From Planctomycetota bacterium (GTDB taxonomy: Bacteria > Planctomycetota > Planctomycetia > Pirellulales > Thermoguttaceae), in the NCBI GenBank assembly GCA_029550925.1, contig JAKPGL010000068.1, positions 1 through 56,723 on the forward strand: a stretch of DNA of 56,723 nucleotides, given 5' to 3'. The notes below the pieces were generated by a model. That model was given only the letters and a program-made list of their open reading frames with translations. It was not told the DNA's origin and did no database searches. Position numbers and translations under genes: made by a program. Numbering within the stretch: the stretch's first letter is position 1; the number at the start of each line of letters is the position of its first letter. Of this stretch, positions 1 through 56,723 are shown piece by piece.

Positions 1-206
1 CGATCCGCTTCCTCCCGAAGTTGACGAATCGCCTGCTCACGGGAAAGACCCTGTTTGCGAGCGTACTCGTCCACGGATTTCAAAAGCAACCGATATTCTT
101 CATCCTGGCGGGATTTCCACCAAGTGAACACCGACTGGCCTTGGCATCCCAAGACCAGCCCCAATAACACACACCCCCCGATCAACCGACATCCTGTTTT
201 CCGCAT
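1..206 (-). CDS. lipoprotein, partial at the left edge
   Basis: The reading frame starts at an ATG at 206 on the minus strand and runs off the left edge, so only the first 68 or so residues are visible. An AGGAGA ribosome binding site lies just upstream. The start reads MRKTGCRLIGGCVLLGLVLG followed by Cys-Gln: a positive N-region, a hydrophobic stretch and a lipobox ending LVLGC, so the protein should be lipid-anchored. The visible mature part is charged and helical (a WWKSRQDEEY stretch and LSREQAIRQLREE), with no recognisable domain. The next minus-strand gene upstream ends 126 bp away and may share a transcript. Function unknown. Confidence 0.7.
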   Translation of the reverse strand, partial: MRKTGCRLIGGCVLLGLVLGCQGQSVFTWWKSRQDEEYRLLLKSVDEYARKQGLSREQAIRQLREEAD

Positions 207-332
207 ACTTTTCTCCTAGGGACCCGAATAGGTGAGGCGTACGATTTTGGGGCGAACTATTCCACTTTGGGGTAACTTCCACCAATATCTCTTCTCTGTG
301 GGTGTTTAGCATTGCCCCATAGAGCAGTTTCC

Positions 333-1376
333 TTATGGGGGCGGCGGCTGGGCCGCGGACGAAACATCCGGAAGACTTTCTTCGGGGCTGAACAGTCCAT
401 CGTGTTGGGTCTGGGCCAGCCGGACCAGAAGGAGTTTCTGTTGGGGATCGCCGGAGGAGGTTTGGGTAAAAAAGTACCAACCCAGGCTCCCTTCTCGTTC
501 CGGCACACAGCTCAGCAGAAGGATTTCTCCGGGGGCCAAAAGGGAGCGGATCGCCAGATCGGGAAACATCTGCCTTTCTCGGCGGATCTCCACCCGGAAC
601 ATTCCCTGGTCTCCTACCCATCGCTGAGCTGGTTCTCCATAGTGGACTTCCGGGACAAGTTCCACCTGGACCCGGCCGTCGCGCATTGGCTGCGCATAGA
701 GTCCAAACAGCCCCTGGGCTTTCCGGAAGGTTTGCCCACCAACTCCCTGGGTTTCCGGTCGCAAAATGGTCATCTCGTCGTACAGTCCGGAAGCAATCAC
801 CTCACTCCGGCAACCGGGGCGCAAGGACAACCGTCGGCCGCTGATCCAGGGTTCCACCGTTTGGGCCTCTTCCACCCGCACCCGGTTTACACCTTCTTGT
901 TCAGCAGCAGAGGCAGAATCGCACATTTTCAGTAGCCGGGCCAAGCTGACCGGAACCGGCGTCCCTACTACCGCCGCCCGAAATCCGTTTTTCAACAACT
1001 CTCGACGGAGCGAAGCGGGCAGCGCCTGTTCATCCACCTGGGACCACAAGGTTTCATTGGCTTCCCGGTCGGCCAAAGGAACACGAACAAAAAATACCTC
1101 CAACCCCACCGCATCCGGCGGCATCTGGACCGGTCGGAGCAGAGTATTTTTTTGTTGGCTATAGGCCGTTACCGGACTACAGCCCCCAGCGGTTCCCATC
1201 CCGACCAGCAGCCCTCCCAAAGCCGCCCAGAGGGAGCCCCATTGGAAACCGTGGGCCGTTTTCCTTTTCCCTACGCGAACCACAGAAAATCCTTCCGGTT
1301 TTATGCCCCGCCAGAGCATGGAGCGTGCAGAACTCCCAGTCCCCGGCCAGCAAGGCTGGTTTCTCCACTTCACCAA
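333..1376 (-). CDS. predicted lipoprotein of unknown function
   Basis: A 347-residue frame. The first codons are TTG then GTG directly after AGAGG, and an ATG occurs 19 codons in (near 1319), so the start is uncertain. A hydrophobic segment (LWAALGGLLVGMGTAGG, roughly residues 49-65) ends in Cys, which fits a lipoprotein signal. The mature region has a beta-rich look (LEVFFVRVPL, VQVELVPEVHYGEP, GEILLLSCVPE) and a Pro-rich tail. I recognise no family. It may belong to the group of planctomycete envelope proteins with no assigned role. The preceding minus-strand gene ends 128 bp upstream; a TTGACT and TACTTT pair in that gap could be a promoter, but is weak. Confidence 0.7.
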   Translation of the reverse strand: MVKWRNQPCWPGTGSSARSMLWRGIKPEGFSVVRVGKRKTAHGFQWGSLWAALGGLLVGMGTAGGCSPVTAYSQQKNTLLRPVQMPPDAVGLEVFFVRVPLADREANETLWSQVDEQALPASLRRELLKNGFRAAVVGTPVPVSLARLLKMCDSASAAEQEGVNRVRVEEAQTVEPWISGRRLSLRPGCRSEVIASGLYDEMTILRPETQGVGGQTFRKAQGLFGLYAQPMRDGRVQVELVPEVHYGEPAQRWVGDQGMFRVEIRRERQMFPDLAIRSLLAPGEILLLSCVPEREGSLGWYFFTQTSSGDPQQKLLLVRLAQTQHDGLFSPEESLPDVSSAAQPPPP

Positions 1377-1504
1377 CCTCTTTCCTTCCCCAGCTCAGTT
1401 CGCCCGGGGGATTCAAAGGGGGGAAAAGTACCGGAATTGTTTTTCGGGAGTCAAGACAAAATGGAAAATATACACAAAATAAATTGACTAGATAGTTTGG
1501 CGGA

Positions 1505-3022
1505 CTATTTCCTCTGGGTCCATCTCGATCCCTCCACCCCCGCACAAAAAGCCTCGTAGGCTGCGGTCAGGTCTTGGAACGAGACCGGTTGCGGATGAAT
1601 CCACAGCCGGTAGCACAGCCGCACCGGTTGGCCCGGATGGAGCGTTTTCGGCCGAATCCCCGGCCAACCCACACACATCGCCCCATAATGTCGGGTTAGC
1701 CAGGTCGGCGGATAGTCTGGATGCTGGGGGTGGATCATAATGGCTGCCCCGCTCCGGAACGGACTTCCCAGCATTTTCGAGGTAAAATCGGCCCATTTGA
1801 GCCGGGTATCCAATAGGTCGTCGGTGGTTCGGCCCGTGGGCACGGTGATTTCGGTTTCTGATCGGCTGGAAGGGGCAAACCGGACGGTCAGCCCTCCGTA
1901 GCTTTTCTCCGGCGCCCCCCAGAGGGTAACCGGCTGATCGGTCGGTTCCAGATACAGAGCGATGTCCAGGGTACGATGTTTTCCGGCGTCGGCTCGATAG
2001 ACCCAGAACCATATCCGTTCCACCATCACCTTTTTCGATCCCACATACCAGCCATTTTCTACCCCCAACACCGCACAGACCGGCCCTGTCTGCCGGGCCA
2101 GCCAACGGACGAATTCCTGCCGGATCGTGGCGCCGGCCCAAAGATCGTGTTCCTTGCCTTCGATGACGATATGCGGCCAAGCCCAGAATAGACCGTGATG
2201 ATGGTAATGATCCTTGGGAAAGTCCTCGGTGAGCACTTCCCCTCGCAGACCGTATAAAGGATGCACATAACAGGCCCGGGTGCGTCGATGGTCTTTCTGG
2301 GGAACGGTTTCGTTGGTGATCGGGCCATGGTTATAGACCAACACTGGCCCTTGCCCTTCCCACAGACCAAGCGAAGCGGGACTTACCTCTTTGAATTGGA
2401 AGGCGGCCGAAGCGGAATGGCTGGCTTTTTGAAGACGATAGCGGATCACCGTTTCGGCGGCGCCCTCTGCGGGCGAGGATTTTTCGCCACGGGTGTTTTT
2501 TTCTTGGGTGGATTTTTGGGGCGAGGAGGGATTGTCTGCGATCTGTATCGCCAGTTGCCGGCGGTTTTCTGCAATTTGGCCGTCGCTTGCCAAGCCGGGC
2601 GCTATCTGCACCAACACCGACAGGGGAAACTGCGGACTCGTCGCGGAAGGGGTTTGCTTCGAGGGAAGACTTTCTATCGGAATAAGTTCCCAGCAGGCTT
2701 CTCCAGAATCGCCCTTTTCTGTGCCCAGTTTCTCTGGGGCCGGAAGGAGGGCTTCCAGGGGCAAGGCCCGGAGGGGTACTTCCAGGACCCAATCTTCCGT
2801 CTGGGGAGGGACTTCTGCGTGGGCCGCAAGCCCTCCTAGCCCCAACAGTAGCCCGGCCGTCCAGAGCAGCCGCCTTGTGAACGCCCGGCGCCGACGTTTG
2901 CCTAACTGCAACCTGAACCCCCGGGAAAAATTAGACGCCCGGAGTTTCCCTAAGACCAAAGAGGTTACGAAGATCCATGAAAAGGGCCATCTGATTCCAA
3001 GCCATTTCCAATCGGAGCGCAT
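1505..3022 (-). CDS. PmoA-like (DUF6807) exported protein
   Basis: About 505 residues from an ATG at 3022 that follows GGAGGG; an in-frame ATG at 3103 exists but has no good ribosome binding site. A hydrophobic leader lies near the N-terminus, then a second hydrophobic stretch ending AAHAEVPPQ, so export is likely. The C-terminal half carries the pattern of the family named methane oxygenase PmoA / DUF6807: PVLVYNHGPI, RACYVHPLYGLRGE, DHYHHHGLFWAWPHI, ending in SFQDLTAAYEAF. The name is historical; these planctomycete proteins are not methane monooxygenase subunits and their reaction is unknown. They are common next to sugar-degrading enzymes, which suggests a carbohydrate-related role (inference). 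The Pro/Ser-rich central part is variable. Confidence 0.8.
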   Translation of the reverse strand: MRSDWKWLGIRWPFSWIFVTSLVLGKLRASNFSRGFRLQLGKRRRRAFTRRLLWTAGLLLGLGGLAAHAEVPPQTEDWVLEVPLRALPLEALLPAPEKLGTEKGDSGEACWELIPIESLPSKQTPSATSPQFPLSVLVQIAPGLASDGQIAENRRQLAIQIADNPSSPQKSTQEKNTRGEKSSPAEGAAETVIRYRLQKASHSASAAFQFKEVSPASLGLWEGQGPVLVYNHGPITNETVPQKDHRRTRACYVHPLYGLRGEVLTEDFPKDHYHHHGLFWAWPHIVIEGKEHDLWAGATIRQEFVRWLARQTGPVCAVLGVENGWYVGSKKVMVERIWFWVYRADAGKHRTLDIALYLEPTDQPVTLWGAPEKSYGGLTVRFAPSSRSETEITVPTGRTTDDLLDTRLKWADFTSKMLGSPFRSGAAIMIHPQHPDYPPTWLTRHYGAMCVGWPGIRPKTLHPGQPVRLCYRLWIHPQPVSFQDLTAAYEAFCAGVEGSRWTQRK

Positions 3023-3535
3023 TGTTTCATCCCTCCAAATAGATAGTTCGGTTCCACTGCCGGCGGTCCAGGGAATATCGCTCTGGAGCAGCCGTATGCC
3101 CATTTTAACCCCTCTTTGATCCGCCGATCCACAACCGACCTGGGATTTTCCGTCCTGGCCGTCGCCATCGAGCCGGTGCTTTGGGCGCCGTCGAGCGTCG
3201 TTCGGGCCCCCATCCCCAAGACCCCGGTGGAAGCAATAGTGATCTTATATACATGATTCGGTGCGTTCTCCCCTATGTTACAATTAAAGTATCGCTTGGG
3301 TCGTTTGAAGGAGGCAGAACCACGTCCTGTTCCTCCTACGCAAGCGGGATACCAAAATGGGGGGAAAACCTCGGAAAACCAGAGTGCTGCTTGCGGAGGA
3401 GCAGCGGGTCCCTCTGCTCGGCGAAGACGGTGCGGGACCGGAGCAGGATTCCCGGAGACCTTGACGGAGAAAGCCGCCGTTGCGGAACAGACGTTTGGGG
3501 CGACCATTGCCAACCTGGGAAGGGAGGAACCGATC
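3023..3535. other. intergenic region between divergent genes
   Basis: About 510 bp between the minus-strand PmoA-like gene and the plus-strand zinc-ribbon gene. An AT-rich patch around 3240-3290 (ttatatacatg, ttacaattaaag) is the likeliest place for promoters. Open frames cross it, including one running into the zinc-ribbon gene from 3275, but they lack a ribosome binding site and have no domain. Confidence 0.4.
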
Positions 3536-4222
3536 ATGACCATCCAATTTCTGTGTCCGAATGGCCATGCGATTCGATGTTCGGAGGAACAGGCCGGGCG
3601 GGCGGCGAAGTGTCCCAAGTGCGGCGTGAAATTTCGGGTTCCCCGCTTGGAGGACCTGGCCGGCGTCGAACCGCCCACCGCAGCCGCTCTCTCCGAACCC
3701 CCGACGCCGGTTGCCGCGGAAGAACAGATTGAGTTTCTCTGTCCGAATGGGCATCGGCTATTCGGTCCAGCCCGACTCCAAGGGCAGCCCGGCCAATGCC
3801 CCGAATGCGGCGTCAAGTTCCGCATTCCTTCCTATGATGAGATCGACGAAGAAGAGGAAACCTCGGCCGAGCAAGACCTGATCCAGCTCAGCCGAGCAGA
3901 GGAGCACACCGATGCGGGCCTCGTGCTGGATGAAGGCGTCGAAGCCGAACCGATTTGGGACGAGAGCCTGGAAGGAATCGGCCCCCTGGTGGCTCGCCTC
4001 TGGGAACGAAAAAAGCAGGAGGCCGTCCTGGAACTGGAGTTTGAAGACGGATATACCTTGACGCCCGATCGGTTTTTGGCCGCCTCTGCGTCCGGCGCCT
4101 ATGGTTTGTTTGCCGTCGAAGAGCCGGACGGCACTTATACGCTCACCGCAATCGCCTGGAGTTCGGTACGTCGGGTGCGATTGCGTGGTGCGTCCGCCCT
4201 TCCCGCCGACTTCCAGACATAA
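3536..4222 (+). CDS. tandem CPxCG zinc-ribbon protein
   Basis: 228 residues from an ATG at 3536 after GGGAGG. Two similar N-terminal zinc ribbons are seen: residues 6-36 with Cys7, His11, Cys26 and Cys29 (CPNGH ... CPKCGVKF), and residues 68-98 with Cys69, His72, Cys88 and Cys91 (CPNGH ... CPECGVKF). An acidic linker (DEIDEEEETSAEQD) follows, then a C-terminal region of about 80 residues that starts GPLVARLWERKKQEA and ends with a predicted beta-rich part (EDGYTLTPDRFLA, GTYTLTAIAW). Planctomycetes have many proteins with this type of ribbon at the N-terminus; it probably binds a structural zinc. Function of the C-terminal domain unknown. It is encoded alone. Confidence 0.75.
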   Translation: MTIQFLCPNGHAIRCSEEQAGRAAKCPKCGVKFRVPRLEDLAGVEPPTAAALSEPPTPVAAEEQIEFLCPNGHRLFGPARLQGQPGQCPECGVKFRIPSYDEIDEEEETSAEQDLIQLSRAEEHTDAGLVLDEGVEAEPIWDESLEGIGPLVARLWERKKQEAVLELEFEDGYTLTPDRFLAASASGAYGLFAVEEPDGTYTLTAIAWSSVRRVRLRGASALPADFQT

Positions 4223-5005
4223 CTCTCCGATCCGTGTTACCTGCTAAGGAGAATCCCAAGGGAAGAAAACCTTTCGCGCCATAAGCAGAAATGTTAGGGG
4301 TTGATGGTATCCAATCGGCCCAGGAACCCCACATAGATCGGGTAGCGAAAGAGCTTTGCTGGTTCCAAAGAAATGGCGGCGAGCCGACTCGATACAGTCT
4401 CCCAGGGAGTGTGGATGGTCGAAAAAGGACATTTGGGACGGAAGATGGTGGTAGGTTTTTACCGATACGACAGTTAAGTCGGCCCAGAGAAGCTGGCATC
4501 CGAAGCACTACCCCAGAACCCCGACACAGCGTTTTTTATTCGACAATTTTATCCGAAGCCTAGCGAACGTCTTTTCCTTTCCCGCTGGGAAACGACGCTT
4601 GTTTCCCCCAGGCAGGGCCAAAAAATATAGGGCGTAAGAACCAGGGGGATTCGCTTTCCGAAAGGTCTCTGGAAAGGGGGTGAGGGGCAGGAGAGTATCT
4701 GTCGGCCTGGTCCCCAGGGAAATTGGGGGCGATTGGGCTGCCGGTGGGGTTCCCTTCCTTGCCCGTCGGATGGTATATTGGAATCCCTAACAGGGGGTAA
4801 CTCCTTTGGGCAAGCCTCCTGCATGAATCCGTTTCATTTAGCTATGCTGGTAGAAGTGGAGCGGATCCTCGCAGAAGGTCGGTTTCAGGGTTCCCGCCAG
4901 GTCGGTTTAGCCGTGGTGGGGAGGTTGGGGTTTTGCTCCCCAAGAAGGGGGCATTTTGGCTTGGAGTGATCGGATCGGACGCCGCCGACTTCTCCGAGGG
5001 TCAGA
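4223..5005. other. long intergenic region
   Basis: About 780 bp with no convincing full gene. It holds the short open frame at 4823-4969 described separately. I see no tRNA, clear terminator or inverted repeat. Confidence 0.4.
4823..4969 (+). pseudogene. possible remnant of a small HTH protein
   Basis: A 48-residue frame starting MNPFHLAMLVEVERILAEGR. The text VEVERILAEGRF followed by SRQVGLAVVGRLG resembles the start of small homeodomain-like HTH proteins, where LAEGRLS, an R/K-rich helix and LAGVSRGTV follow each other. Here two extra residues (QG) interrupt the pattern and the recognition helix (GVSRGTV) is distorted, as expected of a decayed copy. There is no strong ribosome binding site. 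The resemblance is from memory of the motif, so this is a tentative call; it could also be chance. Confidence 0.25.
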
Positions 5006-6259
5006 ATGTTGGACAATATCCACTTTTCGACGCCATTCCGTCTATCAACGACTATGGGAAAGAGCACATACACTGAGAACGTTTTATCCGAACCGCCCCG
5101 AACCACTCGAAAAATAAACGTCTCTTCGGACGCCCCCCCGCCGCCCGGAGACGGCGGGGCCCAAGAACATTTCTGGGAAGTGCGGATTTGGACCGGCATG
5201 TGTCCGTCGGGCTGGTTTCGGCTGTTGTGGCAGAACCGGTTTGCCATCGATCCGAGCCGATGGGCCATGGCCGCTCTGCACTGCTTCTTTTCTGTGTGTT
5301 GGAACTTTCCTCTGTGGTTGTTGCAGGAGGTGCTTTACGGTCGGCAGATTCGGCAGACGCGGTTGGTGGAAGACCCGCTGTTTGTACTGGGCCATTGGCG
5401 ATCGGGAACCACGCTGCTGCACGAACTTTTGGTGAGCGATCCCCGCCATACCTATCCCGATACCTACGCTTCCTTTTGCCCGAACCATTTTCTATTTTCC
5501 CGGCCGTGGATCACCTGGTGGCTTCAGTGGTTTTTGCCGCCCAAACGCCCGATGGACAATATGTTGGTCCATTGGGACGCCCCGCAAGAAGATGAATGGG
5601 CCTTGTGCAATATGGGGCTTCCTTCGCCCTATCTGACGTTGGCCTTCCCCAACCACGGCCCCCAGTTCCAAGAGTATCTGGACTTGCGGGAGTTGTCCCC
5701 CGAAGCCCTGGCCGAGTGGAAACAGGCCTTCTATCGCTTCCTCCAAGCCTTGACCGTGCAGTCGCCCAAACGGATTGTGCTGAAATCGCCGCCGCACACG
5801 GCCCGTCTCCGGGTGCTGGCGGAGATGTTTCCCAAGGCGAGGTTTGTCCACATCGTCCGGGACCCTTACGCCCTGTTTCCATCGACGATGAAGACCTGGC
5901 AGCGGCTCTACCGGTATCATGGACTCCAAGTCCCCCGCTATGAAGGTCTGGAGGAACATGTATTCAGCACCCTGCTTCGGATGTACGAAGCGTTTGAGGA
6001 GGACCGTAAGCTGATCGACCCGGACCGATTTTGCGAACTCCGGTATGAAGATTTGGTGCGGGACCCGGTGCATGAAATGGAACAGATTTATATCAAGCTA
6101 GACCTGGGCGATTTTGAGGCGGCCCGCCCGGCCGTCGAAGCCTACGCCGCCCGAAGCCAACATTATCAAGTCAACCGTCACGAGCTTACCCCCGAACTGA
6201 AGGCAAAAATCGCCCAACGCTGGCAAACCTATTTCCAACGCTACGGATACCCTCCCTAA
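5006..6259 (+). CDS. sulfotransferase family protein
   Basis: 417 residues, start ATG at 5006 after GAGGG (an ATG at 5054 is also possible). Members of this fold (Sulfotransfer_3 type) move a sulfuryl group from PAPS to a hydroxyl or amino group. The 5'-phosphosulfate-binding loop is visible near residue 128 (LGHWRSGTTLLHELL) and the 3'-phosphate-binding strand-loop near residue 281 (VHIVRDPYALFPST). A KSPPH motif precedes the latter. A tryptophan-rich hydrophobic stretch near residues 88-105 (ALHCFFSVCWNFPLWLL) may associate with the membrane. The acceptor is unknown; planctomycetes and related groups carry several such enzymes, possibly acting on lipids or polysaccharides. No sulfatase or PAPS gene is adjacent. 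Confidence 0.85.
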   Translation: MLDNIHFSTPFRLSTTMGKSTYTENVLSEPPRTTRKINVSSDAPPPPGDGGAQEHFWEVRIWTGMCPSGWFRLLWQNRFAIDPSRWAMAALHCFFSVCWNFPLWLLQEVLYGRQIRQTRLVEDPLFVLGHWRSGTTLLHELLVSDPRHTYPDTYASFCPNHFLFSRPWITWWLQWFLPPKRPMDNMLVHWDAPQEDEWALCNMGLPSPYLTLAFPNHGPQFQEYLDLRELSPEALAEWKQAFYRFLQALTVQSPKRIVLKSPPHTARLRVLAEMFPKARFVHIVRDPYALFPSTMKTWQRLYRYHGLQVPRYEGLEEHVFSTLLRMYEAFEEDRKLIDPDRFCELRYEDLVRDPVHEMEQIYIKLDLGDFEAARPAVEAYAARSQHYQVNRHELTPELKAKIAQRWQTYFQRYGYPP

Positions 6260-6503
6260 CCCGGCTTCCCGCCATATTCCCTGCATCGCCCGCCCCATAA
6301 TCGACCTTTGAACAGCCAATCGAACAGATCCGTCCACGGAAGGCCCCAAAATAGACCGTCTCCGAGGCCACGGCGTTTATCCATTCCAAGATCAATCTAC
6401 TGTGCAAAGGTCCGACCTGTAAAAGATCGTCGTTTCCCTTTCCAGGTCAACGGGAAACGGCGATTCCAAGCTCCATCCTTATTCCCCTTCATGGAGAACT
6501 GCT

Positions 6504-9500
6504 ATGAATACGCCCACTTCGCTTCATGCGTTACACGCTCAAAAAACTTCTTTCCCTCTTCCATCCGACAATTTCATGGCAGATACTCCCGGAAAGTTTG
6601 GGCAAGAATGGGGCTGTTTGGTATTCTTGGTATTCCTCATCGTACTGGGCCTTTGGGACCTTCCCATACTGGCTGCCGAAAAACCACCGGCCCAGACGGC
6701 CCAAATCCCATTTTGTCAGCCCTGGGACCAGCCGTATCAGGCAGAAAACGCCGTCGGCAAGCACGTGCTGGGGCTGTGGACGTTTGACTCGGACAGCAAT
6801 GGAAAGGACCAAAGCGGCCGGGGGCATGACGCCACACTCCAAGGCGCCCGACTGGCGCCCAACGGTCGGTTCGGCGGCGCATTGGAATGTTTTCCCGGTT
6901 GGCCGGTGGAGGACAAGCCTCATCGGGCCTTTGTGCCGGCCAAACCAGAGCTTTCGCCCCGAGGACCGTTCAGCCTGGAACTTTGGTTCTGCCCAAAACC
7001 GGAACTGGCAAAGCTGGAGGCCGAAGCCTATCTGGTGGACAAAAAATATGTTGCCCATGCCGATTACCAACTGGTGATGACCCAGCCGGATCGTTCCGGC
7101 GCCCGGGGCCTGCGTATGAGCTTGGGCTTTGGGCAAGAGTCGGACACCTGGTACGCCCCGGCCCGACGGTGGGAACCGGGACGATGGTATCATCTGGCCT
7201 TCACCTACGACGGCCAGGGGACCGGCGTGTTTTACCTAAACGGCACACCGATCAGCCAAAGCACCCATCCGGGCCGACAGGGCATTGTTCCCGGCACGCA
7301 TGGCCTATCCATCGGCGATCGGTTGGGCAGCCGGTATGCCGGCTTTCCAGGCCTGATCGACCAGGTGCGCCTGTGTGAAGGGGTGCTGGAATTTCGGCCG
7401 GTTGCTGTGGAGACAGTTTCGGACCGACGGGTTTTTCTCCGCATGGAGCCGGACGTGCAACTCCGATTGCAAATTGCCAACCTGCGCAAAGAGCCGATGG
7501 AGGCGCTAACGGTTCGGCTTTCGCTAAAGGACATGCCGCCGGAAGAAAGAAAGTTGGAAAACCTTCAGCCTGGTCAAAAGGCGGAGATTTCCTATCGGCT
7601 GGACACCCGGCTTCGGCCGGATGAATATCCGCTGCATGTAGAAATTTTTAGTGCTGGCCAAGGCGCCGAGCCGATGGCCGCCCAGACGATTCGGCTTCGG
7701 ATTGTGCCTCGGCCAGCGCCGGACCGGATGCCGGTGGTCATGTGGGGCGGTCGGCCGGGCCAGCCGGGCGAAATCGAGCGCCTCAAACAGATCGGGTTTA
7801 CCCATGCCCTGGGCCTTGGCGTCAACTACGCCAGCATTTTCGAGGCGGGCCAACCGATCGACCCTCTGCCGCCGGAAACCTTGGAAACCCAAAAACGACT
7901 TCTGGACGAGGCGTTGGCCGCCGATCTTACCATTGCCATTTCCCTTTCGCCCGGAAGCTGGCTTCGCAGCAAGGAGCAATTTCGGCGGGTGGGGCGGGAC
8001 GGCAAACCTGGCCGGAAAGAGGATATTTGTGCGCTTTACCCTGGCCTGGACGCCTTTTGCCAGAATGTGGGGATTTCGGCGGCCAAGGCGTTTGGCCGAT
8101 TCCCAGCCTTCGGCGCCGCCTTGGTGCATTCGGAAGTGCGGGACGCCGCTGCTCCCTGTTTCCACCAGCACGATCGGGAGGCGTTTCGCCGGGCTACCGG
8201 CCTGGAAATCCCTCCAGAGGTAGCCAGCCCACGGGGCGTGGATTACCGGCGCCTGGCCCAATTCCCCCAGGACCGGGTCATCCCCGACGATCATCCCTTG
8301 CTGGTCTATTACCGATGGTATTGGAAACAGGGCGACGGCTGGAACGGCCTGAACACCGCTCTATGCCGGGGACTGCGAACCGGCCTGAGGCCGGACTTCT
8401 GGATTTGGCACGATCCGGCCGTCCGAGTGGCCAAGGTGTATGGTTCGGGCGGTCAGGTGGATGTGCTTTCCCAATGGACCTATTCGTATCCGGACCCGAT
8501 CCGGATCGGCCTGGCAACGGATGAACTTCTAACCATGGCCGACGGCGCAAACCCAAGCGCTTCCGGGGTCAATCAGAGCGGTTCCGAGGGCAACCCGTCC
8601 GGTCCGGGGGCCAATCAGGCCGGTCCCGGCGGTCCGCAGCAGGTGATGAAAATGACGCAGATCATCTGGTACCGAAGCCAGACCGCCCCCGAACCGAAAC
8701 CGGGCCAAGACGCCCCCAGCTACCAGGCCCGTTGGGAGATCGAGCAGCCGGACGCCCCATTTATCACCATCGCCCCGATGCATTTGCGGGAGGCGTTTTG
8801 GACGAAAATCGCCCGCCCCATTCAAGGCATCATGTACCACGGCTGGGAGTCCCTTGTGCCGTGCGAAGGGCACAGCGGCTATCGTTATACGCATCCGCAG
8901 ACGCAGCATGAACTGGCCCGGCTCATTCGAGAGGTGGTGGAACCTCTGGGGCCGATGCTTCGGCAGGTGCCGGCTGCGCGGAGCGACGTGGTCATGCTGG
9001 AAAGTTTTACCTCCGAGATGTTCGCCGGCCGGGGCACTTTCGGTTGGGGCGGTTCCTGGGCCGGCGATTGCTGGCATGTGCTCCAATGGGCGCACCTGCA
9101 AACCGACATCCTCTTCGATGAAACGATTGCGGCCGGCGGGCTGGAAGGTCGCCGCGTCCTGGTCATGCCCGATTGCGATGTGCTCTGCCGAAGCGTGGTC
9201 GAACGAGTGCGGGCCTTCCAGCAGGCAGGTGGCATCCTTGTAGGGGACGAGCGTCTTTGCCCGGCCCTCAAGCCGGACATCGTACTGCCGGTCTATCAGC
9301 GCACCGGACACAACGCCAAGGACAAAGCGGCCTTGCAGGCCCTGGCCGCCCAATTGCGCCAGCAATTGGACTCCCGATACACCCGCCGGCTAGATACCGA
9401 CAACCCGGATGTGATCCCCTATCGCCGGGCGTATAAATCGGCTGAGTATGTGTTCCTGGTGAACGATCGTCGGCAGTACGGCAACTATGTAGGTCATCAT

Positions 9501-10064
9501 GGCCTGGTCATGGAACAGGGCGAACCGAGTCAGGCGCAGGTTCGCCTCCACCGGGCCGACGGCGTCGTTTATGACCTGCTCCGTCGCCGGGAGGTTCCGG
9601 TCCGGAAAGACCCGCAGCAACCGGACTGCCTGATGTGGGAGGTAAATCTGGGGCCGTGTGAAGGGGCGGTGTTTTTGGCTTTGCCTGCGCCGGTTGCTGC
9701 TGTGCGGCTCCAGGGGCCGGAACAATTGGCCCCAGGCGAGTCGGGTCGGCTAAGGATCGAAATTGTCGATGCCCAGGGCCGACCGTTGGAGGCAGTCTTT
9801 CCGGTGCGGGTGGCAGTTACCGATCCGGAATCACGGCGGGCGGAGCCAAGCGGCTATTGGGCGGCCGTGGATGGTCGGTTGGAAGTCCCGTTGGACATCG
9901 CCCCGAATGATACGCCAGGTGTATGGCAGATCGAGGTGCAGGAACTTGCCTCCGGCCAAACGGCATGGGCTTACTTCCGGGTGCCTCATCCTGTGCCCTG
10001 GCCGCCAGAACGAAAAAGCCCCATCCCCAAAGAAGCCGCCGAGGCCGTCCAACCAAAGGGATAA
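6504..10064 (+). CDS. exported LamG / TIM-barrel glycosidase-like protein
   Basis: 1186 residues, ATG at 6504 after TGGAG. A hydrophobic export segment lies near residues 43-57 (LVFLVFLIVLGLWDL), after an unusually long N-region. Residues about 89-295 form a LamG/concanavalin-like domain (LWTFDSDSNGKDQSGRGHDA ... GLIDQVRLCEGVL). A beta-sandwich linker follows to about 400, then a TIM-barrel-like region from about 407 (PVVMWGGRPG, RLKQIGFTHALGLGVNY). Residues about 681-712 are a Gly/Ser/Asn/Pro-rich insert made of short repeats. From about 822 a flavodoxin-like region (VVMLESF, RRVLVMPDCDVL, AGGILVGDERLCP) resembles the trimerisation domain of GH42 beta-galactosidases. The C-terminus is another beta domain. 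I cannot assign a GH family or catalytic acids. Probable role: polysaccharide breakdown outside the cytoplasm. Confidence 0.7.
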   Translation: MNTPTSLHALHAQKTSFPLPSDNFMADTPGKFGQEWGCLVFLVFLIVLGLWDLPILAAEKPPAQTAQIPFCQPWDQPYQAENAVGKHVLGLWTFDSDSNGKDQSGRGHDATLQGARLAPNGRFGGALECFPGWPVEDKPHRAFVPAKPELSPRGPFSLELWFCPKPELAKLEAEAYLVDKKYVAHADYQLVMTQPDRSGARGLRMSLGFGQESDTWYAPARRWEPGRWYHLAFTYDGQGTGVFYLNGTPISQSTHPGRQGIVPGTHGLSIGDRLGSRYAGFPGLIDQVRLCEGVLEFRPVAVETVSDRRVFLRMEPDVQLRLQIANLRKEPMEALTVRLSLKDMPPEERKLENLQPGQKAEISYRLDTRLRPDEYPLHVEIFSAGQGAEPMAAQTIRLRIVPRPAPDRMPVVMWGGRPGQPGEIERLKQIGFTHALGLGVNYASIFEAGQPIDPLPPETLETQKRLLDEALAADLTIAISLSPGSWLRSKEQFRRVGRDGKPGRKEDICALYPGLDAFCQNVGISAAKAFGRFPAFGAALVHSEVRDAAAPCFHQHDREAFRRATGLEIPPEVASPRGVDYRRLAQFPQDRVIPDDHPLLVYYRWYWKQGDGWNGLNTALCRGLRTGLRPDFWIWHDPAVRVAKVYGSGGQVDVLSQWTYSYPDPIRIGLATDELLTMADGANPSASGVNQSGSEGNPSGPGANQAGPGGPQQVMKMTQIIWYRSQTAPEPKPGQDAPSYQARWEIEQPDAPFITIAPMHLREAFWTKIARPIQGIMYHGWESLVPCEGHSGYRYTHPQTQHELARLIREVVEPLGPMLRQVPAARSDVVMLESFTSEMFAGRGTFGWGGSWAGDCWHVLQWAHLQTDILFDETIAAGGLEGRRVLVMPDCDVLCRSVVERVRAFQQAGGILVGDERLCPALKPDIVLPVYQRTGHNAKDKAALQALAAQLRQQLDSRYTRRLDTDNPDVIPYRRAYKSAEYVFLVNDRRQYGNYVGHHGLVMEQGEPSQAQVRLHRADGVVYDLLRRREVPVRKDPQQPDCLMWEVNLGPCEGAVFLALPAPVAAVRLQGPEQLAPGESGRLRIEIVDAQGRPLEAVFPVRVAVTDPESRRAEPSGYWAAVDGRLEVPLDIAPNDTPGVWQIEVQELASGQTAWAYFRVPHPVPWPPERKSPIPKEAAEAVQPKG

Positions 10065-10094
10065 CGGAGGAGGGGCAGAGAACTAGGAAACAAA

Positions 10095-10116
10095 ACCGAA
10101 GGGCATCCCCTTCGGT
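10095..10116. terminator. 9-bp perfect hairpin between two plus-strand genes
   Basis: ACCGAAGGG and CCCTTCGGT pair perfectly around a four-base loop (CATC), 30 bp after the stop codon at 10064. On the plus strand it is followed by ccgtaaaaag, not a T-run. On the minus strand it is followed by TTTTGTTT. It may mark the end of the upstream transcript or protect its 3' end; the orientation of any termination is unclear. Confidence 0.45.
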
Positions 10117-10188
10117 CCGTAAAAAGCTATCGACACAGTTTCGACGATTTGGCGAGGTCGGAAGGGTTTTTTTGACAAGGAGTCGGCC

Positions 10189-11832
10189 ATGCCGCGGTAT
10201 GCATGGGCGCGCTGGGGCGATCTGAACGCCTTTTTCGGCTTGATGCTAGATAATCTGACGGTGATGATCATGCTGGTCGTGTTGATCAGCAGTCCGCATC
10301 CAGAGGCCGACGGCAAGTTCAGTCGGGATTTTGTGCTGACGCAGATGATCCCCGGCACGGTGTTGGGCGTGGTGGTGGGGGATATGATCTATACCTGGAT
10401 GGCGTTTCGGCTGGCCCGACGCACCGGCCGGACTGATGTAACCGCCATGCCGCTGGGGCTGGACACGCCGAGCACCTTTGCGGCGGCCGGGCTGGTGCTG
10501 CTGCCCGCATTGGGAAGGGGATTAACCGTTCGGCAATTGCCGCATGAGCAGGCGATGGTCTTTGCCTGGCATGTGGGGGCGGTGGTATTGGCGTTGGTCG
10601 GGCTGTTTAAGACGATTGCGGCGCCGTTAGGTGGGGCGATGCGACGATGGGTCCCCAGGGCCGGATTGCTCGGCTCGTTGGCCGCTATTGCAATGGTACT
10701 GATTGCCTTTTTGCCCCTATGGCAACACATTGCGGCGATCCCCGTGGTGGGCATGGCGGCGCTGGTGGTGATTTTCGTAGGGCTGGTGGCCCGACGGCGA
10801 TTACCCGGTGGAACGCCTGGGGCCTTGGCGGCGGCCGCGGTAGGCGTCGGTGTTTATTGGGCGGGGCGGTACGTGGGGCATTGGACCGGTTGGCCGATCG
10901 TACCTTCGACGGAAATCCCGCCGCCCGTCGGATGGCGAGCGCCGGAACTACTGCCGCTGTTCGCCCGGGATTGGGCCTGGTGGCAGGCCGTGCTCCAAGA
11001 GGCGGTGCAATATCTGCCGGTCATGTTGCCGTTCGCCCTGGCCACGATCGTCGGCGGGATCGACTGCACCGAAAGTGCGGCAGCAGCAGGCGACCCGTAT
11101 GACACCCGCACCATTTTACTGACCGAAGGGGCGGCCTCCGTGTTGGCCGGGCTGGCAGGCGGCGTGATCCAGAATACTCCCTACATCGGACACCCAGCCT
11201 ACAAGGCAATGGGCGGTCGGGCCGCCTATACCTTGGCTACCGCATTGTTTGTGGGATTGGCCGGCGTGTTCGGTTGGTTTGCGTGGATTTTCCAGTGGTT
11301 GCCCGAGGCGGCCATGTTTACGATTTTGGTGTTTATTGGGCTGGAGATCACCGCCCAGTCGTACCGAGCCACCCCGAACCGCCATCTGCCCGCCCTGGCC
11401 CTGGCGGTGATGCCTGCCTTGGCGTATTTGGTGTTGGTGGGCGCGGGAAGTTTAGGAGCAGGGCAAAGCGCCGCGCTGCAGACCAGCCCAGCCGGACTGG
11501 CCTTGCGAACCTTGGCCAATGGATTTATTATCACCAGCCTGTTGTGGGCCTCCATGTTGGCGGCCATTTTGGACGGCCACCTGGTGCGGGCCGCCCTGTA
11601 TATGCTCTTTGCCGCCGGTTGTAGCCTGCTGGGCGTGATCCATTCGCCGCTTCCGACGGCCATGATCGCCCTGCCGTCGCAGGTGATCGCCCAGATGCCT
11701 CAGGAACCGGCCCTTTTGTGCCAATCGCCGTACCACTGGGCCGCCGCCTACCTGCTGGGCGCAGGGCTTCTCGGATTTTTAGCTCTCTACCGACTCGGTT
11801 TCCCTCTGCCGGAGACAGATCAGCAGGAGTGA
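10189..11832 (+). CDS. NCS2/AzgA-like membrane permease
   Basis: 547 residues, ATG at 10189 after AAGGAG. About twelve hydrophobic segments span the whole length, so it is an inner-membrane protein. Segments LDNLTVMIMLVVLI, TAMPLGLDTPSTFAAAGLVL and ATIVGGIDCTESAAAAGDPYDTR resemble the fold of nucleobase:cation symporter 2 and AzgA-type permeases, where TM1 and the polar stretches in TM3/TM8 form the substrate site; the GGIDCTESAAAAGD stretch matches the position of the family's conserved acidic residue (inference). Planctomycetes carry a divergent branch of such permeases with unknown substrate. No purine or pyrimidine enzyme gene is adjacent, so a nucleobase substrate is only a possibility. 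Confidence 0.7.
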   Translation: MPRYAWARWGDLNAFFGLMLDNLTVMIMLVVLISSPHPEADGKFSRDFVLTQMIPGTVLGVVVGDMIYTWMAFRLARRTGRTDVTAMPLGLDTPSTFAAAGLVLLPALGRGLTVRQLPHEQAMVFAWHVGAVVLALVGLFKTIAAPLGGAMRRWVPRAGLLGSLAAIAMVLIAFLPLWQHIAAIPVVGMAALVVIFVGLVARRRLPGGTPGALAAAAVGVGVYWAGRYVGHWTGWPIVPSTEIPPPVGWRAPELLPLFARDWAWWQAVLQEAVQYLPVMLPFALATIVGGIDCTESAAAAGDPYDTRTILLTEGAASVLAGLAGGVIQNTPYIGHPAYKAMGGRAAYTLATALFVGLAGVFGWFAWIFQWLPEAAMFTILVFIGLEITAQSYRATPNRHLPALALAVMPALAYLVLVGAGSLGAGQSAALQTSPAGLALRTLANGFIITSLLWASMLAAILDGHLVRAALYMLFAAGCSLLGVIHSPLPTAMIALPSQVIAQMPQEPALLCQSPYHWAAAYLLGAGLLGFLALYRLGFPLPETDQQE

Positions 11833-11923
11833 GTGGGGAATAGGGGCTGGCCTTGGGCACGCCCGAGGCCTCCTCATGGATGACCTGATACAAAAGGAGA
11901 AGGGATATCCCCGCTGCCGGGCG

Positions 11924-13111
11924 CTAATAGCGGAAGACTTTTCGCAGCAGCCAGCCTCCCCAGAGCACAAGCACTCCGTTGGCAATCCAAACCGACCAAG
12001 GCGGGATCGTGCCGCTTTTGGCCCCGTCCACGCCGTAGATCATCAGCGGGTAATAGACGACCAGGATCGGCAGAAAACAGAGAAAGAAGCTGGTCAAAAA
12101 GTCCCGATGCCGAAGCCAGATGGCCATCGGCGCCCCGACCCAAAGGAAACACAGGCAGCTAAAGCCGGCGGCCCATCGGCGATGGGGTTCCGTGAGCAGG
12201 CGGGCCAGATGACTTTGGGCCTCTTGGAGGATTTGCCAACGGGCCTGCCAGGTGCGGTCGGCCAGATCGTCCACTTCCCCCTGAAACATGGCCAATGCGG
12301 CGTCCCGGGTCATTTCTTGCTGGAGTTTGGCGATCCGTTGGCGTTGTTTTTCGACTTCGGGTTGAATCTGGCGCAACGGAAGCCAGGAGGGCGTCATGTT
12401 GGCGGCGGCGGCCCGACTGGCCTGCGTCAATGGGATCAACTGTTCGTATTCGTCCGGAAAGCGAATCGACATCCCCCCCTCGACATCCACCTTGCCGTTG
12501 CGAAGCCGAATCCGAAGATACCCCTCCTCGCAATCCGAACTCAGCTCGGCCTCGGCGGCCCGGATGGTAATGCGCGGCATAGTGCCCCGGGAGACCAGCG
12601 AGATGGTCGGGCCGATCAACGTTCGGCCTTGGACCTGTTCGACGTTGATGGCAAAAAAATTAGAACTGTAGCGTCCTTGAGTCTGAAGCATGTGGTAGGC
12701 GATCTGTTCCACCGATTGGACGATCACCCGCTGCACGCCGCTTCGGCCCCAGGAAACCGCCAAGTCGTTCAGCCAAACGGCGGTGAAACTGATGACGGCG
12801 GCCAGGAGCAAGTTGGGCCAAAGGATCGGCCAAGGAGAAATCCCCAGGGCCTTTAAGGCGACCACTTCGTTGGCGCCGGCCATTCGGCCATAGACGTTCG
12901 TGGCTGCCAGCAACAGGGTAATCGGAATGGCAATCCGCAAGGCGTCCGGCAAGATGTACGGCACCAGACGGACCACTTGCGCCAGAGGAAGATTCTGAAC
13001 CAAGGCTTCCCGGACTACCCCGCCCAAGACGATCAACATCGTCATGGCTACGAGGGCCAGCAGGAAGACTTTCAGGAGTTCGATTAAGACATATCGGCTC
13101 AACAGGGGCAT
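11924..13111 (-). CDS. LptF/LptG family permease
   Basis: 395 residues, ATG at 13111. The YjgP/YjgQ fold is clear: N-terminal membrane helices (LKVFLLALVAMTMLIVLGG, ILPDALRIAIPITLLLAATN), the cytoplasmic coupling stretch NEVVALKALGISPWPIL, a third helix, a large periplasmic domain (about residues 125-300), then three C-terminal helices (AGFSCLCFLWVGAPMAIWL onward). LptF and LptG form the inner-membrane part of the machine that extracts lipopolysaccharide and feeds the Lpt bridge. Only one copy is present here and no LptB or partner gene is adjacent, so the partner must lie elsewhere. The periplasmic domain contains a predicted coiled stretch (QPEVEKQRQRIAKLQQEMTR). Presence agrees with a diderm envelope. 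Confidence 0.85.
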   Translation of the reverse strand: MPLLSRYVLIELLKVFLLALVAMTMLIVLGGVVREALVQNLPLAQVVRLVPYILPDALRIAIPITLLLAATNVYGRMAGANEVVALKALGISPWPILWPNLLLAAVISFTAVWLNDLAVSWGRSGVQRVIVQSVEQIAYHMLQTQGRYSSNFFAINVEQVQGRTLIGPTISLVSRGTMPRITIRAAEAELSSDCEEGYLRIRLRNGKVDVEGGMSIRFPDEYEQLIPLTQASRAAAANMTPSWLPLRQIQPEVEKQRQRIAKLQQEMTRDAALAMFQGEVDDLADRTWQARWQILQEAQSHLARLLTEPHRRWAAGFSCLCFLWVGAPMAIWLRHRDFLTSFFLCFLPILVVYYPLMIYGVDGAKSGTIPPWSVWIANGVLVLWGGWLLRKVFRY

Positions 13112-13364
13112 AGAGGGTAGTTTGTCCCTAATCGGCTTGCCGGGTCAAGAGGGGTTGGCGTCCTTCGCCGATCTTTAAGAGGGAGAAAAGTTATCGAGGA
13201 GTTTAGGGAAAATTGTTCTGAAGATAATCAAAGGAAAGATTTCTTTGCCCCCTATTTAGAGGGATATTTTCCTTCCGGGTTTCCCATGCTGGCCGTCTTT
13301 ACAGAAAAACCATTTTGCGCCATACTACCAGCCGAAGGATTTAATATGCAAAGGAGTCCGGAGG

Positions 13365-14222
13365 ATGGCTAAGCTCTCGGTCAGCGAGACGACCACGTTC
13401 CGGTGGAGTTTTGAGGAGGATGTCAAGAACTATGCGGGGGCGGGCATCCCCTCTATGGGGGTGTGGCGTCAAAAGCTTTCTGACTGTGAGGAGGCCCGAG
13501 CGATCAGCCTTTTGCGGGAACATGGGCTGGAAGTATCGCATCTGTTTTGGGCAGGCGGATTTACCGGCAGCGACGGCCGATCGTTCCGGGAAAGCGTCGA
13601 GGACGCCCAGGAGGCGCTCCGATTGGCCAAACGATTGGGAGCAGGTTGCCTGTTAGTTTATACGGGGACGCGAGCGGGACATACCTACAATCATGCCCGG
13701 CGATTGGTCCGAGATGCGTTGCTGGAATTGGTCCCCCTGGCGGAAAACCTGGACCTGGCGATAGCCATCGAACCGATGCACCCGGCCTGTGCGGGCAGTT
13801 GGACCTTTTTGACCACGTTGGAAGAGACGTTGATGGTGTTGGATATGGTGGGCAGCCCCCGGGTAAAAATGGTATTCGATACCTACCATTTGGGGCACTC
13901 GGAGGGGATCGTGGAACGGATTAAAGAATTGGTACCCCGGGTGGCGTTGGTGCAATTAGGGGATACTCGGACAACACCCACCATTGAGGGAAATAGATGC
14001 CGACTAGGAGAGGGGACCCTTCCCCTGGCCGACATGATAGCGTCCTTTGCCTCGGCGGGGTACGATGGATATTATGATGTAGAGCTGTTAGGGGAAGAAT
14101 TCAGCCAAGCGGATTATCCCAGCGTGCTTTTACATGCCAAAGAAAGTTTTGCTCGCCTGGTGGGAGGCGCAAAAGCGGATTCGGAAGGGGAACCTTCCTC
14201 CAGCGTGAAGCCTATTTTTTAA
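13365..14222 (+). CDS. sugar phosphate isomerase/epimerase-like TIM barrel
   Basis: 285 residues, ATG at 13365 after GGAGTCCGGAGG. It has the xylose-isomerase-like TIM-barrel pattern (AP endonuclease family 2): GAGCLLVYTGTRAG, LDLAIAIEPMHP, VKMVFDTYHLGH, VALVQLGDTR, GYDGYYDVELLGEE. The Glu, Asp/His and Glu in these strand ends are the usual metal ligands. There is no signal peptide, so it is cytoplasmic, unlike the relative at 28519. The gene downstream starts 9 bp after its stop, so both are probably co-transcribed. Substrate unknown; relatives act on keto-sugars, hydroxypyruvate or inositol derivatives. Confidence 0.8.
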   Translation: MAKLSVSETTTFRWSFEEDVKNYAGAGIPSMGVWRQKLSDCEEARAISLLREHGLEVSHLFWAGGFTGSDGRSFRESVEDAQEALRLAKRLGAGCLLVYTGTRAGHTYNHARRLVRDALLELVPLAENLDLAIAIEPMHPACAGSWTFLTTLEETLMVLDMVGSPRVKMVFDTYHLGHSEGIVERIKELVPRVALVQLGDTRTTPTIEGNRCRLGEGTLPLADMIASFASAGYDGYYDVELLGEEFSQADYPSVLLHAKESFARLVGGAKADSEGEPSSSVKPIF

Positions 14223-14231
14223 GGAAGACCT

Positions 14232-14978
14232 GTGGGTCGTTTCCGAGATATCGATCCTATTTTGCGGGGATGGGGATTCCAGCCGGATATGGTTCGCGCC
14301 CGCATGGTCCGGGCGCGGGACGGACGCCATGTGCTCCAAATGCGGATTGATCTGGGGTTGCTCCAGATGGAGATTGTTGGCCGGCCGGATGGGCGGCGTC
14401 CGCATGGCCATGAGAGCTATTTGGAATATCTGATGGAACAGTCGGCCAGAAGCACCGGCCCGTTTGTCCTCTCCCAAAGGCAATGTCAAGAGGTGGATCG
14501 GGAATTTTTGCAGTATCATCATCGTCGGCTTTGTTGGTTGGCCTTGGGGGAGTTTCGGCGGGCCATTGCCGACGCCGACCATGCTTTGGCGCTACTTGAT
14601 TTTGTCAGCGAACACAGCCCAGACGTTCAATGGTCGGCTTTCCATGAGCAAAGCCGTCCGTTGGTGCTATTCCATCGGGCCCAGGCGGCCACGTTATATG
14701 CCTTAGAGCAAAAGGGACCGGAGGCGGCTGCGGAAGAAGCGGATCGAGGATTGGCCCAGGTCCAGACTGCCATTGCTCTGCAGTGCGATCCACCGGGTCC
14801 GGAAGAAACCCTGATGCTCGAACAATTAGAACGGCTCCGCACCTGGCTGCGGGAGAATTGCCAACAAGAGCGGACTTTACAGGAGCGACTTGCCGAGGCC
14901 ATCGCCGCAGAACAATATGAACTAGCCGCCCAACTCCGGGATCAACTGCGAGCCTGCCAAGAACGCCCCCACCCTTAA
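14232..14978 (+). CDS. UVR-motif protein of unknown function
   Basis: 248 residues from a GTG at 14232 with AGGAAG upstream; an ATG at 14289 is an alternative. The N-terminal part (MVRARMVRARDGRHVLQMRIDLGLLQMEI) and the middle (ALGEFRRAIADADHALALLDF) have a helical, repeat-like character that could be TPR-related. The C-terminal stretch QERLAEAIAAEQYELAAQLRDQL matches the UVR motif found in UvrB, UvrC and in McsA-like proteins, where it mediates protein contact. It is too short to be UvrB or UvrC and has no nuclease motifs. It follows the isomerase gene by 9 bp, which suggests shared transcription but no obvious shared task. Confidence 0.7.
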   Translation: MGRFRDIDPILRGWGFQPDMVRARMVRARDGRHVLQMRIDLGLLQMEIVGRPDGRRPHGHESYLEYLMEQSARSTGPFVLSQRQCQEVDREFLQYHHRRLCWLALGEFRRAIADADHALALLDFVSEHSPDVQWSAFHEQSRPLVLFHRAQAATLYALEQKGPEAAAEEADRGLAQVQTAIALQCDPPGPEETLMLEQLERLRTWLRENCQQERTLQERLAEAIAAEQYELAAQLRDQLRACQERPHP

Positions 14979-15645
14979 GAATCCTTCCCAAGATACCCCC
15001 ATTATGAGGCGTCAGCCACCACTCTGTTAAGCGGTTTCTTGAGATTTTCCCCCAAAATGGGTTGCCTTACCGGCGGGGGGTTGTTAGAAACTGCCTGCCT
15101 ATTTTTTAGCCTTTACGAAGCCTCTCCCATCAAAGGCCACCCAACCTAGGGGGGCCCGAGGCCAAGCCAAGGAGGCAATCGGTCGAAGCGGAAAAGACTA
15201 CCTTTCGGAATGTTTTTCAAGCCAGCGTGTCCTAAGCAGAGGTAGGGGAAGATACAGGAAATAGAGATTCGCCTACCAGCCCCTCAAAAAATGGCGTTAG
15301 GGGGTTGAGCAGGAGGGGGTGGCATGGCATAATACAAATAATCGGAAATCCCTGGGAACGAGTCCCCGTGTGTTTTTCCGTTTGTTTCCTTCCTGCGGTC
15401 AAGAACCAAGCCCTACCCTGATGGACCGCTAAAAACCTTCCCCAGAAAGGGCCAAAGCGTCTTTGCTCTGGCCGCTAAAGGCCGGGGTGATTCTTTGAAC
15501 TATTACACCAGACACTCCTAAAAGAGTTTCCCTTTGGAATAGCGAGTGTTTATTTTGACAGATAGGCCGGGTTAAGGCCTAAAAAGGTTGCATTTGTTCC
15601 AGAGGAGAAGCCACCGGTGGGAGTTCCTTTGAGAGGGGATTTACC
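14979..15645. promoter_or_regulatory. 667-bp leader region of the DUF1549 cluster
   Basis: No coding frame is convincing. A perfect TTGACA is at 15555-15560, followed at once by a hairpin TAGGCC / GGCCTA around a 7-base loop (15563-15581) and then ctaaaa, a poor -10 element. A second imperfect hairpin (GGCCA ... TGGCC) lies near 15450-15475. A TAATAC about 19 bp after TTGAGC near 15303-15333 is another weak promoter candidate. The cluster start codon at 15646 lies about 60 bp beyond the TTGACA element and follows GAGAGGGG. Confidence 0.35.
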
Positions 15646-18600
15646 ATGAGAATGCATCACCTGGTGTCTTGGGTGTTGTGTGTGGGGATTTTCGGATCGC
15701 TTTTGGTTTATGGCGGCGAGGCGCCGAAGCCTGCTCCCGCCGAAGCTCAGCCCACTCCGGAGGCCAAGGCCCGTGCCGACTACGAAGCCGCTCTAAAGGC
15801 CGTTCAGGAGGCAGAAGCCGCTGTGGCGCCGCTGAGAGAGGCCATGCAAAAGGCGGACAACGCCTATGCCGAGGCCAGAGCTGCGGCGAATGCGAAGCGG
15901 AACCAGGCCAACGAGACCAAAATGTTGGCCGGCGAGGAAGGGGCGAAGATGTTGCAGCAGGCCGAAGCCAACTTGGCTAATGCCGTCAAAGCCCTTGAGG
16001 AAGCCGCCAAAGCCAAACCAGAGATGGAGAAGGCGTTAGAGGAGGCCCGGTCGGCTGCTCTGCCATTACAGCAGGCGTATGAGGCGGCTGAGAAGGCCGC
16101 TCAACAGGCAGAAGCTGCCGCTAAGGCCGCCGCCGAAGCCGCCAACAAACACGATATAGAAGCCCAGTTGGCCAGGGCGAAAGCGACGTCCCTGCGCAAA
16201 GCGGCGGAGGTTGCCAAAACGGTGTTGCCCCAAGCCCAAGCCGACCTCGAAAACGCCCAGAACCAAGCCAACGCCGCAGCTCAAAGCCTAGCCCAAGCGG
16301 AAGCCCACAAAAAGGCTGCCGACGAGGCCCTAGCCAATGCAAAAAACCAGGTCGCCGCCGGTCCTGCGACTTTGCAGGCCGCAGAAAAAGCGGCCCAAGA
16401 GGCGGAAGCGAAGGCCAAACAATTCGCCGGCGACGCCAACAAACCGGAAGCGGAGAAAAAGCAAGCCGCCGCCGAAGCCGCCGCAAAGCGAAAGGCATTT
16501 GAAGAAGCCAAGTCGGCCCTGGCCAAAGCGCAGGCTGCCATTCCTAACCTACAAAAACAGGCAGAGGCGGCAGCCAAACGACTGGCGGATGCCCAAGCCC
16601 AGAAGCAAAAAGCCGACGAGGCATTAGCCAGCGCCAAACGCCGATTGACCGGTTTGCAGGGGGCGGAACAGGCCGCCCAGGAGGCGGCCAAACTGGCCGA
16701 GCAGAAGACCCAAGAGGCAGCCCAAATAGCCGCCAAACGCAAAGCCGCCGCCGATGCCGCCGCCGTGCTGGCCCAAGCCCAACAGGCCCAGCAGCAAGCT
16801 CAGGCTCAGGCCAATACCGCTGCACAAAAACTAGCCGAGGCCGAAGCCAAGAAAAAGGCCGCTGAGGACGCCTTGGCCAACGCCAAAAACCAACTAGCCG
16901 CTGCTACTTCAGCCGCCGAAGCCGCCGAAAAGGCCGCTCAGGAGGCCGAAGCCAAGGCCAAACAAGCCGCCGGCGACGCCAACAAGCCAGAGCCGGAAAA
17001 GAAAAAGGCCGCCGACGAGGCGGCCGCCAAACGCAAAGCCGCCGAGGAGGCCAAAGCAGCGGCGGCCAAAGCTCAGCAGGCCCAGCAGCAAGCCGAGGCC
17101 CAAGTCAACGCCGCCGCCCAAAAGCTCTCCGAGGCCCAAGCTCAGAAAAAAGCGGCGGACGAAGCCTTACAAAAGGCCAACCAGCAAGTAGCCGCTGCTA
17201 CAGGCCCCCATCAGGCTGCTCAGGAGGCGGCCAAGGAGCTTTTGCAACTGGATGCGGCGGCTCGGCAGGCAGCGGATGAGGCGGCTGCCAAACGCAAAGC
17301 CGCCGCCGAGGCGATGGCGGCCTACACCCCGGCGCGGCAGAAGCTGGAGCAGGCGGCCTTGCAAGCCAATAACGCCGCCCAAAACCTCGCCCGGGCCGAA
17401 GCCCAGAAAAAATCGTTCGAAGAGGCCCTGGAAAACCTCAAGAAACGGATCGCCGCCGCTAAAGAGAGTCATCAGGCAGACGAACAGGCAGCCCAACAGG
17501 CCGAAGCCGCCGCCGAACCCCTCAAACAGGAAGCGGAAAAAGCTCGGGCCGCCTATCTGGCCGCCAGGAAAAACGTCGATGACAAGCGTGCCCAGGTCGA
17601 GCAGGCGAAAGTGGTTCTCTATCGGCTGCTGGCGGCCCAGCGGATCCAACAGATCATGGAAAGCCCCCAGCCGCCCCAGCCAGCCAACCGTATCGACGAG
17701 ATTGTCTTTGCGAAGTTGAAGGCCCTGGGCATCCAACCGGCCCTTTGCTCGGACGCTGTGTTTGTGCGTCGGGCGTATTTGGATATTACCGGCAAATTAC
17801 CCACGGCCGAAGAAGCCCGGGCGTTCCTTCAGGACAGTAACCCGCAGAAACGGGCGGCGCTGGTGGATCGGCTCCTGGACCAGCAGAGCCATTTCGATTA
17901 TTGGGCCATGCGATGGAGCGACATCCTGCGCATTAAAGCGGAATTCCCGGTCAAGGTTTGGCCGAACGCCGCTCAGGCCTATCATCGCTGGGTGTGGGAA
18001 TCCATTGCCCGCAATAAGCCCTATAACCAATTTGCCCGGGAATTGCTTACCTCCAGCGGCAGCAACTTCCGCGTCGGGCCGGTCAACTTCTACCGAGCCA
18101 TCCAAAACCGGACTCCCGAAGGGATTGCGGCGGCGGCAGGGTTGGCGATGATGGGGACCCGGGTGGAGCTGTGGCCTCAAGAACGACGGGCACAGTTGGC
18201 GGTCTTTTTCTCCCAGGTGGGCTACAAGCCGACCAGCGAATGGAAAGAAGAGATCGTCTTTTGGGACCCGCTAAAATCCACGGATCAGCCTGGCAGCACC
18301 GCTCGGGGCGTGGATGCAGTAGGTCCGGCGGTTACCGCCACCAACCAGATTCCCCAAAACCTGCCCGAACCGATCAATCCCAACGGCCCCATCGAAGCGG
18401 TCTTTCCCGACGGGACCAAAGTAACCATCCCGCCGGATCGGGATCCCCGGGAGGTGTTTGCCGATTGGCTCATTCGGCCGGAAAATCCCTGGTTCGTCAA
18501 GGCGATCGTCAACCGTACGTGGGCGTGGATCATGGGACGCGGGATTATCCACGAGCCGGACGATATCCGAGACGACAACCCGCCCAGCAACCCGGAACTA

Positions 18601-19236
18601 TTGGCCTACTTGGAGAAGGAGTTCGTAGCAAGCGGTTACAATATGAAGCACCTGAAGCGGCTGATCCTGACCTCGACCACGTACCAATTTTCGTCGATTG
18701 TTAAGGATAAAAGGCCGGAAGCCGCCGCCAACTTTGCCAGCTACCCGCTGCGGCGGGTGGAAGCAGAGGTGCTGATCGACATGATAAACCAAATCACCGG
18801 CGCCTCAGACCTTTATACCAGTGCGGTTCCAGAGCCGTTCACCTATATTCCCAAAGAGCTGACAGCCACGGGAATCGCTGACGGCAGCGTAACGGATTCG
18901 TTCCTGACGTTGTTCGGTCGATCCTCACGCTCCACCGGAATGGAAACCGAGCGAGTCAACGAACTCGGGGCGTTGCAGTGGTTGCACATGCTCAATTCGG
19001 TGCATATTCAGCGTAAGATACAAACCGGGCCGAAGGTGGCGGCCCTCATTTCCTCTGGAGAGCCTAAAGAAATCGCCGAAAAGCTCTATTTGACGATCCT
19101 TTCCCGGTTCCCCACGGAAACGGAATTGCAGGCCGCCCAGGAGTACGCCAAAGCGGGGGTGGCCCGGGGCCCCGCCCTTTGGCACGACCTGGCCTGGGCC
19201 TTGATCAACAACCCGGAATTCCTCCTGCGGCATTGA
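15646..19236 (+). CDS. DUF1549/DUF1553 protein with a long Ala-rich coiled coil
   Basis: 1196 residues with an N-terminal signal peptide (VLCVGIFGSLLVYGGEA). Residues about 30-660 are almost entirely Ala, Glu, Lys and Gln and should form a long coiled coil; within it five copies of a motif like KKAADEALANAKNQ recur every 82-98 residues from about residue 222. DUF1549 (PSCyt2) starts about residue 681 (NRIDEIVFAKLKALGI ... AVFVRRAYLDITGKLPTAEE). DUF1553 (PSD1) starts about residue 933 (REVFADWLI, NPWFVKAIVNRTWAWIMGRG, LKRLILTSTTYQFSS). In many relatives a c-type haem domain (PSCyt1) precedes DUF1549; here no CXXCH occurs anywhere and the coil takes that place. First gene of a three-gene set with DUF1501 and PPC proteins. 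Biochemical function unknown; location outside the cytoplasm. Confidence 0.9.
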   Translation: MRMHHLVSWVLCVGIFGSLLVYGGEAPKPAPAEAQPTPEAKARADYEAALKAVQEAEAAVAPLREAMQKADNAYAEARAAANAKRNQANETKMLAGEEGAKMLQQAEANLANAVKALEEAAKAKPEMEKALEEARSAALPLQQAYEAAEKAAQQAEAAAKAAAEAANKHDIEAQLARAKATSLRKAAEVAKTVLPQAQADLENAQNQANAAAQSLAQAEAHKKAADEALANAKNQVAAGPATLQAAEKAAQEAEAKAKQFAGDANKPEAEKKQAAAEAAAKRKAFEEAKSALAKAQAAIPNLQKQAEAAAKRLADAQAQKQKADEALASAKRRLTGLQGAEQAAQEAAKLAEQKTQEAAQIAAKRKAAADAAAVLAQAQQAQQQAQAQANTAAQKLAEAEAKKKAAEDALANAKNQLAAATSAAEAAEKAAQEAEAKAKQAAGDANKPEPEKKKAADEAAAKRKAAEEAKAAAAKAQQAQQQAEAQVNAAAQKLSEAQAQKKAADEALQKANQQVAAATGPHQAAQEAAKELLQLDAAARQAADEAAAKRKAAAEAMAAYTPARQKLEQAALQANNAAQNLARAEAQKKSFEEALENLKKRIAAAKESHQADEQAAQQAEAAAEPLKQEAEKARAAYLAARKNVDDKRAQVEQAKVVLYRLLAAQRIQQIMESPQPPQPANRIDEIVFAKLKALGIQPALCSDAVFVRRAYLDITGKLPTAEEARAFLQDSNPQKRAALVDRLLDQQSHFDYWAMRWSDILRIKAEFPVKVWPNAAQAYHRWVWESIARNKPYNQFARELLTSSGSNFRVGPVNFYRAIQNRTPEGIAAAAGLAMMGTRVELWPQERRAQLAVFFSQVGYKPTSEWKEEIVFWDPLKSTDQPGSTARGVDAVGPAVTATNQIPQNLPEPINPNGPIEAVFPDGTKVTIPPDRDPREVFADWLIRPENPWFVKAIVNRTWAWIMGRGIIHEPDDIRDDNPPSNPELLAYLEKEFVASGYNMKHLKRLILTSTTYQFSSIVKDKRPEAAANFASYPLRRVEAEVLIDMINQITGASDLYTSAVPEPFTYIPKELTATGIADGSVTDSFLTLFGRSSRSTGMETERVNELGALQWLHMLNSVHIQRKIQTGPKVAALISSGEPKEIAEKLYLTILSRFPTETELQAAQEYAKAGVARGPALWHDLAWALINNPEFLLRH
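16309..17470 (+). repeat. imperfect tandem repeats coding for the coiled coil
   Basis: Five imperfect units of about 82-98 codons. Each carries a KK/QK-A-x-EAL-x-A/N-x-K-x-Q anchor; units 1 and 3 also share GDANKPE and KAKQ stretches that units 2, 4 and 5 lack. The units are diverged, so the array is old, or under selection for sequence composition and length instead of exact copies. Confidence 0.7.
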
Positions 19237-19320
19237 TCCTTTGACGTTCAACCCTAAGAAATAGGAAGTAACATCCACTATCCTTGCCCAAACGTCCCCC
19301 AATGGAAGGAGGCCAAAGCC

Positions 19321-20730
19321 ATGACAAACCCCAACTCCCAAGAGCATCTCTCCCGACGGGAAGCCCTGCAACGCAGCGCATGGGGCGCCGCAGGCGTCCT
19401 GGCCGCTGCCAGCGGACTGAACCCCTTGGTCTTCGCCGCTCCAGCCGCCAAAACCGACGAAGACCAATTGGCCAAAGAAAAAGCGGCCCGCGACGAGGCG
19501 GCCAAACAGAAAGCCAAAGACAAACCCAAAATCAAATCCGTCATCCAGATCTTCCTCTGGGGCGGCATGTCCCATAACGATACCTGGGACCCGAAGCCTG
19601 GCAGCGGGTACGAGTACCTGGGCGAGTTCGACCGAGTCATCCCCACCAACGTCGATAAAATTCAACTGAGTTCGCTGTTCCCCATGCTGGCCAAAACGGC
19701 CGACAAATACTCCCTGATCCGCAGTATGACCCATGGGAACGACGGCCATGAGACGGCGGCCTATCTGATGCAAACCGGCCATAAACCCGGCGGCAACCTT
19801 TCCTACCCCAGCGTGGGGGCCATCTTTACCTACTTCAGGAAGGAACAGTACAAGGGACTGCTTCCTCCGTATATTGTGATGCTTCAGGCGGCGGGGCGGT
19901 TTTCTGAGGAAGGTTTCCTCGGCCCAGGGTACAAGCCGTTCGCCACCGGCGGCGATCCCAATGCCCCGCGATTTGAGGTGCAGGGGATCGTCAACCGAGG
20001 CATCGACGACCGCCGGCAACAGGCCCGCCGACAATTGCTCGATCAGATCAATCTGATGGGCTATGGCCTGGCCGACGCTTCTCAAATGGCCGCCGCCCAG
20101 GAGGCCCAAGAACGAGCCTACCAACTCCTGTTAGGCCAGGGCCGGGAAGTCTTCAACCTAGACAATGAATCCAAAGAAATTCGGGATCGATACGGTCGGA
20201 ATACCTTCGGCCAGGAATGCCTGGTCGCCCGACGGCTGGTCGAAGCCGGCGTGCCGTATATCAACATTAGCTTCCCCGGCGGTTGGGACACCCACGGCGG
20301 CCATTTCGCCACGATGCGCCGTCAGTGCCCGATGTTGGACCAGGGCTTGGCGACGTTGCTGGCCGATCTGCAGGAACGCGGTCTGCTCCAGACCACTCTG
20401 GTCTGGTGTACCGGCGAGTTCGGACGAACGCCGAAAGTCGATTGGGCGCCGCCGTGGAACGGAGGTCGCCATCACTATGGAAAGGTGTTCACAGTCCTCG
20501 TAGCAGGCGGTGGCATCCAAGGCGGCCGAGTCGTCGGTTCCACCGACGAAAAAGGCGAAAACGTCAAGGAACGTCCCGTCTATCCAAGCGACCTGTTGGG
20601 CACCTTCTATCTGCTAGCCGGCATCGACCCGGCGGCCAAGCTGCCCCATCCGCTGGGACTGGAAGCCCGCGTGTTGGATACCGAAAACGAAGGTATGAAG
20701 TCCGCGGGGATGCTGGAAGAACTCCTGTAA
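19321..20730 (+). CDS. DUF1501 protein with a Tat-type leader
   Basis: 469 residues, ATG at 19321 after GGAGG. The N-terminus has a twin-arginine type signal (SRREALQRSAWGAAGVLAAASG), so the folded protein is probably exported by Tat. The rest fits DUF1501, a family related to alkaline phosphatase/sulfatase folds: IQIFLWGGMSHNDTWDPKPG, SLIRSMTHGNDGHE, GWDTHGGHFATMRRQCPMLDQG, TLVWCTGEFGRTPKVDWAPPWNGGRHHY. The Asp, His and Asn residues in these blocks are the likely metal ligands, but no enzymatic activity is established for the family. DUF1501 genes are regularly paired with DUF1549/DUF1553 genes in planctomycetes. Start lies 84 bp after the upstream stop. An Ala/Lys/Asp-rich linker (about residues 41-65) follows the signal and echoes the composition of the upstream coil. 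Confidence 0.92.
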   Translation: MTNPNSQEHLSRREALQRSAWGAAGVLAAASGLNPLVFAAPAAKTDEDQLAKEKAARDEAAKQKAKDKPKIKSVIQIFLWGGMSHNDTWDPKPGSGYEYLGEFDRVIPTNVDKIQLSSLFPMLAKTADKYSLIRSMTHGNDGHETAAYLMQTGHKPGGNLSYPSVGAIFTYFRKEQYKGLLPPYIVMLQAAGRFSEEGFLGPGYKPFATGGDPNAPRFEVQGIVNRGIDDRRQQARRQLLDQINLMGYGLADASQMAAAQEAQERAYQLLLGQGREVFNLDNESKEIRDRYGRNTFGQECLVARRLVEAGVPYINISFPGGWDTHGGHFATMRRQCPMLDQGLATLLADLQERGLLQTTLVWCTGEFGRTPKVDWAPPWNGGRHHYGKVFTVLVAGGGIQGGRVVGSTDEKGENVKERPVYPSDLLGTFYLLAGIDPAAKLPHPLGLEARVLDTENEGMKSAGMLEELL

Positions 20731-20758
20731 CCATTGCTGCGTTGATAAGGCAGTCATC

Positions 20759-20797
20759 CTGGGGGGCGGCCTCCCCATAGATACCGCCGCCCCCCAG
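20759..20797 (+). other. 12-bp perfect intergenic hairpin
   Basis: CTGGGGGGCGGC at 20759-20770 pairs perfectly with GCCGCCCCCCAG at 20786-20797 around a 15-base loop. It sits 28 bp after the DUF1501 stop and 62 bp before the start of the PPC-domain gene. There is no T-run on either side, so it is not a typical intrinsic terminator. It may set the relative mRNA levels of the two genes by protecting the upstream 3' end. Confidence 0.7.
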
Positions 20798-20859
20798 AAT
20801 GCCCTACACACCTCTTGATCTGTTTTGAAAAACCGAAAACTTACTATGGGAGGCAAACC

Positions 20860-23064
20860 ATGAGGCGGTCGAACATCACGGCCATGGCGGCCTTGACGCT
20901 GCTATTGACGGGCAGTCTGCCCGTATGGGCGCAGAACCAGTATATCGGTTACGTGTATCCAGCCGGCGGCCAGCAGGGATCCACATTTCCCATTCGGTTA
21001 GGCGGTCAAGGGTTGGCCTATCCGTCTGGTTTGGTGGTTACCGGCGACGGCGTCTCGGTTCGACTGGTGGATTACTACCGGGTCATGAGCAACCAGGAAC
21101 TCAGTCCTTTACTGAGCCAGCAGCTTCAGGAGCTCCGAAAGCCGGAAACTACCCTCAGCGACGCCATGGTCGCCAAATGGGCCTACTATGAGTTTCCTGC
21201 ACCGATCGGGCCGCCGGAACTGATCGCCGCCCAAAAAGCCGCCGTCGCTAACGCCGCCGTATTGTCTCCCCAAGAATTGGCCAAGCAAAACCTGATTCGA
21301 CGCATCGAAAGCATCTTTGCCGAGGACGAACGGTTCCCAGCCGTTCGCTCCCAGTGTGAACTCATTTTCGCCGAGGTAACCATCGCCCCCGACGCCAAAC
21401 CCGGTCGCCGCGAAATCCGTGTGGTCACCAAACGCGGCATCTCCAATCCCTTGCCATTTTATGTGGGCCAAACGCCGGAAGTGGCCCGTAAACCGATGAA
21501 AACCTGTCAACTACCGGTGCTTGGCCGGGAGCATCTGGCCCAGCGCCATCGACCGCCCGAAGAAGAGGAAGTCCGCATCGCCATCCCTTGCACGATGAAC
21601 GGCCAGGTCGCCGCCGGCGAAATCAACCGCTATCGGTTTCAGGCGAAAAAAGGCCAGCATCTGGTCATCTCCGTGGTCGCTCGGGAGTTGATCCCCTATG
21701 TGCCGGATGGAGTGCCCGGCTGGTTCCAGGCGGTCATCCGTCTCTACGACGCCAACGGTCGGGAAGTGGGCTATTGCGACGATTTCCGCTTCCATCCCGA
21801 TCCGGTCCTGTTTTGGGAGGTCCCGGAAGATGGGGAGTATGTGCTGACGATCTACGACGCCCTGTTTCGAGGCCGGGAAAGCTTCGTCTATCGGATTACC
21901 ATCGGCGAACTGCCCTTTATCACCAGCATCTTCCCCTTGGGCGCCCGAGTGGGCGAACAAGTCAAGATCGAGATGGACGGCTGGAACCTGGCAGGCGCCG
22001 CCCTCTCTCCGCCCCCGGCAGAAGCGGGGCCTGGGGTCCACCTGATAGCGGCCAAGGTGGGCAATGTGGTCTCCAATTACGTGCCGTTCGCCTTGGACAC
22101 CCTGCCGGAATGCGTGGAAACCGAACCCAACGACGAACCGGCCAAGGCCCAAAAGGTCCAACTTCCCATCATCGTCAACGGGCGGATCGACCGACCGGGC
22201 GATTGGGACCTCTTTGAAGTCGAAGGCAAAGCGGGCCAGACGATTGTGGCGGAGGTTACCGCCCGTCGGCTTGCCTCCCCTCTGGATTCCTTCCTGAAAG
22301 TAACCGGTCCGGACGGCAAGATCCTGGCCCTGAATGACGATCATTTTGACGCCGGTTCCGGCCTGAACACCCATTACGCTGATTCCTACCTCATGGTAAA
22401 ACTACCCGCCGATGGAAAATACTTGGTCCACCTCGGCGATACGAGCCGACAGGGCGGCAAGGAGTACGCCTATCGGCTCCGGATCAGCCCGCCGCAGCCG
22501 GATTTCGCTCTGCGGGCGACCCCTTCCCGCCTGAACATCCGCAGCAAAAGTTCAGCGGCCCTTACCGTGTTTGCCATCCGCAAAGATGGTTTTGATGGGC
22601 CGATCACCCTACGGTTCAAAGATTTGCCGCCCGGCTTCGAATCGGGCGGTGCTACCTTGGGCCCCAAACAAGAAGTGGTCAACCTAGGGATCAAAACCAC
22701 CCTGACCGAAATGGACCAACCGGTCAATCTCACGGTGGTGGGCGTCGCCAAGGTCGGCGACCAAGAGATCGTCCGGCAGGCCGTACCGGCCGACGACCGA
22801 ATGCAGGCCTTCCTATGGCGGCACTTGTTGCCCGCCGATACCCTGCCCGTTCTGGTCTTCAATCCGAACTATAAGCCGCCGGCCGCCCGAGTACGGCCGC
22901 CCATTCGGGATGAAGATCGTCCGAAGGACCTGCCCCGCACCACAACGCGAGCCTCCGTCCAATGGTATTTAGGACTGATTGAAAACTTGTTCCAAGAATG
23001 GCTGCTGACGGAAGATTTCGCCAATCGGCAAATTGCCGACATCGAAGCCCGCCTGATCAAGTAA
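20860..23064 (+). CDS. exported PPC-domain protein of the DUF1549 cluster
   Basis: 734 residues from an ATG at 20860 after GGGAGG; a longer frame from 20815 lacks a ribosome binding site. A signal peptide is clear (MAALTLLLTGSLPVWAQ). The first 200 residues hold an Ig-like part (YIGYVYPAGGQQGSTFPIRL) and a helical stretch. Two pre-peptidase C-terminal (PPC) beta-sandwich domains follow: about residues 241-345 (NGQVAAGEINRYRFQAKKGQ ... GEYVLTIYDALFRGRESFVY) and 434-548 (NGRIDRPGDWDLFEVEGKAG ... DGKYLVHLGDTSRQGGKEYAYR). Such domains usually mediate binding and appear in planctomycete proteins beside DUF1501/DUF1549 genes. No protease or other catalytic domain is seen. Likely an envelope or secreted binding partner of the two upstream products. 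Confidence 0.88.
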   Translation: MRRSNITAMAALTLLLTGSLPVWAQNQYIGYVYPAGGQQGSTFPIRLGGQGLAYPSGLVVTGDGVSVRLVDYYRVMSNQELSPLLSQQLQELRKPETTLSDAMVAKWAYYEFPAPIGPPELIAAQKAAVANAAVLSPQELAKQNLIRRIESIFAEDERFPAVRSQCELIFAEVTIAPDAKPGRREIRVVTKRGISNPLPFYVGQTPEVARKPMKTCQLPVLGREHLAQRHRPPEEEEVRIAIPCTMNGQVAAGEINRYRFQAKKGQHLVISVVARELIPYVPDGVPGWFQAVIRLYDANGREVGYCDDFRFHPDPVLFWEVPEDGEYVLTIYDALFRGRESFVYRITIGELPFITSIFPLGARVGEQVKIEMDGWNLAGAALSPPPAEAGPGVHLIAAKVGNVVSNYVPFALDTLPECVETEPNDEPAKAQKVQLPIIVNGRIDRPGDWDLFEVEGKAGQTIVAEVTARRLASPLDSFLKVTGPDGKILALNDDHFDAGSGLNTHYADSYLMVKLPADGKYLVHLGDTSRQGGKEYAYRLRISPPQPDFALRATPSRLNIRSKSSAALTVFAIRKDGFDGPITLRFKDLPPGFESGGATLGPKQEVVNLGIKTTLTEMDQPVNLTVVGVAKVGDQEIVRQAVPADDRMQAFLWRHLLPADTLPVLVFNPNYKPPAARVRPPIRDEDRPKDLPRTTTRASVQWYLGLIENLFQEWLLTEDFANRQIADIEARLIK

Positions 23065-23212
23065 CCCAAGCCATTTCCAACCAAGGGAAACCACTTCTCG
23101 GTCCCGCGAAAGAGCAGGGCGTCGGCGGCCTCTTGCCCCAGCACACCGGCGTCTAGCCCACCTCTTGAGGCCGGCAGACTGTTCTCCAGACGGTAGAAAT
23201 GACGCCGCCGGG

Positions 23213-24793
23213 TTAACTCGAAGAAGTAAGGCCAGCATCGCCCTCAGCGACCGAGGAAGAACCTGCCGGAGGCGTCGCCAATTTAGAGGCCGACTTCCCC
23301 ATGACCGCCGACCACTCCCGGCGCTGCCGAGAGCTGGGAATCCGAAGGGCCTTCCGATACTTCGTTACGGTCCGGCGAGCAACCTGGATGCCGTGTTTGG
23401 CCAATTCGTGCATCAGGTCCTCATCGCTCAAGGGGTTCTGCTTATCTTCGTTGGCGATGATCTCTTGGAGTTTCAGTCGCACGGCATCCCACGCCACCTC
23501 ATCGCCCTCGGCGCTGATGGTACCGCCGCAGAAGAAACGTTTTAACGGGAAGATGCCTCGGGGGGTTTGAATCCATTTATCATCCACCGCCCGGCTGACC
23601 GTGGTTACATGGACGCCCACCTTTTCGGCGATCTGTTGCATTTTGAGCGGTTCGATATATTCCGGGCCTTTATCCAGAAAGTTCTTCTGATGATCGACGA
23701 TCGCCTGGGCCACCCGCAACAGCGTATTTCGTCGCTGCGAAATCGCGTCGATAAGCCATTGGGCGGAATTGAGTTTCCGCTTGATGTATTCTCGGGTTTG
23801 TTCGTTGGTTTGCGGGTCGCTCAGGAGCCGACGATAATAAGGACTGATGACCAACTGAGGAAGTCGGCCCTCTTCCAGACGCGCCTTGTAACCGCCGTCG
23901 TCCGTCCGCTCCACGTAAACATCCGGAGTAACCGGAGGAATAAATTCTTCCTGAAAATCGGCCCCAGGCTTAGGATTGAGTTTGCGCAGTTCTTGCAGGA
24001 CCGCTTGAATCGTCTCCAGACTATACCCGGTCTTCTTTGCGATGGCCGGTAGCCGATTCTGCTCAATGTCCTCTAAATGGTGCGTAATCAGGGTGCGAAG
24101 CTCGTCGTAATAAGGCATCCCCGGAGTCAGTTGCAGCAGCAGACACTCTCGAAGGTCCCGTGCGCCCACGCCGGGGGGGTCCAGTTTTTGGACCATCGCC
24201 AGGGCGCGTTCCGCCAGGGCCAGGTCCGCCTCGGTAGATTCGGGACCCAATAGGTCCCGCAATTCCTTGGTCGTCAGATACCCGTTGTGGTCCAGATTGT
24301 AGATGATCCGTTCGCACATGGCCCGCAGGTCCGGGGCCAGATCGAACCAAGCCAACTGACTCTCCAGATAATCCTGCAAGGTGGGCGGTCGGGCCGTCAG
24401 ATTGGCCATCGCATCATGCTGTCGCTCCGCCTCTTCCTCCATCCGATTCCGGGAAGGCCGGGTGTGTTCCTCGAAATGCTCCGGCCACTGCTCGTCCATT
24501 TCGACCAGGCGTTCGAAATCGGCCTCGGGTTTTGCCTCGTCAATGACGAATTCCCGTTCGCTTTCGGCAACGGGTTCCGAAGGCGTAGGTTCCAGGGGCT
24601 CTTCGGATTCTTCCGGTGCAGCGTCCGGATCGATTTCCACCTGCTCCAAGACAGGATTTTCTTGCATCTCTTGTTCGATCCGCTCTTGCAAAGCCAGGAT
24701 CGGCAGTTGCAAGATTTCCATCGACTGAATCATCCGTGGGGCCAGAATCTGCTTCTGGACCTGTCGCATTTCTTGTCCTAGGGACAGCCGCAT
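23213..24793 (-). CDS. rpoN: RNA polymerase sigma-54 factor
   Basis: 526 residues, ATG at 24793. Region I is Gln/Leu-rich (LGQEMRQVQKQILAPRMIQSMEILQLPILALQER), the part that contacts activators; an acidic region II follows (EIDPDAAPEESEEPLEP). The core-binding region (LDHNGYLTTKELRDLLG, LDPPGVGARDLRECLLLQL) and the HTH (MQQIAEKVGVHVTTVSRAV) are intact. The RpoN box is at residue 472 (ARRTVTKYR; the usual form is ARRTVAKYR). A tail of about 45 residues beyond the box is longer than usual. It is the last gene of the dnaX - ybaB - recR - rpoN row, 48 bp after recR. Sigma-54 promoters need an AAA+ activator, none of which is encoded in the window. Confidence 0.97.
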   Translation of the reverse strand: MRLSLGQEMRQVQKQILAPRMIQSMEILQLPILALQERIEQEMQENPVLEQVEIDPDAAPEESEEPLEPTPSEPVAESEREFVIDEAKPEADFERLVEMDEQWPEHFEEHTRPSRNRMEEEAERQHDAMANLTARPPTLQDYLESQLAWFDLAPDLRAMCERIIYNLDHNGYLTTKELRDLLGPESTEADLALAERALAMVQKLDPPGVGARDLRECLLLQLTPGMPYYDELRTLITHHLEDIEQNRLPAIAKKTGYSLETIQAVLQELRKLNPKPGADFQEEFIPPVTPDVYVERTDDGGYKARLEEGRLPQLVISPYYRRLLSDPQTNEQTREYIKRKLNSAQWLIDAISQRRNTLLRVAQAIVDHQKNFLDKGPEYIEPLKMQQIAEKVGVHVTTVSRAVDDKWIQTPRGIFPLKRFFCGGTISAEGDEVAWDAVRLKLQEIIANEDKQNPLSDEDLMHELAKHGIQVARRTVTKYRKALRIPSSRQRREWSAVMGKSASKLATPPAGSSSVAEGDAGLTSSS

Positions 24794-24841
24794 CGTGCTC
24801 TCTCCTTCGCCGACTTAACAGCCTCCACCCCTACCAAGCGA

Positions 24842-25444
24842 TTACGAAAACTCCTGTCGGCCGCTCAAGGCGTCGGTCAGAATCTCCTTGTTCGCAAATT
24901 CTAACACACTCCCGGCAGTAATGCCCCTGGCCAACCGGGTGATCCGCACCGAAAACGGGGCCAACTGTTGGGAAATATAGAGGGCGGTGCCGTCCCCTTC
25001 TATAGTGGGATTCGTCGCCATGATCACCTCTCGAAACTCTCCCTGCCGAACCCGATCCACCAGGGCCTGGATCGTCAAATCCTCCGGCCCGATCCCCTCT
25101 AAAGGGGCAATCCGCCCCAGCAACACATGATACACCCCCCGATACACTCCCGTCTGCTCCAACGCCATCAGGTCCCTCGGCTGCTCCACCACACATAACA
25201 TCTGCCTGTCCCGCCGGGGGTCGCGACAGATTGCGCACTCCTCCTGCTCTGCTAAATTATAGCAAATCCGGCAGTGTCGCAGGTTTTCTTTGACCTGGCG
25301 GATGGCCTCGGCCAACTCCAGGGCCTCCTGTTTGGAGACCCGCAATAGGTGGTAGGCCAGCCGTTCGGCCGTCTTTTTGCCGATCCCCGGCAGCCGCGCC
25401 AGTTGATCAATCAGGTTTTTCAACGGTCCGGTCAATTCAGCCAT
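24842..25444 (-). CDS. recR: recombination protein RecR
   Basis: 200 residues from the ATG at 25444, the usual RecR length; a frame from 25477 adds 11 residues without support. The helix-hairpin-helix (LIDQLARLPGIGKKTAERLAYHLL), the zinc finger (Cys58, Cys61, Cys70, Cys73) and the Toprim domain (LCVVEQPRDLMALEQTGVYRGVYHVL, ATNPTIEGDGTALYI) are all present. RecR works with RecO (and RecF) to load RecA at gaps and in daughter-strand repair. It lies downstream of the YbaB-like gene, the arrangement found in many bacteria. Confidence 0.97.
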   Translation of the reverse strand: MAELTGPLKNLIDQLARLPGIGKKTAERLAYHLLRVSKQEALELAEAIRQVKENLRHCRICYNLAEQEECAICRDPRRDRQMLCVVEQPRDLMALEQTGVYRGVYHVLLGRIAPLEGIGPEDLTIQALVDRVRQGEFREVIMATNPTIEGDGTALYISQQLAPFSVRITRLARGITAGSVLEFANKEILTDALSGRQEFS

Positions 25445-25537
25445 GGCTCTATAGAGATCTATAGAGAAAATATTCAAAAGAACGATACGAAACCCGTTCG
25501 CGTCTGTTCCTCCCTTGAGTATCTTCCCGAAAAAACG

Positions 25538-26068
25538 TTATTCCTTTTTTTTCCCTTCGGCAGGTGGTTCCTCATCCTCCATATCCTCTAGGGCGGAAAG
25601 CATTTCGACAAATGTGGCCACAAACGGATTGCCCAGTTGTTCCATAAAATCCTTATCCTGCGCCATGGCCTTGGCCATCTCCACGATGTCCACGTCTTCC
25701 TCCACGTCTTGGGCTTCTTCCTCCCCCAGCATGGAGGGCAAAAAGGAGAAGATGTGTTGGCGGACCTTGACCGCCGCGTCGTTAAAGGCCGAAACCAAAA
25801 GGTCTTCGATCAATTCCCGATCTTTTTTCTCCAACAGTTCCGGGGCCAATTGGCATTGGCGCACACACATCATGCCGTCCATTTCGATCTTGACCAAACC
25901 GCCCCCCGAACGGCCCCAGACGCTGATTTTCTCGAGTTGGCCGCCGACCAGGAGGAGTTGTTCCTCCAGCTCGTCATCCGGAGCGTCCAAATCTACTCGA
26001 GGCGGAGGCGAAACAGGGCGGGATTTTTTCGACTTCGACTTCGACTTCGACTTCTTTTTCGGGGACAT
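25538..26068 (-). CDS. YbaB/EbfC-like nucleoid protein with extended ends
   Basis: 176 residues, ATG at 26068 after AAGGAG. The central part matches YbaB/EbfC (GGLVKIEMDGMMCVRQCQLAPELLEKKDRELIEDLLVSAFNDAAVKV), a dimeric DNA-binding protein, and the position between dnaX and recR is the classic one. Unlike ordinary YbaB (about 100-110 residues) it has a basic N-terminal tail (KKKSKSKSKSKKSRP) and a long acidic C-terminal extension (GEEEAQDVEEDVDIVEM ... EDMEDEEPPAEGKKKE). The basic tail could add DNA contacts; the acidic tail may be regulatory (inference). It lies 36 bp after dnaX, so it is co-transcribed. Confidence 0.85.
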   Translation of the reverse strand: MSPKKKSKSKSKSKKSRPVSPPPRVDLDAPDDELEEQLLLVGGQLEKISVWGRSGGGLVKIEMDGMMCVRQCQLAPELLEKKDRELIEDLLVSAFNDAAVKVRQHIFSFLPSMLGEEEAQDVEEDVDIVEMAKAMAQDKDFMEQLGNPFVATFVEMLSALEDMEDEEPPAEGKKKE

Positions 26069-26104
26069 TTACAAAACTCCTTGCTAAAAAACATCGGGGG
26101 GGAT

Positions 26105-27949
26105 TCATTCCTGCTCTGGCGGTTCCGGCAGGCTCAATTGCACCGGTTGCGCGCCGAACAAGTCGATGGCCTTTTGTACAAAGGCTCGCCGCTGGACCTC
26201 CGCCAATCGCTCTTGGTAAGAAGAATCTGTCGGCGGCGAACTCGGCGGCTTTTCGGTTTTCGCTTCGGACGTTTCGGCCAGTTGAAACGACACCTGCACC
26301 CGATAGCCCAGCAGTTCCTCTAACGCCTTCTCGAATCGGGCCAATTGCTCCGGCCGTTCGCAGAACGCTTTCGATACAGTATAGGCCGGATCGAAATAAA
26401 TCACCAGACGAGTTTCGCTCGACGCCGCAATCGAACTAAAATACCGACCGTGTTCTGCGACAATTCCTCCCACTCGCCGTAAAACCGCTTGCCAGATTTC
26501 AGCGGCGTTGTCCGGGCCTAGCTTTTGCCATTGGGAGGACTTAGGTCTTCCCGAAGGGGTTACGGCCTCTTCGTCCGATGTCTGCTCTGGGAGGGACTCT
26601 TTTTTTTTTGCCAAACTCTCCTCCTCCAAAGGCCCGGAGGAACCCCTCGAGGCGGCGGGAGCCTGCTCTTTGGATAACGGCGGCGCGGTTCGGCTCGCGG
26701 CCGAGCTTTCGGGAATGGTCCATTGTCCGCCGGATCGCATCGCCGCAATCAACTCCGAAAGCGATTCCAAGTTCTCCAACTGGCAGATGCGAACCAAGGC
26801 CAACTCCGCTAAAATGCGTCCTTGGGTGCTAAACTTCATCCGGCCCAACGTGTGATCCACCAGTTGCACGATCGCCAGCAAGGTTTGCAGTCCAAGCCGA
26901 CCTCCCGTCTGGATCACCTGATCGGCCATGCGGGAAGAGGTATAAACGAACATCTGGGCGGGGCACCCTAAGACCGCCGCCATGCAATCCCGAAAATAGC
27001 CTAACATCTGTTCCAATAAAATGGCGGGGTCCACCCCTTCTTGAATCGCTGCATCCAGCTCCGCCAGTGCCCCGGCCGCATCTCGCTCGATCAGCCGACC
27101 CACCAAGGCCGCCATCCGTTCGTCCCCGGCGGCGCCCAACAGCTCGTGTACATCTTCTAACGTGATCTTGCCTGGGGCAAAGGCCAGCAATTGTTCCAGT
27201 AGGGATTGGGCGTCCCGCATGGACCCGGCCGCCCGACGGGCGATCACCTCCAGGGCCTCCGGGTCCGCTGACACATTCTCTGACTCCACGATCTGTTGGA
27301 GCCGACGCAAAATCGCCTCCGTCCCGATACCCGCAAAATCAAACCGCTGGCAACGGGACAAGATGGTGATGGGGATTTTGTTCGGCTCGGTGGTGCAGAA
27401 GATGAATTTCACATGCTCCGGCGGTTCTTCCAATGTTTTGAGCAAGGCATTAAACGCCTCTTTGGTGAGCATGTGGACTTCGTCGATGATGTAGATTTTG
27501 AATCTTGCCCGGCTCGGACGCACATTGACGTTCTGCCGCAGGGCGCGTATCTCTTCGATCCCCCGATTGCTGGCGCCGTCGATCTCCAGCACATCCACAT
27601 CATCGCCGGTGCTGATGGCCTGGCAGATGTCGCACTGATTGCACGGTTGGGGGCTTACGCCCTGTTGGCAATTCAGGGCCTTGGCGAAAATCCGAGCCGT
27701 CGATGTTTTCCCCACCCCCCGGGCGCCGGTAAATAGATAGGCGTGTCCCACCCGGCTGGCGCTGATGGCGTTGGCCAGGGCCTTGGCCACATGTTCCTGA
27801 CCCACCAGGTCCTCAAACCGTTGGGGTCGATATCGGCGGGCGACGACGATGTACCCCCGCTGCTTGTCCCCAGCTTGGGCCTCTGGAGGGGGCGGTTCCG
27901 TCAAGGGACGCCCCTTCTTGGCCGGTCCACCAACGCCTCGTTCCACCAT
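26105..27949 (-). CDS. dnaX: DNA polymerase III subunits gamma/tau
   Basis: 614 residues, start at 27949. The clamp-loader ATPase is intact: Walker A at 75-82 (GARGVGKT), zinc module Cys94, Cys103, Cys106, Cys109, Walker B-like IYIIDEVHML, and sensor 1 region FIFCTTEPNKIP. Domain III ends near residue 390; a Ser/Pro/Glu-rich linker follows, then a C-terminal part from about 480 that would be specific to tau. A run of ten A's lies at codons 447-450 (described separately) and may generate a short gamma form. The SRP RNA gene is just upstream and ybaB, recR and rpoN follow on the same strand. Residues 1-35 form a Pro/Gly-rich extension before the usual ARRYRPQRF start. Confidence 0.97.
   Translation of the reverse strand: MVERGVGGPAKKGRPLTEPPPPEAQAGDKQRGYIVVARRYRPQRFEDLVGQEHVAKALANAISASRVGHAYLFTGARGVGKTSTARIFAKALNCQQGVSPQPCNQCDICQAISTGDDVDVLEIDGASNRGIEEIRALRQNVNVRPSRARFKIYIIDEVHMLTKEAFNALLKTLEEPPEHVKFIFCTTEPNKIPITILSRCQRFDFAGIGTEAILRRLQQIVESENVSADPEALEVIARRAAGSMRDAQSLLEQLLAFAPGKITLEDVHELLGAAGDERMAALVGRLIERDAAGALAELDAAIQEGVDPAILLEQMLGYFRDCMAAVLGCPAQMFVYTSSRMADQVIQTGGRLGLQTLLAIVQLVDHTLGRMKFSTQGRILAELALVRICQLENLESLSELIAAMRSGGQWTIPESSAASRTAPPLSKEQAPAASRGSSGPLEEESLAKKKESLPEQTSDEEAVTPSGRPKSSQWQKLGPDNAAEIWQAVLRRVGGIVAEHGRYFSSIAASSETRLVIYFDPAYTVSKAFCERPEQLARFEKALEELLGYRVQVSFQLAETSEAKTEKPPSSPPTDSSYQERLAEVQRRAFVQKAIDLFGAQPVQLSLPEPPEQE
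26600..26627 (-). promoter_or_regulatory. dnaX: probable programmed frameshift/slippage site in dnaX
   Basis: On the minus strand GGAGGAGGAGAG (26627-26616) precedes GCA AAA AAA AAA GAG, that is ten A's at 26609-26600. Reading after a -1 shift stops at 26541 (about 469 residues in all); after a +1 shift it stops at 26560 (about 462 residues). In E. coli dnaX an A-AAA-AAG site with a Shine-Dalgarno-like stretch about ten bases upstream makes gamma by -1 frameshifting, and in Thermus thermophilus dnaX a run of nine A's causes transcriptional slippage. Position and context match both. Confidence 0.75.
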
Positions 27950-28024
27950 CGAAAGACCTTTTCATGGATAGACACTACCACCCTGCTCCTCCCACCCCCA
28001 CGGCTGTGATGATCCAAAAAGTTC

Positions 28025-28133
28025 GGCCCCCAACGGGAGGCCCACTACACATGGTTGTCTTGCTTATGGCTGCTGACTTTCGTCCCTGACCAGGTTCACA
28101 AGTCCCCATTGTAGGGGCCCCCCGTTGGAGGCC
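28025..28133 (-). ncRNA. ffs: signal recognition particle RNA, bacterial small type
   Basis: 109 nt on the minus strand, 75 bp upstream of dnaX. The ends pair in a helix of about 19 bp (GGCCTCCAACGGGGGGCCC with GGGCCTCCCGTTGGGGGCC, including G-U pairs). The conserved Ffh-binding domain IV is visible: ACCTGGTCAGG, then GAC-GAAA-GTC, then AGCAGCC. This equals the E. coli 4.5S core GGTCAGG...GGAA...AGCAGCC with a GAAA instead of a GGAA tetraloop. After the 3' end come gaac and TTTTT, consistent with intrinsic termination. The gene sits near dnaX in many bacteria. It binds Ffh to target nascent membrane proteins. Confidence 0.93.
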
Positions 28134-28190
28134 GATCTGGCTTATTTCTCCCGGCATCCTGAATTGGAAAAGCGTTCTCTGTATTAATTA

Positions 28191-28219
28191 GTTTTAAGCG
28201 AAAACAATCAGTTCGTCAA
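28191..28219 (-). promoter_or_regulatory. candidate promoter of the SRP RNA
   Basis: On the minus strand TTGACG and TAAAAC are separated by about 17 bases. The distance to the mature RNA 5' end (28133) is about 50 bases beyond the expected start site, so a leader would have to be trimmed. Moderate match only. Confidence 0.4.
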
Positions 28220-28518
28220 AGGGGCACCCCCCCCACCCGGAGGAACTGTTTATCGGGGGGAGTCTCCCCCTCCTCCCTCTGATGCGAACCTCGGCCTGGA
28301 CGCTCTCCCCCGAATAGGTCCCCTTATGGTAGCTTCCCTTTGGGGCCAAGGGGAGATATCCTTAAAATTGTAGGGTTTTGCGATTGAACTTCCCACAGTT
28401 CTGCCATAGGCCGACGGCTGAAGAAAGCCCCCAATAGTCCGGCTGCCTTCCAGAACTCTTCCATAATCCTAACGAAACCCTTTTAGGTCTGTAGCATTTT
28501 CTTCAAGGAGAGTTTCTC
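28220..28518. other. intergenic, no gene seen
   Basis: About 300 bp between the SRP RNA promoter and the exported epimerase-like gene. It holds a GC-rich stretch with a short palindrome (GGGGGAGTCTCCCCC near 28256-28270). No coding frame or clear promoter; the downstream start codon follows AAGGAGAG. Confidence 0.3.
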
Positions 28519-29424
28519 ATGCCAGGCTTCCGTGAAAGTAGAAATCGAACGTGGTGGGGAAAACCAGCTCAGGTGGGGCGGGTAGGTTTAGGGCTGGGGG
28601 TGATGGGCCTATTGGGGGTGGGCTTGTGGGGTGGTTTAGCCGGGGCCGCCGAGAAGGACGCTCCGTACCAGTTTTTTGTCTTCGACAATGGTCTGCGGGG
28701 AATTGCCGGCCCCCCGAAGGTCCTCAAAGAGCTTGGATATGCCGGGGTGGCATGGGGCGGCTGGAACGTGGCTCCGGTGGTCAAACAGTACCAGTCCCAG
28801 GGATTGAAGGTCTTCAGCACCTATGTGAGTTGCCATTTGGACAAGACGCCTGCCTACGATCCGGCCGCGAAAGAGGCGATTCGTCAGCTTCGAGGAACGG
28901 ATGTGGTTTTGTGGCTTTGTGTGTTAGGGGGCAAACCAGGTCAGGAAGACGAAAAGGCGGTTGGGATCGTTCGGGAAATTGCCGATCTGGCCGAGGGGGC
29001 GGGGCTCCGGGTGGCCCTCTACCCGCATACAGGCTTCTACGTAGCCACCACAGCCGACGCCCTCCGCCTGGTCCGACAGATCAACCGAAAAAATGTCGGC
29101 GTTTCGATCAACCTATGCCACGAACTGATGACCGACCAAGCGGAGAAACTGCCCACCACCATCCGGGAGGCCATGCCGTATTTGTTCTTGGTTTCCATCA
29201 ACGGGGCGGACGCCAAGCAACCAGGCTTCGGCTGGGAACATTTGATCCAACCGCTTGGCCGGGGCAACTTCGATGTCTATGGACTGCTCAAGCAACTTCA
29301 TGCGGCCGGCTACCGGGGGCCGATCGGTCTGCAATGTTACGGACTCAAAGGGGACGCCTTGGAGAATCTTCGGCAGTCGATCGGCGCCTGGCGGGAGTAC
29401 ATGGCCCGGCTGAGCGGGGAATAG
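28519..29424 (+). CDS. exported sugar isomerase/epimerase-like TIM barrel
   Basis: 301 residues, ATG at 28519 after AAGGAG. An N-terminal signal sequence with a Gly/Leu-rich core (GLGLGVMGLLGVGLWGGLAGAAE) indicates export, in contrast to the cytoplasmic relative at 13365. The barrel pattern is seen in ELGYAGVAWGGW, LKVFSTYVSCHLD, GLRVALYPHTGFYVAT, VGVSINLCHELM, FLVSINGAD and GYRGPIGLQCYGLKGD. The usual metal-ligand Glu in ALYPHTG-type strands is replaced by the HTG context, as in many exported planctomycete members. Substrate unknown; such proteins are common in planctomycetes that degrade polysaccharides and are usually annotated as xylose isomerase-like. Encoded alone. Confidence 0.82.
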   Translation: MPGFRESRNRTWWGKPAQVGRVGLGLGVMGLLGVGLWGGLAGAAEKDAPYQFFVFDNGLRGIAGPPKVLKELGYAGVAWGGWNVAPVVKQYQSQGLKVFSTYVSCHLDKTPAYDPAAKEAIRQLRGTDVVLWLCVLGGKPGQEDEKAVGIVREIADLAEGAGLRVALYPHTGFYVATTADALRLVRQINRKNVGVSINLCHELMTDQAEKLPTTIREAMPYLFLVSINGADAKQPGFGWEHLIQPLGRGNFDVYGLLKQLHAAGYRGPIGLQCYGLKGDALENLRQSIGAWREYMARLSGE

Positions 29425-29612
29425 ACGACGGAGGGGCGGAGGGCGGTAAGCCTCGGACGCTCCTGCAAGGGTAGGGCGAGGACGCTTACCGGAGCCGCGC
29501 CCGTAAGGAAGCGGCTTTGGTGGAACCCAAGCCGGCTGCCTGCCAAAATCCTGTCCTCTCCGACCAGCATTAGGATCTGCCCAAGTCGGCGCCGCCGAAG
29601 AGGAAGGTCCCG

Positions 29613-29764
29613 TTTGGAGTGCGGCGGCAAGGGGCCGTCTAAGTCCCGCGACGCCGCTTTGGCAACAGGAACAAAATTCCCCCAGGAATGCTCCCTATAG
29701 ATAAGAAAAAATAAAGCGGGCCTGTCGTCCGTCTTTCAGGACGGCCTTCCCGCCGCACTCCAAA
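29613..29764. repeat. 152-bp element with terminal inverted repeats
   Basis: The left end TTTGGAGTGCGGCGG (29613-29627) is matched exactly, in reverse complement, by the right end at 29750-29764. Beyond these 15 bases similarity continues (cAAGG against gAAGG, then CCGTCT against CCGTCC after a 2-base gap), giving repeats of about 26 bp. Inside are two smaller hairpins: GCGGCG/CGCCGC (29621-29657) and CCGTC-tttcag-GACGG near 29729-29744. No coding capacity. It looks like a small non-autonomous or REP-like element. The gap 29425-29806 contains nothing else convincing; similar GC-rich words (gcggctttggtgg near 29507) may be decayed copies. Confidence 0.7.
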
Positions 29765-29806
29765 ATGTGTAGATACCCGCGCATAAGAACACGCTAGGAG
29801 AGAATA

Positions 29807-30772
29807 ATGTCCAATGCAATTCGAGGCGGCAGGGGGTTCCGATGGGTGGGGTGGGTGCTGATCAGCCTGATCTGGGGAGGTTGCCAGTCCGAGGCAAGCC
29901 GTTCCCAGCCGGGGGTGGAAGCATGGGTCCAGCGGATTCAAGAATTTTACCACCGCCATCAGAAGTTGCCGGATCGACTGACAGATTTACAGGAGTGTTT
30001 CGCCAGCGCGGAGGAATTCCACCAGGCGCTGCGGAACCCGGTAACCGGCGACGATCCTGGGTATGAATACGTCAAGCCGCCGCGGGGAGTGGTGGGGACG
30101 GCCTTAGCCGATCGGGTGGTCATGGTGTATCAGTTGCGAGCAGGTCAACAGGCGTGGGATTTGCCGGTCGGATACGTGTGCGGGCAGGCGGGTCTGCTGC
30201 GACCGAGCGACATTACGGATACCGTGCCGAAGTGGCAAACGTTTCAGCCGCCCGAAGCGCCGGTTCAACTGGCGTTTCCGGCGCCGCCCGAACGGCCCCA
30301 AGAAGCCCACGATAGCAGCCTCGACGCTCGGCAAAACAGCGACTCTCCAGAGCAGCAAAAACCCAAGGCCCTCCAAGCCAAGTCGTTTCCGCCCTCGCCG
30401 CAGTCCAAAGACGCCGCCGTATGGAGTTATCGGGCCTCCTTTTGCGGCTTGGAGTATATGCTGTTTGGGATGCAAAACGCTTTATTTTATCAAATGGCCA
30501 GGGAGGACCCTTACCGACTGATGGACATGCTCTGTGAAGGATTGACAAAGCAGCAACAGACGGAACTCCGAAGCCGGGAGAAACTGCGCCTCCAGGATCG
30601 GCCTGTTTTGGATGTCGAACTGTTCCTGCCTCAGTACCGTCACCAACTTCGGGTGCGATGGTGTTTGGCAGGGACTCGTTTATATTGCCTTTCGGTAACC
30701 GGACCGGAAGGCGCCCTGAACGAAGACAATGTCGGCAAGTTTTTCCAATCCTTCCGATTGTTGGAACCCTGA
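29807..30772 (+). CDS. predicted lipoprotein of unknown function
   Basis: 321 residues, ATG at 29807 after TAGGAGAG. A signal sequence (WVGWVLISLIWGGC) ends in Cys25 or so, fitting a lipoprotein. Residues about 35-100 resemble the small beta/alpha module seen in exported proteins with pseudopilin-like or T2SS-like segments (IQEFYHRHQKLPDRLTDLQE ... NPVTGDDPGYEYVKPP); this similarity is loose. A Pro/Gln/Ser-rich linker (about 145-205) leads to a C-terminal domain (SYRASFCGLEYMLFGMQNALFY ... VRWCLAGTRLYCLSVTGPEG ... FFQSFRLLEP) whose ending resembles domains in other planctomycete exported proteins. No enzyme motifs. Confidence 0.7.
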   Translation: MSNAIRGGRGFRWVGWVLISLIWGGCQSEASRSQPGVEAWVQRIQEFYHRHQKLPDRLTDLQECFASAEEFHQALRNPVTGDDPGYEYVKPPRGVVGTALADRVVMVYQLRAGQQAWDLPVGYVCGQAGLLRPSDITDTVPKWQTFQPPEAPVQLAFPAPPERPQEAHDSSLDARQNSDSPEQQKPKALQAKSFPPSPQSKDAAVWSYRASFCGLEYMLFGMQNALFYQMAREDPYRLMDMLCEGLTKQQQTELRSREKLRLQDRPVLDVELFLPQYRHQLRVRWCLAGTRLYCLSVTGPEGALNEDNVGKFFQSFRLLEP

Positions 30773-31199
30773 CCGATCGTTTGCATCCTAGAAATCGGTT
30801 CTCAACCGGTAGATGAACGAAGTCCCCATGTTGCCCCGTAGTTGCGGGATTTTGAGCCGCTTGCTAGAAAATCCCCCTGCTGTTTGTCCCCGGAGCCGGT
30901 TGCAGTGTCGCCGCCGACCTACAACCGCTTGGGATAACATCCTGATGCCAGGCTTCAAGCTATAGGTGGTTGAGCAACCGGCTCTTGTCCCCGACCCGAC
31001 GGCTTTTCAACCGGCCCGCCAAAAGGTAAACTGTTCTTTTTGATACCCATGAGAGAACCCCAAACCGTTCTTTCGATTGTAGCGCCATTTTAGCCGACCG
31101 GCTAAACTGACGCCGATGAGGAAGGCCGCTTTGGCTGTGTGCAAGCAAAAACGTTTCTTTTCGTCGTTTCTGGTCCCATAATGAGGGAATCTTTCGACC
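30773..31199. other. intergenic, one short hairpin
   Basis: About 430 bp without a convincing frame. A 7-bp hairpin TTTAGCC-gacc-GGCTAAA lies at 31089-31106, with no T-run. The downstream gene begins with GTG after GAGGGA. Confidence 0.35.
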
Positions 31200-31730
31200 G
31201 TGATCCTTTTTTTAGAACATTCGGGGCCGATCCTCCTGGTAGGCGTGATCCTGGAGGTGATCTTTGGGAGTATCCTGGTCCGGACGGGCCGAGGGGTATG
31301 GCTGGGGCCGATGATTGGTGTTCTTCTGTTGACTTTAGGCGGCGTGTTCCTGGAACGCTGGATCGAAACGCCCAAAGAACAAGTCGCCGGTGTGTTGTAC
31401 GGCGCCGCCTCGGCAATCGAGCATAATGATGTGGAGGGGCTTTTTGAATATATTTCTCCCACGGCTCGCTATACACCGCAACGCGCCCGAAGCGTACTCC
31501 AGCAATATCGGTTTCAGCAGGCCCGCATTACCCATCTGGAAATTGAGATCAACCCATTGACCAGTCCGCCCACGGCGACGGCCCACCTGGTCGGCTGGAT
31601 CAACATCGAAGACACCCAAGGCCAACCCTTTTACGCCGGCCGGATAACGCTGGAAGTCCAATTGCGATGGGAAAAAGACCGATGGCGGATCACCGGCCAC
31701 CAAGAGCAGGAAGTTCGTTCGGATTGGTAA
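31200..31730 (+). CDS. small membrane protein with an NTF2-like domain
   Basis: 176 residues from a GTG at 31200 (GAGGGA upstream). Two N-terminal membrane segments are clear (GPILLVGVILEVIFGSILV and WLGPMIGVLLLTLGGVFLE). The soluble part from about residue 57 looks like an NTF2/SnoaL-like fold: a first helix ASAIEHNDVEGLFEYIS, then strands ITHLEIEINPLTSPPTATAHL, GRITLEVQLRWEKDRWRITGHQE. Such domains often bind ligands or oligomerise; no catalytic residues can be assigned. It is encoded alone and faces the convergent minus-strand gene ending at 31831. Confidence 0.65.
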   Translation: MILFLEHSGPILLVGVILEVIFGSILVRTGRGVWLGPMIGVLLLTLGGVFLERWIETPKEQVAGVLYGAASAIEHNDVEGLFEYISPTARYTPQRARSVLQQYRFQQARITHLEIEINPLTSPPTATAHLVGWINIEDTQGQPFYAGRITLEVQLRWEKDRWRITGHQEQEVRSDW

Positions 31731-31830
31731 CCGGGGTGGGTGCGCGTGCAGAGAGCCCGTTCGATGGAGCCCCAAAGGATACACGCCCCCAAATGAATAG
31801 CCCCTCAACAGGTTGGCTTCCCCGGAGGAT

Positions 31831-32445
31831 TTAGGGTGCGGGTGGGGCGGCGGTTGCCGGCGGCCAAACCGGCAACGGAACCATCCCATACGGATAGCCG
31901 TACCGGTTCCAGGCCCCATAGGGGTTCTGCCACGATTGAAACGGCAAGGTCCAAGGCCCTTGCGGATTGCCCCACGGACCAAAAGGCGTGGCCCCTGGCC
32001 GGAACGGATACAGCCATTCTCCATAAGGCCGAATGGATTCCCCAGCGCCCCAGGTTTCCACCACATGCCGATAGTCGAAACTGCCCCGGACCGAAATGCC
32101 CGAGCGTTTATGTCGGTAGCCGCTCTCTTGATAGGTCGGATCACCGGGAACCACAGCAGGCGGGGGGGCCTGGTACTGGACAAGCCGTTGGTCCGTGCCG
32201 GGAGCGTGACTGAATCGGGCCGGCTGGAACATCCAACTGGGTTGGGCCTGTGCCGCAGAGGAGCACTCCGCAGTGCAGTCGGACGATTGTCCCAGGGCTG
32301 GGAGATTCAGCCCCAGAAAAGCCCCTATTCCAACCAGTAGAAATACCCATGCTTTTTCTGGTCGGCTGGGCCGCCCCTTGAATGAGGGGGTACGCTGAAA
32401 GAAGAGTGCTCGTTTGCCGGGGCTGAAGGATCGGTTGCCGCTCAC
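31831..32445 (-). CDS. exported Pro/Gly/Tyr/Trp-rich protein
   Basis: About 204 residues from a GTG at 32445 that follows GGAAAGAG at good spacing; an in-frame ATG at 32535 would add 30 residues without a ribosome binding site. A hydrophobic signal (AWVFLLVGIGAFLGLNLPALGQ) comes after a basic N-region of about 30 residues. The mature protein starts with Cys (SSDCTAECSSAA) and its C-terminal half is built of short repeated words PYGEW, PFGPWG, PQGPW, PFQSW, PYGAW, RYGYPYG. The composition suggests an extended surface or matrix protein. No domain is recognised. Confidence 0.6.
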   Translation of the reverse strand: MSGNRSFSPGKRALFFQRTPSFKGRPSRPEKAWVFLLVGIGAFLGLNLPALGQSSDCTAECSSAAQAQPSWMFQPARFSHAPGTDQRLVQYQAPPPAVVPGDPTYQESGYRHKRSGISVRGSFDYRHVVETWGAGESIRPYGEWLYPFRPGATPFGPWGNPQGPWTLPFQSWQNPYGAWNRYGYPYGMVPLPVWPPATAAPPAP

Positions 32446-32711
32446 GGTGTTTACTCTTTCCAACAGGGCGGGGCGGAATGTTTCGGATGGACAACATTCA
32501 GGCCGGGTTTTCCGCCCTCGAAGCCCGGTAAACACCTATCGAGCAAACCCCGTTCCACGACGCCGGAAACGTCGGAGCAGTTACCCCCCCATCTGGGTTA
32601 TCTGTCCGAATTCCCACTGGAAGGAAAGATCCAGCGGTCGAGTCATCCCCCTGAATCGGCAGAGACGCCAACCGTGAACCGAAAGCTGGCCTACACAATT
32701 CGATAAAAGAG

Positions 32712-33305
32712 CTACGGGGCGGGACGTTCGACCAGTAGCGGGGGGTCGGCCGGATCATACTGCGGCATTTGGGCCGCCTTCTGCGGATCATAGACGTATC
32801 GGGCGCCCGGTGGAAGCGGCGGAAGTTGGATGCCGTTCTCTTGGATGATCTTTTCCATGAACTCCTGGTGGGTCTTGGGAAAATGGCCGTGTACGCCCCG
32901 ATAAAGATTCATGGCATGAGGAATTTGAATCCGAAAGACGACCATCTGAGGGGCCTTGAAATAGACGGAAATCGGTTCGGTGATCAGGCCGCCGCCGTAA
33001 CCTTGCCCCTTGGGGCTGACGCCCACCACAGCCTTTTCCCGCACCACGGTCGGAGGGTTTTCCCCAGGGACTTTGGCGCCGCCGGGGCCGGTTGCTTCCC
33101 CAGAAGACGCCTTTTCTCCTTGGGCCGTGGGAAGGGAATCGGGCCTATCCGTAGAAGGAAGGGGGCGACGGCGTGCAGCCGGGGCAGGGGAACCCGATGG
33201 GTTCGATCGTGCGGGGCCGGAACCAGGCTGTTCACAACCGGCCGCCCCAATTGCCAGGCAACCAGCCAGCCAACCGATCGAAAATATCTTCTGAACTGCT
33301 CGCAT
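32712..33305 (-). CDS. predicted lipoprotein, planctomycete family
   Basis: 197 residues, ATG at 33305 with GGAGC upstream. Signal and lipobox are clear (IGWLAGCLAIGAAGC, then EQPG). A Pro/Ser/Gly-rich linker spans about residues 25-100. The C-terminal 95 residues look conserved in type: ITEPISVYFKAPQMVVFRIQIPHAMNLYRGVHG, HFPKTHQEFMEKIIQENGIQLPPLPPGARYVYDP. The pattern (helix, a small G-x-x-P turn, a loop LPPLPPG) recalls the short C-terminal modules of exported planctomycete proteins with pseudopilin-like segments. Function unknown. The neighbour at 31831 is on the same strand, but the 266-bp gap argues against tight coupling. Confidence 0.75.
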   Translation of the reverse strand: MRAVQKIFSIGWLAGCLAIGAAGCEQPGSGPARSNPSGSPAPAARRRPLPSTDRPDSLPTAQGEKASSGEATGPGGAKVPGENPPTVVREKAVVGVSPKGQGYGGGLITEPISVYFKAPQMVVFRIQIPHAMNLYRGVHGHFPKTHQEFMEKIIQENGIQLPPLPPGARYVYDPQKAAQMPQYDPADPPLLVERPAP

Positions 33306-33422
33306 GAGAAAAGCTCCTTGGACGGAAGATCGCCCAGGCCGAAGGAATTGTAGGCCCGTGAGGAACCCCTTGGAGAGAAAAGAGGGATGTCTGGCCCGGG
33401 GGTGTATTGCCCTTAGGAGGCA

Positions 33423-34478
33423 TTATTGCATGGCGGCGCGCACGGCGTCAAGGACCTTGAGCCGGGCCTGGGGGAGGGGGTCTGCCAGCAAAGCGCCGGC
33501 GGCTTGTCGATGGCCGCCGCCGCCGAACAAGCCGGCCAGTTGGCTGCAATCCAACTGGGATCGGCTTCGGAAGCTGACCTTCACACCGCCGCTTGCCAGT
33601 TCGATGAACATCAGAGCCGCCTCCGCACCGGCCGCCGTCATCAACAGATTGATCAAATCCTCCGTATCCGACGGGAGGGCGCCGGTGGCCTGGAAGTCCG
33701 AGCGTTCGATCCAGGAGTGGATCAGCCGGCCGTTGAGTTCCGTCTCGGCCCGCATGAGCACCCGCCCCATCAGACGCAGTCGGCCTAGGGAATCGTTTTC
33801 GTATAATTGCTGATAAATTCGGTCAGGCGATGCGCCTGCGTCGGCCAAGGCGGCGGCCAAGCGGTAGGTGTCCGCCCGAGTCGAACCAAACCGAAACCAT
33901 CCCGTGTCTGTCGCCACGGCGGCAAATAACTGAGTCGCCGACATCGGGTCCAACGAGACGCCCCACCGGCAAGCCAATTCATAGACCAATCGGCCTGTAG
34001 CCTCCGCCGTAGGGTCTTTGAATTCCTCCGCTCCCAGGTCTTCCGAACGAAAGTGATGGTCTAGGACGATCTTCGGTACGGCGGTGCTGCGGACCCATGA
34101 GGCGGCCTCGCCCAATTGCGACCAGGCCGAGGTATCCAAAATCACCACCAGATCGGCGGTTTCTAGTTCTTCGGGCTGCACGTCCCGCCCCAGACGCCGA
34201 AATCGCTTCTGCGGGTCCAAAAACTGAAACGTGGGCGGCACATCAAATGCCCCTACTAAAACCACATCTTTGCCCATCCGTTCCAAAAAAGTCCCTAAAG
34301 CCAGCGTACTGCCCAAGGCGTCGCAATCGGGCCGCACATGGGTTACCAGCACCACCCGGTGGGCCTGCTGAAGCCGCTGGATCAGCCGACCCCAATCAAT
34401 CGTCTGGGGAGAACCGACGGCTTCCTTAGAAGCGGACAATGCGGACGACTCAGGCAATCGACCACCAGGATCATTCAC
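33423..34478 (-). CDS. nrnA: DHH-family oligoribonuclease / pAp phosphatase
   Basis: 351 residues from a GTG at 34478 whose GTGA overlaps the ribF stop codon, so translation is coupled. The DHH domain is intact: LVTHVRPDCDALGSTLAL near residue 41, a DLVVILDTSAW block, and the namesake IVLDHHFRSEDLG. The DHHA1 part ends with GGGGHRQAAGALL. NrnA-type proteins degrade very short RNA fragments and remove the 3' phosphate from pAp using manganese. Pairing with ribF (and often rbfA and truB) is known in several phyla. Confidence 0.92.
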   Translation of the reverse strand: MNDPGGRLPESSALSASKEAVGSPQTIDWGRLIQRLQQAHRVVLVTHVRPDCDALGSTLALGTFLERMGKDVVLVGAFDVPPTFQFLDPQKRFRRLGRDVQPEELETADLVVILDTSAWSQLGEAASWVRSTAVPKIVLDHHFRSEDLGAEEFKDPTAEATGRLVYELACRWGVSLDPMSATQLFAAVATDTGWFRFGSTRADTYRLAAALADAGASPDRIYQQLYENDSLGRLRLMGRVLMRAETELNGRLIHSWIERSDFQATGALPSDTEDLINLLMTAAGAEAALMFIELASGGVKVSFRSRSQLDCSQLAGLFGGGGHRQAAGALLADPLPQARLKVLDAVRAAMQ

Positions 34479-35419
34479 GGCCGGGACTCCTGTAGTTGGA
34501 TTTGGGCCAGAATTTGCTGGGCGGCAGACACATCTTCGGCCATCTGGGCCAATAAGGCCCCTACTTCTGGAAATCGGCGAACTTCTCGAAGTCGGGCCAA
34601 GAATTCGATCTCCAGGAGCTGGTCATACAAATCCCCTTCAAAACCGATCAAAAACGCCTCCATTTTCTGCTCCGTCTCCCCGAAGGTCGGATTGGCGCCA
34701 AGGCTGACAGCGGCGGGCCAGGATTGATCTCCGACCCACGCCCGGCCTGCATAAATCCCTTCGGCGGGGATCAAAAGACGCTCCACCTGAAGATTCGCCG
34801 TGGGATAACCCAGTTGTCTGCCACGCCCAACCCCCCGGACGACTCGGCCGCGAAGGCGATACGGTCGGCCTAACAATTGGGCGGCCTTTTCCACCTGGCC
34901 CTGGACCAACAGACGCCGAATCCACGAACTGGAAACAACCCGCCCCTCCATTTCCACCGGCGGCACCACCTCCAACAGGACGCCGGCCTGCCGACACCAC
35001 GTTTCCAATTGGGCCTTCTGGGCCTGCCGGTTCCGTCCGAAAGCAAAATCGCCTCCCTCGACCAACACTTTCGCCTTCAATTGGCCAACAATCCACCGCC
35101 AAAAAAACTCTCCCGCCTCCAGCCGGAGAAACTCCCGGGTGGTCGGATAGGCCAGCACCCCATCCACCCCTGTTTGGGTCAACAGCTCCGCCTTCCGCTC
35201 CGTCCAACAAAGCAGCCTGGGAGCGGCGACCGGATCAAGCACCCACGCCGGCGCCGGATCAAAGGTAAACACCAAGGCCGGCGCACCGAGCCTTCGGGCC
35301 TGGGCGACGAGCCGCTCCAACACCCGAACATGCCCTACGTGCACCCCGTCGAAGTTGCCAATACTGACCGCCCCGCCCCGCAGGTTCTCAGGAAGCGCCT
35401 CTAAACTGCGTATCAACAT
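34475..35419 (-). CDS. ribF: bifunctional riboflavin kinase / FAD synthetase
   Basis: 314 residues from the ATG at 35419; a GTG two codons earlier (35425) is also possible. The FAD synthetase half shows the nucleotidyltransferase loop AVSIGNFDGVHVGHVRVLERL and FTFDPAP. The flavokinase half begins near residue 183 (RPYRLRGRVVRGVGRGRQLGYPTANLQ) with the conserved PTAN, followed by GIYAGRAWVG, SLGANPTFGE and the EIEFLARLREVRRF end motif. It converts riboflavin to FMN and FAD in the cytoplasm. Overlaps nrnA by four bases. Confidence 0.95.
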   Translation of the reverse strand: MLIRSLEALPENLRGGAVSIGNFDGVHVGHVRVLERLVAQARRLGAPALVFTFDPAPAWVLDPVAAPRLLCWTERKAELLTQTGVDGVLAYPTTREFLRLEAGEFFWRWIVGQLKAKVLVEGGDFAFGRNRQAQKAQLETWCRQAGVLLEVVPPVEMEGRVVSSSWIRRLLVQGQVEKAAQLLGRPYRLRGRVVRGVGRGRQLGYPTANLQVERLLIPAEGIYAGRAWVGDQSWPAAVSLGANPTFGETEQKMEAFLIGFEGDLYDQLLEIEFLARLREVRRFPEVGALLAQMAEDVSAAQQILAQIQLQESRP

Positions 35420-35768
35420 GACCACCGCTTATCCATCCGACTTTGTTGGATAGTCGCCTCATTCCGAACGCCGCATTTCGTCTTCTCCGCCAGGAGCAGG
35501 GCCTGTCCCCCGGCCAAACCGCTCCAAACTTCCATGAGGCGTCCGGTTTACCGCATGGGCCTCCCTCACTGGATTGCCCGATGAGCTTCTGAAACACTCT
35601 ATCCTACCAAAAGTCCTTTCCCTATTCTACCCGCCAAAGAAAAGCCTCTTGGGGACGGACGTGCTGGCAAGTTCCCACTCAGAAGGCCGTTTGACGCCGG
35701 GATAAGAATGGAAACTCTGTGCGAAACCCGGCACGCTGTAGAAAAAGCCGTCCAAAGACCCAGCCGAT

Positions 35769-35806
35769 AAAAAAACTCCCCCCGAAGCCGATTCCTTCGG
35801 AGGGAG
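35769..35806 (-). terminator. intrinsic terminator after the DUF4912 gene
   Basis: On the minus strand CTCCCTCCGAAG pairs with CTTCGGGGGGAG (12 bp, one G-U) around a 7-base loop, followed by seven T's (35775-35769). It lies 10 bp after the stop codon at 35817. The remaining sequence between here and ribF (35420-35768) shows no gene. Confidence 0.88.
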
Positions 35807-35816
35807 CGGGGCAAGC

Positions 35817-37001
35817 CTATTCTCGCAGAGCGGCGTCGGGGTCCCGCACGATCGGTTCCATGACTTTGGTATTGCGTTCCAGGGCCAGGATGATCGTACG
35901 TTGTTCCGCGCCGTCGGGACTTTGAGCCACCACCGGTAAGACCTGCCGACGATCCGGCATTTCTAGTCGGAGGTGGAACACGCCGTCCTCTTCCACCCGC
36001 ACCGGTTGGCCTCGAATCGTAACCTGGGCGCCGGGGACAGTCTTTCCATAAAGCATCACCTCGGCGTCGATGTGGAGGTTGAATTCCTCTCGTTTGTTGC
36101 CAAGGTTGACGGCGCCCAATCCATAGCGCACAGGCCACGGGAGCAACGATCCCCCCAATTGCTCCTCTAAGACCTCTTTGACCTCTCGGGTATCCACCGT
36201 CGGATCGTATCCGCCGCTTAAGGCATAGACCCGTTGGTACTCTTCCGGCTTTTCGGACCAAGGCTGTTCGGCGGATTCGTCGATTCGACTTCGGGTGGTG
36301 GTAACGATGTTGCTCCGGGCCAAACAGAGAAATTTCCCACTCGGCGCCAAATACCCGATCTCAAATTGAAAACTCTTCGGCGGAGAAGACACATCGACGT
36401 ACCAGGTATGCACCTCGCCATGAATGGGAATGTCCCGAAGATGTTTCCGCACGGCGCTGGTGGCGCCTTCCCGAAGCACTTCCAACACTCGCAGCACAGG
36501 ACGTGCCCCATGCCAGTGCTGCCCCAAGGCGGCCTCAGCCCGTTGGACAGCGGCCCGGCTCACCTCCCAGCAGGTCTGAATCCAATACGGGTCCCGCACA
36601 ATCGCTACCAGCCGATCTCGTCCACCCCCATTCGACGAGCTTTCAGAGCCGAACGCTAAATCTTTACAGGCGGCCAACTGGGTCTGAATCTTCCGAAGTC
36701 GCTCTTCCAGATAGGCGGAACGAACTTTCCTCTTACCAACAGAAGGTTTCTGCTTCAGGGTCTTTCGGGCCGCACTGGAAATGGCTGGGACGGAAGCTTT
36801 TTTCTTCAGCGCACCGTTCGAAGAAACTTTTTTGGAAGTTTTCCCAGCAATTTTGCTCTTAGAACCTTTCTTCGCCAGCTTGGCCAGGGATACCACCAAT
36901 TCTTCTTTCCGCATACTATGCCAACCGGACACTCCTTGTCGTTTGGCCATGGCCGCCAAATCCTTTACGGTCCGATTCCGAAGCTTGGCTATGGTACTCA
37001 C
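35817..37001 (-). CDS. DUF4912 protein with Rho-N/SAP-like head
   Basis: 394 residues from a GTG at 37001 placed 8 bases after GGAGG; a GTG at 37010 is too close to it. Residues about 1-40 resemble a Rho-N or SAP-like helical module (IAKLRNRTVKDLAAMAKRQG, HSMRKEELVVSLAKL), a fold that binds nucleic acid. A Lys/Ser-rich linker (about 45-95) follows, then DUF4912 (RLVAIVRDPYWIQTCWEVS, PVLRVLEV, WYVDVSSPPKSFQFEIGYLA). The last 130 residues hold beta strands (FNLHIDAEVMLYGKTVPGAQVTIRG) like a polymorphic wall domain. DUF4912 proteins occur widely without known function. A strong terminator follows. Encoded alone. Confidence 0.82.
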   Translation of the reverse strand: MSTIAKLRNRTVKDLAAMAKRQGVSGWHSMRKEELVVSLAKLAKKGSKSKIAGKTSKKVSSNGALKKKASVPAISSAARKTLKQKPSVGKRKVRSAYLEERLRKIQTQLAACKDLAFGSESSSNGGGRDRLVAIVRDPYWIQTCWEVSRAAVQRAEAALGQHWHGARPVLRVLEVLREGATSAVRKHLRDIPIHGEVHTWYVDVSSPPKSFQFEIGYLAPSGKFLCLARSNIVTTTRSRIDESAEQPWSEKPEEYQRVYALSGGYDPTVDTREVKEVLEEQLGGSLLPWPVRYGLGAVNLGNKREEFNLHIDAEVMLYGKTVPGAQVTIRGQPVRVEEDGVFHLRLEMPDRRQVLPVVAQSPDGAEQRTIILALERNTKVMEPIVRDPDAALRE

Positions 37002-37624
37002 AGAACCCACCTCCCGGCCAAGTCCATGCGAATCAGGCCTGGCCGTCTTAGGGCCTTAGCAAAATCGCTTGTCGGACCCCTCCGTCCGCTTGTAGGTCTT
37101 GCCATTGGCAGGCGCCCAAGGGGGAACATCTTGTTTCGGGCAAGGCAAAACCTTCCAAATCTTCTTCCTTTATTGTAATTACAGGACTTCCCGGATGCAA
37201 TCCGCTACCCTACGTTTTCCCGCACAAATGACTCGGCGTCAAAATACCATAACCTATTGAAAAATAAGAACTTAAAACAAAAATTTTGGACAAGAGAACT
37301 TGAAATTTTTCGGGTTTTCCCCCCAAGAATGGGTAGCCACTCCCGACATTTTTCGGAATTCTAAACGCCCAACAGAAAAAACATTTGGAGCAATTCCCAC
37401 CGCAAGGGGGGGACTATCGCATTTCCGCTTTCCCCAAAATTAACACTTTCGGTGGGTTTAATGTAACCTATTAGAAGCAATTCCGGACGAACTCAAAAAC
37501 AACACCCCTCCGGGAGTTCGCTTTTCAGGCAATCCTTCAGCAGGGGTGGCCTCCCCAGGCCATGAATATCAAGGTGAAGAGAAACCGATCTGCCCAAGGA
37601 TTCCCGGCCCCCCCCTGCCGGAGA
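37002..37624. other. AT-rich intergenic region
   Basis: About 620 bp between two minus-strand genes. The stretch 37230-37480 is AT-rich compared with its surroundings and should contain the promoter of the DUF4912 gene, but no single pair of boxes stands out. A 7-bp hairpin (CGAACTC ... GAGTTCG) followed by ctttt lies near 37490-37530. No coding frame. Confidence 0.35.
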
Positions 37625-39073
37625 TTACCTTTCCACAAGCGGAGGGAGACTCTGAAAAGCGAACTGCGTTTCGCACCAGGCAGCCACATCCAGCAGGGCC
37701 TCTTCCTGGTGGGGTCGTCCCACCAGTTGCACCGCCCCGGGCATTCCATCCTCGGCCAAGCCGCACGGGATCGAAACTACCGGCAACCCCGCACAACTCC
37801 ACGGTGCTTGCATTGTTTTGTCGCCGGTGGTCTCCAAGGTAGCCGGGGCTGTGGTCGTCGTAGAAGGCAGAATGAATGCGTCCCAATCACCCAACCACTC
37901 GGCAGCCTCCTTGCGCAAGGCCCGAAGCCGATCCAACCCGGCCAGATAATCCACCGCCGGAATTTGAAGCCCCTGGTCCAAAAGTCCGGCGATCTTCGGG
38001 CCATACTGGGTGCGATGTTTCGGGAAGTTCTCTCGATGGTAGGCGGCCGCCTCGACGGCCATGATCAGGGTGTGCAGGTCCAGGACCTCGGCGAACTCGG
38101 CAGGCCAAGCCCATCGCCCCACTTCCGCGCCTGCTTTGCTCAGCCGACTCAACGCCTGCTCAAAAAGTTTCCGAATGGCCAGATCGGCTTGGTCGGCAAA
38201 GAAGCCGACAACCCGGGCCAGCCGAGGCGGTCGGCCCAGGCTGGATGGCCAGGAACGGTCTTCTTTGGCGTCTAACTCTTGGTCGGCAAAGAGCGTCGGC
38301 TGGGATGGTTCCGGCGGGTCGGCAAAAAGCCCCTGCTGTACCCAACCACCCGCTGTTGTCCCTTCAGTTGCCTCGCAGGGTTGCCGACCACTTACAGTCC
38401 GAAGCACCCTATACATCAGGCGAAGGTCTTCCACACACAAGGCCATCGGTCCGGCATGGTCCAGATGCCAACTGACCGGAACCACCCCGTCCAAAGGCAA
38501 TTGGCCAAAGGTAGGTTTCAATGTAGCGATGCCGCAGTAGGCGGCCGGTCGGACCAAGGAGCCGCCTGTTTGGGTCCCCAACGCCCCCAGGCACATCCCC
38601 ATCACCACGGCGGCGGCTGACCCACTGGAAGAGCCGCCCGGCGTGTGCGAAAGCGTCGGACTCCAGGGGTTTCGGGTCGGCGAGGGATCGAAACAGGCAA
38701 ACTCCACCGTAACTGTTTTTCCCAACAGGATGGCCCCGGCCCGTCGAAGCACCGAGACCAACGGCGCATCCCCCGACGCCCGATGATCCGCCCGCAATGG
38801 CGAACCAGCCCGGGTAGGCCAATCGGCCACATCGAAAATGTCCTTGATCCCTATCGGGATCCCGTGCAACGGCCCACGGTCCAGACCGGCTTTCAACTGT
38901 CGGCCTGCTTCCGTGGCGGTTTGTCTGGCCCCGGCTTCATCGACCAACACCCACGCCCGCACCCGATCGTCATACCGGCGGATCCGCTCCAGACACATCT
39001 CCACCAAATCCAGCGGGGTGAGTTCACCTTGGCGGATCGCCCGGCTTGCCTCGACAATGGTCCATCGTTTCAT
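37625..39073 (-). CDS. amidase signature family enzyme
   Basis: 482 residues, ATG at 39073. The amidase signature is intact: Lys77 (GIPIGIKD), the Ser-rich loop TPGGSSSGSAAAV near 145-155 and the nucleophile Ser172 (GTQTGGSLVRPAA). The Ser-Ser-Lys triad hydrolyses amide bonds. The protein resembles GatA, but no gatB or gatC is adjacent and the C-terminal half is that of a stand-alone amidase (AFILPSTTTTAPAT, GLPVVSIPCGLAEDGMPGAVQLVG). Substrate unknown. It is divergent from bioB across a 99-bp gap. Confidence 0.88.
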   Translation of the reverse strand: MKRWTIVEASRAIRQGELTPLDLVEMCLERIRRYDDRVRAWVLVDEAGARQTATEAGRQLKAGLDRGPLHGIPIGIKDIFDVADWPTRAGSPLRADHRASGDAPLVSVLRRAGAILLGKTVTVEFACFDPSPTRNPWSPTLSHTPGGSSSGSAAAVVMGMCLGALGTQTGGSLVRPAAYCGIATLKPTFGQLPLDGVVPVSWHLDHAGPMALCVEDLRLMYRVLRTVSGRQPCEATEGTTAGGWVQQGLFADPPEPSQPTLFADQELDAKEDRSWPSSLGRPPRLARVVGFFADQADLAIRKLFEQALSRLSKAGAEVGRWAWPAEFAEVLDLHTLIMAVEAAAYHRENFPKHRTQYGPKIAGLLDQGLQIPAVDYLAGLDRLRALRKEAAEWLGDWDAFILPSTTTTAPATLETTGDKTMQAPWSCAGLPVVSIPCGLAEDGMPGAVQLVGRPHQEEALLDVAAWCETQFAFQSLPPLVER

Positions 39074-39116
39074 AGTGGTTTTTCCTCCCTCGGCTCAAAC
39101 TTCTCAAGTTTTAGCC

Positions 39117-39122
39117 TATAAT
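39117..39122 (+). promoter_or_regulatory. candidate -10 element of bioB
   Basis: A perfect TATAAT lies about 50 bp before the bioB start codons in the gap between divergent genes. The -35 position (ctcaaa, 17 bases upstream) matches TTGACA poorly. Confidence 0.4.
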
Positions 39123-39172
39123 AAAAGGTCTTTGGTCGAGTTGGAAGGAATAGGTTTACGTTTCCCGAGAGG

Positions 39173-40207
39173 ATGATGATGAGCCACTTTTCCCCCGCCG
39201 CCCCCTTGGAAAAGCAAAGTTCCCCCAACCGATGGTGCGAGTTAGCGGAGCGGGTGTTGGGTGGGCGTCGGCTTACCCGCCAGGAAGGCCTGGATATCCT
39301 CCAATGCCCCGACGAAGAACTGCTGGAGCTTTTGGCCGCCGCCTATCGGGTGCGGCGTCATTACCACGGTCGGCAAGTCCAGGTCAATTTCCTGATCAAC
39401 GCTAAAAGCGGCCTGTGCGGCGAAGATTGTGCCTACTGTTCGCAGTCGGCCGTCTCGACCGCCCCCATCCAGAAGTACCGGTTGGTGAGCAAGGAGAAAA
39501 TCCTGCAAGGGGCCGAATTGGCCGTCGCCCATCACGCCCGCACCTACTGCATTGCGGTTTCCGGCCGGAGGCCGTCGGACCAGGAATTGGAACTGCTGGC
39601 CGAGGCGGCGGCCGAGGTGAAGGCCCGCTGGCCCCTGCGCATCTGCGTCTCTCCTGGTCTGCTCAGCCAGAAGCAAGCCGACCGACTCAAACAGGCCGGC
39701 GTCGATCGGATCAATCATAACCTGAACACCAGCGCTCGGTTTTACCCCCGCATCTGTACGACCCATTCCTACCAGGATCGACTGGCCACGCTAGAAGCAG
39801 TCCGGGCCGCCGGATTGGAAATCTGTTGCGGGGCCCTTCTGGGCATGGGCGAAGAGGCCGAAGACGTGGTGGATTTGGCTTTAGAATTAGCCCGGCTTGA
39901 GGTCGAGGCCGTGCCAGTCAACTTTCTGAACCCAATTCCTGGTACTCCTCTGGAGGACGTCCATCGGTTGACGCCGCAGTACTGTTTGAAGGCGTTGTGC
40001 CTGTTTCGGCTGGCGGCGCCGAAGTGTGAATTGCGGATGTCGGCCGGCCGAGAAATCCATCTGGGGCCGTTACAGCCGTTGGGACTTTACCCGGCCAATT
40101 CTCTCTTTGTTGGCGGGTATCTGACGACTTCTGGGAGGGCGGCGGAAGAAGATTTCCGCATGATCGAGGCGTTGGGGTTCGAGGTAGTCCTGGACGGGGC
40201 ACACTAA
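39173..40207 (+). CDS. bioB: biotin synthase
   Basis: 344 residues. Three ATG codons follow each other at 39173, 39176 and 39179; GAGAGG ends directly before the first, so the third has the best spacing. The radical-SAM cluster is Cys82, Cys86 and Cys89 (CGEDCAYCSQS). Further BioB blocks are visible: RICVSPGLLS, DRINHNLNTSARFYPRICTTHSY, GALLGMGEE, VPVNFLNPIPGTPLE, MSAGRE and the C-terminal SLFVGGYLTTSGR. It inserts sulfur into dethiobiotin using SAM and an auxiliary [2Fe-2S] cluster. No other biotin gene is nearby, so the pathway is scattered. Confidence 0.96.
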   Translation: MMMSHFSPAAPLEKQSSPNRWCELAERVLGGRRLTRQEGLDILQCPDEELLELLAAAYRVRRHYHGRQVQVNFLINAKSGLCGEDCAYCSQSAVSTAPIQKYRLVSKEKILQGAELAVAHHARTYCIAVSGRRPSDQELELLAEAAAEVKARWPLRICVSPGLLSQKQADRLKQAGVDRINHNLNTSARFYPRICTTHSYQDRLATLEAVRAAGLEICCGALLGMGEEAEDVVDLALELARLEVEAVPVNFLNPIPGTPLEDVHRLTPQYCLKALCLFRLAAPKCELRMSAGREIHLGPLQPLGLYPANSLFVGGYLTTSGRAAEEDFRMIEALGFEVVLDGAH

Positions 40208-40601
40208 CCCCCCCTCCTAATGGGGTCCGTTCCTCTGCCGAATGGGAATCTTCCGGGAGATTGGCGGAAGACTCTGATAACTTCTTTTCCTGGATAAGAT
40301 TACTTCTTTTCTTCCTCTTTCTTCCCGAAACCTCCAGGTTTTTCCCGCCCTTTCAGCCTTCCCCCCTTAAAGTAGGGATTTGAAGTAAAGCGTGTTTCTC
40401 TGACAGGAGAGACCTAAGGGGTTCTTGGGAGAGCGGCCGAACAATCCTTACGGTAGGCAAAATCCCTTAAAGCGTAAAACTTTCCTAAACTGCCAAATTC
40501 GTTTTGGTCGATACGACTGGAGGAAAAGCAGGTTTTCTCTGCGGAGATTGTCTTTTTCAGGATACAGGGAGTACGTCGGTTTTTTTAGGCAGGCTCATCA
40601 C

Positions 40602-40621
40602 CGAGGGATTCGCCTCGTTTT
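40602..40621 (+). terminator. small hairpin with T-run in the leader of the DUF11 gene
   Basis: CGAGG-gattcg-CCTCG followed by TTTT lies 26 bp before the start codon at 40648, within a 440-bp region (40208-40647) that otherwise shows no gene or recognised riboswitch. It could be a weak terminator acting as an attenuator, or just a stem in the leader. Confidence 0.35.
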
Positions 40622-40647
40622 GCACCTCTTGCAGGGGGATTTTGAGA

Positions 40648-43272
40648 ATGTACCGAAAAATTGGGCTCACGGCGGTTACCTGCATCGCTCTGGTGTTGGT
40701 AGCTAGGGTCTTTGCTCAAGAAGAGGAAACGCCCAGCGGGGAGCATTTGCACCCCATTCCGGCCCATAGCCCCACCCCTATTTTGGACCGGATCGAATCG
40801 GCTGGGAGGAACCTTTTTGGGATACTTCCATTGCCTAATTTATCAGGACCAGGTTCTCGGAGTCCGTCGTATCGGGCGCAACGGCCTCCCCAATCGCCAG
40901 AAGCCTCCCCCCCACCGGCGGCGAGTTCTGCTTCTGGTCTCCGCAACCCGGCCGTGAATATCTACCGAAGCACCCCTTCTGGAGGAGGTTTCCAGGAAGT
41001 CCCTTCTCGCAGAGGAATGAGTGAGTATCCAAACCAATCGACCCGGATAGGGGAAGAAAATTCAAGGGCTGCTTCTTCCCGAAGTCCTGCTGTGCCAGTT
41101 GTCCGATCCGAAAAAGACCTCCCCGAAGTTTCCGAACCTTCAGAACCAGAGGATTCCTCGCCTGGGGCCACTAGTCCCGGCAAGGGATCGCCGTTGGCGT
41201 TGCCGTTACATGAACGGTTAAGGGTCTTTCGGGAATCCGGGTTTGCCGGTGCTGGGGTAGGCCGATCCGAACCTTTGCCAGCCGGTTCTGGGGAAGAAAA
41301 ATCCCCCTCGATCGGCGGCGCATCTAATTCTTTCCCGAAATTAGGATCCCCTTCTGCCCGATCGGATACGCCCTCCTCCCCAGGCGCCTCTGCCGCTCCC
41401 AGCCGGGCCTACTCGTATTCTTCCTCAGGCCCAAGTGCGGAGAGTTCCCATTCATCGCCTGCTGGGGCGTCTTCTGGCCGGAGAGAACCCACGTTGGCCC
41501 CACCTCGAAGTAATGCTTTCGGCGCCGGGTCTTCGGCCCCATCGGGGCAAGCAACCACTGGTCCGTCGGAGAATCCTCCGGGCACTTCGGTAGCCCAGGA
41601 CCGGAGTAGTACTCCATCCCCAGGTGGTTCCGAGCTCTCCGGAGGGACGGGCAGTAAGGCATCGCCTTCGGAATCGGGAGGGCAAGCCTACCGACCTTCG
41701 CTGACGGCGGGTCGGCCTGGCCAGCGCTCGGAGTCGGACAACCTGCTCATTGCCCGCCAAAGCCCGATCCTGAGCATTCAGACCCATGGGCCGCGCCGGA
41801 TTACCGTCGGCAAAGAGGCGCCCTATGAGGTGGTGATCCAGAACTCGGGTGCGGCGGCGGCCAATGATCTGGTGGTAACGATCGACTTGCCGCCTTGGGC
41901 CGAGGTCCTCGCTGCCGAAGCAAGCGTCGGTTCCACCCAGGCCTCGGGGACCGGCGAAAAAGGCGGTCAGTTTCTTTGGCGCGTTGGCCGGTTAGAGGCC
42001 AAAGCTCAAGAAAAACTGGTACTCCGGATTACGCCCCGCGAAAGCCGACCGTTTGAACTGGGCGTCCGCTGGAGTTTTACGCCCCTAAGGTCCCAAGCGG
42101 AAATCGAGGTCCAGGAACCGAAATTAGGCCTGCAATTAGAAGGTCCGCGGGAAATCCTTCACGGCCAGCGGCAGATTTACAAACTAATCATGACGAACAC
42201 CGGCAACGGACCTGCTGAAAATGTAACGATTTCTTTGGTCTCCAAAGGGGCCGGTGATCAGGTCTCCGCTAGCCATAAATTGGGCGTACTCGCCGCGGGG
42301 GAAAAGAAGGTCCTGGAAGTGGAACTGATTCCGCGAAGCCCCGGGGAATTGACCCTCCAAGTGCAACTCCAAGGCGACGGCAACGCCCAAGCCTCTTTGA
42401 GCGAAACCATCATGGTACGCAAACCGGAGTTGCGACTGACGCTCACCGGGCCGACGGAGCACTTTGTGGGCGCCCCGGCGGTGTATCGGCTGCAAGCGGC
42501 CAATTCGGGCAATGCACCCGCGAGAAACGTCCAGGTAACGGCCTATTTGCCCGAAGGGATCGACCAGATCGTCTCGACGCCCGAAGGCCGATTGAGTTTC
42601 GACCGTCGGAAGCTGGAGTGGACCTTCCGGGAAATCGCCGCGGGCGCTTCGGAAGAGATAAGTCTGAAATGTCAATATCGGACGGCTGGTTTGGCTCGCA
42701 TCTCGGCAAAGGCGACAGGCGAATCGGACCTGTCGGCTACAGATTCCATTAACACCCAAGTGGAAACGATTGCAGACCTGACGCTTTCGGTGGTCGATCC
42801 CCCTGGGCCGACGCCGGTCGGGGAAGAAGCCGTCTATGAAATCCGAATCCACAATCGCGGCACTAAGACGGCCGCACAAGTGGAAGCAGTCGCCTATTTC
42901 TCCCACGGCATCGAACCCGTAGCGGCCGAAGGGGCGATGAATCGGATTGGCCCCGGACAGGTGGTCTTCAGCCCCATTGCCGCCATCGCTCCGGGTCAAA
43001 CCCAGGTCTTGAAGGTCAAAGCCAAGGCAGAACGGGCGGGCAATCATATCTTCCGGGCCGAGGTGTATTGCCGATCGGCTGGGGTTCGGTTGGTCAGCGA
43101 AGGAACCACCCGGTATTTCGGCAATGCCGTGGATCGGCGGCCTCAACTGGCCCAGCCGAGTCCATCGGAGCGAACCAATACCTCTGCCACCCAACCGCCT
43201 GTCCGCACCGCAGAACGGCCTACCGGTCCGTCTTCTCAAGAGCCAACCACCGCCCCGTCCAGAAAAAATTGA
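40648..43272 (+). CDS. exported DUF11-repeat surface protein
   Basis: 874 residues from an ATG at 40648 after GGGGGA; a longer frame from 40504 lacks a ribosome binding site. Signal peptide: MYRKIGLTAVTCIALVLVARVFAQ. The next 340 residues are Ser/Pro/Gly/Glu-rich and should be disordered. From about residue 365 at least four DUF11/CARDB-type beta-sandwich repeats follow, each with an N-terminal strand pair and a VxNxGxAxAxxV core: PYEVVIQNSGAAAANDLVV, IYKLIMTNTGNGPAENVTI, VYRLQAANSGNAPARNVQV, VYEIRIHNRGTKTAAQVEA. A Pro/Thr/Ser-rich tail ends the protein. No sortase or PEP-CTERM signal is seen. Such repeats build long extracellular or envelope-attached rods. Confidence 0.88.
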   Translation: MYRKIGLTAVTCIALVLVARVFAQEEETPSGEHLHPIPAHSPTPILDRIESAGRNLFGILPLPNLSGPGSRSPSYRAQRPPQSPEASPPPAASSASGLRNPAVNIYRSTPSGGGFQEVPSRRGMSEYPNQSTRIGEENSRAASSRSPAVPVVRSEKDLPEVSEPSEPEDSSPGATSPGKGSPLALPLHERLRVFRESGFAGAGVGRSEPLPAGSGEEKSPSIGGASNSFPKLGSPSARSDTPSSPGASAAPSRAYSYSSSGPSAESSHSSPAGASSGRREPTLAPPRSNAFGAGSSAPSGQATTGPSENPPGTSVAQDRSSTPSPGGSELSGGTGSKASPSESGGQAYRPSLTAGRPGQRSESDNLLIARQSPILSIQTHGPRRITVGKEAPYEVVIQNSGAAAANDLVVTIDLPPWAEVLAAEASVGSTQASGTGEKGGQFLWRVGRLEAKAQEKLVLRITPRESRPFELGVRWSFTPLRSQAEIEVQEPKLGLQLEGPREILHGQRQIYKLIMTNTGNGPAENVTISLVSKGAGDQVSASHKLGVLAAGEKKVLEVELIPRSPGELTLQVQLQGDGNAQASLSETIMVRKPELRLTLTGPTEHFVGAPAVYRLQAANSGNAPARNVQVTAYLPEGIDQIVSTPEGRLSFDRRKLEWTFREIAAGASEEISLKCQYRTAGLARISAKATGESDLSATDSINTQVETIADLTLSVVDPPGPTPVGEEAVYEIRIHNRGTKTAAQVEAVAYFSHGIEPVAAEGAMNRIGPGQVVFSPIAAIAPGQTQVLKVKAKAERAGNHIFRAEVYCRSAGVRLVSEGTTRYFGNAVDRRPQLAQPSPSERTNTSATQPPVRTAERPTGPSSQEPTTAPSRKN

Positions 43273-43311
43273 CCCCCTCCTGATTTTTTCCTTCGGCGGG
43301 GGCCGTCTTTT
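43273..43311 (+). terminator. weak terminator after the DUF11 gene
   Basis: CCCCC directly after the stop codon pairs with GGGGG (43298-43302) around a 20-base loop and is followed by ccgtcTTTT. The loop is long, so this is a tentative call. Confidence 0.3.
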
Positions 43312-43416
43312 CTGGAATGTACACCCTGCGCCCGGTGGCATTCTACCGCCTTTCGAGTTCTCTTATCTGCCGCGTGATCCTGCCCCTGATTGAATCGCCT
43401 CATGCTGCAATTCGCG

Positions 43417-43610
43417 TAACATTTTAGCCGAATGCAAAGGGGGTTTCTTGTAGGGCGAAATTTGCCCGGTATTGTCACTGCCGCGCAAGCTCTCAATCCA
43501 GGGTCCTACGAGGCGGCTACTTTGTTATTCCTCCCGAGTAGCGGCTGCAAAAAGCCTAGATTGGGCGCTTGCGCGGCAGTGACAAGGTACTGCATTCGGC
43601 TAAAATGTTA
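43417..43610. repeat. foldback element with nested perfect inverted repeats
   Basis: The outer arms TAACATTTTAGCCGAATGCA (43417-43436) and its exact reverse complement (43591-43610) enclose inner arms TTGTCACTGCCGCGCAAGC (43472-43490) and its exact reverse complement (43567-43585). The left arms are 35 bases apart, the right arms 5. Inside the inner pair, CAATCcAGG and CCTaGATTG can pair with one mismatch and a further stem (GGCTAC/GTAGC type) lies near the tip. No coding capacity; both strands have open frames that simply mirror each other. It is the only structured sequence in the gap 43273-43803. Confidence 0.85.
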
Positions 43611-43803
43611 CCAATTCGCCGTCTTGGGCCCCCAACGTCTGGGACGGCCACTCTGCCGGAGTTTCTTCCCTTCGAATGGTTGATCTGCTAAACTGAAATT
43701 AGGTGTATTATAGAGAGTTTGGTGTTTTTGGTTCCGGGGGGGAGAAGAGACTCTTTCCGGCTCCCTGAAACCTTTTAAAAGTTTGCTCTTGGAGGAGATC
43801 GCC

Positions 43804-45480
43804 ATGAAGAACAATTGGATACTATGGGTGCTTTGTTGTGGGCTGGGTGCAATGAATCTGTTGGCCGTAGGCAGTTTGGGGGCTGAGCAGCCCAGGCCGG
43901 TACGTCGGCTTTCGCTGGCTGAGTACCGGGACAAGATGAAGGCCGGTTGGGTCGGGCAGATGGTCGGGGTGGCCTGGGGGGCGCCAACCGAGTTCCGGTT
44001 CCGGGACCGAATCGCCCCGCCAGAAGCGGTGCCGAAATGGCGGCCCCAAATGATCAACGACGCCTTCGGCCAGGACGACCTGTACGTCGAAATGACCTTC
44101 CTGCGCACCCTGGAGCAATATGGTCTGGATGTTTCGATTCGACAAGCCGGGATCGACTTTGCCAACACGAAGTATCCGCTCTGGTGCGCCAACAATGCGG
44201 GCCGGACGAATCTACGCCGGGGCATTGCTCCGCCGGACAGCAGCCATCCAAAGTTCAACCGTTGCCCCAACGACATCGACTACCAGATCGAGGCGGACTA
44301 TTCCGGCCTGATTGCTCCAGGGATGCCGCAGTGGGCGGTCCATTTCGGCGAAAAGTTCGGACGCCTCATGAACTACGGCGACGGCATGTACGCCGGCCAG
44401 TTCATCGGCGCCATGTACGCCGAGGCGTTTTTCACCGAAGACATCGAAAAAATTATTGAGACAGCCCTGCGGGCCATCCCATCCGACTGCCAATACGCCG
44501 AGATGGTTCGCGATATGCTCGCCTGGTATCGGGAAAACCCGGACGATTGGGAAAAAACCTGGCAAAAGTGCCAGAAAAAATACCGCGAAGACCCTCAGTA
44601 CCAGAAGGCCTCCAACGGCGGCATCGACTGCAAAATCAACGGCGCCTATGTGCTGATGGGGCTTTTGTACGGCAAACGGGATATTGAGAAGACCATTGTT
44701 ATCTCGATGCGGTGCGGCCAGGATTCGGATTGCAATCCGTCTAGTGCCGCCGGCGTGCTCTTTACGACCATCGGCTTTTCCAAGTTGCCGGCCGAGTATA
44801 AAGCGCTGAACGAATCCCCGCAATTTCTCCACACGCCGTACACATTTCCTGCTTTGATGGAGGTTTGCGAGAAATTGACCCGGCAAATCCTCCAGCGGGA
44901 AGGCGGACGGATCGAACGCGATGCAACCGGCCAAGAGGTGTTCGTCATCCCGGTCAAAGCCCCGACGCCCAGCAAATTGGAACTCAGTTGGGCCCCCGGT
45001 CCGATCGCCGACAGCCGATTCACGCCCGAAGAAATGGAAAAGATCGAAATGACCTTCGAAAAAATCTTCCAGCACTTTGCCCCCGGTTGGAACATCCGGG
45101 ATTGCGGCCAGGAAATGGAACCCGGGCTGCACGACCACTGGGGCGGTAAGAAAAACGTCTTTGTTACTCATCCGTTGGATCGACAGACCGGCTGCACCAT
45201 TTGGCGAAAAGTGGCTTTACCGGCCGATAAAAAGACCGTGCTTCGCCTGACCGTCGGCCATCATCCCGAAGGCGACTGGACCTTGCTGGTCAAAGTCGAT
45301 GGGAAAACCATCCTGGAAAAGCCCATCGGGCCAAAAACCGCCCAGAAAGGCTGGACCACGGTGGAAGTCGATCTATCGGCCTACGCCGGCAAAGAGGTCC
45401 TGGTGGAACTGGTCAACCAACCGAGCGATTGGCACTGCGAAGCCGGCTATTGGGCCCAGATCGCCCTGGAAAACAAGTAA
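43804..45480 (+). CDS. exported ADP-ribosylglycohydrolase family protein
   Basis: 558 residues from an ATG at 43804 after GGAGGAG; signal peptide MKNNWILWVLCCGLGAMNLLAVGSLGAEQ-type, so exported. The ADP-ribosylglycohydrolase fold is seen from residue 39: YRDKMKAGWVGQMVGVAWGAPTE, GQDDLYVEMTFLRTL (about residue 89; the family usually has a TDD/TQM here) and MRCGQDSDCNPSSAAGVLFTT (about 305; family pattern D-x-D). The last 150 residues form an extra beta domain (TVLRLTVGHHPEGDWTLLVKVDGKTI, VEVDLSAYAGKEVLVELVNQPS) resembling carbohydrate-binding modules. Because it is outside the cytoplasm and carries that domain, the substrate is probably a glycoside or a glycan-linked ADP-ribose, not an internal protein; this is an inference. 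Confidence 0.85.
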   Translation: MKNNWILWVLCCGLGAMNLLAVGSLGAEQPRPVRRLSLAEYRDKMKAGWVGQMVGVAWGAPTEFRFRDRIAPPEAVPKWRPQMINDAFGQDDLYVEMTFLRTLEQYGLDVSIRQAGIDFANTKYPLWCANNAGRTNLRRGIAPPDSSHPKFNRCPNDIDYQIEADYSGLIAPGMPQWAVHFGEKFGRLMNYGDGMYAGQFIGAMYAEAFFTEDIEKIIETALRAIPSDCQYAEMVRDMLAWYRENPDDWEKTWQKCQKKYREDPQYQKASNGGIDCKINGAYVLMGLLYGKRDIEKTIVISMRCGQDSDCNPSSAAGVLFTTIGFSKLPAEYKALNESPQFLHTPYTFPALMEVCEKLTRQILQREGGRIERDATGQEVFVIPVKAPTPSKLELSWAPGPIADSRFTPEEMEKIEMTFEKIFQHFAPGWNIRDCGQEMEPGLHDHWGGKKNVFVTHPLDRQTGCTIWRKVALPADKKTVLRLTVGHHPEGDWTLLVKVDGKTILEKPIGPKTAQKGWTTVEVDLSAYAGKEVLVELVNQPSDWHCEAGYWAQIALENK

Positions 45481-45563
45481 CCCGTGGCGATGTTTTCTAC
45501 TCATCGGGCAGGATCAGGGGGGGCCTAATCTGAGTAGGTTAGAATGTACCCCAACGAGCGGGT

Positions 45564-46691
45564 TTAGGATTCGCCCAGACAGGCGGCAATCTCCGCCCGG
45601 CAAACCGGACGGATCACGCCCCGCTCGCAGATAATGGCCGTTACCAGCCGGGCCGTCGTTACATCAAACGCCGGGTTATACACCTCGACGCCCTCCGGAG
45701 CGATGGGCCGACCCAATGGGTGGGTTACTTCCCGGCCGGGCCGGTGTTCGATGGGGATTTGGCTTCCGTCGGCAATGGCCAGGTCAAAGGTGCTGGACGG
45801 GGCGGCCACATAGAAGGGAATGTTGTGGGCGGCGGCCAGGACGGCTAAACCGTAGGTGCCAATCTTGTTGGCCACGTCGCCGTTGGCAGCGATGCGGTCC
45901 GCCCCGGTGATCACCGCCTGGACTCGGCCCTGTTGCAGGAGGCTGGCAGCCGCATTGTCGCAAAGCACCGTGGCCGGGATGCTACGCTGCTGAAGTTCCC
46001 AGGCTGTTAGCCTTGCCCCCTGCCACAACGGCCTGGTCTCATCCACATAGACATGGATGCGTTTGCCGGCTTCGACGGCGGCATAAATGACGGCCAAAGC
46101 GGTACCGTAGTCCGCCGTGGCCAGGCCGCCCGCATTGCAATGCGTCAGCACCGATTGGCCGTCGCTAAGCAGCTCCTGCCCATGCCGACCAATAGCCCGA
46201 CACATCTGGCGATCTTCTTCGTGAATGGCTTTGGCCTCTTGGAGGAGAGATTCCAGGATGACGGGGATCGGCTGATCTTGCAAAGCTAAGGCGCGGCGGC
46301 GCATTCGCTCCAAGGCCCAGAAAAGATTCACCGCCGTTGGCCGAGTGCTGGCCAAGGCCCCAATCACCTCCTCCAACCGGGGCCCAAAGGCCGCCTTGGC
46401 TGGCTGGACGGATTTTTCCACGGAGTTCTTCTGGCTGACCAGAGGCGGATGCAGGGGGCCGGTAGCCTGTTGTAAACCCAGCACCACACCATAAGCGGCG
46501 GCAATGCCGATGGCCGGGGCGCCGCGGACCCGAAGCTGCCGGATCGCCTCGCAAAGGGTCTCCAGGTCCCGACAGGTCAGATACCGAAACTCGGTGGGCA
46601 GCAAGGTCTGATCCACCAATTCCAGATAGCCGTCCGGCCCGCCGCACCACCGGAGCGTTTCCACATGTTGGATGACTTTATGCATTTCCAT
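45564..46691 (-). CDS. mtnA: S-methyl-5-thioribose-1-phosphate isomerase
   Basis: 375 residues, ATG at 46691 (an ATG two codons on is possible). Family blocks are clear: RYLTCRDLETLCEAIRQLRVRGAPAIGIAAAYG, the catalytic cysteine block LTHCNAGGLATADYGTALAV near residue 184, VYVDETRPLWQGARLTAWEL, the catalytic aspartate block VITGADRIAANGDVANKIGTYGLA near 260 and FYVAAPSSTFD. It isomerises methylthioribose 1-phosphate in the methionine salvage pathway. A family member without Cys and Asp would be an eIF2B-like protein; here both are present. No other salvage gene is adjacent. The N-terminal half has a short insert (QKNSVEKSVQPAK). Confidence 0.95.
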   Translation of the reverse strand: MEMHKVIQHVETLRWCGGPDGYLELVDQTLLPTEFRYLTCRDLETLCEAIRQLRVRGAPAIGIAAAYGVVLGLQQATGPLHPPLVSQKNSVEKSVQPAKAAFGPRLEEVIGALASTRPTAVNLFWALERMRRRALALQDQPIPVILESLLQEAKAIHEEDRQMCRAIGRHGQELLSDGQSVLTHCNAGGLATADYGTALAVIYAAVEAGKRIHVYVDETRPLWQGARLTAWELQQRSIPATVLCDNAAASLLQQGRVQAVITGADRIAANGDVANKIGTYGLAVLAAAHNIPFYVAAPSSTFDLAIADGSQIPIEHRPGREVTHPLGRPIAPEGVEVYNPAFDVTTARLVTAIICERGVIRPVCRAEIAACLGES

Positions 46692-46784
46692 TGTTTTTCT
46701 AATCGCCTTTGATTACTCTGTGCGGTCCCCCGGCAACCGAAACCTTGATCTTGACCCAGGGAAGAGATTCTCTATCGGCGTCGG

Positions 46785-47552
46785 CTAAATAGTGAAGACC
46801 TCGGAGACTTCGTATCGGCTGGCCACGCAGAGGGGCAGATCGCCTTGCAAGAGGTCTTGATGCGTTTGCAGGGCGATTGCGGGGGAGTTGTTGTTTTCGG
46901 AAAGATGCCCCAGGCAGGCCCAGCGAAGTCGGCCTCCCAAGGCAGAGCGAAGAAGCCGGGCCGATTCCTGGTTCGATAGATGCCCCCGCGGCCCCCGAAT
47001 CCGCTGTTTGAGCCACTCGGGATAATCCCCTTGCTGAAGCATCTGGGGATCGTAATTGCTCTCCAGGAGCACCGCATCCAACGAAAGAATCAGTTGCCGA
47101 AGCTCTGGAAAAACATGCCCCAAATCCGTCAGAACACCCAGCCGATTCCGACCATCATCGAACACGAAAGCCACCCCCTCCACGGCGTCGTGGGGAGTGG
47201 GGATGGTGTGGACTTTCAATTCGCCCAGATGGAGGACCTGGCCCGGCTTAAAGAAATGCACTTTTCCCAACCGGCCCAGGCAGACCCATTCCTGCGCGAC
47301 CGCCAACGTCGTCTCCGTTACATAGGCGGGGATGCCGAACTTCCGCTGGAAAATGCCCAAACTTCGAATATGGTCCCGATGATCGTGGGACACGAGCAGG
47401 GCGTCCACCTGACGGATGTCTAGGCCATGGGAAGCCAATCGACAATCGGCCTGAAGACCGGAAATGCCGGCGTCCACCAACAGGCGGACCCCGCCCCCTT
47501 CCACATAGACACAATTCCCGTTGCTCCCGGATTGTAAGACTATCATCCTCAT
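46785..47552 (-). CDS. WalJ/YycJ-like metallo-beta-lactamase hydrolase
   Basis: 255 residues from the ATG at 47552 (ATG-AGG-ATG; the third codon is an alternative). An upstream in-frame extension to 47834 has no family similarity. The metal motif is SHDHRDHI (His56, His58, Asp60, His61); further family blocks are LLVDAGISG, VHTIPTPHDAVEGVAFVFDD, VLLESNYDPQML and RGPRGHLSNQESA. Relatives (WalJ/YycJ) are single-domain MBL enzymes linked to the cell-wall regulon in Firmicutes; some have 5'-3' DNA exonuclease activity. In planctomycetes the role is unknown. No two-component genes are adjacent. Confidence 0.88.
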   Translation of the reverse strand: MRMIVLQSGSNGNCVYVEGGGVRLLVDAGISGLQADCRLASHGLDIRQVDALLVSHDHRDHIRSLGIFQRKFGIPAYVTETTLAVAQEWVCLGRLGKVHFFKPGQVLHLGELKVHTIPTPHDAVEGVAFVFDDGRNRLGVLTDLGHVFPELRQLILSLDAVLLESNYDPQMLQQGDYPEWLKQRIRGPRGHLSNQESARLLRSALGGRLRWACLGHLSENNNSPAIALQTHQDLLQGDLPLCVASRYEVSEVFTI

Positions 47553-47954
47553 AGCGGGTATTGTAAACCGGCGGGAAAAAATCGCAAATCCTAGACCTCC
47601 CCTTTTTCTCAGAAGGGGGTCATCCACTGCCGGACAAGCCGGCAGTACCGCCCCGTCGGTAAATGGGTTCGGTTTCACCACAGAGAGCGGAGTGGATCGC
47701 TGAGAAAAGAGAAAAAGAGAAAGAAGTACTCTCGGACTGCCTGGAACGGGGATAACAATAGGGTCCCGGAATGGCAGATCGTTGGCCACCCAGAGGGTAC
47801 AATCACCTTCTCCAATCTCTGGGAGAAGCAGCACGGTCTTTCTGTTTTTTCTATTTTATCCAGATTATCAAAGATGCCCTGATTTGCCATTGCTCCGATT
47901 GGGAAAGCCTTTTATGATCAGCACCTTCGATTTTCTCTCCGGGAGTGGTTTGGC
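47553..47954. other. intergenic between divergent genes
   Basis: About 400 bp. A perfect 8-bp hairpin ACTGCCGG-acaag-CCGGCAGT lies near 47627-47647 without a T-run. AT-rich patches around 47850 may hold the promoter of the plus-strand gene. No convincing gene. Confidence 0.35.
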
Positions 47955-48701
47955 ATGGGAAAAGTAGTCGGCCAACGGGTTCGCGGGGCGGCTTTGTTAG
48001 GGATGTTGATCCTGGTTCCCTTGACCGCGATGGTGGGGAATTCTTCGATACCCAGTCTGATCCCCGCGTGGATATTGGAGGGACCATGTGGAGCGAAGTG
48101 GGCCTCGGCCCGGGAAGCCACCGTTTCGTCTCCCGAGGAGGATTCTTTGGGCAAGGCTGCTTTGAAGAGTCCTGATCTCCGCCAAAATGGCCAAGATTTT
48201 CCTCAATTGCCCTCTTATGAGGTTCTGCCAAACCGTCCGAAAGAAACAATATCTTCTCTGCCTCCCCCAAAGAGGGGGTGTGCTTTTCCAAGCCCCGACC
48301 CCCAAAAAGAAACCTTTCTTCCCGAAGAGATGGGGAAAACGAATTTCGTCCTCCCCAGCGAGCCCCGAGTGGGGGCCAATGGCCCTTCGAACTGCGGCTC
48401 TATTCCCCTCCCGGATGGGCAAGTCGCCTCTGCCGTAGTATTTTGTTCTGAGCAGAAAGATTGCCAACAGTTAGGTCGATATTTGGAAAAATTAGGCGCT
48501 ACGGAGTACCGTTTGGAGTCTTGGGGTACCCGAGGAGAAATGTATCATTTCCAATGTCGCGTGAAGGTATTGCCGGAAGGGACGTTGTGGACCCGACATT
48601 TTGAAGCCACTGCTTCCAGTGCTTGTCAAGCCATGCAAGAAGTCCTGGCCGAGGTGGTCCGCTGGCGAGAGGAGATGGGGCAACCGGGGCTTTCCCCCTA
48701 A
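47955..48701 (+). CDS. exported protein of unknown function
   Basis: 248 residues, ATG at 47955 after GGGAG. A signal peptide is likely (GAALLGMLILVPLTAMVG). Residues about 35-150 are low-complexity and rich in Pro, Ser and charged residues. The C-terminal 80 residues form a compact domain: CQQLGRYLEKLGATEYRLESWG, EMYHFQCRVKV, RHFEATASSACQAMQEVLAEVVRWREE. I believe this alpha/beta pattern occurs in other planctomycete exported proteins, but I cannot name a family. It precedes scpB by 225 bp on the same strand. Confidence 0.7.
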   Translation: MGKVVGQRVRGAALLGMLILVPLTAMVGNSSIPSLIPAWILEGPCGAKWASAREATVSSPEEDSLGKAALKSPDLRQNGQDFPQLPSYEVLPNRPKETISSLPPPKRGCAFPSPDPQKETFLPEEMGKTNFVLPSEPRVGANGPSNCGSIPLPDGQVASAVVFCSEQKDCQQLGRYLEKLGATEYRLESWGTRGEMYHFQCRVKVLPEGTLWTRHFEATASSACQAMQEVLAEVVRWREEMGQPGLSP

Positions 48702-48925
48702 AAGAGGGGCATGGGACAAAATCCGAGAGTTAACAAGGACTTCTGGCAAGTCCCCTGAGATGGTAGAGTGGACAGAGAGAAGGGGAGACTCTAAAAAGAG
48801 TGTACGGGGACTTGTCAACAGGCTATGGTAGCGGCTAGGCTATGAGGATAAGATATAGTAGTTCTTGCCCAGCCATTCAGTTGGGAAGTGTTGCATGGCG
48901 TTATTGCTTTCCTTGGAGGCTGTGT

Positions 48926-49645
48926 GTGCAGCCTTCGGGAGAGTGGGCTGGGTTAGATGAGGAAGACATCGAGGCTTTCGAGAAAGGAGAATCCGCGGAG
49001 GGCCAATCAACACGGCATAGGACTCCCGGGCTGGCAAGCCTGGAAGCCGTGTTATTTTTAGCCCAGGAACCATTAAGTAGTCGAAAAATTGCCCAGTTGG
49101 CCGGCTTGGCAGACGGGACCCAAGCGCGTACACTGATCCGATTACTGAATCGGTTGTATGACGAAGAGGGACGCTCCTTTCGGGTCGAGGAAGTGGCCGG
49201 GGGGTTTCAACTCCTGACGCGGGCGAAGTTTGCCGCTTGGCTTCGGCGGTGGACGGCCTCGGCCATGGAGGTGCGGCTATCTGCTCCGGCCTTAGAAACC
49301 CTGGCGGTGGTTGCCTACCGCCAGCCGGTCCTCCGGGCGGAAATAGAAGCCATTCGAGGCGTCCAATGCGCCGAGATGCTCCGACAATTGATGGAACAGG
49401 ATCTGATCCGGATTGTCGGTCGGTCCAATGAATTAGGACGCCCCTTTTTATACGGAACAACAAAACGGTTTCTCCAAGTCTTTGCGCTGCGCCATGTCCA
49501 GGAACTCCCCGCAGTGGGAAGTTTCCCAGCAGGCGCCCCAAGCAATTTGCCCAAAGAAAAACAACAGGAAGACAAACGTCTGGGGGACAACTCCCAGCCA
49601 GAACTAACATCCGTTCAAGCTGCCCTTTCTACTGGTAACGAGTAA
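48926..49645 (+). CDS. scpB: segregation and condensation protein B
   Basis: 239 residues from a GTG at 48926 that stands 6 bases after GGAGG. A frame from an ATG at 48842 adds 28 residues with no family similarity. The two winged-helix domains of ScpB are seen: LASLEAVLFLAQEPLSSRKIAQLAG ... FRVEEVAGGFQLLTR and LETLAVVAYRQPVLRAEIEAIRGV, ELGRPFLYGTTKRFLQVFAL. ScpB dimers bind ScpA and the Smc ATPase to compact chromosomes. No scpA is in the window. A Gln/Glu-rich tail of about 35 residues follows. The acidic small gene starts 19 bp after its stop and is probably co-transcribed. Confidence 0.95.
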   Translation: MQPSGEWAGLDEEDIEAFEKGESAEGQSTRHRTPGLASLEAVLFLAQEPLSSRKIAQLAGLADGTQARTLIRLLNRLYDEEGRSFRVEEVAGGFQLLTRAKFAAWLRRWTASAMEVRLSAPALETLAVVAYRQPVLRAEIEAIRGVQCAEMLRQLMEQDLIRIVGRSNELGRPFLYGTTKRFLQVFALRHVQELPAVGSFPAGAPSNLPKEKQQEDKRLGDNSQPELTSVQAALSTGNE

Positions 49646-49664
49646 TTCTATCAAGGAGTCGAAC

Positions 49665-50012
49665 GTGAAAACTCAACTGACGCTCCCAACGGTCCTTGAA
49701 GACGTACGCATCCTGCCTCTTTCCGGATGGAGAGAACTCTACTGCCTCTCTCCGCGACCCGCCCGAGATGACGACCTCGATGAAGAAGACGAAGACTTCG
49801 AAGAGGAAGACGAGGACTGGGAAGACGAAGATTGGGAAGACGAAGACGAGGACTGGGAAGACGAAGAAGACGAAGACTGGGAAGAAGTCCCGGAAGAGGA
49901 AGAAGAGGAGGAGGAAGAGGAAGAAGAAGAAGAGGAGTGGGAAGAGGGGGACGAAGACTGGGAAGATGAAGACTGGGAGGATGAAGATTGGGAGGAAGAA
50001 GAGGAAGAATAG
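49665..50012 (+). CDS. very acidic low-complexity small protein
   Basis: 115 residues from a GTG at 49665 after AAGGAG. The first 35 residues are ordinary (LTLPTVLEDVRILPLSGWRE); the remaining 80 are almost only Asp, Glu and Trp, built from DWEDED-type blocks and a run of 15 Glu broken once. The DNA is a matching GAAGAC/GAGGAA repeat, which is prone to slippage. Such a tail is highly negative and likely disordered; it could mimic nucleic acid or bind basic proteins or cations. It lies 19 bp behind scpB, so a link to chromosome structure is possible but unproven. Confidence 0.7.
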   Translation: MKTQLTLPTVLEDVRILPLSGWRELYCLSPRPARDDDLDEEDEDFEEEDEDWEDEDWEDEDEDWEDEEDEDWEEVPEEEEEEEEEEEEEEEWEEGDEDWEDEDWEDEDWEEEEEE

Positions 50013-50224
50013 ACCTCTTCGAACGTTCCCCGGGAAGTTTTTCTCCGTTTTGGGAGGAGCTTTGCAAAACCTCCCGGTACTAAAGAGGAAAGGCAGAAAG
50101 ACCACGTCTCGCCATGCCTTGTCCCCAGAAGAACATCCGTACAGACTATTTCAAAACCTCTGGACGTTCGACGTTCTTGGCGCCAAAGGGGACGGGTTGG
50201 AAACGTCTCTTTGGCTCTTCTGGA

Positions 50225-50328
50225 TTCCCGCTTGCACGGGAAGCAGATGGGGAGGACGCACAGAAGTCCGGGTTCCTGCTTGCGCGGGAATGACAAGTCC
50301 AACTTCTGGATTCCCGCTTGCGCGGGGA
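50225..50328. repeat. three short palindromic repeats
   Basis: TTCCCGCTTGCACGGGAA at 50225-50242, TTCCTGCTTGCGCGGGAA at 50273-50290 and TTCCCGCTTGCGCGGGGA at 50311-50328 share the core TTCC-x-GCTTGC-x-CGGGAA with one to three changes. Spacers are 30 and 20 bases. The first and third are preceded by CTGGA and the second and third followed by ATGA. This matches the type of dRS3/REP repeats (ATTCCC-loop-GGGAAT) found in many proteobacteria. Confidence 0.8.
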
Positions 50329-50377
50329 TGATGCCAGAGAGCCGCTTCTTTGGAAGCGACAAAGTGAAGGCGTTTCG

Positions 50378-50399
50378 ACGGCCCGACAGGGCCGTTTTT
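50378..50399 (+). terminator. hairpin with T-run, plus strand
   Basis: ACGGCCC-gaca-GGGCCGT followed by TTTT on the plus strand. On the minus strand it is followed by cgaaac, so it does not terminate the minus-strand oppF gene. It would end the scpB / acidic-protein transcript after the palindromic repeats. Confidence 0.65.
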
Positions 50400-50422
50400 A
50401 TTTTCCCGAAAAAGAGGGAGGT

Positions 50423-51517
50423 TTACTCTGAATCCCCTGCCGAACGGCCTTGGACGGCATGGCATCGGACCCAATGACCATTGACTTCTCGAAACTCCGG
50501 CGGGACCCTTTTGCAGATGTCCTCCCGTCGCCGGCACAGCTCCGGGGCGAGAGGGCAGCGTGGATGGAATCGGCATCCGGACGGCGGTCGGCTCGGACTG
50601 GGTACATCGCCGTCCAGCACGATCCGACGTCGTTCTTTCGTGGGCGTCATGGTCGGAATGGCCGACAGCAACGCCTGCGTATAAGGATGGAGCGGGTTGA
50701 GGTAAAGCTCTTGCGAGTCGGCCAGTTCCACAATTTGGCCCAGATACATGACGGCCACCCGGTCGGACAGATACTGCACCACCGAGAGATCGTGGGAAAT
50801 CAAAAGATAGGTCAGCCGCCCCCCCTCCCGAAACTCCTCCCGAAGCCGCACCAGAAGGTTGATGATCTGCGATTGGATCGAGACATCCAACGCAGAAATA
50901 GGCTCATCGAGCACAAGGAATCGGGGTTCTAAGACCAAGGCGCGGGCGATGCCGATCCGTTGGCGCTGGCCGCCGGAGAATTCGTGCGGATAGCGGTTCA
51001 TGGCCGAGGGGTCCAGGCCGACGGCTTCGAGGATTTGCAGCACCTTTTCTCGCCGCTGGGACTTATCGCCTTGGCGGTGAATCAGGAGTCCCTCTTCGAC
51101 GATGGCCTGTACGGTCATTCGGGGATTCAGCGAGCTAAACGGGTCCTGAAAGATGATCTGCATATGACGGCGCAAGGTTCGGAGCTGTTCGCCGCGGGCT
51201 TGGGTAACCTCTTGGCCGTCGAAAAAAATGCGCCCGGCGGTTGGCTCCAAAAGGCGAACCAAAGTTCGGCCGAGGGTGGTCTTGCCGCAGCCGGATTCGC
51301 CGACCAGTCCGAGCGTCTCGCCAGGTTGAATCTCAAAACTGACCTCCTCGACCGCCCGCACATGGCCGACCGTCTTGGAAAATAACCCCCGTCGCACGGG
51401 GAAAAACTTCGTCAGGCTTTCCACTCGAACCAGCGCCGAACCGTTCCCCGCCGCATGGGTCGGAGAGGAGGGGCCAATCCCGATAGGTTTTGGAGAACTG
51501 GGCGACACACCAGCCAT
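50423..51517 (-). CDS. oligopeptide/dipeptide ABC transporter ATPase (F type)
   Basis: 364 residues, ATG at 51517. Walker A is [13 protein letters not shown], the signature [15 protein letters not shown] and Walker [13 protein letters not shown]. The C-terminal oligopeptide/dipeptide extension with conserved cysteine ([17 protein letters not shown]) is present. It is the second of a pair of OppD/OppF-type ATPases that drive ABC uptake of peptides. It begins 10 bp after the upstream ATPase stop, so they are co-transcribed. The N-terminal 20 residues are a Ser/Pro-rich tail not seen in standard members. Confidence 0.93.
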
Positions 51518-51527
51518 CGGCGAGTTC

Positions 51528-52553
51528 CTATGGTTGCGTTTTTACGGCGGCTAGAGGGGCAAAGTCCAATTGGCCGGCGAAATGGCACCTGGCCCAATGC
51601 CCTGGTTCGATCTCCCGAAGCGGCGGTTCTTCTTTTTGGCAGATGGCCTGTTGCATGGGGCATCGGGGATGAAACTTGCATCCAGGGGGAAAACGCTTTG
51701 GGTCGGGCACCGTACCGGCAATGGTCATCAGGGGTTTATCTTTCGGGGCCCCTAGTGCGGGACGGGAAGAGAATAACAAATAGGTATAAGGATGGAACGG
51801 CCTGTGGAACACCGGTTCGATCGGAGCATATTCGACGATCTTCGAGGCGTACATGACGGCCACCTCGTCGGCCATTTCCGCCACAATGCCCAAATCATGG
51901 GTGATCAGCAGAATGGCCAACTTCTTCTGGGCCTGGAATTGCCGAAGCAGGTCCAAAATCTGGGCCTGGATCGTTACATCCAAGGCGGTGGTCGGTTCGT
52001 CGGCGATCAGCAGCATCGGGTTGCACGATAGGGCCATAGCGATCATGGCCCGCTGGCGCATTCCGCCGGAAAACTGGTGCGGATATTCGCCCATCCGACG
52101 TTCCGGTTCCGAAATGCCCACCTGGTGAAGCGTCTGGACGGCCAATTCCCGGGCCTTTGCCGGGGAAAGCTTCGGCTGATGCAGCCGGATCGCCTCCAGA
52201 ATCTGGTTGCCGATGGTAAAGACCGGATTGAGCGAAGTCATCGGCTCCTGAAAGATCATGGCGATCCGGCCGCCGCGGACCCGCCGCATTTCCGGCTCGG
52301 AAAGTTGCAGGAGGGCTTCCGTCTGGCCGTTGGGCGAAAAGAGAATCTTGCCCCCAGCGATCCGGCCCGGTCGCGCCACCAACCGCATGATCGACAACGC
52401 CGTTACCGATTTGCCGCAGCCGGATTCGCCCACCAGGCCGAGCGTTTTTCCCTCCGAAATGCTAAAACTCACATCATCGACCGCCCGGACCAGTCCCTCG
52501 TCCGTGTCGAAATAGGTTTTCAGGTTTTGGACTTCTAACAAAGGCCTGGTCAT
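51528..52553 (-). CDS. oligopeptide/dipeptide ABC transporter ATPase (D type)
   Basis: 341 residues from the ATG at 52553 ([19 protein letters not shown]). An in-frame extension to 52772 overlaps the permease gene and has no similarity. Walker [14 protein letters not shown]-loop [12 protein letters not shown], signature [15 protein letters not shown], Walker [13 protein letters not shown], and the cysteine-bearing tail [16 protein letters not shown] are all intact. Energises peptide import with its partner at 50423. It begins 113 bp after the permease gene on the same strand. Confidence 0.93.
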
Positions 52554-52666
52554 GGTCCACCAGAAAACATGGCAAGAGGTCCGACCCATTTCCCCCAGCC
52601 TATCTCGGAGCAAATAAGCCGGGAAGTTCCTCGCCCGTTCGACCCTCCCAAGGGGAAGTATTCCGG

Positions 52667-54118
52667 TTACATCCGCAGTCGGGGGTCCATCGCGTCGCGC
52701 AGGCCGCTGCCGACCAGGTTGAAAATGGTAACCGTAAAAAAGATGGCCGAGGCCGGCACGACCGTCAGCCACCAGTATGTATGATTTTCATGGGCCAGTT
52801 TCAACAGCGATCCCCAACTGGGCGCCGATAGACTCACGCCTACGCCCAACAGGCTCAAACTGGCCTCGGTAATAATGGCCCCTGCCACGCCGAACGGCGC
52901 AGCCACCAACGCGGGCGAAAGCGCATTGGGTAAGATGTGGCGAAACACAATCCGCCAATGCGATGCGCCCAACGCCCGGGCCGCCGCCACATAGTCGATG
53001 GTCCGCTGTTTGAGCACTTCGCCCCGCGTCAGCCGGGCTATACCAGCCCAACTGGTAAGCCCAATCACCAACATCACAATATAAATACTCGATCCCAACA
53101 TCGCCACCAACGTCAGAATCAAGAAAAACGTCGGAAAGAGCATCATCACTTCAATGGCCCGACAGATCAAGATATCTACCACCCCGCCGAAATACCCGGC
53201 AATGGCCCCCAGCACCACGCCGATCGTCAAATACAGCCCCACCGCCACAAAGCCGACGCTCAGCGAAATCCGCACCCCATAGAGCATCCGCACAAGCACG
53301 TCTCGACCTTGATCATCGGTCCCCAACAGGTGAGGGAACCAATCGTTCGTTTCTTCCCACTGTTCCGAGGGCGTTCGGTAACCGGGCGGCTGGAAACGGG
53401 CTTTGCTCGGTTCGGTCGGCCCCAGCGGAATCGGCGGATACAACGCCCAGACGTACTCCCCCCGTTGCCGAAGGCGAAACTCTTCCTCCGGGAAGGTTCG
53501 CGCCCAATACTTGTTCAACGGGCGGAAGGCCGGTTTCCAAAACTGATCGCCCGGCCCAAACGAAGGAACATTAAAAAACACAATCAGGCCCACAATGACG
53601 GCGGCGTACCACACGACGACGGTGAAAAGTCGTCGTCGGCCCGGCAGGCCTCGCCGCTTGGCCCGCCCGTTCCACACCGCCGAGACCACCGCCCACGGTA
53701 CAAAGCCCACCAAGGCCATGTTGAAAGCAAAATCGACCGGCTCGCCCGGATTGAACAGCCATCGGAACCACGGATAGATGGTCCCCTCGGAGGTTTGGAA
53801 AACCAGCGGCTGATTCGAGGCGATCACCGGCGCGAAAATCCCCGCCAGGACCAGCGGCCCCAAAAACCATAACGACGCCAGCGCAAACCGATTCTTCTTG
53901 AACTGCTGCCAAACAATGTCCCAATACGACAGGCTGGGCCGGTCAGGCAGATTCTCCCCTGGGCCGCCAATAGAAACTGGGACGCTTTCTTGGACCGCCC
54001 TGTGGGATGAGGCGGACGCCGGATGGGACGCCGCCATCCCCCCATCGCTCTGGGGCCGATTGCCCGGCGAAACCGGTTCCTCAGGAAAATTCTTCGGTCG
54101 ATCCGCTTCTGGGGTCAT
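52667..54118 (-). CDS. oligopeptide/dipeptide ABC transporter permease (C type)
   Basis: 483 residues, ATG at 54118; much longer than the usual OppC/DppC (about 300). The N-terminal 65 residues are Pro/Ser-rich and cytoplasmic. After a first membrane segment ([22 protein letters not shown]) comes an insert of about 170 residues with two more hydrophobic stretches ([38 protein letters not shown]), before the standard [23 protein letters not shown] block and the five C-terminal helices with the EAA loop ([23 protein letters not shown]). It supplies one half of the membrane channel for the ATPases at 50423 and 51528. No OppB or substrate-binding protein gene is present upstream. Confidence 0.93.
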
Positions 54119-54337
54119 GGTCTGCGCTGTAGTCGGCTATTTTAGGGCGTCGATGCTTTTCTATCGGTTTCCGTATCCATCATAGTTTAAGCCGAACCAA
54201 AGGAACAGACCAGCATCTCCAAGGAAAACTGCCGCCTAGCTCCCTACGAGATATGCCCCTCCCCATCGCTGCCCCGAGTTGTGTAGATACCAAGACGCCG
54301 TGGGAGAAAGTAAAGGGGAGGCGGTGTGCTGTATAAC

Positions 54338-54377
54338 CCAGTCTGTTAGACTGGCTTAAGCACCGTCTAAACAGACG
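54338..54377. repeat. pair of short hairpins
   Basis: CCAGTC-tgtta-GACTGG (54338-54354) is followed by CGTCT-aaac-AGACG (54364-54377). Each is perfect but short. They lie in the 420-bp gap 54119-54538, which shows no gene. The loops and stems share the word GTCT/AGAC, so they may derive from the same small repeat. Confidence 0.5.
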
Positions 54378-54538
54378 ACGCTACAAGGAGACCTCCATAG
54401 GGGGATGACAGGGGACCTCCATTCGACGGAAACAATCCCCTGGTTCTTAGAAGCTCCAACAAAACGGCCTTTCCTACTCACTTCCTCCAGCGGGGAGAAT
54501 AGGTCGAATCTTTTGAGGCTTCGTTTTGTTAGAGCTTC

Positions 54539-56293
54539 TTATTTTCCGCTCGGTTCCAAAAAGATTGGCTTGGGGGTAAGCGTAAGCTTTAGGTAGCCGT
54601 CGGCGGCGGGGGAGACAATGCGGGCGGGGAACGGGCTGACGTCGGAAGCCGCCCCCGATCCGGCCCCAGACAAGCCGGACTTGGAAGGGACGCCGTTCTG
54701 CGGACTTGTAGAGTCCAAACCCGTCGGCGTTTCCACAAGTTGGTACGAACCACGGAGCAACGGTAGTTTCACCGTGGTACTCGGTTCCTGCTGGCCCGGC
54801 AGATAACGGCGTCCGTCGTCGTACCAGAGCACATAGACCGGTCGGTCTCGAACAATAAATTTATAGGCATATACTCCTCGGCCCATGTCCAACGGCTTGA
54901 CATCCGAAAAATCACCCAGTTTTTGGACCACCAGACAGAGGGCGTGGTAAGCAGGGCGGGACGTAGCCGGTTTGGCCGGGATGCCGGTCGTGTCGATCAG
55001 CCCTTGAAACGCTGCGGTGCCGGTGATCGCCGGCACGACGGCAAACAGTCCCTCGTCTTTCATGTTGCCGATGTTGATGCCGGCCAAACCCTCGGCCATA
55101 GCCAGCACCACCTTTTTGACCAACCCCTTGGCCTGTTCAGCCCGGAGCCAGGCGATCGCTTCGGCGTGCCGGGGATCCCTGGGCTGGGCCAGGGCCTTTA
55201 ACGTCGCTTCTATGGCCGGTTTCTGTATATCTGTATATGGCGGCACCGGCACGCCCCAAAACATCATCGGCGAAGCCGTGTAGTTGACATCGCCCACCCA
55301 GATCGGCTTTTCATAACCATGTTGCTGCATCGTCTGGCGCAGAAACCGGGCCATCCCGCTGATTTCGCTCCAATCGCTCAGGCTGTGGAATTCCACCACG
55401 TCGAATAGCTCCGGATGGGCCAACAGTTGCCGCATCTCGGCCAAGTAGCGCTCTGTGGTGCGTCGCCGCTGGGCAGGCATGGCAGCCAAGGCGGCCGGAA
55501 TTTCCTTCGGATCCGGATGGCCCTCAAACAGCCCGGCCAAAAAGAAACCGATCAGAATCACCTTGGCCCGGGGATTGGCCTGTTTGACCGTCGGATATGC
55601 CACCTTCAAAAGTTCCAGGTATTCCTCCAGGGTGCCTTGCCAGAAGCCGGTGCCCCATTCCGCCTCGATCTCCCAATACTCGATCGGATAAAGCAGCCCC
55701 GGTGCATGATCGGGATGGTTGGTGTCGTATCGTTGGACCAGGGCGCGGAGGTACGCTTTGTAGTCTTCCATGTATTCCGGCTTTGGCAGCGAGCTTCCGC
55801 CGCCGATAGGTTTAACTGGTTTGCTGGAGGCCCAGCGGTTCATGGATTTCACGTAGATATGGAAATGGCGGAACCCGGCCCGTTGGTATTCCAGGATGAG
55901 CCGATCCGTGTCCGTCCATCGGTATTTGTGTTTACCGGCAACCGGCGGCTCTGGCTCAATATCGCCCCAGCTAAACCCCATGCCCATCGGCTTGGCCCAC
56001 CGGACGCCCGTCTTCGCATACACCTCAGCAAACCCCGGAACCATGTACTCCACGCCGATGGCAAAGGGCTCTCGCGGGGCGGCAGTCGATGCAGCGCCGC
56101 CCAAAAGACCGAATAGGGCCGTGGTCGCCCCTATTCGGCTTGGTACAAAAGGAGTTGATACAAAAAGATTTGTCTGTGCGGCCTCGATACCACACTGGCT
56201 GATCACCGCCGATTCCCTATCTGCCGCTACCGGGGGCGTCTGCCCCCCTGTCAGTCCCCATGTCAAACAGCCTAACACCCCCACCCATCGCAT
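54539..56293 (-). CDS. exported GH39-like TIM-barrel protein
   Basis: 584 residues, ATG at 56293 after AGGGAGGA. A signal peptide is likely (VGVLGCLTWGLTGGQTPPVAA). Residues about 75-430 read as a clan GH-A barrel: VYAKTGVRWAKPMGMGFSWGDIEP, YRWTDTDRLILEYQRAGFRHFHIY, PIEYWEIEAEWGTGF, AKVILIGFFLAGLF, LFDVVEFHSLSDWSE, KPIWVGDVNYTASP. The arrangement recalls GH39 and related xylosidase-like families. At the usual acid/base position the protein has EIEAEW where families have a Gly-Asn-Glu, so the Asn before the Glu is replaced by Ala. A beta-sandwich domain (about 450-584) ends the protein. Substrate unknown; activity uncertain. Confidence 0.78.
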   Translation of the reverse strand: MRWVGVLGCLTWGLTGGQTPPVAADRESAVISQCGIEAAQTNLFVSTPFVPSRIGATTALFGLLGGAASTAAPREPFAIGVEYMVPGFAEVYAKTGVRWAKPMGMGFSWGDIEPEPPVAGKHKYRWTDTDRLILEYQRAGFRHFHIYVKSMNRWASSKPVKPIGGGSSLPKPEYMEDYKAYLRALVQRYDTNHPDHAPGLLYPIEYWEIEAEWGTGFWQGTLEEYLELLKVAYPTVKQANPRAKVILIGFFLAGLFEGHPDPKEIPAALAAMPAQRRRTTERYLAEMRQLLAHPELFDVVEFHSLSDWSEISGMARFLRQTMQQHGYEKPIWVGDVNYTASPMMFWGVPVPPYTDIQKPAIEATLKALAQPRDPRHAEAIAWLRAEQAKGLVKKVVLAMAEGLAGINIGNMKDEGLFAVVPAITGTAAFQGLIDTTGIPAKPATSRPAYHALCLVVQKLGDFSDVKPLDMGRGVYAYKFIVRDRPVYVLWYDDGRRYLPGQQEPSTTVKLPLLRGSYQLVETPTGLDSTSPQNGVPSKSGLSGAGSGAASDVSPFPARIVSPAADGYLKLTLTPKPIFLEPSGK

Positions 56294-56723
56294 TTCTCGT
56301 CCTCCCTAAAAAAGATAAAGATAATGTACCGCGTTTCCATCAGAGTAGCACGTCAGCCGGCGGCAAACCATCACAACCCAAGCGAAACATGGAACCCGGA
56401 GGCTGGTAAAACACCTCTGGATTTCCCGTATGTAACGCCGTCAATTCGACGGTAAGATGTTGGTCAATCCAGTCCAGATTAGCCTAAGGAACGCCGTCTG
56501 TTGGATGGGAAAATAGGCCACTCTATAAAACATTTCGTTCCGGAGGGCATGTTCTTGGCGGTGAAGCATGTAAAAATTCAATAGGAACTTCTGAATAAAT
56601 CCCTGAATAACTGAAAATTTTGTCCTTGTCTTTTTTTTCACCTATTCAGCGGTCAGCAGGGAGCGGGGGGCGGGTTGCAAGGCTGTCTAGCTTTTCTAAA
56701 TTGCCTGTTTTGTTTTCATTTGC
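56294..56723. other. AT-rich right end without a clear gene
   Basis: About 430 bp. A short hairpin CCGTC-aattc-GACGG lies near 56438-56453. The stretch after 56540 is AT-rich compared with the rest. One open frame (56441-56641, minus) starts with GTG without a ribosome binding site and has no similarity; I do not count it as a gene. Confidence 0.35.

Follow-up and report, generated by a model that had tools for sequence, protein, structure and literature searches.

In the window analyzed here, by which is meant the whole stretch of 56,723 nucleotides, a contig of a planctomycete assembly of 4.9 Mb in 233 contigs (97.5% complete), the gene dnaX carries ten consecutive adenines in its coding strand. 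The question that this locus raises is whether the run is a programmed site, from which a short gamma-like DnaX would be made besides the full-length tau-like protein, or a by-product of the peptide that it encodes, and, in the first case, whether it is the RNA polymerase or the ribosome that would slip on it. The answer that we hold with good confidence, from comparison of sequences, is that the run would be a programmed slippage site of the RNA polymerase, of the Thermus type, giving gamma besides tau.

The dnaX gene of the window and its run of ten adenines

The elements on which the question turns are the following:

26105–27949, minus strand: dnaX, 614 aa, tau-like full-length clamp-loader subunit (open reading frame, TIGR02397, Pfam)
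26616–26627, minus strand: GGAGGAGGAGAG, Shine-Dalgarno-like stretch, six bases upstream of A10
26600–26609, minus strand: A10, candidate slippery run, GCA AAA AAA AAA GAG (A-K-K-K-E), codons 447–450 of 614
26560–26562, minus strand: TAA in the +1 frame, after a 12-residue tail, closing the predicted 462-aa product of an A9 mRNA
26541–26543, minus strand: TAA in the −1 frame, after a 19-residue tail, closing the predicted 469-aa product (A11 mRNA or −1 ribosomal shift)

The gene is identified by TIGR02397 (453.7 bits against a cut-off of 250) and by the Pfam families PF13177, PF22608 (the lid), and PF12169 (domain III); the match to the last of these stops at residue 401, so that the run sits in the linker. 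The first-pass annotation had been right in the coordinates and codons of the run, in the stops that it located near the run in both other frames, and in placing the site at the border between domain III and the tau-specific part. In gene order, dnaX is preceded by the SRP RNA and followed by ybaB and recR. The first of these neighbors is a small bacterial SRP RNA (RF00169, 63.6 bits; 28029–28125, minus strand), directly upstream of dnaX, and in the coding strand of ybaB, near its stop codon, there is a run of eight adenines (25545–25552, minus strand), the end of YbaB being GKKKE.

On the reading that we prefer, the RNA polymerase would stutter on A10 and release dnaX mRNAs with fewer or more adenines. 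Those with ten, or with ten plus or minus three, would give the 614-aa tau-like protein (with A7 or A13 the long frame is regained); in the others translation would end 12 or 19 codons downstream, and the result would be a gamma-like protein of roughly 462 or 469 aa, the products predicted by number of adenines being 462 aa for A9, 463 aa for A12, 469 aa for A11, and 468 aa for A8. Such a product would keep the ATPase, the lid, and domain III, and lose the C-terminal tau-specific part. We infer that the agent is the polymerase and not the ribosome, that both proteins would be made, in some ratio, and that gamma would play a role in the clamp loader.

In the whole assembly, on either strand, the dnaX run is the only A10 or T10, and the sites of A9 or longer are nine in number: the dnaX run and eight A9, two of which are identical sequence close to contig ends. 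When codons are resampled for the same peptide, the probability of a run of at least nine in the dnaX of the window alone is 0.10, a value that leaves some room for the idea that there is no recoding, and that the run is what results from a lysine-rich linker peptide written in AAA codons. The single gene of the window is thin evidence for a programmed site and does not decide the matter; it is the comparison with other genes that makes the case strong.

The run in the dnaX genes of the class

Besides the genome of the window, 2 genomes of the genus, 34 of the family, and 23 of the order were searched, and the dnaX genes compared were 66 of the order, 46 of the other orders of the class, which we take to be Planctomycetia, and 51 of the other classes of the phylum; the class set comprises 112 genes (66 + 46), of which at least six are cut short by the end of a contig. 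Left out of the counts were G018 and G058 (paralogue-level matches only), L002 (a paralogue), G131, G134, G141, G147, and G148 (paralogue-level or fragmentary matches), and L073 and L079 (repeats of L035 and L043). L153, which had no tblastn match, entered via its long frame, and where a gene has two runs, the counts of stops and register use the last.

A run of nine or more adenines is found in the linker of 45 of the 66 genes of the order, 36 of the 46 of the other orders, and 3 of the 51 of the other classes. In the class (n = 112) the longest run of the linker is A9 to A11 in 81 genes (A9 in 54, A10 in 26, A11 in one), A8 in one, A7 in two, and A5 or less in 28, a distribution that has a gap and not a slope, with a sharp threshold at nine, and outside the linker none of the 112 genes has a run of nine or more (maximum 8). 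Beyond the run the linker is hypervariable in sequence and in length (58 order members displayed), and both same-genus relatives have A10 with flanks that differ. The site is more conspicuous still where A-runs are scarce in the genome: that of one relative (G013, a 2.4 Mb assembly estimated as 68% complete) contains just one A9, and its dnaX has an A9 run. An extra scan of contigs for dnaX provided 12 loci, six from Bacillota, none of which has A7 or longer, and six from planctomycetes, among which two are apparent duplicates of sampled genomes, one (L182) is truncated, and two of the three others have A9 or more.

These counts bear directly on the idea of a by-product. It is true that the runs of the 39 listed order members encode KK or KKK together with a neighboring residue, and that KK or KKK persists in the linker of five of the 31 class genes lacking the run; but resampling the codons of each gene for the same protein, according to its own usage, leads one to expect 6.99 runs against the 81 found, in 24 of those 31 genes KK is altogether absent from the stretch, and the stops near the run, described below, go beyond what the downstream peptide yields in both frames. 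We consider it very improbable that the run is only the trace of its peptide.

The five genes that lack the run and keep a lysine cluster in the linker are L042, L097, L125, L130, and L135, and these clusters may be decayed sites or merely peptide; in two further genes without the run a lone KK sits in the apparent C-terminal domain. The linkers of L097 and L130 show the peptide AKKK without an A-run, perhaps as decayed slip sites. The first-pass annotation had held that relatives with no run at this place would speak against the idea, and the class gives both outcomes, 31 of the 112 genes without the run and 81 with it. On a FastTree phylogeny of DnaX domains I–III with 110 class tips (without two of the 112 genes, whose residues in the columns used were too few), the state of the run changes at least 21 times, gains and losses being counted together, and with shuffled tip labels (1000 shuffles) the mean is 26.4 changes and the minimum 20; the run is labile, and follows descent weakly. 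GC content was considered as the cause of its absence and set aside, as third-position GC overlaps widely between genes with and without the run.

The site also occurs in other arrangements. One genus is represented by five sampled members, and four of these (L087, L089, L090, and L092) have two runs three bases apart, an A9 first and then an A9 or A10. In two genes the form is inverted, with a zero-frame stop soon after an A10 and the tau domain in the −1 frame: L178 (at codon 447), from a MAG named Rhodopirellula sp., which is outside the 112, and L155 (at codon 385), from G117, of another class; the −1-frame tau part matches the C-terminus of the window protein by blastp with E values of 1.4e-25 and 9.6e-7, respectively. 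In both, tau would need a slip, although an assembly error in the run is possible. Separately, the dnaX of L163 (G152) stops at codon 417 and is followed in another frame, with no A-run, by a frame of 180 aa whose similarity to the tau domain is weak (best E 8e-5 to the C-terminus of another dnaX, with none to that of the window).

The inverted genes may differ from the usual form by a single base of run length, or be errors, and this brings in another explanation, in which the run would be a hypermutable homopolymer, toggling tau between cells by phase variation, or else an error of assembly. The consulted passages of PMC1088944 deem such runs likely to be hypermutable by replication slippage; however, the frames would then scatter, and yet past the run the long frame is open in 81 of 81 genes (at least 107 codons in 80 of them, and 41 codons up to the contig end in L151), and the near stops in both frames are not accounted for either, so that we give this explanation hardly any credit.

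Polymerase or ribosome

After the run, the first stop in the −1 frame comes at a median of 2 codons, against 27 at control positions of the linker, and the first in the +1 frame at a median of 5, against 22, while the GC content downstream of the run equals that of the linker (0.623 and 0.622). With the downstream protein fixed and the codons of the 81 genes resampled 300 times, a −1 stop within 10 codons is found in 72 of the 81 genes against a resampled mean of 35.9 (maximum 46), a +1 stop in 65 against a mean of 23.0 (maximum 36), and stops in both frames in 59 against a mean of 10.3 (maximum 17). Stops enriched in both frames are what slippage would lead one to expect; a pure −1 shift needs no +1 stops. 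Those of the window, at 12 and 19 codons, lie farther away than most of its relatives', the window and its two congeners spanning 12–25 codons.

The explanation that has to be weighed against polymerase slippage is a programmed −1 ribosomal frameshift of the E. coli type on A_AAA_AAA, perhaps aided by GGAGG, which would give the 469-aa gamma. The −1 stops are the nearest ones, as in E. coli, and any run of nine or more contains an in-frame A_AAA_AAA. The run occurs in all three codon registers (52, 24, and 5 of the 81 genes), and we dropped the register as proof against a ribosomal shift, given that any register of A9 or more holds that heptamer. The sequence A_AAA_AAG is present in 17 of the 81 class genes with the run, although absent in the window. 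On the other hand, six or seven adenines would suffice for a −1 shift, and yet, of the 84 genes whose linker holds A7 or longer, 81 reach nine or more, and the enrichment of +1 stops would be superfluous.

As regards stimulators, GGAGGAGGAGAG six bases upstream of the window run would suit a ribosomal shift, and the first-pass annotation had taken its GGAGG for a possible stimulator, which should then be conserved along with the run while the neighboring codons drift. The run is indeed kept amid drifting neighbors, in 81 of 112 genes; GGAGG is not, as a Shine-Dalgarno-like tetramer lies upstream of the run in 6 of 81 genes against 8.4% of control positions. With such motifs not enriched in the class, a conserved stimulator of this kind was rejected, and the stretch in the window is probably incidental; in both congeners a comparable stretch almost abuts the run.

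Nor is a structure evident on the 3′ side, where none had been obvious to the first reading: in the window, the folding of 70 nt is unremarkable (z −1.24, with 28 of 200 shuffles as stable or more), and over six 30-nt offsets the class mean z goes from −0.26 to −0.04, the strongest lean, a slight one with a mean z of −0.26 against shuffles, being just downstream of the run. A downstream stem-loop was not accepted, the folding being weaker than in other segments of the linker. A hairpin of the nascent RNA upstream of the run was also considered, and rejected: its significance against linker segments (P = 2e-5) is gone against dinucleotide-preserving shuffles, where the mean z of −0.18 to 0.17 reflects composition.

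The tRNAs point the other way. Among 44 tRNA loci found by ARAGORN in the assembly (97.5% complete) there is one tRNA-Lys, with anticodon UUU, and no CUU isoacceptor; the argument for slippage from two lysine tRNAs was thus abandoned, a single tRNA-Lys(UUU) being the state of E. coli and one that would suit a −1 shift.

Polymerase slippage is favored by the threshold at nine, by the indifference to register, and by the stops in both wrong frames. The preference of the first-pass annotation for the polymerase gains from this threshold and these stops, and also from the scarcity of A_AAA_AAG and the lack of evident 3′ structure. A ribosomal shift by itself is, in our view, unlikely, although polymerase slippage and a ribosomal shift may act together.

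Relation to known systems and meaning for the class

Transcriptional slippage in the dnaX of Thermus thermophilus was reportedly described by Larsen et al. in 2000. As in Thermus, the planctomycete gene has tau in a single frame, an A9-type run, near stops in both off-frames, and a predicted short product without the tau-specific part; in contrast, it belongs to a different phylum, and slippage has been measured in Thermus and inferred here. The consulted parts of PMC1088944 and PMC5009743 give nine adenines and stops in both other frames for the Thermus gene, which in the literature consulted is the measured case of such decoding in a replication gene, and those of PMC5009743 give Thermus two lysine tRNAs, unlike the one tRNA-Lys(UUU) found here. 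With E. coli dnaX the window shares the gene, the border region, the expected pair of gamma and tau, and a Shine-Dalgarno-like stretch upstream, but its run is of ten adenines without A_AAA_AAG, with no conserved Shine-Dalgarno motif and no evident 3′ stem-loop, and in the class the stops are enriched in both frames.

A third system is the dnaX in two open reading frames, which PMC3711429 describes in 17 genes of 12 genera, with poly-A in 12 of the 17. The poly-A is shared with the window, and L178 and L155 have this organization, whereas in the window gene and in 80 other run-bearing genes of the class a single frame encodes tau. Nine of the two-frame genes have ten adenines, and two Planctomycetes genomes are tabulated in the same paper; its text on dnaX and Planctomycetes names no planctomycete dnaX, the organisms of the nine genes being given in the supplement. 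Within open-licence PMC, supplements aside, no report of dnaX slippage in planctomycetes was found. The frameshift of Blochmannia dnaX in a poly-A tract, placed downstream of the E. coli site in the consulted part of PMC3017870, is a separate matter from the planctomycete run. According to the parts consulted of PMC1088944, a run of nine A or nine T with length conserved among homologues is very likely purposeful slippage, and slippage that ends in a truncated product is difficult to predict from comparisons.

The planctomycete dnaX run would be of the slippage kind known from Thermus, and seems to mark much of the class. For Planctomycetia as a whole we lean, with less assurance than for the window gene, toward the view that two DnaX proteins would be made via polymerase slippage, with the length of the run and the stops in both frames under selection, the site having been lost or rebuilt about twenty times, doubled in one genus, and occasionally flipped so that tau needs the slip. 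Annotation of open frames alone would yield tau only, and codon resampling at constant protein sequence, with the stops in both wrong frames counted, offers a usable test for truncating slippage. A class whose members differ so often in having the site would provide natural replicates, both for asking why a short DnaX is kept and for the length of A-run that the planctomycete RNA polymerase needs in order to slip.
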